A DNA stretch of 29,036 bases from a virus. The DNA is taken from IMG/VR virus record IMGVR_UViG_3300019360_000031, positions 1 through 29,036 of that record. One strand, written 5' to 3'. Both the position numbers and the translations under genes were made by a program. Positions 1-29,036 of the stretch are shown here, in pieces (within the stretch, counting starts at the first letter, position 1; each line of letters begins with the position of its first letter). The notes below the pieces were generated by a model, which saw only the letters and a program-made list of their open reading frames with translations, did no database searches and was not told where the DNA came from.

Positions 1-242
1 CGCCGTTCCAGGGCCTGGCGGCGGACGGGGCGAAGGCGGCATTGTGGTATCTCGTGCGGGCTGGATACCAGGTGGTCGCGTTCGTACACGACGAGATCCT
101 GGTCGAGGTGCCGGAGACGCCGGCGGAGCGGTACGCGGCAGAGGTGAAGCGGATCATGTGTGACGCGATGGACCGGGTGTGCGGCGGTCTGGTGCCCATC
201 GACGCGGAATTCGTAATCGCCGACAGCTGGAGCAAACCATGA
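1..242 (+). CDS. DNA polymerase family A, C-terminal end (5' truncated by window)
   Basis: The reading frame is open from the first bases and ends at the TGA at 240-242, so only about the last 80 residues are present. They contain the helix PFQGLAADGAKAAL near the start and the palm motif HDEILVEVP, in which the D-E pair after H is the motif C metal-binding site of family A (Pol I-like) polymerases. The enzyme copies phage DNA. The spacing from motif C to the C-terminus is normal, so the end looks complete. The next gene begins in the stop codon (ATGA at 239-242), which places the polymerase at the head of a translationally coupled nucleotide-metabolism run. Whether a 3'-5' exonuclease domain exists upstream cannot be seen. 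Confidence 0.88.
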   Translation, partial: PFQGLAADGAKAALWYLVRAGYQVVAFVHDEILVEVPETPAERYAAEVKRIMCDAMDRVCGGLVPIDAEFVIADSWSKP

Positions 243-451
243 GCGTGCAGCGGCGGATCAAGCAGCAGGGGCCCGTCGAGCCGGCGGTGCTGTTCTACCT
301 CGAACAGCGGGGGAACACTGTCGCTCTCAAGATGAGCGTCGGTGACGGGCTCGACAACACGGTCCTGGTTATCGGGGAAGACGGTCGGCTGCGACGGTCC
401 GACGGCGTCCATCGAACGAAGTATCATGGTGCGGTGGCGTTGGACGAGTAG
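239..451 (+). CDS. Small hypothetical protein, related to the next gene
   Basis: This 70-residue protein starts at the ATG that overlaps the polymerase stop (ATGA, 239-242). No known domain is recognised. It is predicted soluble and mostly beta. The second half carries the pattern LVIGEDGRLRRSDG, which reappears in the next gene as IVADLTADGYLRRADG, and both have a TVxLK strand before it and an LD near the end. I therefore read the two as diverged tandem copies of one small domain. The function is unknown. The position between polymerase and nucleotide-pool genes suggests early or middle expression. Confidence 0.65.
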   Translation: MSVQRRIKQQGPVEPAVLFYLEQRGNTVALKMSVGDGLDNTVLVIGEDGRLRRSDGVHRTKYHGAVALDE

Positions 452-463
452 AAAGGAGCGATC

Positions 464-706
464 ATGGCCAAGTTCGTGGTTCGGGGTGAGACGCCGAAAA
501 CGCCGGTCGTTGAACTGTGGTTGGAGACAAATCCCAGCGACGGCACGGTCGAGCTGAAGGCTCAGCGACAAGGCGACGAATTCGAGTGGATTGTCGCCGA
601 CCTTACGGCGGACGGCTACCTTCGGCGGGCGGACGGCATCGCGGAGGAGTTGTCGGAGATGTTCCGCTTGGACGCGAAGGGTCGGATCCGGGAGACGGAA
701 TCATGA
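464..706 (+). CDS. Small hypothetical protein, paralogue of the upstream gene
   Basis: This 80-residue protein has a good ribosome binding site (AAAGGAG, about 450-457, ahead of the ATG at 464). It has no recognised domain. It begins with a beta-type stretch (VVELWLET), then TVELKAQ, then WIVADLTADGYLRRADG, and ends LDAKGRIRETES. The order of these blocks matches the upstream 70-residue protein, so the pair probably arose by duplication. Its stop overlaps the start of the diphosphohydrolase gene (ATGA at 703-706), indicating translational coupling. The role is unknown. Confidence 0.68.
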   Translation: MAKFVVRGETPKTPVVELWLETNPSDGTVELKAQRQGDEFEWIVADLTADGYLRRADGIAEELSEMFRLDAKGRIRETES

Positions 707-1089
707 GCGAGATGCGGACGACGGCGGGCCGCAAGGACGACGAGGGCAAGGCTCGCTTCGACCTGATTCCGGTCTATCCGCTGTTCGAGCTGGCCCGGCT
801 CTACACGCGGGGGGCGGTGAAGTATCTGGCTCGCAATTGGGAGAACGGGCTAGCGTGGGGCCGCGTCTTCGCCGCCATGATGCGGCACGCGTGGGCCTGG
901 TGGGGCGGCGAGGAGTACGATCCCGAGGACGGTCAGCACCACCTCGACTCGGTCGCGTGGTGTGCGTTCACGCTGCGGGAGTACACGCGGACGCATCCGG
1001 AGCTGGACGACCGTCCGACGACGCTCCGCAGCTTCCGCGAGATCGCCCGCAAGCTGGACGAAGCGGACCAGGAGGCGAATCATGCGTAA
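703..1089 (+). CDS. dATP/dGTP diphosphohydrolase-type protein (DUF5664-like)
   Basis: This 128-residue protein matches the phage family formerly called DUF5664 (dATP/dGTP diphosphohydrolase, N-terminal domain). Characteristic blocks are GRKDDEGKARFDLIP at residues 9-23, a GAVKYLARNWENGLAWGR-type segment around residues 35-53, and MMRHAWAWW followed by a D/E-rich HHLDSVAW segment around residues 57-82. The acidic and histidine residues of the last segment would hold the metal. The family is thought to hydrolyse purine deoxynucleotides and tune the phage dNTP pool. That is family knowledge; activity here is inferred. The start overlaps the previous stop (ATGA), and the end overlaps the next gene by 8 bases. 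The neighbouring family A polymerase fits a nucleotide-pool role. Confidence 0.78.
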   Translation: MSEMRTTAGRKDDEGKARFDLIPVYPLFELARLYTRGAVKYLARNWENGLAWGRVFAAMMRHAWAWWGGEEYDPEDGQHHLDSVAWCAFTLREYTRTHPELDDRPTTLRSFREIARKLDEADQEANHA

Positions 1090-1449
1090 GGTTGTGTACG
1101 TCGCCGGCAAGATGACCGACTCGACCGAGGAGAGGGTCGAGCGGAACGTACTGGAAGCGAAGGCGGTGAGCTGTGGCGGCTCGGATTCGCGGTGATCTGC
1201 CCGCACACGAACACTGATCGCATGGGCGGCGTCGTGTCCTACGAGGATTTTCTCGACGGCGACCCGGCAATCATCGACCGCTGCGACGCGGTCGTGCTGT
1301 TGCCGAATTGGCTAGACAGCAAAGGGGCGACGCGAGAGCGGGCCTACGCGTTGAATCGCGGGATTCCGGTCTTCGAGTGGCCGCAGCAACGCGATTACCT
1401 CGCGGAGTTCAGTCGGCCGCTTGATCAACGACCCCGCGAAATGGTATGA
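1082..1449 (+). pseudogene. DUF4406 nucleoside-deoxyribosyltransferase-like gene, split by a one-base frameshift
   Basis: The ATG at 1082 follows a canonical AGGAGG and opens a frame reading MRKVVYVAGKMTD, the N-terminal strand and glycine loop of DUF4406 proteins. These share the fold of nucleoside 2-deoxyribosyltransferases. This frame stops at 1193-1195. From 1168 the continuation is in another frame: ELWRLGFAVICPHTNT, then IIDRCDAVVLLPNW and ATRERAYALNRGIPVF, exactly the rest of the family, ending at 1449. Reading base G1168 twice, or restoring one missing G, rejoins both parts into about 122 residues. No slippery heptamer is present at the junction. I see either a real inactivating deletion or a sequencing error. 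The downstream part alone could start at the ATG at 1192 but would lack the nucleotide-binding loop. Confidence 0.72.
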
Positions 1450-1465
1450 GGGAGGAAGACGCATC

Positions 1466-2347
1466 ATGAGCGAGCCTATCGCCGGCGGCTGCGTAACGAT
1501 CCGTCCGGCACCTCTGACGGTCTCCGCCGGCGACGAGATCGGCATCACGCTGCTGTCGGACCTGCACGTCGGAGCGGCCAACGTCGATTACCGGCAGATC
1601 CTCGCGGAGCTGGAGTCGGCTCGTGTCCGAAACGACCGCATCCTGATCAACGGCGACGTGATCGACGCGATTCTGCCGTCCGATAAGCGGCGGTACTCGG
1701 TCACAGCGATCCATCCGCGTCTGCGTGATCGGCCCGACCTCCTCGACGCCGAGATCGAATGGGCGGTGTCGCTGCTCGCCCCCTACGCCGACCGGATCGA
1801 CATGATCGGCAGCGGCAACCACGAGACGGCCGTTGAGCATCATCACGCCTCGGACCCGATTCGCCGCATCGTGGACACTCTGCACAGCGTGGACGGCTGC
1901 CGCGTGCGGGCGGGCGGTGTGACGGGTTTCGTTCGTTACCGTTTTCGCGGTTCCAAACGCCGCTCATACCGTCCGCTCACGATCTTCTACCACCACGGCA
2001 GCGGTCGGGGCTCGACGCTCGGAACGACGCTGCGGGCCTTGGTCGGCAAGAGCTGGGTCGATGCTGACGTGATCTGGGAAGGACACCGCCATACACAGCT
2101 CTCGGCCGCACGGCACGTCGTTCGATGTGCGGCGGACGGGGAAGAGCCGGTCGTACACAACCAGCGTCTCGTTGCGACCGGGTCGTACCTGTGGGCGTAC
2201 TCGGGTCAGTCGGCTGACGACTTTTGGCGTCGCGGGCGGCAGTCGAACTACGCCGCCGACAACGGATTGCCGCCGCATTCGCTCGGCGGGGCTCGACTGA
2301 CGCTGGAGTTCGGCGAGAGCGACTACGTCCTCCGAGTCACGCAATGA
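1466..2347 (+). CDS. Metallophosphoesterase (calcineurin-like)
   Basis: This 293-residue protein has the complete calcineurin-type metallophosphoesterase signature: D32-x-H34 (SDLHVG), G63-D64 (NGDVID), G117-N118-H119-E120, H176-H177-G (YHHG) and G206-H-R-H209 (GHRH). These residues bind two metal ions and catalyse phosphoester hydrolysis. Phage members near replication genes often act on DNA ends or nucleotides, but the substrate cannot be told here. I chose the ATG at 1466 because GGAGGAAG lies just upstream at 1451-1458. An in-frame ATG at 1421 would run inside the preceding gene. The stop overlaps the HNH gene start (ATGA at 2344-2347). Confidence 0.85.
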   Translation: MSEPIAGGCVTIRPAPLTVSAGDEIGITLLSDLHVGAANVDYRQILAELESARVRNDRILINGDVIDAILPSDKRRYSVTAIHPRLRDRPDLLDAEIEWAVSLLAPYADRIDMIGSGNHETAVEHHHASDPIRRIVDTLHSVDGCRVRAGGVTGFVRYRFRGSKRRSYRPLTIFYHHGSGRGSTLGTTLRALVGKSWVDADVIWEGHRHTQLSAARHVVRCAADGEEPVVHNQRLVATGSYLWAYSGQSADDFWRRGRQSNYAADNGLPPHSLGGARLTLEFGESDYVLRVTQ

Positions 2348-2907
2348 TGGACCTCTTTGAGGAAGAGGGAGGCAAGGAAGAAGAGAAGTGCTGTTGCTCC
2401 TGCAAGCAGTATTTACCGAGAACGGCCTTCTACCGAAACGCCAGTAGGCCGGACGGCCGTAGTGACCAGTGTATTGCGTGCCAGAAGGCTTACAAGAGAC
2501 GGAACCGCGACCGGCGGCGTGCCGCGGATTACAAATGGGAGCGATCAGGTAAAGGGAGGTGGCAAGCCCTCAAACAGCGGGCCGCAGAAAAAGGCTGGCC
2601 TGTCGGTCTCACGCGAGAGGAGTTTTTCGAGCTGTACACCAAGCCATGTCACTACTGCACGTCGTTGGATCTGAGCGGGACGGGTTATCGGCTGGATCGC
2701 AAGAACAACGAGCCTTTCTACGAGCGGTGGAATGTTGTTCCCTGCTGCACCCGCTGTAACACGGCTTTCGGAAAGTTGGCGACGTATGAAGAGAAGCTCA
2801 TAATCGGTGAGACTTTCAGGCAAATAGACCACATGAGAAAAGTCGCCGCAGAAGCCGCCCTGGTCGCTCTTGGGCCGCATATACCCGATCCCATTCTTTC
2901 TGCTTGA
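2344..2907 (+). CDS. HNH-type endonuclease with zinc ribbon
   Basis: This 187-residue protein has an N-terminal zinc-ribbon-like pair (C17-x2-C20 and C43-x2-C46), a basic linker (residues about 49-75) and a C-terminal HNH-like core: C102-H-Y-C105, then YRLDRKNNEPFYERWNVVPC, ending C134-C-T-R-C138-N. The LDR-x-N and NVVPCCxxCN pattern belongs to the HNH subgroup whose first histidine is degenerate. It should nick or cut DNA. Phage genes of this type beside terminases can aid packaging or act as free-standing homing enzymes. The gene is visibly less GC-rich than its neighbours, which suggests separate acquisition. It starts within the previous stop (ATGA) and ends 6 bases before the next gene. 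Confidence 0.82.
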   Translation: MMDLFEEEGGKEEEKCCCSCKQYLPRTAFYRNASRPDGRSDQCIACQKAYKRRNRDRRRAADYKWERSGKGRWQALKQRAAEKGWPVGLTREEFFELYTKPCHYCTSLDLSGTGYRLDRKNNEPFYERWNVVPCCTRCNTAFGKLATYEEKLIIGETFRQIDHMRKVAAEAALVALGPHIPDPILSA

Positions 2908-2913
2908 TCGCCC

Positions 2914-3381
2914 ATGGCTGTCTCGAAAACCTCTTCTGTGCGTCTGAAAGCTGCGGATCGCAAGCAGCTCGCCCTGCGACTCCGCCGTGATGGCCACTCA
3001 TTCGCCGGCATCGGCCAGCAGCTCGGTTGCTCTGCTCAGCGGGCCCATCAGATCGTCACGCAGGGCCTGGCCGCGATCAACCGCGAGAACGCCGAACTGG
3101 CTGCCGAGGTGACGCGTCTGGAGCAGGAGCGGCTCGACGCCCTCCTCGCCGCGTACATGCCGGCCGCTCTCGACGGCCACCTGCAATCGGCCGAGTTCGT
3201 CCTCAAGATCGGCGACCGGCGGGCCCGCTTGCTCGGCCTCGATGCGGCGTCGAAGGTGGAGGGACATTTCTCGTTCGCGTCGCTCTCGGACGCGGAGCTG
3301 CTCGCCGAGGCACGTCGTCTCGGCATCCCTGTGGAACCGGAGAAGACCGATGAAAGAGATTCTGTGCGTGCTGATGGTTAG
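2914..3381 (+). CDS. Probable terminase small subunit (helix-turn-helix and coiled coil)
   Basis: This 155-residue protein begins with a basic helix-turn-helix (LALRLRRDGHSFAGIG followed by QQLGCSAQRAHQIV, residues about 15-48). Then comes a charged helix likely to form a coiled coil (ENAELAAEVTRLEQERLDAL), and a helical C-terminal region. This layout, the size and the place immediately before the large terminase fit a DNA-recognising small terminase subunit. The family assignment is by architecture only, and a transcriptional regulator is the main alternative. The last 32 bases overlap the cysteine-rich gene that starts at 3350. Confidence 0.65.
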   Translation: MAVSKTSSVRLKAADRKQLALRLRRDGHSFAGIGQQLGCSAQRAHQIVTQGLAAINRENAELAAEVTRLEQERLDALLAAYMPAALDGHLQSAEFVLKIGDRRARLLGLDAASKVEGHFSFASLSDAELLAEARRLGIPVEPEKTDERDSVRADG

Positions 3382-3508
3382 CGTCGCGTGTCTGTGTTGC
3401 GTCGGCTGCGGCTCGAAGTGCGGCTGCGAGAAGGGCAAGTGTGCCGCGTGCAAGGCCGACTGCAAGTGTGGGGGGTCGTGTGACTGCTGCCGCTGCAACT
3501 GCAAATAG
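3350..3508 (+). CDS. Tiny cysteine-rich lipoprotein-like, metallothionein-like peptide
   Basis: This 52-residue protein has 16 cysteines. Residues 1-19 look like a lipoprotein signal peptide (MKEILCVLMVSVACLCCVG) with C20 as the possible lipidated residue. The mature part of 33 residues keeps 12 cysteines in CxC, CxxC and CC groupings with lysines between them, ending DCCRCNCK. That density suggests metal binding as in metallothioneins, at or near the membrane. This is inference; no family is recognised. Putative ribosome binding bases are GGAGAAG just upstream (3339-3345). The gene overlaps the preceding coding end by 32 bases and the proposed large-terminase start by 29, so it could be a chance frame, but a signal-like N-terminus plus so regular a cysteine pattern makes that less likely. 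Confidence 0.55.
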   Translation: MKEILCVLMVSVACLCCVGCGSKCGCEKGKCAACKADCKCGGSCDCCRCNCK

Positions 3509-5039
3509 CTCGCTGCGGCGTCGCGTCGAAGTCGCCCATGCTCTCGCCGAGCGACACGCCTCCCGCTCATTGTCGCAGTACCTGCGGCAAGTCGTGATCA
3601 ACTCGACGCCGGAGCCGCGTCGCTTCGGCCAGATCGCGGACGTGTGGCAGCTCGACCTCGCCGACCGCATCGTGCCGGCCCTGGAGTCGGCAGCCGGCAT
3701 GCGGCACGACTACCGAGGTCCGCTGTCGTTCTGGCTCACTCTGCCTCGCGGTCACGATAAGACGGGCCTGATCGGGCGGCTGCTGAACGGCTGCCTCGCC
3801 TTCTCGCGTAGGCGGCTCTCGCTCTACACCGCCGCCGGCGACAGCGACCAGGCGGGCTTAATCGCGGAATCGATGGAGTCGGAGCGTCGGATGAATCCGT
3901 GGCTCGAACGCCGCATCTCGCCGGGCCGCTTCCGGATGACAGGACCTGGCGGCACGCTCAAAGTCTTGTCCGCCGACGCACCGAGCAGCTTCGGGCTCAC
4001 CGGCGACGTGTTTGTCCTCGATGAGCCGACGCACTGGAAGAAGCGGGAGCTGTTCGACGTGCTGTGGTCGGGCCGCGAGAAGCGAACCGGCAGCGTGTGG
4101 CTGATGATCGCCAACGCCGGCTTACTCGGAAGCTGGCAGCACGACTTGCTGCTGCGTGCCAAGGCGAGTCCGGATTGGTACGTCTTCGAGACGCCTCCCG
4201 GCCGTCAGCTCGCGTCGTGGATGTCGCCAGAGCGAATCGCCGAGATGCGGCGGATGCTGCCTCGCGGTTTGGCACGTCGCGTCCTCGACAACGTCTGGAT
4301 CGACCCGGCCGAGGAGTCGGACTACCTGACGCGGGCCGAGATCGAGGCGTGCGAGCAACTCGGCCGCGAGCTGGGCTTGACCTACACGACTCGCGGCACC
4401 TCGGGCGTCCGCTACGTCGCCGGCATCGACTACGGGCCGCGACGCGACCGAACCGCCCTGTGCGTCCTGCACCGCGACGGCTCAGGTAGGGTGCTGCTCG
4501 ACCGACTCGACGTGTGGCAGGGGAGCCCGGAAGCTCCCGTGCTGATTCAGCGGGTCGAACAGTGGATGCGGGACATCGCACGCGACTTCCCCGGCGTCTA
4601 CTTCGTCTGCGATCCATACCAGCTCGAAGGCACGATTCAGGACTTCGAGCGGCATCACGAGGTGGAGCGGTTCGAGGCGAGGGGCGGCAAGCGGAATTAC
4701 GAGATGGCCGAGACGTTCCGCTCCCTGGTCAGCTCGAAGCAGCTCGCGTGGTATCCAGGGGCCGGCACGCTCGTCAAGGATGGCCGGCAAGAATCCTTCG
4801 CTGACGAGGCGGCTGGGCTGGTCTTGAAGACGACGCCCTACGGCTACCGCTTCGATCATGAGGCCGGCATGCACGACGACCGGACGGTCGCGGTCGGCAT
4901 GGCCGCGTTGACGGCGTGTCGCATGGACCCCTCTCGTCCCGGCGTCGCGGCACCGGAGATCCCAAAACAAAGGCCCCGTCCCGTCGAGAGCCGACAGGAC
5001 AGGGCTGGGACGCGAGGATTGTGGGGGAGGGGCCTCTAG
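3480..5039 (+). CDS. terL: Terminase large subunit
   Basis: This is the packaging motor ATPase and nuclease. From a GTG at 3480 the protein has 519 residues. The Walker A-like loop is LPRGHDKT (residues 88-95), Walker B is VFVLDEP with D181-E182, and the RNase H-like nuclease domain shows D317 (GIDYGPRRDRTAL), D378 (FVCDPY) and D466/D467 (HDDRTVA) as metal ligands. The size fits the family. No ATG is available in frame. The GTG follows a run of six G at 3470-3475 that could serve as ribosome binding site, but the true start is uncertain by a few codons. The last 25 or so residues are Arg/Gly-rich and coincide with complementary segments (AGGCCCC near 4970 and GGGGCCT near 5030), so the natural terminus may overlap a transcription signal. 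Confidence 0.88.
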   Translation: MTAAAATANSSLRRRVEVAHALAERHASRSLSQYLRQVVINSTPEPRRFGQIADVWQLDLADRIVPALESAAGMRHDYRGPLSFWLTLPRGHDKTGLIGRLLNGCLAFSRRRLSLYTAAGDSDQAGLIAESMESERRMNPWLERRISPGRFRMTGPGGTLKVLSADAPSSFGLTGDVFVLDEPTHWKKRELFDVLWSGREKRTGSVWLMIANAGLLGSWQHDLLLRAKASPDWYVFETPPGRQLASWMSPERIAEMRRMLPRGLARRVLDNVWIDPAEESDYLTRAEIEACEQLGRELGLTYTTRGTSGVRYVAGIDYGPRRDRTALCVLHRDGSGRVLLDRLDVWQGSPEAPVLIQRVEQWMRDIARDFPGVYFVCDPYQLEGTIQDFERHHEVERFEARGGKRNYEMAETFRSLVSSKQLAWYPGAGTLVKDGRQESFADEAAGLVLKTTPYGYRFDHEAGMHDDRTVAVGMAALTACRMDPSRPGVAAPEIPKQRPRPVESRQDRAGTRGLWGRGL

Positions 5040-5045
5040 GCGGCG

Positions 5046-5222
5046 TCACTCGCTCTTGAGTCGGTTACTGCGAAGAATCCGCCATCCGCCGCCGGCCGGT
5101 ACTCGCTCGACGCCTTTGTCGTCGGGCCACTCTTTCCCGCGAGGCCCGCACCATCGCGGTTTCTGCGGCTCTGACCTCGGCTTGCGTGACTTCGGGTCTG
5201 CTTTCTTCTCTTTCTCGTTCAC
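5046..5222 (-). CDS. Small basic hypothetical protein on the reverse strand
   Basis: A GTG at 5222-5220 (reverse strand) preceded by AGAGGA seven bases upstream opens a 58-residue frame. The product starts with a very charged segment (VNEKEKKADPKSRKPRSEPQ), then WCGPRGKEWPDDKGVERV and ends GGGWRILRSNRLKSE. It is basic, with three tryptophans and one cysteine. No family is recognised. It lies tail-to-tail with the large terminase. The frame is open further upstream, but the composition changes to an unlikely one and the SD-linked GTG is the natural start. It could be an antisense-encoded accessory protein or a chance frame. Confidence 0.4.
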   Translation of the reverse strand: MNEKEKKADPKSRKPRSEPQKPRWCGPRGKEWPDDKGVERVPAGGGWRILRSNRLKSE

Positions 5223-5351
5223 GTCTCGATCCTCTGTGCATCCTCCGCCGAGACGGGACACGGCCCGCACCGATGCGGAGCCGGCAGGCTGCATTCTAAG
5301 CACAAAACCTCGACAACACAAGAAAACAATTTCTTGTATTTTCGTTTTTCT
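5223..5351. promoter_or_regulatory. AT-rich intergenic region with an 8-bp palindrome before the portal gene
   Basis: No gene is supported here. Bases 5290-5350 are strikingly AT-rich against the GC-rich surroundings. ACAAGAAA (5318-5325) and TTTCTTGT (5330-5337) form a perfect inverted repeat around a 4-base loop, followed by T-rich ATTTTCGTTTTT up to the portal start codon. It could be a rho-independent terminator for upstream transcription, a protein operator, or the promoter region of the head operon and, in the other direction, of the small reverse gene. No Shine-Dalgarno sequence is visible for the portal ATG. Confidence 0.45.
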
Positions 5352-8300
5352 ATGCACGACTCTGTCCGCCCCCTTGACGATCCTGTCGAGAAGCTCGGCG
5401 AGGCCGGTTATCCGCCTCCTCCGCCGCACGCCGACCGCTCGCTGCCCCCCGGCGGCGGTGGCCTGGTCCTGCCTCCCTTCCAGACGTTCTCGCAGATCGT
5501 CAACTACGTCAGCCGGACGTACCGCTTCCGTTTCGATGAGGCGTTGCGGCATTCAGAGGCCAACGCTCGTGCCGCTCGCCGCGATCCGGTCGTGATGGAC
5601 GCTGTCCGGTCGCGTCAGATGCCGACGGCCCAGCTGGCGTGGCACCTGGAGTCGATAGACGACACCGACCAGCGGCAAGTGCAGCTCGCGGACGCGATCA
5701 CCGACAGCATCAAGGCGATCCCGAGCCTCCAGACGCTCCTGATGCAGCTGCTCGAAGCGATTTGGTTCGGCCGCTACGCCGTCCAGATGACCTACGCGTG
5801 GGACTTCGTCGGCGGCAAGCGACGCCTCACCGTCCGCAGTCATGAGCCGATCCACGGCGACAAGCTGGTCTTCCGCTTCTCTGGCCAGGCGGGCGTCCTG
5901 GTCCACGCGACGTTTCCCGGCGATTGGCAGGTGACGGATCGCGGCCGGGCCCACTTCTTCACGCCCGAGGAGCGCGAACAGCTCGTGATCCATCATCACG
6001 AGCCCGAGGACGCGGACTTCTTCGAGCCCGAACTGGCCGGCGGTCGCTTTGGCGTCGGCATCCGGAGCCGGATCTACTGGCTCTGGTGGCTGAAGTCGCA
6101 GGTATTCGCCTACCTGATGGACTACCTGGAACGGGTCGGAGCGGGCGGCTTCACGATCTACTACTACGAGTCGGGGAACGCCGCCTCGCTCGAAGAGGTG
6201 CAGGACGCGGCCGAGAAGCAGCTCCGCAACAACGTCATCCTTTTCCCTCGCTACCGCGACAACACGACAGGCGGGCCCGGTGTGCAGCGGATCGAGCCGG
6301 GGACGGCGGGAGCGTCGCTGCTCGGCAACCTTGTCGGCAACTACTTCGACTCGGTCATCCGCCGCTACATCCTCGGCCAAGAGCTGTCGTCGTCCGCCAA
6401 GGCAACGGGCCTCGGCAGCGGTCTGGCGGATCTACACGCCGACACGTTCTCGCGGATCGTCAAGTACGACGCGACGGCCCTACAAGAGACGCTTACCCGC
6501 GACCTGGTCGCCGTCCTGGCTCGCTACACCGCCCCCGGCGTCCCTCCGCCTCGCTTCGTCTTCGACGTGGACAAGCCGAACGCGGTCGAGGTTCTTGAGG
6601 CGGCACGGGCGTTCTATGAGATGGGCGGGGAGATCGACGCGGACGAATTGCGGGGCGTGCTGGGCCTCGCCAAGCCGGAGCCCGGTCACGCGGTCCTGTC
6701 GAAGCTGCCGAACGTCTCGCCCGCCGGCATTGGGGCGTTGCCAACCGGCGTCCCGATGTCCGGTGTTCCGGGTCCAGACGGTATGCCGCAGTACGCCTCC
6801 GGCGAACCGCCGGAGGCGTCCTCCGGTGGACCGTGGCTCTTCGATCATCGCGGCACACCGCTGCGTTTCGAGGCCAACCGCGACCGACTGCACGAGCTGG
6901 CGTCGAGCCTGCCACACGACGAGCCGACGCAGGTAGGCGGCGATTGGCTGCTGAATGATTATGATCACGGCCCGGCGGTACTGCGTCATGTGCCGCTCGA
7001 AGACTTGCATGCCGACCAGGACTACCTCCGCGACGAGACGGTCGAGACCTACCGCGACCAGATCCGTTCTGCCGGCGGCTCGCTGCCCCGCGAGAAGGCG
7101 TTGAAAGTTTTTTATCGCGGTCGCACGTCGCCGCGTCTGCACATCCACGACGGCCACCATCGGGCCGAGGCCGCACGCCCCGAGGGCCTGACGCACGCAC
7201 CGGCCTGGGTGTCGCTGGGTCGCTTGCTGCCCACGTCGCACGAGGAGATGTCGCTGTGGGACCGCATGGGGCGGCAGCCGTCGCGTGACGACCTGGAAAC
7301 GGAGTACCCGACGCCGGCCTTGCGGTACGCGTCCGAAGACGAGCCGCTGCGGTTCGCCCTGGAGACCCCGAAGGACGACACCGAGCCCGCTCTCGATCTG
7401 CCCATCACGCCCGTCTACGCACCGCGTGCCGGCGTCTATCTCGGCCGCGACTTCTATCAGGGCGGAGAGCAGCTGCCGCGACAGCACCTCGCCTCGTTGT
7501 CCGAACGTGACCGTCGCAAGCTGCTGAAGCACGTCATCCACGATCACGAAGAGGCCGCGAAGATTTTCGGGGGCCCTGACGCGGTCCCGTCGAAGAAGCG
7601 TGAGGCGGGTCGCTACGCCAAGCCGTCGAAGCCGGATCTGCCGAAGGACGATTGGCTGCCCGACCACATCTCCCGCTACCTCCGCAGCGACGAGATCGCC
7701 GAGCTGAAGGACGGTCACGCCCGCAAGCTGGTCCAGCTCTACGAATCGCTGCCGCCGGAAGAGGAGTTCGTCGCGGCGGCGGAGGCTGGAGCGGTCAAAC
7801 GCGGCTGGTATCGCTCAGCGGCGGACGCGATCAGCACGCTGTACGGCGAGGAGGCTCCCCGCTTCGCCGCCCTGCTCGCGGCCACGAGTCCTCGCGTTTC
7901 GGTCCGTGACAATCTGTACAAAGCGGCTGGGGTGTGGAGCTGGTATCAGAAGCAGCTGCGGCGTCGCGGTTACACCCGTCGCGGCAAGCTGCCGACGCAT
8001 AAACAGGTGCGAAGCTGGATCAAGCAGGAACGCGGTCGCATCGTGGATCGGGTTCACGACAGCAAGGGCAAGGAGGTTAATCTCACGGCCTGGGACGAGA
8101 TCACGGGCGGCGGCGAACGGACGAGGCGGCACGGCCTCGTTTCGCATGACGCCAACATCGCTCGGGCGTTGAGCGACACGGACCCTGGGCGGGACGAGAT
8201 CGGCGTTCTCTCCGGCTTCAAGGTGGACAGCTTCCGCCGCAACCTGCTCGGCCATCTGGATGCCGTAACGAATGACGCCTGGATTGCTCACTTCGGGGAC

Positions 8301-9938
8301 ACCGATCCGAAGCACTTCGGTAAGGCTCATGGCTACTTTGCCATGAATGCTCGCATTCGCGGTGTCGCGGAGCGACTCGGCATGGAGCCCGCCGAGGTGC
8401 AGGAGACAATCTGGTCGTTCTTCCGCACGCTCGCGTTTATCGGCGCTAAATCCCGCACCGAAGGCACGCCGCAGTCCGCGAAAGGCCCGCTTGATCCGAT
8501 CCAGGCTTTGAAGGCGACGACGCCGGCCGACCTCGACCGCACCGCCGACTTCGCCTCTCTACTCGTACATGACGATGCCATCCAACAACGCCTCCGCCAG
8601 CTCGGCCCCGAATTTGAACGACGCCTTGATGCACTCGCTGAGAGAGCAGGCGGCAACCGGAAGGACGCGGGCGACGCCAAACCGCAAACGCCTCCGCGAA
8701 ATCGTGCTGCGATACTTGGACGCATTGCTCGCCGAGCTGGGCGTCGCATCGGAGCCTTCATCGGCGGGCGGATCAAGGAGCGACGCGGCGGCGACCGCTT
8801 CCGCTTCGCCCAGACCGTCCCGGCGATAGCCCCGTCGCCCGACGACCTCGCTTCGGCGGGAGCGGCCGAAGGCGACGCCTGGACGATGTTCCCGCCCAAT
8901 GTCGAAGAGGGCGGCACTTTCGAGCAGGCTTACTCTCGCCTCCGCACCGCAAATCACGCCGCGTACCGCGAGATCGCCCAGGACGTCTACAAGGCGGCGG
9001 GTCTGGAAGACGTGAGCATGCATGACGCGGTGGGCGATTGGTCGGACGGGGCCGAGCCGTCGTTCCTCGCTCGTGTCGGCAACGACCCGGACTACGAAAC
9101 CGTGCGATACACCGCCGCGTGGCAGGGACTTCTCGGCAACCAGACGTCGGTGCTACTGTTCCGAGCCGCCGACGACGGTCCCGACGCGGTCTACCAGGTC
9201 CATGTGCCGGAGACGAGTGCGTCGGATCTCCGGATGTCGCTCGACCGTCTCGGCATCCAATATCGCACCATCGTCCCGATTGAGGGCGGTCACGTCGTCG
9301 TGCTGTACGACGAGGGCCGCAAGCTCCGCGACGCCGTCCAATCTTTTGCGAGCCAACACGATGCCAGCGTTCGAGAAGCCAGCGGGACAGGCGAATACCT
9401 TGGTGGCACTACCCGGACTGCCGCAAGGGCCGCCTACCGGCGAGTCATCCGCTCCTACGAGTCCGGTCGCTCCGCCGCAGGGCGTGGATCGGGTGCCGGC
9501 CCAGCCGCCGTTCGTGCTGGTGCTGCCGATGACCCGACGCAGCCGCCCTCGCTCTACCAGCAGCGGCGAGTAGGCCCGCGACGCCGCTTTGCCGCGAAGG
9601 CCCCTTCCGGCGGAGCCGTGATTCGCGGTGTCGCGTACCAGGGCGGTAAGTTTCTCCCGACGACGATGCTCGATCCGCCGCGTGCCGCAGGGCCGCACCG
9701 CCTCGCCGCTGACGAACCGGAGCCAGAAGTCGAGCCTGACGCCGACCTCGATCCCGCGACCTCGCTGCCGCAGCCGGCTTCACCCACGACGCGTGGCTTG
9801 AGTACCTCGACCGCACCGCGAAGACGGACCCGGAGGCACACGACTCGCTGCTCGAATTCGCCGCCGAACGCAGCAGTCACCGTCACGCCGCCGCCCACCT
9901 CCGCTCTCAGGCCGACGCGATCCACGAGGCCGCAATGA
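5352..9938 (+). CDS. Giant portal fusion: Mu gp29/DUF935-type portal with ParB-like and other C-terminal domains
   Basis: In its main frame this protein has 1528 residues; portals of this family are usually about 450-550. Residues about 30-430 are portal-like: QMPTAQLAWHLESIDD, AIWFGRYAVQMTYAW, the membrane-like IYWLWWLKSQVFAYLMDYLE and RYILGQELSSSAKATG. Residues about 550-625 look like a ParB/sulfiredoxin-type domain (PLEDLHADQDYLRDET and IHDGHHRAEAARPEG). Residues about 815-1040 form a helical domain (LYGEEAPRFAALLAATSPR and later SFRRNLLGHLDAVTNDAW) known to me only from large polyvalent phage proteins. Residues about 1185-1435 are another conserved-looking region ending VAYQGGKFLP. I start it at the ATG at 5352; a TTG at 5334 would add six residues. 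The last ~50 residues are Arg/Thr/Pro-rich and look out of frame (see 9740-10027). Confidence 0.85.
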   Translation: MHDSVRPLDDPVEKLGEAGYPPPPPHADRSLPPGGGGLVLPPFQTFSQIVNYVSRTYRFRFDEALRHSEANARAARRDPVVMDAVRSRQMPTAQLAWHLESIDDTDQRQVQLADAITDSIKAIPSLQTLLMQLLEAIWFGRYAVQMTYAWDFVGGKRRLTVRSHEPIHGDKLVFRFSGQAGVLVHATFPGDWQVTDRGRAHFFTPEEREQLVIHHHEPEDADFFEPELAGGRFGVGIRSRIYWLWWLKSQVFAYLMDYLERVGAGGFTIYYYESGNAASLEEVQDAAEKQLRNNVILFPRYRDNTTGGPGVQRIEPGTAGASLLGNLVGNYFDSVIRRYILGQELSSSAKATGLGSGLADLHADTFSRIVKYDATALQETLTRDLVAVLARYTAPGVPPPRFVFDVDKPNAVEVLEAARAFYEMGGEIDADELRGVLGLAKPEPGHAVLSKLPNVSPAGIGALPTGVPMSGVPGPDGMPQYASGEPPEASSGGPWLFDHRGTPLRFEANRDRLHELASSLPHDEPTQVGGDWLLNDYDHGPAVLRHVPLEDLHADQDYLRDETVETYRDQIRSAGGSLPREKALKVFYRGRTSPRLHIHDGHHRAEAARPEGLTHAPAWVSLGRLLPTSHEEMSLWDRMGRQPSRDDLETEYPTPALRYASEDEPLRFALETPKDDTEPALDLPITPVYAPRAGVYLGRDFYQGGEQLPRQHLASLSERDRRKLLKHVIHDHEEAAKIFGGPDAVPSKKREAGRYAKPSKPDLPKDDWLPDHISRYLRSDEIAELKDGHARKLVQLYESLPPEEEFVAAAEAGAVKRGWYRSAADAISTLYGEEAPRFAALLAATSPRVSVRDNLYKAAGVWSWYQKQLRRRGYTRRGKLPTHKQVRSWIKQERGRIVDRVHDSKGKEVNLTAWDEITGGGERTRRHGLVSHDANIARALSDTDPGRDEIGVLSGFKVDSFRRNLLGHLDAVTNDAWIAHFGDTDPKHFGKAHGYFAMNARIRGVAERLGMEPAEVQETIWSFFRTLAFIGAKSRTEGTPQSAKGPLDPIQALKATTPADLDRTADFASLLVHDDAIQQRLRQLGPEFERRLDALAERAGGNRKDAGDAKPQTPPRNRAAILGRIARRAGRRIGAFIGGRIKERRGGDRFRFAQTVPAIAPSPDDLASAGAAEGDAWTMFPPNVEEGGTFEQAYSRLRTANHAAYREIAQDVYKAAGLEDVSMHDAVGDWSDGAEPSFLARVGNDPDYETVRYTAAWQGLLGNQTSVLLFRAADDGPDAVYQVHVPETSASDLRMSLDRLGIQYRTIVPIEGGHVVVLYDEGRKLRDAVQSFASQHDASVREASGTGEYLGGTTRTAARAAYRRVIRSYESGRSAAGRGSGAGPAAVRAGAADDPTQPPSLYQQRRVGPRRRFAAKAPSGGAVIRGVAYQGGKFLPTTMLDPPRAAGPHRLAADEPEPEVEPDADLDPATSLPQPASPTTRGLSTSTAPRRRTRRHTTRCSNSPPNAAVTVTPPPTSALRPTRSTRPQ
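6793..6819. repeat. Intragenic 12-bp perfect inverted repeat in the portal gene
   Basis: ACGCCTCCGGCG (6793-6804) is followed by loop AAC and its exact complement (6808-6819). It encodes part of a flexible SGEPPEASSG-type linker between the portal part and the ParB-like part. It may reduce expression beyond the portal domain or may merely reflect GC-rich linker codons. Confidence 0.55.
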
Positions 9939-10027
9939 CGCACCTGGAGACACCACATGCCACTACTACCGGACATCTTCCACCGCCGCCTGACTCTGCC
10001 GGACGGCTCTCACCTCGATCTGCGTAA
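9740..10027 (+). other. Displaced C-terminus of the portal fusion (-1 frame)
   Basis: From about 9776 a second frame reads GFTHDAWLEYLDRTAKTDPE, then AHDSLLEFAAERSSHRHAAA and HLRSQADAIHEAAMTHLETP, a convincing amphipathic helical segment with GC-rich third codon positions. It ends at TAA 10025-10027, eight bases before the next gene. It has no credible start codon after its upstream stop at 9737-9739. The main portal frame over the same bases gives an Arg/Thr/Pro-rich tail typical of non-coding frames. Reading G9776 twice, or restoring one lost G in CCGG, joins the two into a product of about 1558 residues. No classic slippery heptamer is seen, so a deletion or sequencing error is more likely than programmed shifting. 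Confidence 0.6.
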
Positions 10028-10035
10028 ACGCCCCC

Positions 10036-11244
10036 ATGAAGTACCTCGTCCTGCACAACGTCCCGATCCTCGACGAGCATCAGCTCAAGGACCGCTCCGG
10101 CAATCCCGTCGTGGACATCGACGCCGCGATGCTTCAGCGGATCGCTGAGAACAACAACCGTCGCGTCGCGGAGACGGGCGACGAGGTGCCCATCGTCGTC
10201 GGCCACACCCGCGACGACGCCACCGAGCCGGAGCAGCCGGAGATCGTCGGCTACGCCCGCGACTTCGTCGTCAAAGCACTGTTCCAGACCGGCCGCAAAG
10301 CCTTGTTCGCCCGGACCTGGAAGATCCTGAAAGACAAGGTCGGCCTGGCTCGCAAGTTCCCTCGCCGCTCGGTCGAGCTGTGGCTCAAGCGGCTCGAAAT
10401 CGACCCTATCTCTCTGCTCGGTGCCACCACGCCCGAGCGAAACCTTGGTCTGCTGCGATTCGGCCGAGGCGACCCCTCGACTCACATCCTATCCCCCACA
10501 CAGGAGAAACCGCCCGTGTCGAACGACAAGAAGGAGATCGTAGACGCCGTCCTGGCCGCGATCAAGGAAACCGACGTTTGGAAGAAGATGGAGCAGATGC
10601 TCGATGAGGGCGACGCTGCCGCCGAGCCCGACATGCCGCCCGGCGACGAGCCGCTAGAGGCCGCTGACGCCGACGTGCCGCCCGAGGAGGAGGGCTGGCC
10701 CGAGGAGCCCGTGGACGACGACATGCCGCCGAAGAAGGACTATGCGGCACCGAGCGGCACGAACACACACGTTGGGGCCTTCGACTACAACTGCGGGCCG
10801 AAGAAGCTGCGACGCGGCGACGTGGACCGCGTGCGTCTGCAACGCGACCAGGCCCGGCTGCGAGCTAATCACGCCGAACAAAAGGCCGCGAAGCTGGAGA
10901 CGGCCGTCCGCGACCTGCAACGCAAGTTCCGCCGAGCCGACCGCGAGAAAGACCTCGTGCAGCTCGAAGCGGAAGGCTACCTCTTCGACCGCGACGAGGA
11001 GCTGCAAACCGTGACCGACCTCAACGCGGACCAGTACAGCCGCTACCTCGACCGCATTCGCGTCCGCTACCAACGGGCCCCTCTCGGCGGTTTGAGCGGC
11101 GAGCCTCTGCGTCACGCTCGCGGTGGGGACAGGAAGGAACGCTCTCGGGCCGAAGTGGACCGAGCCATCGACTACGCCAGCTCGCACGGCGTCAGCTACG
11201 AGGACGCGATCAAGGTCACGACCGGCGGCGAGAAAGTGTTCTAG
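10036..11244 (+). CDS. Head scaffold / capsid maturation protease (Mu gpI-like)
   Basis: This 402-residue protein begins MKYLVLHNVPILDEHQL and contains IVGYARDFVV and LARKFPRRSVELW, the pattern of phage prohead protease/scaffold proteins next to Mu-type portals. The middle (residues about 190-240) is very acidic and Pro-rich (DMPPGDEPLEAADADVPPEE). Residues about 265-320 form a charged coiled coil, as expected for a scaffold core. The C-terminus (about 360-402) is helical. It should shape the procapsid and be cut or released on maturation. Catalytic residues cannot be assigned with confidence. There is no ribosome binding site before the ATG at 10036. An SD-linked ATG at 9957 in a different frame could mark an N-terminal extension if the C5 run at 10031-10035 is one base too long. 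Confidence 0.72.
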   Translation: MKYLVLHNVPILDEHQLKDRSGNPVVDIDAAMLQRIAENNNRRVAETGDEVPIVVGHTRDDATEPEQPEIVGYARDFVVKALFQTGRKALFARTWKILKDKVGLARKFPRRSVELWLKRLEIDPISLLGATTPERNLGLLRFGRGDPSTHILSPTQEKPPVSNDKKEIVDAVLAAIKETDVWKKMEQMLDEGDAAAEPDMPPGDEPLEAADADVPPEEEGWPEEPVDDDMPPKKDYAAPSGTNTHVGAFDYNCGPKKLRRGDVDRVRLQRDQARLRANHAEQKAAKLETAVRDLQRKFRRADREKDLVQLEAEGYLFDRDEELQTVTDLNADQYSRYLDRIRVRYQRAPLGGLSGEPLRHARGGDRKERSRAEVDRAIDYASSHGVSYEDAIKVTTGGEKVF

Positions 11245-11295
11245 TCAACTCTCGCGTCAGAAAAACTCACCTCTTTTCCTTACACAAGGTAGACC

Positions 11296-11715
11296 ATGCC
11301 TCTCAACGCCCCCGCCTTCATTGCGAACGGGACCATCCGCCCGTCTCGCTTCGTCAAGATCGACGCCACCAAGGACCACGCGGTCCTTGAGGCAGCCGCC
11401 CAGACGGACCGCATCATCGGCATTGCCCAGCCCGGCACGCAGGACGCTCCCGGTGTCGTCGGCTCAGGTACCGAGGCCGCAGCCGCCGGCGAGCAGCTCT
11501 TGGTGTACGGCGAAGCCGACGTGTGCCTACTCGAAGCCGGTGCCGCTATCGTGCGAGGCGACGTGCTCAAAAGCGACGCCCAAGGTCGCGGCACGCCCGT
11601 CCTGTTCAGCGAGACCGCCAACATCTTTTTCGGGGCAAGGGCCCTGGAGTCAGCCGCCGCCGCCGGCGAGAAGATTCGTGTCGTGGTTTCTCTCGGAACC
11701 GCCCGCCCAGCGTAA
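11296..11715 (+). CDS. Capsid decoration protein (DUF2190-like)
   Basis: This 139-residue, Ala/Gly-rich beta protein reads RPSRFVKIDATKDHAVLEAA, RIIGIAQPGTQDAPG, GEQLLVYGEADVCLLEAG and IVRGDVLKSDAQGRG. These are the successive strands of DUF2190-type decoration or head-fibre proteins that coat the mature capsid and stabilise it. It lies between scaffold/protease and major capsid genes, the usual place. It is followed by a structured non-coding leader, so its dosage may be set separately from that of the capsid protein. Confidence 0.75.
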   Translation: MPLNAPAFIANGTIRPSRFVKIDATKDHAVLEAAAQTDRIIGIAQPGTQDAPGVVGSGTEAAAAGEQLLVYGEADVCLLEAGAAIVRGDVLKSDAQGRGTPVLFSETANIFFGARALESAAAAGEKIRVVVSLGTARPA

Positions 11716-11986
11716 GTCGTTACGTTACGTCGGTATCGGCAGACGCCAGCCGACGTTTCGCAACAGGCCGCTTGATCAACGGCTACGCTCTCGTGTACTC
11801 CTCTAGATAGAGGAGTCAGTACTCCGCCAAATGTTCCATTTGGCGGAGTACTGACTCCTTCCTCTTCGACTTACGTCGAATCTACTGCTCGTAACGTCTC
11901 TCCTCTCTTCTCGGCGGCGTCGTGTCGCACATCTCTCGACGCCGCACCCATCCCACCTCCTCTTCTACCACCCCTGAGGTCGCCTA
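11716..11986 (+). promoter_or_regulatory. Structured leader upstream of the major capsid gene
   Basis: This 271-base stretch has no supported gene but holds four inverted repeats in a row. ACGTCGG (11727-11733) pairs with CCGACGT (11750-11756) and is followed by TTT. CTCCTCTA pairs with TAGAGGAG at 11798-11815. A 22-bp perfect stem spans 11812-11858. TTCGAC-TTAC-GTCGAA spans 11865-11880. The second and third structures share the bases GGAG at 11812-11815 and therefore exclude each other, which is the geometry of an attenuator or switch. The rest, up to the capsid ATG, is pyrimidine-rich. TGAGGT near 11975 may be the capsid ribosome binding site. Confidence 0.6.
11812..11858 (+). terminator. 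22-bp perfect hairpin, terminator or RNA-processing structure
   Basis: The arms at 11812-11833 and 11837-11858 are exactly complementary around the loop TTC. The right arm ends in CTCC and is followed by TTCCTCTT, only a weak U-tract. The structure may stop part of the transcription from upstream head genes or protect the 5' end of a capsid mRNA. Confidence 0.75.
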
Positions 11987-13051
11987 ATGGCCACGTCTGT
12001 CGCTTCTGCTTTCAATACCTATGTCCCATCCTTCGACGCGAGCGGTAAGCTCGCCATCGCGTACAGTCGCAATGTCCGCGACTTTCCCCTGAACCAGTAC
12101 ATCACGCTGACGCCGGTCAAGTATTCGACCGGCTACTACCTGCGGATCACGCCCGACAACGCGGCCCGCATCCTCAACACCGACCTGGCCGAGTTCTTTT
12201 GGCCGGACAGTCACGACGCCCCGACCGGCGAATGGAACACAGAGGAGTTCGAGTTCCAGCAGTTCGCCAGCAAGCGGTACAACTTCCCCTTCCGCCTCGG
12301 CTACAAATCGGTCGAGCAGGCCGACTGGCAGATCCTCGCTTACCACGCCGCCATGGTCGCCCAACAGGCTATGACCGGCCGTACCCTCCGCGTGCTGGCC
12401 GAGCTGACGAACACCGCGAGCTATCCGGCGTCGCACGTCTTCGCCACCGCGACCGCCCTCGGTTCGGGCTCTTGGTCCGCCGGCACGCCGACTGACCCGA
12501 ACATCAAAGAGGGCCTGAACAAGATCGCCCGGACGATTCAGCTCGACACCGTCGGCGTCATCCAGCCGAAGGATCTCGTGCTGATCGTGAACCCGGTCGC
12601 TGCCGATCTGATGGCCCGCTCGCAAGAGGTTCACACCTACGTCAAGGAGAACCCGCTCGCCGGCATCGTGCTGCAAAAAGGCAGCGTTGACGGCAACTCG
12701 ATGGGGCCCGGCAATTGGGTCCGCTGGGGCCTGCCCGAGTACCTGTACGGCTACAAGCTGGTCGTGGAAGACACCGTCCGCGTCAGCTCGAAGAAGGGTG
12801 CCTCCTCGCTGACGACCGGCTACGCCCTCGCCGACAACGACGCCATCGTGGTCGCACGACCCGGTCAGCTCGTCAACCAGGCCGGCGGGCCCTCGTGGTC
12901 CACGGTCCACGTCTTCAGCTACGAAGAGATGACAGTCGAGTCGAAGGACGACCCCGACAACCGCCGCCACCTCGGCCGCGTGGTCGAGGACTATGATGTG
13001 AAGGTCGTCTCCCCCGTCTCCGGCGTCCTCGTTCAGGACATCTTCAGCTAA
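11987..13051 (+). CDS. Major capsid protein
   Basis: This 354-residue protein is a mixed alpha/beta polypeptide without signal peptide or membrane segment. Its features fit a HK97-fold major capsid protein: a long N-terminal arm (MATSVASAFNTYVPSFDASG), a central segment with GYKSVEQADWQILAYHAAMV (spine-helix-like), a P-domain-like VIQPKDLVLIVNPVAADLMA and a C-terminal DYDVKVVSPVSGVLVQDIF. The order decoration, leader, capsid, connector is standard. It is expected to be the most abundant virion protein. Its stop overlaps the next start by one base (TAATG). The assignment rests on position, size and these segments, not on a catalytic motif. Confidence 0.82.
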   Translation: MATSVASAFNTYVPSFDASGKLAIAYSRNVRDFPLNQYITLTPVKYSTGYYLRITPDNAARILNTDLAEFFWPDSHDAPTGEWNTEEFEFQQFASKRYNFPFRLGYKSVEQADWQILAYHAAMVAQQAMTGRTLRVLAELTNTASYPASHVFATATALGSGSWSAGTPTDPNIKEGLNKIARTIQLDTVGVIQPKDLVLIVNPVAADLMARSQEVHTYVKENPLAGIVLQKGSVDGNSMGPGNWVRWGLPEYLYGYKLVVEDTVRVSSKKGASSLTTGYALADNDAIVVARPGQLVNQAGGPSWSTVHVFSYEEMTVESKDDPDNRRHLGRVVEDYDVKVVSPVSGVLVQDIFS

Positions 13052-13545
13052 TGCCTCTCACGCCTGCCTCCTCGGCGAGTGCTTACTGCACCGCCGAGGA
13101 GTTTCTCGAACGCTTCGACGTGCGGTGGGTCGGCGACCTGCTCTCCGACACGGGACAGAAGCTGACCCCGCCGGACGTGAAAACCTCCACGTTGCTGACG
13201 AGCCTGCTCAAGGAGGCCAGCGGCGACGTGGAGGCAGCGTGCTTCGCCGGCAAGCGGTACGACAAGGACGACCTCGCGGCGTTGACCGGCAATAGCGTGC
13301 AGATGCTCAGAGGCATCGTCGCCGGCTTGACCGCGTTCTACCTCTGGGAACGCCGTCCGGAGCGACGCGGCGAGATGCCGAAACGTTGTGAGATCGCGTT
13401 GCAGAAGCTCCAGGCACTCCGCAACGGCGACCGCATCTTCGCTTTCACCGAATCCGCTGAAGCGGGCAAGGACTCCCCCGTCGTCCTCCCTGCCACTACG
13501 CTCGTCTCTCGCACCACCCGCTACTTCGGCCAGCTCGACATTTAA
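13051..13545 (+). CDS. Head-tail connector / neck protein (Mu gp36, DUF1320-like)
   Basis: This 164-residue protein opens with YCTAEEFLERFDVRWVGDLL and continues TLLTSLLKEASGDVEAACFAG. A helix follows with AGLTAFYLWERRP and then RCEIALQKLQALRNGDRIF. This matches the helical fold of Mu gp36/DUF1320 and gp6-type connectors that sit under the portal and receive the tail. It starts in the capsid stop codon (TAATG) and is therefore coupled to it. The C-terminal tail is Ser/Thr-rich and probably flexible. Confidence 0.75.
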   Translation: MPLTPASSASAYCTAEEFLERFDVRWVGDLLSDTGQKLTPPDVKTSTLLTSLLKEASGDVEAACFAGKRYDKDDLAALTGNSVQMLRGIVAGLTAFYLWERRPERRGEMPKRCEIALQKLQALRNGDRIFAFTESAEAGKDSPVVLPATTLVSRTTRYFGQLDI

Positions 13546-13557
13546 CGGACATCGCTC

Positions 13558-14124
13558 ATGGCTCAGCCCTATGTGACCGGCCCGGTCAACCTCTTCGTCC
13601 GACTGCCGGACGCGTCCATCGAGTACCTCGGCACCGGCAAGGAGGCTCCTCGTCTCAAGATCGTGCCGCATTGGGAGCCGGTCATGAATGACTTGTACGG
13701 CACGAAGATTCCGATGGACGTGGCCTACGAAGGCGAAGAGGCGTTCGTCGCGGTCGATCTCACGCGGTGGAACGAGTCGGTTTACACCAAGCTGGTCCAG
13801 CGGCCGGACGTGCAGACGGATCGCGGGCGTGACATCCTCGATGACATCGGCACCCTGATGATTCACGAGGGAGCGAGTCACGAGCTGTGGCTCCACTTCC
13901 CTTACACGACGCTCAAGACCTCGATGGCTACGCAGCCGGCCGGCTACCACTTCCGAGCGGCCTACGTCCTCGGCCCCGACGAGTTCGAGCGACTCGGCAC
14001 GGTGGCCCGCGAGCAGCGAGTCATCTGGCACTGTCTTCGTAAGAGCGTAGCCGGCGGTGGTGCCAGCACGCTCGACCTCCGCCTCTACGACCACGACATG
14101 ACCGGCCTACCTTCGATCAACTAA
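13558..14124 (+). CDS. Probable tail tube / major tail protein
   Basis: This 188-residue beta-rich protein reads GPVNLFVRLPDASIEYLGTG, a hydrophobic strand pair, then PHWEPVMNDLYGTKIPMDVA and DLTRWNESVYTKLVQRP. A small protein of this size between the connector and the tail-assembly chaperones is normally the tail tube subunit, and the pattern resembles tube proteins I have seen in related phages, though I cannot name a family. It has no signal peptide and no membrane helix. It sits 12 bases after the connector and 1 base before the first chaperone. Confidence 0.6.
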   Translation: MAQPYVTGPVNLFVRLPDASIEYLGTGKEAPRLKIVPHWEPVMNDLYGTKIPMDVAYEGEEAFVAVDLTRWNESVYTKLVQRPDVQTDRGRDILDDIGTLMIHEGASHELWLHFPYTTLKTSMATQPAGYHFRAAYVLGPDEFERLGTVAREQRVIWHCLRKSVAGGGASTLDLRLYDHDMTGLPSIN

Positions 14125-14125
14125 G

Positions 14126-14446
14126 ATGTACATCGAACCGAAACGCAACATCTTCCCCTACCACAACGGCGTCGCCCTGGTCTACGCGGACCCTCTCGCG
14201 ATCTACCGCCGCCTGGTCCTCGCTCTCGACGGCGAGCCGAACCGCTGGATCGAGGAGTCACGCAGCGACGTTGCTGTGCTGCGAGTCAACGCCGAGCAGC
14301 GACTGGATCAGGCCGTTCGCGTTGCCTTCGAGATGGCCCCCTTCGATCCCTTGACCGGCGGTGGAGCGACAGCCGAGTTCTGCGACGCCGCTCTCGACGC
14401 CTACCTTGTGTACCTCGACGCAAAAAAAGAGCCGGCCGGGAGCTGA
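14126..14446 (+). CDS. Tail assembly chaperone, short form (G-like)
   Basis: This 106-residue acidic, helical protein (CDAALDAYLVYLDAKKEPAGS at its end) is the short product of a two-part tail-assembly chaperone locus. Near its 3' end the frame reads GCA AAA AAA, so the slippery heptamer A AAA AAA lies at 14422-14428. A stem starts five bases downstream. Most ribosomes stop at 14444-14446; a fraction should shift by -1 and make the extended form. Such chaperones bind tail-tube or tape-measure protein during assembly. Recognition is based on gene order and the frameshift signal rather than on sequence family. Confidence 0.75.
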   Translation: MYIEPKRNIFPYHNGVALVYADPLAIYRRLVLALDGEPNRWIEESRSDVAVLRVNAEQRLDQAVRVAFEMAPFDPLTGGGATAEFCDAALDAYLVYLDAKKEPAGS

Positions 14447-14473
14447 GCGACATGCTCTCCGCCTATCCCGGCC
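14422..14473 (+). other. Programmed -1 ribosomal frameshift signal
   Basis: The heptamer A AAA AAA (14422-14428) is in the correct phase (GCA AAA AAA). After a 5-base spacer, GGCCGGGA (14434-14441) pairs perfectly with TCCCGGCC (14466-14473). An inner GAGC (14444-14447)/GCTC (14453-14456) pair lies in the loop. After the shift the frame reads RAGRELSDM and runs into the downstream gene without a stop. Confidence 0.9.
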
Positions 14474-14712
14474 TGACGCCCGCCGGTCTGTCCTACGAGA
14501 GCTACGTCGCCCTCTGGCTGAACCTGGATCGTGTCCGCCTGCGTCAAGCGTGGGCCCTCGCCTCCGCTCTTGAGATCGCCCACGGCTCCGCGTCTTTGCC
14601 GCGAGCCTACATCGACGCACTCTGTCCCGCCGCCGAGCTGACCGATGCCGCAACCTACCGAATCAATGCCGAGCGAGCCGAGCAACGCGTCCTCGGTCGC
14701 CTGGTCCGCTAA
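14452..14712 (+). CDS. Tail assembly chaperone, frameshift extension (GT-like)
   Basis: This frame encodes the T-part of the chaperone: LSAYPGLTPAGLSYESYVAL, WLNLDRVRLRQAWALASALE, ending ERAEQRVLGRLVR, a helical segment. It is most likely made as a fusion with the upstream gene. After the -1 shift at 14428, translation continues through RAGRELSD into the ATG at 14452, giving a product of about 195 residues (14126-14428 plus 14428-14712). The ATG itself has no convincing ribosome binding site, which favours fusion over independent start. The 3' end overlaps the next gene by up to 68 bases. Confidence 0.75.
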   Translation: MLSAYPGLTPAGLSYESYVALWLNLDRVRLRQAWALASALEIAHGSASLPRAYIDALCPAAELTDAATYRINAERAEQRVLGRLVR

Positions 14713-15454
14713 GCTCGACCGGTTGATGCAGACGCCTCCTCCGCGTCGCCTCGCGGGCCCTACGCTGCCGCAACCCGCGACACCGCGTATTTCGCGGCCC
14801 GTCGATTCGCCGCCCGCCCCTTCACTTGATCGACCACAACCTTTACGCTGGATCGAGCGACCCACGACGCCGGCTTCTCTGCCGCGACAACCGCTGCCCG
14901 ATCAGACCGCCGTGACGCGACGCCAGCCTCTGGAGTTCGTCACGCGGCCCTCGGTTACGCCCGGCCCTCAACCCGCCTCTGCTTCGCCCTCGCCGACGCC
15001 AACGACAAGCCGCGAGCTGATGCCGTTTCCTGGCCCTACGCGGCCCGTGCAGCGATCCGCAACACCGCAGGCAGCCTCCGGCCCAACCGCGTCTCCTGCG
15101 TCGCAGCGTGGCCCACTGGTGGTCACTACGCTGCCTCGTCCCTCGCGTCCCCTCGTCTCACTCGAAGGCCCAGCGGCTACTGTGCGACGTGAATTGCCTC
15201 CGCTTTCGGGCCCGAATCCTCTCGACCCGCTCAACAGCCGCGAGCTGCTGACGGCCCTCGCCGGCATGCGGCCACGCGACACGACGAGTCCTTCGTCTCC
15301 CTCCGCAAGCATCGGGCCTGACACCGGTGTGTCCTACGCGAAGCAGGACGCGACGTGGTCGTGGAACGCCGCTGACGCGATCCGGCACGAGACGGACGCC
15401 TCGAACCCCTCGGTCCGTCTGCGAGTCCAGCAGCTGCCCTCCTCGAAGAAGTAA
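14645..15454 (+). CDS. Pro/Ser/Thr-rich disordered protein in the tape-measure position
   Basis: This protein of up to 269 residues is mostly proline, serine, threonine and alanine (for example PTLPQPATPRISRPVDSP and SASPSPTPTTSREL) with almost no predicted helix until the C-terminal 50 residues (TWSWNAADAIRHETDAS). No family is recognised. It sits directly after the chaperone pair, where tailed phages normally carry the long helical tape measure; it does not look like one. The start is uncertain: ATGs at 14645, 14666 and 14726 are in frame, and the last avoids overlap with the chaperone. It could be a virion linker or tail-tip component. The other frames over this stretch have no better protein. 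Confidence 0.6.
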   Translation: MPQPTESMPSEPSNASSVAWSAKLDRLMQTPPPRRLAGPTLPQPATPRISRPVDSPPAPSLDRPQPLRWIERPTTPASLPRQPLPDQTAVTRRQPLEFVTRPSVTPGPQPASASPSPTPTTSRELMPFPGPTRPVQRSATPQAASGPTASPASQRGPLVVTTLPRPSRPLVSLEGPAATVRRELPPLSGPNPLDPLNSRELLTALAGMRPRDTTSPSSPSASIGPDTGVSYAKQDATWSWNAADAIRHETDASNPSVRLRVQQLPSSKK

Positions 15455-15457
15455 CGC

Positions 15458-16930
15458 ATGTCCGTCTTCATCTACAACGGGATCGAGCTGAAGGACATCA
15501 GCATCCAGCGGTATCACCGCGAGCCGATCTACCACGGCCCAACGTACCTCTACACCCGCAACATCGTCCACGTTCGCGGCATCTACAACCCGGCGGCGAC
15601 CAGCTGGAACCTGCCCGGCAACTTCGGCCCGCCCGAGCTGTTCGCAGGTAAGAACGCCCCTACGACCGACCTGGCCATCCGCAACCACCTCCTCACGCCT
15701 CGCAAGCTCCTTCGCTGGTCCACAAGCAACCGGGCCGGCGACACGATCACGCTGCTGTTCTCGCCGCCCGTCGTCAACCTCCTCCAGGCGACGACCGACG
15801 CCAACAACGGGCCCACGCCTCTGAGCTGCGACGTGGTCAAGAACGCGGGAGATAAGACCTTCTGGGTTGACTTCGTGATTCAGACGGACCTGAACGAGTA
15901 CAGCCTGTTCGCCCAGAAACCGAACATCATCCTGTCACACCTGTGGCGGATGACGGACGACATCGACCAGGACTTCTTCACGACGCGGACAATCCAGGGA
16001 CAGCTGATCCTGCGGACAGATCGGCGTCTGGAGCTGAACGCGGTGCCCGATGAGTTCCGGGGCTGGATCTTCCACCCCGTGCCGACCAACTTCCAGCGGG
16101 AGTCGATCAACGTCACCGCCCTCGAAGATGGCAGCCGCCTCGACTACAAGATCGTGGACCGCGAAAAGGCGTCGAACATCGTCGCCCAGGGCGTAACCCG
16201 CATTACCGCGATCTACTCGCAGGGTCTGAAGAAGCCGTCGCATGAGGATGCGATCCGGGCTATCGGCGGTGCTGTTGTTGCGTCGGCCGCGAACATCACC
16301 GAGCTTGGCGGTAGAGCGGTTGGTGCGATTGGCGGCGGCTTCACGGGAAGTGCTCCTCTGAAGATCCTAGAGCAGTTCGGTAATCTCGGCGGTGCCATAG
16401 CCGCCGAGCAGATGCGATCCGGCTGGCGAATCGGTCAAGCAGTCGGCGACCAGGTGCCACGCTTCTATCACACCCTGAAGGTCGAGGTGTGGGGCAACCG
16501 TAACGCGAATCGAACCAATCTACAAAGCGTCGCTCGGCAGGTGCTGAACAAGAAGGTCGGTCAGCTCAACCTCGCCTTCGGTGGTCTGGACTACTCCGTC
16601 ACGCACGACCTGATGGGCAAGTATGTTCGCCTCGACGCTCAGCTCCTCAGCGGGCCAACGCAGGGGGCGATTGACCAGCTCTTCCGGGCGTTCAACGCAG
16701 GTGCCGCACGGCCCTTCGCCGTTCCCGACTTCAGCTTCGGCCCCGACGACGCGATCCCTGATATCACGAGCATCGTGCCCGTCGTCAACCCCGCCCCACC
16801 GAACGACAGCGGCTCACGCGGCACGTTCATCGGTCGCCTTGCCGCAAACGTCCTGCGAGACCATCAGACAAACCCGACGCAGCCCGCCGCCGCTCCCGAC
16901 TCCGCTTCTCGAACCCCCATCGGTATCTAA
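15458..16930 (+). CDS. Tail / virion structural protein, unknown family
   Basis: This 490-residue protein is beta-rich at its N-terminus (MSVFIYNGIELKDISIQRYH, then NIVHVRGIYNPAATSWNLPG). It has a central Ala/Gly-rich helical segment (residues about 265-325, GGAVVASAANITELGGRAVG) that could be amphipathic or insert in a membrane, and a Pro-rich C-terminus. No known domain is recognised. Position in the tail operon suggests a distal tail, tail-tip or internal virion protein. The glycine/alanine segment is the only part with any similarity in character to tape-measure or ejection proteins. It starts 3 bases after the previous gene and its stop overlaps the next start (TAATG). Confidence 0.7.
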   Translation: MSVFIYNGIELKDISIQRYHREPIYHGPTYLYTRNIVHVRGIYNPAATSWNLPGNFGPPELFAGKNAPTTDLAIRNHLLTPRKLLRWSTSNRAGDTITLLFSPPVVNLLQATTDANNGPTPLSCDVVKNAGDKTFWVDFVIQTDLNEYSLFAQKPNIILSHLWRMTDDIDQDFFTTRTIQGQLILRTDRRLELNAVPDEFRGWIFHPVPTNFQRESINVTALEDGSRLDYKIVDREKASNIVAQGVTRITAIYSQGLKKPSHEDAIRAIGGAVVASAANITELGGRAVGAIGGGFTGSAPLKILEQFGNLGGAIAAEQMRSGWRIGQAVGDQVPRFYHTLKVEVWGNRNANRTNLQSVARQVLNKKVGQLNLAFGGLDYSVTHDLMGKYVRLDAQLLSGPTQGAIDQLFRAFNAGAARPFAVPDFSFGPDDAIPDITSIVPVVNPAPPNDSGSRGTFIGRLAANVLRDHQTNPTQPAAAPDSASRTPIGI

Positions 16931-17433
16931 TGCCGCTCGGCTTCTCCGCTCAGCAGAACGAGGCTCCCTACGACCTGTACTCGGCGTCAATCGGCTACGG
17001 CTGGACCAGCGGCAAGCTCCAGATGCCGGTCGCGGCCCCGGTCGGCTCGGGAGCGAGGACCGCGTGCGAGCTGGTCCGCGTGCATCAGGCGTGCGGCGTG
17101 AAGACGGTGACGTGGGTAGCGGAGAGACGCGGGACGTGGCCTGAGGTGCCGGCACCGGAGCCTGACACGACCACACAGTGCCTGCGCTCGGCGGCGGTCA
17201 CGCCTTCGGTTCCGTCGCTCGCGGATGACGCGGTGACCCGGATCTATCGGATCACCGGCACCTACACCTACCTACTGCTGACACCGACGTATCCGGCGGA
17301 CGGCCTGCCGACAGGGGCGTTCCCCTACGAGACTGAGACGCTCGGCATGCATATCGTGCCAAGCTCGACGTTCACACAGAACGTGATTGGGGCCGGCTCG
17401 ACTCAACCGACACCGCCGTTGCAGCTCGGTTGA
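16930..17433 (+). CDS. Virion-associated protein, unknown family
   Basis: This 167-residue protein starts in the preceding stop codon (TAATG). It is beta-rich (DLYSASIGYGWTSGKLQMPV, ITGTYTYLLLTPTYPADGLP) with two or three cysteines. No domain is recognised. It probably belongs to the tail tip or baseplate because it is coupled to the upstream 490-residue gene. Its last 62 bases overlap, in opposite orientation, the 3' end of the reverse-strand YbjQ-like gene, which may cause transcriptional interference. Confidence 0.62.
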   Translation: MPLGFSAQQNEAPYDLYSASIGYGWTSGKLQMPVAAPVGSGARTACELVRVHQACGVKTVTWVAERRGTWPEVPAPEPDTTTQCLRSAAVTPSVPSLADDAVTRIYRITGTYTYLLLTPTYPADGLPTGAFPYETETLGMHIVPSSTFTQNVIGAGSTQPTPPLQLG

Positions 17434-17680
17434 TCCGTTCCAAGCGGACAGCGGTGCCGTTCATTACAACCCAGGCACTTCCACGTTCTCCACCAGTAAC
17501 AACATAGCGTACACCTAATACAGCGTCGGCTCCCAGCTCTCGGGCCCGTTGAAGCATGTTTTTGTAGACCGGGTCGCAGTCGCCTCCGCAACCGGCCATC
17601 GCATCCACGATGCCCAAATACTCCACGACCCGATATCCCTCCACGAAATCCGTCGTCGTCACGATCAGCTTCTGCTTCAT
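17372..17680 (-). CDS. YbjQ/UPF0145 (DUF74) family protein, reverse-strand accessory gene
   Basis: This 102-residue protein has the family hallmarks: the N-terminal VTTTDFVEGYRVVEYLGIV strand pair, a helix RARELGADAVLGVRY, and a final strand VVMNGTAVRL. UPF0145 proteins form pentameric rings and are annotated as putative heavy-metal binders; their function is unsettled. The ATG at 17680 has a strong GGGAGGAG ribosome binding site. The gene points against the tail operon, 27 bases from the next forward gene, and is less GC-rich than its surroundings, so it looks like a moron gained by transfer. The CGGDCD segment adds two cysteines that could bind metal. The last ~20 residues overlap the opposite gene and may be unstructured. 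Confidence 0.8.
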   Translation of the reverse strand: MKQKLIVTTTDFVEGYRVVEYLGIVDAMAGCGGDCDPVYKNMLQRARELGADAVLGVRYVVTGGERGSAWVVMNGTAVRLERINRAATAVSVESSRPQSRSV

Positions 17681-17707
17681 CGTTCTCCTCCCTCATAGGT
17701 TCGCTCA

Positions 17708-19090
17708 ATGACCATCGCTCTGACCGGCACCGGCGGCTTGTTCACTCGCGTCGGCCGCTGCGGCGGCTTGCTGAACGCGATCAACGCCTTTCGCGGCACC
17801 GCCAATCTCTCCGCCGCTTCCATCGTATCCATCGGCACCGGCATTGACAACGTCGAGGCCCAATTCGCCTCGACCAACCAGCAGCTCGTGGACGCTCTCT
17901 ACGCCGCACGCAACAGCCATCGTCTGGCCCACTCCCAGCTCGCTACCTACCTCCAGGGCCTGTCGCAGCAGGTCGTCGTGACGATGGCCGACGACGACGT
18001 TCGCCTGGTCACGAAGTCGCTTTCTGCCGCTCTGGAGACGCTCATCTCGCAGATGACGGCCGCGTCCGCGTCGGTCCCGCGTCCCACGGTCTCGGTCGGC
18101 ACGATCACCGCCGGCTCGTCCAACGCCGGCAACGGGGCCTGCGTCGCCTCGATCACCGGCAAGACCGGCGTGCAGCGTGACTACGTCTTCGCTGAGAACA
18201 TCGACCTGACCGTCACGTCCGACTCGGCCCTCGGTGCCACGCAGGGCCGCGAGCCGCTTTCGCTGCTCGGCGACGCCGCCCAGGCCGATCCGCTGTGGTT
18301 CGAGTGGGAGGATGGCTCTGGTGCCTCGGCGACACTAAACGCCGTCGATGCGGCGGAGGATGCCGGGACGAACCTCTTGACCAACGGCGATTTCGAGACG
18401 TTCAGCGTCGCCAACACGCCCGACAACTTCTCGATCCTCGACGGCACCGCCGGAACCCATATCTTCTCCGCAGGCAGCTCCGACGCCTACGCCGGATCGA
18501 ACGGCCTCAAGTACACCGGCAACGGATCGACCAACCCGAGCATCGCCCAGACGTTCAATCTCTCCGGCACCGGGACCGCTGGTCGGCTCCTGCCTAACAC
18601 CGTGTACGCCTTCAACTGCTGGCTCAAGAAGTCAGCGACCGCGACCGGCATCTTGGCTATCGAGCTGGTAGACGGTAGTAACGCGATTATCGCCGACGAC
18701 GCGACCACGAACAACGCTCTGACGAAGGACATCTCGACCCTCACGACCAGCTTCGCCGCGTTCAACGGCTTCTTCCGCACGCCTCGCAACCTGCCCTCGA
18801 CCGTCAAGCTCCGCATCCGGACCTCGACGGCGATCAACAGCGGCCAGTCGGTCTTTCTCGACCACGCGGCGATGTGTGCCGCGAATGAGGCATATACCGG
18901 CGGGCCCTACGTCGCGGTGTTCAGCGGCAGCTCGCGGTTCGTGAAGGGCGATACCTTCGTGATCCCGATCAACAACAACTACGGCTCCGGTTGGCAGCGA
19001 CTCGCCGAGAGGTTCTTTGGTATGCGAACTCTCGGCCTCCAGCTCCCGTCGAGTGCCTCGCCTACGATCTCCGACTCCCTCATCGCGTAG
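17708..19090 (+). CDS. Virion protein with carbohydrate-binding-like (CBM4/9-type) domain
   Basis: This 460-residue protein has a helical N-terminus (residues about 1-115, SIGTGIDNVEAQFASTNQQL), a short beta linker, and from residue about 222 a jelly-roll-like domain opening NLLTNGDFETFSVANTPDNF and continuing SDAYAGSNGLKYTGNGS, LLPNTVYAFNCWLK and VKLRIRTSTAINSGQSVFLD. The N-G-D-F-E start and the following strands are typical of CBM4/9-like modules on phage virions, which bind host glycans. A C-terminal NNYGSGWQRLAERFFGMRTL segment follows. It is likely a tail-tip or capsid-surface adhesin. It is followed directly by a strong bidirectional terminator. Confidence 0.72.
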   Translation: MTIALTGTGGLFTRVGRCGGLLNAINAFRGTANLSAASIVSIGTGIDNVEAQFASTNQQLVDALYAARNSHRLAHSQLATYLQGLSQQVVVTMADDDVRLVTKSLSAALETLISQMTAASASVPRPTVSVGTITAGSSNAGNGACVASITGKTGVQRDYVFAENIDLTVTSDSALGATQGREPLSLLGDAAQADPLWFEWEDGSGASATLNAVDAAEDAGTNLLTNGDFETFSVANTPDNFSILDGTAGTHIFSAGSSDAYAGSNGLKYTGNGSTNPSIAQTFNLSGTGTAGRLLPNTVYAFNCWLKKSATATGILAIELVDGSNAIIADDATTNNALTKDISTLTTSFAAFNGFFRTPRNLPSTVKLRIRTSTAINSGQSVFLDHAAMCAANEAYTGGPYVAVFSGSSRFVKGDTFVIPINNNYGSGWQRLAERFFGMRTLGLQLPSSASPTISDSLIA

Positions 19091-19100
19091 ACCGCTAACG

Positions 19101-19135
19101 CAGCAGGCCGTCAGCTTGAAGCTGACGGCCTGCTG
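19101..19135. terminator. 17-bp perfect hairpin between convergent genes
   Basis: CAGCAGGCCGTCAGCTT (19101-19117) and its exact complement (19119-19135) surround a single G. It sits between a forward gene ending at 19090 and reverse genes ending at 19162, and so fits a bidirectional terminator, although no long T-run follows. Its core AGGCCGTCAG/CTGACGGCCT recurs in the hairpin at 28772-28838. Confidence 0.8.
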
Positions 19136-19161
19136 ATTCGCGGTATCCGAATTCACCGCAA

Positions 19162-19515
19162 TCAAACCCAACCTCGGTAGCAGTATTTGTCCGGATCGAC
19201 ACCGACAACCTGCAACACCGCCTTGAGCGTCTCACGCTCGAACAGCTGGACCACGCGAGGCTCGAACCCCCAAGGACCGCCCAGCCGCTTCTCGGTCGTA
19301 GGCAGGACCGAACCGAGGGCCGCGATCTGCTCCGGGGTCGCGTACCGCAGGTACGTCAGCTCGACGGCCGCTCCCAACCTCTCCGCCACGTCTTGCCGCT
19401 CCTTGACCGCGTCGGTGGCCACCAGCAGCTCCTCCAGCGTGACGTGCTTGAGAATCCTCGGCTTCGCGGCTGCGGCCCACAGTCGCAATCGCGGATGCAG
19501 TTTCTTCTTGCTCAT
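19162..19515 (-). CDS. Hypothetical protein, reverse-strand island
   Basis: This 117-residue helical protein starts with a basic stretch (MSKKKLHPRLRLWAAAAKPR) and continues HVTLEELLVATDAVKERQDV and ATPEQIAALGSVLPTTEKRL. No family is recognised and there is no signal peptide. It has a clear ribosome binding site (AGGAGA) upstream of the ATG at 19515 and follows the other reverse gene by 12 bases, so the two form an operon read against the tail genes. The basic N-terminus may bind nucleic acid. It ends just before the hairpin at 19101-19135. Confidence 0.62.
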   Translation of the reverse strand: MSKKKLHPRLRLWAAAAKPRILKHVTLEELLVATDAVKERQDVAERLGAAVELTYLRYATPEQIAALGSVLPTTEKRLGGPWGFEPRVVQLFERETLKAVLQVVGVDPDKYCYRGWV

Positions 19516-19527
19516 AATCTTCTCCTG

Positions 19528-19743
19528 TTAGAGTCTCTCCGGCATCTTGTTCGCCGCCTGCATGATCAGTCTCGCCGCTCGCCGCCAGATCGCTGCTAAC
19601 GATCTGTCCTGCCAGTTATCCTCCAGATGCATCGCCTTCTCTTCGCAGATGTCGCCGATCAGCCGCAGAAGCGTAACAGTGCCAAGTGAGTCGATCATCC
19701 CTTCCACCTGCTCCCGATCCTGCGGCGTGACGGTCTCTTTCAT
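19528..19743 (-). CDS. Small hypothetical protein, reverse-strand island
   Basis: This 71-residue helical protein (MKETVTPQDREQVEGMIDSL, then IGDICEEKAMHLEDNWQDRS, then WRRAARLIMQAANKMPERL) has a strong GAGGAGGA ribosome binding site. It resembles small helical proteins common in phage early regions that carry the pattern EKA-x2-L-x2-NWQD, but no function is attached to them. It is the first gene of the two-gene reverse operon, which would be read from a promoter in the 90-base gap 19744-19833. The base composition is less GC-rich than the flanking fibre genes. Confidence 0.65.
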   Translation of the reverse strand: MKETVTPQDREQVEGMIDSLGTVTLLRLIGDICEEKAMHLEDNWQDRSLAAIWRRAARLIMQAANKMPERL

Positions 19744-19833
19744 AACCCGGTCCTCCTCGTTCGAGTAACGGAATCGCCAGGTCTCTAATCTCGCAGCTTC
19801 GCGTATGAAGCGCTAGCTCAGTAGGTCGTGTAT
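19744..19833. promoter_or_regulatory. Divergent intergenic region
   Basis: This gap separates the reverse two-gene island from the forward fibre genes and should hold promoters for both directions, but I cannot assign clear -35/-10 pairs. GCTTC and GAAGC (19797-19812 area) form a short inverted repeat. AGGT at 19823-19826 may be the ribosome binding site of the next gene. Confidence 0.35.
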
Positions 19834-21027
19834 ATGGCCGCTAACGTCCCTGTTAAAACCGACGCCGTCACGATTATCGACCAGCTCATCTTCGAGTCGG
19901 TGACGGTCGGTGCTACGACGGGCAAAGCCGGCTACTCGAAGATCGGCTTCGGTGCGGACGGCTCCTTCACGCTGATCTCCGCTTCGGCGGGCCTACCTGT
20001 CGCTCAGCAAGGCACCTGGACCGTTGGCGTCAGCGGCTCCGTCACCATCGCGGACGGCGGCGGCTCGATTACCGTCGATGATGGCGGGACGACGCTCTCG
20101 ATTGACGACGGCGGCGGCTCCATCACCGTGGACGGCTCCGTCACGGTCAGTGGCACGGTCGCGGTCTCGGGCGTCGTGGATGTGACGCCCGCGTCACCCG
20201 CCGCGAACGACTACTTGCCCGTTCGCCTGACGAACGGCTCGGCGTTCGACCCGACCCTAACTGTGGCCGGCACCGTCACCGCGAACGCGGGCACCGGCAC
20301 CTTCGTCATCGGCGACGGCGGCGGCTCGATCACGGTCGATGGGTCCGTGAGCATCTCCGGCACCGTGACCGTGGACAGCGAGCTACCCGCTGCTGCCGCA
20401 CTCGCGGACAACACCAGCAACCCCGCCTGTCCGGCTGTCGGATCGTTCCTTATGGTCTGGGACGGCTCAACGTGGGATCGCGGCAAAGGCGACTCGACCG
20501 ATGGCGTGCTGGTGAACCTCGGTGCCAACAATGATGTTACCTGCTCACAGACCGGCACCTGGAACATCGGCACCGTTACCTCAATCACGAACGCCGTCAC
20601 CGTCGTGGGCAGTGCGGCCGAGGATGCCGCCCTCTCCGGCAATCCGGTTCGGATGGGCGTGCGTGCGTCCTACGCCGAGCCAACAGCTATGTCAGCGGAC
20701 GGCGATGTCGTGAGCCCGTGGGCGGATCGACGCGGTCGCCTGATCACGAAGAAGCAGGCGGGCACCGGCACGCAGACCAGCGTCGGCGACAGCACCTCGA
20801 ACGTCACCTTGCTCGCGGCCAACACGCAGCGGCTTGGTGCGTCGATCTACAACGACAGCTCCGCTACGCTCTATGTCCGGTTCGCGGCGACGGCGACGAC
20901 CAGCAACTTCAGCGTGAAGCTCTTCCCCGACGACTACTGCGAAGTGCCGAGCGGCTACACCGGCATCATCGACGGACTCTGGTCCAGCGACGCCGGCGGC
21001 AATGCTCGCGTCACGGAGTACACCTAG
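19834..21027 (+). CDS. Fibre/spike-type virion protein with beta repeats
   Basis: From the ATG at 19834 the protein has about 397 residues. Residues about 60-190 are short beta repeats rich in Gly, Val, Thr and Ser: three copies of DGGGSITVD and several GSVTVSGTV-type units, the pattern of a beta-helical or elongated fibre shaft. The C-terminal part (residues about 230-397) holds a globular-looking domain (ADRRGRLITKKQAGTGTQTS, then SIYNDSSATLYVRFAATATT, ending WSSDAGGNARVTEYT). This end pattern is common in virion proteins of head fibres and tail spikes. A GTG at 19828 could add two residues. It overlaps the next gene by one base. Confidence 0.68.
   Translation: MAANVPVKTDAVTIIDQLIFESVTVGATTGKAGYSKIGFGADGSFTLISASAGLPVAQQGTWTVGVSGSVTIADGGGSITVDDGGTTLSIDDGGGSITVDGSVTVSGTVAVSGVVDVTPASPAANDYLPVRLTNGSAFDPTLTVAGTVTANAGTGTFVIGDGGGSITVDGSVSISGTVTVDSELPAAAALADNTSNPACPAVGSFLMVWDGSTWDRGKGDSTDGVLVNLGANNDVTCSQTGTWNIGTVTSITNAVTVVGSAAEDAALSGNPVRMGVRASYAEPTAMSADGDVVSPWADRRGRLITKKQAGTGTQTSVGDSTSNVTLLAANTQRLGASIYNDSSATLYVRFAATATTSNFSVKLFPDDYCEVPSGYTGIIDGLWSSDAGGNARVTEYT
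20053..20340 (+). repeat. Three in-frame copies of a 27-bp repeat (DGGGSITVD)
   Basis: Copies lie at 20053-20079, 20107-20133 and 20314-20340, each beginning GACGGCGGCGGCTC and differing at a few third positions. They build the beta-repeat shaft of the fibre-like protein and could recombine to change its length. Confidence 0.8.
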
Positions 21028-22040
21028 TGCCTTTGTATCGTGCCCCTCTGGTTGACCGGCTGCGTGTGAAGAACACGTCGGGTGCGACTGCCGCCGCGAA
21101 GGACTGCGGCTACATCGACGCTGCCGGCGAGTACAAGACCACGACCAGCTCTCGGCTCTTCGCTAACTGGTGTGTCGTCCTGGTCGGTGGAGCGGATAAC
21201 GGCGATATCTACGTGGCTCGTCGCGGTCGCGTCGTCGTGAAGTACACCGGCACCGCACCCTCTGCGGGTCACTTCCTGAGCCTCTCAACGACGGCGGGCC
21301 AGTCACAACGCGAGACCACGATCAGGCCCGAGATTTTCGCCGTTTGCCTTGCGGCCGGATCAGGCGGCGTTGTGGAGGTGCTGTTGCTCTGTAACCGCTG
21401 CTACATGCCGTGGTCCAGCAGCAGCGAAATCTGGCGTGTCGATGCGGGCAGCGACACGCTCTGGACCGGCACCATCAACGGCAGTCCGTCTGCGACCCTG
21501 GTCGATACGACCACCTCGACCGGGGCCTTGGATTGCTTCAAGGAGTCGGCTTCGAGCGGGAACTCCTTGTGCAAGCCGGTGTTGTTCAACTCGACACGAT
21601 CCACGAGCCGTCTCGTGACTGCGGTGGACACCGGCACCGGCGAGATCACGACACAGAACACCTCCGACGCCTGGGCCAGCGGCGACAGCTTGACGATCAA
21701 GAGCCAGACCAACACGGAGACGATCTCGTTCGGTGGCCAAGTTTTTATCGACCTCGACGGCTCGGGCTCTTTCGACGGCCTCGACGTGTTGGCCACGATG
21801 TATTTGTTTGGGACCGGTCTTGACTCTAATTTTTCCGGCGGTGTTGGCCTGCATCCCTTTGAAGCCTACGCCGGGCCGAAGCACCAGGTGTTCCAGCCAT
21901 TCACCGACGCGGAAACTTATATCGGCACGGTCCAGGTGCCGCTGATCGGCCGCAAATTCACGTATTGCTGCGACGCTTCGGGGGCGGCTGCGGCCACTTA
22001 CCTGTTCCGCATCCTCGGCACCCTGAGGGCCTCTCCCTGA
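21027..22040 (+). CDS. Virion/tail fibre-associated protein, unknown family
   Basis: I start this 337-residue protein at the GTG in TAGTG (21027), where it overlaps the previous stop. The frame is open upstream but that part lies inside the previous gene and is Arg/His-rich. The sequence is beta-rich: PLYRAPLVDRLRVKNTSGAT, NGDIYVARRGRVVVKYTGTA, SLTIKSQTNTETISFGGQVF and YIGTVQVPLIGRKFTYCCDA. A DLDGSGSFDGLD segment (residues about 244-255) resembles a calcium-binding DxDGxGxxD loop such as in dockerin or EF-hand-like sites. It probably forms part of a fibre or host-binding assembly with its neighbours. No family is recognised. Confidence 0.65.
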   Translation: MPLYRAPLVDRLRVKNTSGATAAAKDCGYIDAAGEYKTTTSSRLFANWCVVLVGGADNGDIYVARRGRVVVKYTGTAPSAGHFLSLSTTAGQSQRETTIRPEIFAVCLAAGSGGVVEVLLLCNRCYMPWSSSSEIWRVDAGSDTLWTGTINGSPSATLVDTTTSTGALDCFKESASSGNSLCKPVLFNSTRSTSRLVTAVDTGTGEITTQNTSDAWASGDSLTIKSQTNTETISFGGQVFIDLDGSGSFDGLDVLATMYLFGTGLDSNFSGGVGLHPFEAYAGPKHQVFQPFTDAETYIGTVQVPLIGRKFTYCCDASGAAAATYLFRILGTLRASP

Positions 22041-22519
22041 TGGCCGCGACGGCGACAATCCTCGACCTGACGACGCGTAACGTCTTCGGCTACCAGGACC
22101 GTTACGCTCTGGTTCTGCTGGCTGACGGCGGCGTGCAACGCCTCATGGGTGTCGGCGGCATACCGGCGGCAGGCGACGCCCAAGCGTATCTCGATACTCG
22201 GGCCGACGCTCTGTTCGCCCAGGCCGCGACCCAAGGCACGCCTTACGACGCGACCGCCGCGACCGCTGACATCGACGCCGCCAAACGGCTGTACGACCGC
22301 CGTGACCTCACAGCGAGAGCCTTGCGAGCCGTCGTGCTGACCTCGCTGGACGAGATCAACACGTTGCGGTCGTGGATCGCGGGATTCAAAACCGAAGTCG
22401 CCGCCGCGAGCAGCCTCGCCGATCTCAAGACCCGCGTCGCCGGTCTTCCGAATACACCGCCTCGCACAGCGGCACAAGCACGCACGACCGTCCGGTCCCA
22501 TCTCGACGCAGGCGACTGA
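22040..22519 (+). CDS. Hypothetical tail-region protein
   Basis: This 159-residue protein starts in TGATG at 22040. It has an N-terminal beta part (LTTRNVFGYQDRYALVLLAD) and a helical remainder (AAKRLYDRRDLTARALRAVV, then SLDEINTLRSWIAGFKTEVA). The final part, SLADLKTRVAGLPNTPPRTA, is similar in type to a small domain often fused to or placed after phage fibre proteins. The function is unknown. It is translationally coupled to the preceding gene. Confidence 0.65.
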   Translation: MAATATILDLTTRNVFGYQDRYALVLLADGGVQRLMGVGGIPAAGDAQAYLDTRADALFAQAATQGTPYDATAATADIDAAKRLYDRRDLTARALRAVVLTSLDEINTLRSWIAGFKTEVAAASSLADLKTRVAGLPNTPPRTAAQARTTVRSHLDAGD

Positions 22520-22547
22520 GCCCGTCTCCCCAAACACCACGCCCCAC

Positions 22548-22799
22548 ATGCCCACGCCCCAACAATGTCTCTCGTATACGCCGTCCACCGAGCCGATCCG
22601 CCAAGGCCGACTCGGCGACTTCATCTCCTGGCTCGTGCCCCGCGACCGGGCCCGTGCCAACCCGGCCACGCTCGACAAGCAGACGCAACGGCGAGCCAGC
22701 GACAAGATCGCCGGAGCCAAACGCAAGCACGAGGCAGAGCGAGAGACGACGCCTGAACGGCTGCCGCCGACGCGTCGCCCCCCCACGACCATCCGATGA
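22548..22799 (+). CDS. Small basic hypothetical protein
   Basis: This 83-residue protein contains a short hydrophobic segment (LGDFISWLVPRDRARAN) followed by a strongly basic helix (KQTQRRASDKIAGAKRKHEA) and an Arg/Pro tail. No family is recognised. It lies 28 bases after the preceding gene with no obvious ribosome binding site and its stop overlaps the next start (ATGA at 22796-22799). The coupling to the next gene argues that it is real. It could be a nucleic-acid-binding or assembly-factor protein. Confidence 0.5.
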   Translation: MPTPQQCLSYTPSTEPIRQGRLGDFISWLVPRDRARANPATLDKQTQRRASDKIAGAKRKHEAERETTPERLPPTRRPPTTIR

Positions 22800-22978
22800 C
22801 GCCGCAATACCTGCTCTTGCTCTGGCACTCCGGAGGTGCAGCACCGCCGATAGCGGTCACGGTCGGCGGCGAGTGGCGTCCGACTGCCCGCGAGATCGAG
22901 TGGCGTCCGCCGGCCCGTGAGACGGCTCTCTCCCCTTCACCGCGTGAGCTGGAATGGAGACCGAAAGATGGCCGCTGA
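22796..22978 (+). CDS. EWRP-repeat microprotein
   Basis: This 60-residue protein has a short hydrophobic N-terminus (PQYLLLLWHSGG) and then four units with a 9-residue period: EWRPTAREI, EWRPPARET, ALSPSPREL and EWRPKDGR. The third unit is diverged. The repeats alternate acidic, aromatic and basic residues and may bind a partner along an extended surface. No family is recognised. It overlaps the previous gene by ATGA and the next by 11 bases, so it belongs to the tail operon. Confidence 0.55.
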   Translation: MTPQYLLLLWHSGGAAPPIAVTVGGEWRPTAREIEWRPPARETALSPSPRELEWRPKDGR

Positions 22979-23258
22979 GCCGCTTGTGAAACGCCCCGGT
23001 GAGACGCGAGTCTACAGCGTCAACTTTGGCTTCCAGCCCGAGATCCGCGACGCCGCCGAGACGCTCTCTGGCCCCACCGTCTCCGCCTCACCCTCCGGCC
23101 TGACGATCTCCGGCACGACCGTCTCGGGCTCCCGTGTTCGCTTCCAGGTCGCGGGCGGTGCCAACGCCGTCGATTACACACTCACCGTCACCGTAAGCAC
23201 CTCCGGCGGCTCGACCCTCGTTGAGGCCGTCACGCTCCAGGTTCGCTCGGGTCCGTAA
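22968..23258 (+). CDS. Small beta-sandwich protein, probable fibre adaptor
   Basis: This 96-residue protein starts at the ATG at 22968 after GAGACCGAAAG. It reads LVKRPGETRVYSVNFGFQPE, then TVSASPSGLTISGTTVSGSR, VRFQVAGGANAVDYTLTVTV and STSGGSTLVEAVTLQV. This is the common phage Ig-like fold with alternating strands and the G-G-x-x-x-x-D-Y-T-L-T-V pattern, seen in small structural proteins that link fibres to the tail. It is coupled to its neighbours: 11 bases overlap before and TAATG after. Confidence 0.72.
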   Translation: MAAEPLVKRPGETRVYSVNFGFQPEIRDAAETLSGPTVSASPSGLTISGTTVSGSRVRFQVAGGANAVDYTLTVTVSTSGGSTLVEAVTLQVRSGP

Positions 23259-23770
23259 TGGCTACCGTCATCCGCACCAAGCTCTCTCCGATCCTCGCCG
23301 CCGTCCGCGACCGGCTCATCACGCGTCTTCGCTTCAACCCGGCCCGCGTGATTGTGTCTCTGCGTCCGGTCACGGAGGCGGAGAACCAGGCCGAGCAGTA
23401 CGTCCTGATTCGTCCCGCCGCTCAGGCCATGAATGAGCCGATCATCAACGGGGCCGGCCGCATCGACGCCCGCACCACACGACGCATCGGTATCTATCTT
23501 CGCACTCGGCTTCTGACCGACGAGCCCTACGACGACGAACGCTGGCTAACGGATGCTAGTTTCGGGCACCTCGACCAGGAGCATGTGATCATCGACGCTC
23601 TGGAGATGTTCCTCCCGACCGACAAGGATGAGAACGCTCTGCTCTACGAGCCGATCCGCCTCCGCCCCTCGCCGCAGCCCGAGAAAGATCCGATCCCAGA
23701 CGGCTGGGGTCAGTCGGGCCTGGAGTTCGACGCTTCCTACGAGCTGGACCTGGACCAAGCCGACCAATGA
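23258..23770 (+). CDS. Tail-completion/terminator-like protein, uncertain
   Basis: This 170-residue alpha/beta protein begins with a helix (LSPILAAVRDRLITRLRFNP), has strands around QYVLIRPAAQ and RTTRRIGIYLRTRLLTDEP, and ends GLEFDASYELDLDQADQ. The order helix, strands, then a long loop with a date-like HLDQEHVIIDALEMFLP helix is reminiscent of tail-terminator or neck proteins, but I cannot assign a family. It is coupled on both sides: TAATG with the previous gene and ATGA with the fibre gene that follows. Confidence 0.6.
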   Translation: MATVIRTKLSPILAAVRDRLITRLRFNPARVIVSLRPVTEAENQAEQYVLIRPAAQAMNEPIINGAGRIDARTTRRIGIYLRTRLLTDEPYDDERWLTDASFGHLDQEHVIIDALEMFLPTDKDENALLYEPIRLRPSPQPEKDPIPDGWGQSGLEFDASYELDLDQADQ

Positions 23771-26118
23771 GCCTCACCTACGCCGGCGTGCCTCTCGGCG
23801 TGCCGACTGCCGAAATCCCCGCCTGGATCGCCGCCCGCCTGCCGCAGGACGACTACGACCACTTCGCCTATCAGCGGTGGCCCGGACGACGCCTGACGTA
23901 TCTCTCCTACGCGAACCGCGACCTCGGCGGGCCCTCGCGGATCAACGCTCTCTGGTGGCCGCGTGACGCGAGCCGCTGGGCCGTCTTTCGCGGCATCTGC
24001 TCGACCCGACAGCTGACGGAGATCCGCCAAGCGTGCTACGGAGCGAGCTACCGGGCCCAGCCGCTCGTGCTGTCGCAGGACGGCCCCACCGGCACCGAAG
24101 TCGCCCGCGTCACGGCGTCCATGTGGATGCTGCCGCCACGACCCCTCTCGGACATCCCAAACGAGAACTGCCTCTGGCTCGTGACGCTGGTCGATGAGCG
24201 ATACTTCTGGTGGCATCGCTCGACCGGCACGCTCTCGATTACCGAAGGCACGACGACCTGGGCCCAGCTCTACGCCGCCCTCGCCTCCGCCGTCAGTGCA
24301 ACACTGACGGCGGAGGCGGTGAACGCGGCCTACCTTAAACCGACCTCGGTCTACGCGTCACAGTATGAGCCGACGCCCCTGCTACTTGACTCGGTCGCGT
24401 ACAACGTCGGCCAGCGGTTCGTCCGGCAGCTCGACGGCACGCACGAGACGCTCGGCCCGGTCGTCTCGAAGCAACGTGTAGCCGACAATCTCATGACAGT
24501 CCGCCGGCTTCTGGCCGGCGGGACTGTCCGGCTCGACCCGCTTCAACCTGACTCCGACACCGCCGGCCAGCTCCCCTCCGCCGTCCAGCTCGTCTTCCCC
24601 CGCACCGACTCCGGAATGCCGGTCACGACGCTCTACGCCGTCACGAAGACGCTCGCGTCGCTGAACCTCGCCGATTTACCGCCAGCGACCACCACGCACT
24701 CGGCCACGAAGACTTTCCGCTGCTCCGCCGTCGCGGCCTTCTCGGGAGGGGCGACGCCGACGAACGACGCCGAGCTGCAAGCCCTCGCTGCCCAATTCGC
24801 CACCGACTGGTATCGTCACGCCGTCGCCCCGCTCGCGGTCAAGTACGTCGGTATCGTGCCTTGGCGGCTGGAGGGCCTGCACGACGCGGTCGAGTGGACC
24901 TACACGCAGGACGAGGTAGCGACGCGGATCTATCGCGGCCCGGTCAACGACGCCCACACTGAGATCCACGTCTCCGGCACGGCCGGCTCGATCACGGTCG
25001 TCACCGATCCGCACAACCTGCTCTCGACCACGCACCCGGACACGGTCCCCAGCTCGCCCGCTCGCGGCTCGATCATTCGCGGTAACGCGACGCCTGCCTG
25101 GGAGCGTTACCCGCTCGGTGCGAACAACGATTATCTCGGTTCGGACGGCAGCGACGTTCTGTATCGCACCCCGTCCGGCGGCGGCCTGGTCCTCGGCACC
25201 GGCCGACAGATCCTCACTTCCGGCACCGCTCTGTCGGGCGGCGGCGACCTTTCCGCGAACCGCACCCTCTCGCTGTCGCAGTCGCCGGCGGGAGCCGCCT
25301 CAGTCGTCGGCGTGACGCGAGCTGTCAACACGCAGTTCTCTCTGACCGGCGGCGGCGATCTCTCCGCCGAGCGGACGCTGAACCTCGTCAACGACGTGGC
25401 GAGTCCGGGTAACTCGAAATACTACGGCACCAACGGCAGCGGTACTCGCGGCTTCTATGACATCGGCTCGGGCGACGGCATGAACGCTCTGCTCGACGGC
25501 GTCAACCACACCGACACGCTCGCCGGCACCGTGGTCCTCGGGGACACGATCCATGGCAATTCGACGCCGAAGTGGGCCCGTCTCGCTGGCACCGTCTCCG
25601 CTCGCCGCCACCACCTGACGCAGACTGGAACCGGGACCATCAGTGCCGCGCCGGCGTGGGTTCCGGCCTTCCGCGTCCTGCATAATGATACAACGCAGTA
25701 CAGCAATCCCGCCGGCGAAACGGACTACTCGACTTACACTCTCCCCGGAGGCACCCTAGCCACCAACGGCGACGGCATCCGCTTCGAGGTAGGCGGTACG
25801 CACTCGCTACTCAACAGCGGCCGGCTCCGTGTGCGTTTCGACGGCGACATTGTCTTCGACAGCGGCATATTCGCTAACGACGCGGACGCCAAGATGTGGA
25901 GCCTGCACGGCCGGATCGTGCGGACCAGCTCAACGGAGATCAAGGCGTCCTTCATCTGGACCTCAACGGTCGATGCGTTGCGAGCCTGGGCTTGGTACGC
26001 GACCGTCACAGCAACCCTCAGCGGAGATGTCGAGATCAAGACGACGGGCGACGACATCGGCACCGGCGACGGTATCACGCAGGAGATGTTTCAGCTCACT
26101 TTCGAGCCCGTTGATTAA
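23767..26118 (+). CDS. Large tail fibre / host-binding protein
   Basis: This 783-residue protein has an N-terminal attachment region of about 420 residues (beta-rich with many Trp, such as RWPGRRLTYLSYANRDLGGP). A shaft carries two copies of the fibre repeat, SGGGDLSANRTLSL and TGGGDLSAERTLNL (from 25231 and 25342). It ends in a beta-rich tip (FRVLHNDTTQYSNPAGETDY, then LRVRFDGDIVFDSGIFANDA) resembling receptor-binding heads. The GGDLSA-RTL repeat is typical of trimeric phage tail fibres. It starts in the previous stop (ATGA). Two long hairpins lie inside the coding sequence, at 24282-24318 and 24495-24528. A weak terminator follows. Confidence 0.8.
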   Translation: MSLTYAGVPLGVPTAEIPAWIAARLPQDDYDHFAYQRWPGRRLTYLSYANRDLGGPSRINALWWPRDASRWAVFRGICSTRQLTEIRQACYGASYRAQPLVLSQDGPTGTEVARVTASMWMLPPRPLSDIPNENCLWLVTLVDERYFWWHRSTGTLSITEGTTTWAQLYAALASAVSATLTAEAVNAAYLKPTSVYASQYEPTPLLLDSVAYNVGQRFVRQLDGTHETLGPVVSKQRVADNLMTVRRLLAGGTVRLDPLQPDSDTAGQLPSAVQLVFPRTDSGMPVTTLYAVTKTLASLNLADLPPATTTHSATKTFRCSAVAAFSGGATPTNDAELQALAAQFATDWYRHAVAPLAVKYVGIVPWRLEGLHDAVEWTYTQDEVATRIYRGPVNDAHTEIHVSGTAGSITVVTDPHNLLSTTHPDTVPSSPARGSIIRGNATPAWERYPLGANNDYLGSDGSDVLYRTPSGGGLVLGTGRQILTSGTALSGGGDLSANRTLSLSQSPAGAASVVGVTRAVNTQFSLTGGGDLSAERTLNLVNDVASPGNSKYYGTNGSGTRGFYDIGSGDGMNALLDGVNHTDTLAGTVVLGDTIHGNSTPKWARLAGTVSARRHHLTQTGTGTISAAPAWVPAFRVLHNDTTQYSNPAGETDYSTYTLPGGTLATNGDGIRFEVGGTHSLLNSGRLRVRFDGDIVFDSGIFANDADAKMWSLHGRIVRTSSTEIKASFIWTSTVDALRAWAWYATVTATLSGDVEIKTTGDDIGTGDGITQEMFQLTFEPVD
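24282..24318 (+). repeat. Intragenic 17-bp perfect hairpin with GCCGTCAG core
   Basis: CGCCTCCGCCGTCAGTG (24282-24298) is exactly complementary to 24302-24318 around the loop CAA. It lies inside the fibre gene, encoding part of ASAVSATLTAEAV. Its core GCCGTCAGTG is shared with the terminator hairpin at 28772-28838. A 17-bp perfect stem in coding sequence is not expected by chance. Confidence 0.8.
24495..24528 (+). repeat. Second intragenic hairpin in the fibre gene
   Basis: GACAGTCCGCCGGC (24495-24508) pairs with GCCGGC-G-GGACTGTC (24514-24528), with one bulged G at 24520 and loop TTCTG. It encodes part of TVRRLLAGGTVR. It lies about 180 bases after the other intragenic hairpin. Confidence 0.7.
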
Positions 26119-26160
26119 CCGCAGACGCTCTTGCGGCTCGCTGCGGTCTTTTGGTACACT
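26118..26160 (+). promoter_or_regulatory. Weak terminator and possible promoter before the lysis genes
   Basis: ACCGCAG (26118-26124) pairs with CTGCGGT (26141-26147) and is followed by CTTTT, a weak terminator for the fibre operon. TTGCGG (26131-26136) and TACACT (26155-26160), 18 bases apart, could be a promoter for the lysis cassette. Both are tentative. Confidence 0.35.
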
Positions 26161-26172
26161 GGAGATAGAGGC

Positions 26173-26346
26173 TTGAAATCTTCGCTTAGCATCGCTGCCG
26201 CTGTTCTCGGCCTGGCCCTCTCGCTCTGGCAGCTCTTCGGTCCCTCCCTCTCGACTCCACCGGAGCAGCCCGAGCCTTCGCGTCCGGCCCCCTCGCCGAC
26301 GCCTCCGCCTCTTCCTCCGCGTCCCCAACCGCCGCCGCGTCCCTGA
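26173..26346 (+). CDS. Small membrane protein with proline-rich tail (lysis-cassette candidate)
   Basis: A TTG at 26173, eight bases after GGAGA, opens a 57-residue frame: MKSSLSIAAAVLGLALSLWQ, one hydrophobic helix or uncleaved signal anchor (residues 4-22), then a nearly pure proline/arginine tail (PSRPAPSPTPPPLPPRPQPP). A single anchor plus Pro-rich periplasmic tail resembles Rz1-like outer spanins in character and pinholins in size, but no lipobox cysteine is present. The position before a secreted peptidase suggests lysis. An ATG at 26131 is in frame but would overlap the terminator and lacks a ribosome binding site. Confidence 0.5.
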   Translation: MKSSLSIAAAVLGLALSLWQLFGPSLSTPPEQPEPSRPAPSPTPPPLPPRPQPPPRP

Positions 26347-26367
26347 CCCTCGAATGACTCGCCGCCC

Positions 26368-26523
26368 GTGCGGTGGCCCCTTCCGCGTCCCACGATTGAC
26401 GTTCGCCTCCCCGACGACATCGCCCGAGCCTGCTACCGGCAGGGCCTGCTCGTCGGCTCGCTTTCAACCGCCTTGGCCTCTGCCGGCCTCGGCCTCTTTC
26501 TTCTCTACCGGAGTCGCCGATGA
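26368..26523 (+). CDS. Small C-terminally anchored membrane protein (lysis-cassette candidate)
   Basis: This 51-residue frame runs from a GTG at 26368 to TGA at 26521-26523. The product reads VRWPLPRPTIDVRLPDDIAR, then CYRQGLLVGSLSTALASAGL, and ends GLFLLYRSRR. The last 27 residues contain one transmembrane helix followed by positive residues. Its stop overlaps the start of the peptidase gene (ATGA at 26520-26523), which supports it as a real coupled gene. A holin or regulator is possible. The start codon is uncertain because no ribosome binding site is visible. Confidence 0.45.
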   Translation: MRWPLPRPTIDVRLPDDIARACYRQGLLVGSLSTALASAGLGLFLLYRSRR

Positions 26524-27866
26524 AACGCTTCCTCGCCGCACCGCTCGCCCTGCTGCTGTTCGCCCTCCCCGCCCTGGCCGAGATCCGCCTCGGCGGCTCC
26601 ATCCACAGCGACGGCACCGAGGTACAGGTCGATCTGGCGTTCGATAGCCAGCAGCGGATCAAGAACATCGGCAGCTACCGCGACGGCCTCGGTATGTGCG
26701 TCATGTCGAGCATCGAGATGTGTGCGAGGTGGGCGAACTTGGAGCAGCTTCGCGGCCTCCGCAACTGGTGTGCCCAGCAGCCCGGCGGAGCGTACCCGGC
26801 GAAGGTGGATCGGCAGTTGAAGGAGTTCTGCTCGGCACGCAAGATCCCGCTGCCCGACTACGTGCAGTACGAAGGCGGCGACCTCGACGTGCTGCGAGCC
26901 GTGCTGAAAACCGGCCGCATGGTCGCGGTGACTTACGCCGGCAGCGACGGCGTCCGCTACTCGCATTCCATCGCCCACATGGTCTGCCTGGTCCACCTGT
27001 GCGACCGCTACGCCGTCATCCTCGACAACAACGGGATCGGCGAGACCGAGCTGCTGTGGATGTCGCCCGACGAATTCCGTATCCGATGGATCGCCAACGG
27101 CGGCGGCTGGGCCGTCTTCTTCGCCGCCAACCCTCCGCCCCCTCCGCCTCGCTCTCTCTCCGCCCCTCCCCGGCTGTCGCGGGCCCCGACCGTCATGCCG
27201 CCCGCCTCCGACCCGCTGCCGTGGCCGGAAGTGACGCCGCTCGAAAACTTCGGCGTCGAGACGCACCAGATCGGCCGCTACGGCTTCGAGACGTTCACCT
27301 CCGCAGGCTACCAGATCAGCCGCGAAGAGGCCCTCGCTGTCCTCGGCCCGCAGCTCACCGACGACAGCCGGCTGCTCCGCCTCACCGCCATCGGTCTGCC
27401 CGACGACACGGCCGCGATCCTCCGCGACCTCGACAAGGCCCCCGAGCTGGCCGAGCTGCGGGGCCGGCTCGTCGTGCAAGCGTATCCTCCGGAACACTGG
27501 TCCCTCCGCTGCGGCTTCTGGACGCAGGGACGGGCGGTCGTCTACGTGCAGCTGCCGGACGGTCGTGTGCTGCACCGTCAGGACGACTACGCCGGGCCAG
27601 AGAACCTCGCCCTCGCTCTGCGGCGTGCCGATCCGAACTACCAGCCGGCCAAGGACCGCGACCTACGGGTGTCGCCGCTCGGCGGCAGCCCGGATCTCGT
27701 CACGGTCGGCGTCTCGGCGTGCGGCGGCGGCTGCCTCGCCGTCATCCTCTGGCGTCTTCTGCCCGTGCTGATCGCCCTGATCCCGAAGAGTCGCTCCAAC
27801 GAAATCGAGACCTTGCTGAAAGAGTTGGTCGAACGCCTGCCGCCTCCCGCCAAACCGCCCGAGTAA
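26520..27866 (+). CDS. Secreted papain-like (C39-type) cysteine peptidase with C-terminal membrane anchor, probable lysin
   Basis: This 448-residue protein starts with a clear signal peptide (MKRFLAAPLALLLFALPALA, cleavage probably after residue 20). Residues about 55-200 look like a papain-fold peptidase: C60 in GLGMCVMSSIEMCARW, H153 in HSIAHMVCLVHLCDRYAVIL and D169/N170 in LDNNGIG. A Pro-rich linker follows (residues about 204-225, PPPPPPRSLSAPP). A second alpha/beta region (about 240-380) follows that, then a Cys-rich hydrophobic helix (about 392-420, VGVSACGGGCLAVILWRLLP). The C-terminus is charged. It is likely exported and anchored, and because it follows two small membrane proteins in coupled order I infer a role in lysis. 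Substrate (cell-wall peptide or protein) is unknown. Confidence 0.68.
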   Translation: MKRFLAAPLALLLFALPALAEIRLGGSIHSDGTEVQVDLAFDSQQRIKNIGSYRDGLGMCVMSSIEMCARWANLEQLRGLRNWCAQQPGGAYPAKVDRQLKEFCSARKIPLPDYVQYEGGDLDVLRAVLKTGRMVAVTYAGSDGVRYSHSIAHMVCLVHLCDRYAVILDNNGIGETELLWMSPDEFRIRWIANGGGWAVFFAANPPPPPPRSLSAPPRLSRAPTVMPPASDPLPWPEVTPLENFGVETHQIGRYGFETFTSAGYQISREEALAVLGPQLTDDSRLLRLTAIGLPDDTAAILRDLDKAPELAELRGRLVVQAYPPEHWSLRCGFWTQGRAVVYVQLPDGRVLHRQDDYAGPENLALALRRADPNYQPAKDRDLRVSPLGGSPDLVTVGVSACGGGCLAVILWRLLPVLIALIPKSRSNEIETLLKELVERLPPPAKPPE

Positions 27867-27871
27867 GCCGC

Positions 27872-28150
27872 GTGTCTGAGCTACAAGCCGCCGGTCGCCC
27901 CTTGCCTGCTCGCCCAACGCGGGTCCTGCCTGGCACCGTCCACAAGATGCGTGTCATGCGGGCCCGTGCCCGGCGGCTCACGCAGCTCTTTCACCCTCTC
28001 GACGCCCATCTCCCTCTCGGCGTCGCACCGCACGAGTCTGGGCCCTCCTTCGCGTCCCCACCGGCGGACGAAAGCCGCTGGCATCAGGATCTGTGCTACC
28101 AGGCATGGCTCGAATACTTCGAGGCCGAAAGGAGCCGACGACGACGATGA
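27872..28150 (+). CDS. Hypothetical protein, coupled to exonuclease
   Basis: From a GTG at 27872 this protein has 92 residues. It reads VSELQAAGRPLPARPTRVLP, then a basic helix (MRVMRARARRLTQLFHPLDA), then WHQDLCYQAWLEYFEAERS. No family is recognised. The frame is open far upstream but those bases belong to the peptidase gene, and the GTG lies five bases after its stop. The stop overlaps the exonuclease start (ATGA at 28147-28150). The basic helix suggests nucleic acid contact, perhaps as partner of the exonuclease. Confidence 0.6.
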   Translation: MSELQAAGRPLPARPTRVLPGTVHKMRVMRARARRLTQLFHPLDAHLPLGVAPHESGPSFASPPADESRWHQDLCYQAWLEYFEAERSRRRR

Positions 28151-28740
28151 AGATTCTGGAGCTGGACCAGAACACCGAGGAGTGGTTGGCCTGGCGGTCA
28201 TGCGGCATCGGAGCGAGCGACGCCGCCAAGCTGGTTAACCGCTCGAAGTACGGCAACCGCGACACGCTCTTCCGCGAGAAGCTCGGCCGGCTCAAGGTCG
28301 AGATGAACGGGGCGATGTGGTGGGGCAAGCAGCGAGAGCCGAAAGCCCGCGAGCTGTACGAACGCCGCACGGGTCTTCGGGTGCGTCCGGTCTGCTGCAT
28401 CCACGACCACTACCCGTTTCTGCGGGCGTCGCTGGACGGCCTGAGCGAGGACAACACACGGGCCATCGAGATCAAATGTCCTCGCTGGGAGCTGCACGCC
28501 GAGGCCCTCGACGGCACGATCCCACGCGACTTCGCGGACCAGATCCAGTACCAGCTGCTCGTCACCGGGCTCGATGACCTCGACTTCGTGAGCTACTCCG
28601 ACGCCAAGCAGTTCACCGGCCGGCGACGCCTCGCGGTCCTGCCGGTCACGCCCGACAAAGCGGTTCAGGAGGAGCTACTCTACGCGGCCGAGACGTTCTG
28701 GTTCGAGCTGCAAGCGGAAGCGAAACGCTGTTCGGCGTGA
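28147..28740 (+). CDS. YqaJ-type recombinase exonuclease (lambda Exo fold)
   Basis: This 197-residue protein has the YqaJ/lambda exonuclease signature: QNTEEWLAWRSCGIGASDAA (residues 8-27), E64 in REPKARELYERRTG, D97 in LRASLDGL, E108-x-K110 in IEIKCP, and DQIQYQLLVTG near residue 135. E64, D97, E108 and K110 form the PD-(D/E)XK metal site. It should resect double-stranded ends from 5' to 3' for phage recombination. A single-strand annealing partner is not seen in this window. It starts in the previous stop (ATGA) and is followed by a very strong hairpin terminator. Confidence 0.85.
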   Translation: MKILELDQNTEEWLAWRSCGIGASDAAKLVNRSKYGNRDTLFREKLGRLKVEMNGAMWWGKQREPKARELYERRTGLRVRPVCCIHDHYPFLRASLDGLSEDNTRAIEIKCPRWELHAEALDGTIPRDFADQIQYQLLVTGLDDLDFVSYSDAKQFTGRRRLAVLPVTPDKAVQEELLYAAETFWFELQAEAKRCSA

Positions 28741-28771
28741 ATCCATATCCCGGTCCCGAAATGTGGGACGG

Positions 28772-28838
28772 GACGCTCGGAAAACGAAGAAGGCCGTCAG
28801 TGAAATTCACTGACGGCCTTCTTCGTTTTCCGAGCGTC
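28772..28838. terminator. 33-bp perfect hairpin with T-tract (bidirectional terminator)
   Basis: The arms 28772-28804 and 28806-28838 are exactly complementary around a single A, and TTTTAT follows on the forward strand. The core GGCCGTCAGTG/CACTGACGGCC also occurs in the hairpins at 19101 and 24282. It ends the forward operon and also the reverse gene that stops at 28844 after frame correction. Confidence 0.9.
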
Positions 28839-28843
28839 TTTTA

Positions 28844-29018
28844 TCAAGCTCCGACAACCTCGAAGCCTTCTTCTCGCGGACGTGCGACTAGATCCCGGCC
28901 AATACGCCTCGATTCGCTCCCGCGACCAGCCTTTCATGTACCGCAGGATCGGTGCCGAGCGTCTACCGACCTCGATGCCGGCGACGAAGTGCGGGGCAGT
29001 GATGCGGAAGAAGATCAC
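28844..29018 (-). pseudogene. Small reverse-strand gene with an apparent +1 frameshift
   Basis: The reverse strand has AAGGG (29030-29026) seven bases before a GTG at 29018. The product reads VIFFRITAPHFVAGIEVGRR, then SAPILRYMKGWSRERIEAY, after which the frame runs WPGSSRTSARRR through the terminator hairpin to 28797. Skipping one T of the TT in TATTGG (reverse strand, near 28898) gives GRDLVARPREEGFEVVGA followed by a TGA at 28846-28844, exactly before the hairpin. That ending is far more plausible. The protein would have about 57 residues and an unknown function. The frame also continues to the window edge, so an upstream start is possible. Confidence 0.5.
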
Positions 29019-29036
29019 GGGATTTCCCTTCAAATC

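Follow-up and report, generated by a model that had tools for sequence, protein, structure and literature searches.

Phages and conjugative elements encode polyvalent proteins, described by Iyer et al. in 2017, in which several disparate enzymatic domains are joined in one polypeptide encoded among virion genes; fusions of portal and MuF proteins to PBECR and 2H domains were described in the same work (PMC5512222). MuF polymorphic toxins likewise use a head protein as the carrier of a variable C-terminal cassette (PMC5576092). It is well established that T4 injects anti-restriction proteins (PMC12373910) and that SAM lyases serve in counter-defence (PMC7877911); a SAM-AMP lyase encoded by a phage ranks as a candidate anti-CRISPR (PMC12255297).

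The window analysed here, an IMG/VR virus record of 29,036 bases with 65% G+C, contains on its plus strand (as are all window features given below) a gene that we lean slightly towards reading as a Mu-type portal whose swappable polyvalent counter-defence cassette travels in the virion and enters the host along with the DNA. At least two unrelated predicted activities, together with domains common to other polyvalent proteins, place its product among the polyvalent proteins, and the likeness extends to their ParB/Srx, InPase, ART and LPD modules (PMC5512222). It differs from them in that the portal bears ParB-like, OGG2-type glycosylase and SAM-lyase-like domains; the main text of that paper does not contain the word 'glycosylase'. 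Compared with the MuF toxins (PMC5576092), the carrier is the portal, a MuF domain was not found, and the cassette comprises several domains of counter-defence-like character. As far as our searches show, three things are new: a portal that bears glycosylase and SAM-lyase-like domains, a fold assigned to DUF7178, and portal extensions that are swapped across the clade. The T4 proteins IPI, IPII and IPIII are also virion-borne and block restriction on entry, but they are small separate proteins and not portal fusions; we know of no sequence relation between them and the extension in the window. The original prediction saw here a candidate for a new system; the system is not entirely new, since portal and MuF fusions to effector domains have been known since 2017 (PMC5512222).

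The fusion open reading frame occupies 5352..9938, from an ATG at 5352 to an in-frame stop at 9938, as indicated by the ORF call, the portal profile match and the codon-position G+C. Its longest form starts at a TTG at 5334 (ATG 5352 is then codon 7) and encodes 1534 aa, so that the in-frame product measures 1528-1534 aa depending on the start. The third codon position is the most G+C-rich across nearly the entire frame, which is consistent with one coding frame, and the portal and the two large downstream domains (domains 2 and 3) are each covered by homology independently. Near 9750-9795 the coding signal leaves frame 0 for the -1 frame, which stops at 10025-10027. The probable true C-terminus is thus encoded in the shifted frame at 9779..10024, and the roughly 50 residues preceding the stop at 9938 look out of frame. 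An indel in the assembly or a frameshift may explain the change; inspection of 9750-10027 by eye showed no obvious slippery sequence. This switch accounts for the end coordinate in the earlier description of an extended portal at 5352-10027, which had read through it: the frame is open to 9938, and reaching 10027 requires the change. Similarly, the length of about 1550 residues given there would apply if the frame change is real.

The N-terminal Mu-type (DUF935) portal domain (aa 79-445, 5568..6668), already recognised as such in the original prediction, matches Portal_Mu (PF06074) with E 4.1e-44 and 151.7 bits against a curated cut-off of 23.9, over profile positions 5-336 of 336, and phrog_113 with E 4.9e-28. 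The fusion lies between the genes for the terminase large subunit (3441..5039; phrog_9, E 1.1e-21) and a Mu I-like head maturation protease/scaffold (10036..11244; phrog_976, E 4.3e-7). Together with a major head protein (11987..13051; phrog_1005, E 1.1e-5) and a Mu gp36-like head-tail protein (13051..13545; phrog_195, and PF07030 with E 4.8e-4, slightly below the curated cut-off), these neighbours constitute a Mu-type head module. The closest relative found, L091 (IMGVR_UViG_3300044960_000528), has a portal 59% identical, with 53% identity in the terminase, 52% in the major head protein and 52% over the N-terminal half of the protease. The protease, which also has a homologue in L113, a Planctomycetota MAG contig, is a candidate for cleaving the portal extension. 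Relatives were found with alignments, which were required: nothing was recovered when viral contigs were scanned with one sequence, be it the whole protein or domain 3, or when genome contigs were scanned with the portal.

Within the fusion protein there is no Pfam match to a MuF domain (PF04233/PF06152) at E 1 and no minor-head family match in PHROGs, and no metallopeptidase domain was found. An ordinary head-completion or MuF sequence was considered for the extension and rejected on the Pfam and PHROG results, its parts being polyvalent modules. As the original prediction had expected, profile searches thus recover effector modules and not head-completion sequence; the same modules occur in giant phage proteins and in other portals, as would be expected of an effector or anti-defence cassette borne by the virion.

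The first part of the extension, a ParB/sulfiredoxin-like domain (aa 547-626, 6972..7211), was matched by PHROG profiles when the isolated piece aa 481-669 was searched: weakly by the ParB-like phrog_1033 (E 1.5e-4, spanning aa 547-615), and by phrog_26754 (E 0.018) around a DGHHR motif at aa 606-610 (7149-7163). The ParB-like domain with a GHHR motif proposed from the first reading is thus retained, and we assign it to the ParB/Srx-like group with moderate confidence because the sequence offers a weak profile match and one motif. No close relatives of this region were found in phages or in the loci, and its structure model was too poor for use. Direct PDB sequence searches with the extension domains gave chance matches only.

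Domain 2 (aa 778-1060, 7665..8513), initially described as a large helical domain, is indeed a domain and can be refined to an OGG2-type helix-hairpin-helix (HhH) DNA glycosylase/AP-lyase fold. It matches DUF7178 (PF23802) with E 1.3e-11, and aa 940-1031 match both DUF7178 and phrog_3842. The AlphaFold model, built with 47 sequences, is confident (mostly pLDDT >90). Foldseek ranked SsOgg first (E 0.097, prob 0.99), and VIA-align gave Z 11.2 for TmOGG2 (3.1 A, 186/209 residues), 11.1 for MjaOGG2 and 10.7 for SsOgg; all 26 rows with Z >3.5 were 8-oxoG or other HhH DNA glycosylases (MutY, ROS1, Mag2). Sequence profiles agree, hhalign against two OGG-HhH proteins scoring 25.15 with none of 150 column shuffles as good, at an E of only 0.01. 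Lys963 (8220-8222), Asp981 (8274-8276), Gln1023 (8400-8402) and Trp1027 (8412-8414) are invariant in 47/47 sequences. The Lys963/Asp981 pair is 18 residues apart, compared with 19 for the catalytic pair Lys249/Asp268 of hOGG1 (PMC3397491). The spacing of Gln1023/Trp1027 equals that of the MjaOGG2 base-recognition pair Asp194/Trp198, itself equivalent to hOGG1 Gln315/Phe319, and this suggests that the two pairs correspond. The domain therefore resembles the OGG2/AGOG glycosylases in fold (Z 10.7-11.2), in its catalytic Lys and Asp and in a Trp and Gln/Asp near the C-terminal helix, but it is only about 10-13% identical to them in structural alignments, carries inserted segments and lies inside a putative virion protein. 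At the level of the modelled fold it is an OGG2-type 8-oxoguanine DNA glycosylase/AP lyase, and thus a predicted enzyme; if this is correct, DUF7178 gains a fold.

Standalone relatives of domain 2, 190-210 aa long, occur in actinophages, and some are annotated as DNA glycosylase or N-glycosylase. They are about 25-30% identical to the window domain and have the same Lys/Asp pair, but lack both the portal fusion and the inserted segments. A long form, 34-42% identical by tblastn, was found in 80 viral loci, in ORFs of about 420 to >3600 aa that are mostly large; some of these ORFs also hold ART-PolyVal, LPD22, LPD23, LPD38/39, RadC or InPase. The label 'portal protein' on gp111 of Tunturi_3 (L002, 11677-12273) raised the possibility of another portal fusion, which was rejected: gp111 turned out to be a DUF7178 protein of 198 aa that stands alone, and the label suggests that portal fusions with DUF7178 in the databases have misled annotation. 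In L115 and L116, from an Acidobacteria MAG, OGG-type glycosylase genes overlap or adjoin ORFs of QueC-like appearance, and this setting recalls anti-phage defence systems that contain QueC; a published link between an OGG-type domain and such systems was sought and not found.

Domain 3 (aa 1180-1400, 8871..9533), originally noted as a further conserved region, is likewise a domain, for which a more specific assignment can now be proposed. The model (pLDDT 80) has a beta-alpha-beta-beta-alpha-beta core with an extra alpha/beta segment. Foldseek placed T3 SAM lyase second (E 6.7e-4, prob 1.00), and VIA gave Z 8.6-8.8 for the Svi3-3 SAM lyase (6zm9: 2.5 A over 102/129) and 7.3-7.5 for T3. AcrB porter domains (to 9.4) and PII (7.8) score about as well; these and ACT matches were judged to reflect a common ferredoxin-like arrangement. 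In a viral structure library the fold recurs in many polyvalent-type proteins, with E down to 6e-11, and annotated SAM hydrolases match it more weakly. A scan with an alignment of the window and L039 sequences recovered 11 viral loci; three bacterial MAG contigs (Acidobacteria, Planctomycetota and Thermoguttaceae) were added later. Gly1234, Trp1236, Glu1241 (9054-9056) and Gln1270 (9141-9143) are invariant in 13/13 members.

These four positions recall those of known lyases. Svi3-3 uses Gly56, Tyr58, Glu69 and Gln104 (PMC7877911), and in the SAM-AMP lyase Glu71 closes the T-loop and Gln108 belongs to the B-loop (PMC12255297). In domain 3, the strand that leads into the hairpin contains Gly1234 and Trp1236, Glu1241 follows closely on the hairpin, and Gln1270 is in the loop preceding the next strand. 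Their putative correspondence to the Svi3-3 residues is drawn from the shared order and from matching secondary-structure elements. T3 SAMase, Svi3-3 and AcrIIIB4 (a SAM-AMP lyase) appear to share with domain 3 the ferredoxin-like core, the Glu at the T-loop end, the B-loop Gln and a G-x-aromatic ahead of the loop; domain 3 differs from phage SAM lyases in its extra alpha/beta segment, its shorter T-loop and its place on a portal. The window protein has no Pfam match to the SAM lyase family PF23780, and hhalign against T3 SAM lyases alone was no better than shuffles. Against three polyvalent SAM lyases it scored 20.56 with 0/200 shuffles as good, the best piece being a C-terminal G.GE..G match outside the active site, with the active-site alignment the second alternative. 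Three distinct polyvalent ORFs bearing domain 2 (L069/L071, L086 and L087) carry SAM lyase domains according to a local SAM lyase profile, and Pfam S-AdoMet_lyase matches 2 of the 20 such ORFs scanned. Their loops read G-NY-KGST-E-NS, G-QY-LGVP-E-HS and G-MY-QGVP-E-AS, next to G-DW-SDGA-E-NS in most domain 3 members. Because of the fold, the active-site positions and these polyvalent SAM lyases (and not the T3 profile comparison), domain 3 is probably SAM-lyase-like, with a corresponding predicted activity.

Related portals carry different payloads. The portal frame of L091 is closed by a stop, and domain 3 lies in a frame of its own, preceded by a diverged glycosylase-like part, the latter judged by eye and from a blastp match starting at aa 1012. 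In L113 an 842-aa ORF joins a 40% identical portal directly to domain 3, and the gene order is altered, this gene following the head genes. A search with the three-portal alignment added 10 further clade loci besides L091 itself, and all new clade portal ORFs that end within their contig have a long extension of varying content. For example, L128 and L129 join a Mu-type portal to InPase (PF18823, E 4.6e-51) with a weak nucleotidyltransferase match, which in L128 (7881-10688) lies between portal and InPase. L127 combines portal, sigma-like and ParB-like parts. In L125, L126 and L133 the extension looks GNAT-like by eye, and the PHROG match for L125 and L133 is only to phrog_2563, of unknown function. 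The ORFs of L134 (ParB-like) and L131 reach the contig end and already have long extensions; those of L130 and L132 end too early on the contig for the extension to be judged. The pattern in this clade is one of a payload that changes between relatives and a carrier that stays. Domain 3 moreover occurs on an unrelated lambda-type portal, in a 1324-aa ORF (L097, 7490-11461) that continues into ParB-like, domain 3 and Zeta toxin kinase parts. Further carriers of domain 3 are a protein that resembles MuF/head-morphogenesis proteins (L100) and a giant protein whose matches are DarB-like and virion structural (L093).

As a rule, the C-termini of portal proteins point towards the inside of the head, and a portal ring consists of 12 copies. 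About 12 copies of the cassette would therefore enter each head as part of the ring, and the C-terminal region, which probably extends inwards, might be freed by the neighbouring prohead protease or by autoproteolysis and leave together with the DNA. Once inside the new host, the SAM-lyase-like domain would break down SAM or a signal derived from it, and so could block SAM-dependent restriction, BREX or type III CRISPR signalling; the ParB-like and glycosylase domains may have as targets nucleotides, or DNA that carries modifications or damage. The cassette would thus act in the first minutes after DNA entry. If this is true, the portal, usually viewed as a DNA valve, also carries a changeable set of enzymes, and a virion-delivered SAM-lyase-like anti-restriction or anti-CRISPR domain is suggested; how portal-fused cargo is released and crosses the portal channel becomes testable. 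Against this reading, a folded enzyme on the portal must be cleaved and unfolded to traverse the channel, and in L091, the closest relative, portal and effector are separate genes. A broader version, possible rather than probable, would make the clade portals a general delivery chassis with a constant core and a swapped cassette, bringing in, at about 12 copies per virion, enzymes including a SAM/SAM-AMP lyase and an OGG-type glycosylase before phage gene expression. Its cassettes would comprise ParB-like with DNA glycosylase and SAM lyase, SAM-lyase-like alone, InPase, sigma-like with ParB-like, GNAT-like and, on the lambda-type portal, Zeta toxin.

Other explanations can account for parts of these data. 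The glycosylase/AP-lyase and ParB-like domains could form a virion-borne repair kit that removes oxidised guanines accumulating in the genome of extracellular particles, with domain 3 guarding the repaired DNA from restriction or binding a ligand. The top fold matches of domain 2 are indeed 8-oxoG glycosylases, the spacing of Gln1023/Trp1027 fits base recognition as in MjaOGG2, and the standalone relative in Tunturi_3 adjoins a gene annotated as ATP-dependent DNA ligase. However, domain 2 is accompanied by ADP-ribosyltransferase and other conflict domains, not by repair domains, and we regard this reading as unlikely. To a similar degree we doubt a late role of the extension in the producing cell (for instance SAM depletion, superinfection exclusion or nicking of host DNA), in which case the prohead protease would cut the extension off before assembly or in its course and it would not be delivered. 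The protease gene lies directly downstream of the fusion, and the separate effector gene of L091 implies that packaging by fusion is not obligatory; yet repeated fusion to portals of two families, and the presence of domain 3 on the MuF-like protein of L100, point to virion targeting.

It is improbable that the extension consists of inactive DNA- or nucleotide-binding folds that replace Mu F (gp30) and organise DNA around the portal. Mu F lies between portal and protease in the Mu gene order, and the extension has just that position. Nevertheless, the catalytic residues are invariant (47/47 for domain 2 and 13/13 for domain 3), the content of the extension changes completely between relatives, unlike a structural part, and domain 3 remains on the portal in L113 even though that gene follows the head genes. 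An assembly artefact, in which the stop that parts a portal gene from a polyvalent gene of its own was lost, would fit the separate genes of L091 and the likely indel or frameshift near 9750-9795. Against it, other portals of the clade are fused too, as is that of L097, and the junction between portal and extension contains neither a stop nor a clear ribosome-binding site; this explanation is highly improbable.

Short conserved segments flank some of the payloads. A linker with the pattern LP.GLP.NP..G ... I.GKTY.F ... W is shared by L113, L125, L126 and L133, between the portal core and unrelated C-terminal domains, and is possibly a recombination junction. Downstream of domain 3, a KAPSGG..RG..Y.GG.F.P motif is present in the window (9597..9659) and in L091, with 58% identity by tblastn (E 2e-5). 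Its short form, APxGG ... GG.F.P, thus follows the effector domains at 9597-9659 in the window and at 10703-10789 in L091, and a similar motif lies inside the extension of L134. This recurring motif could be a junction or a targeting signal.
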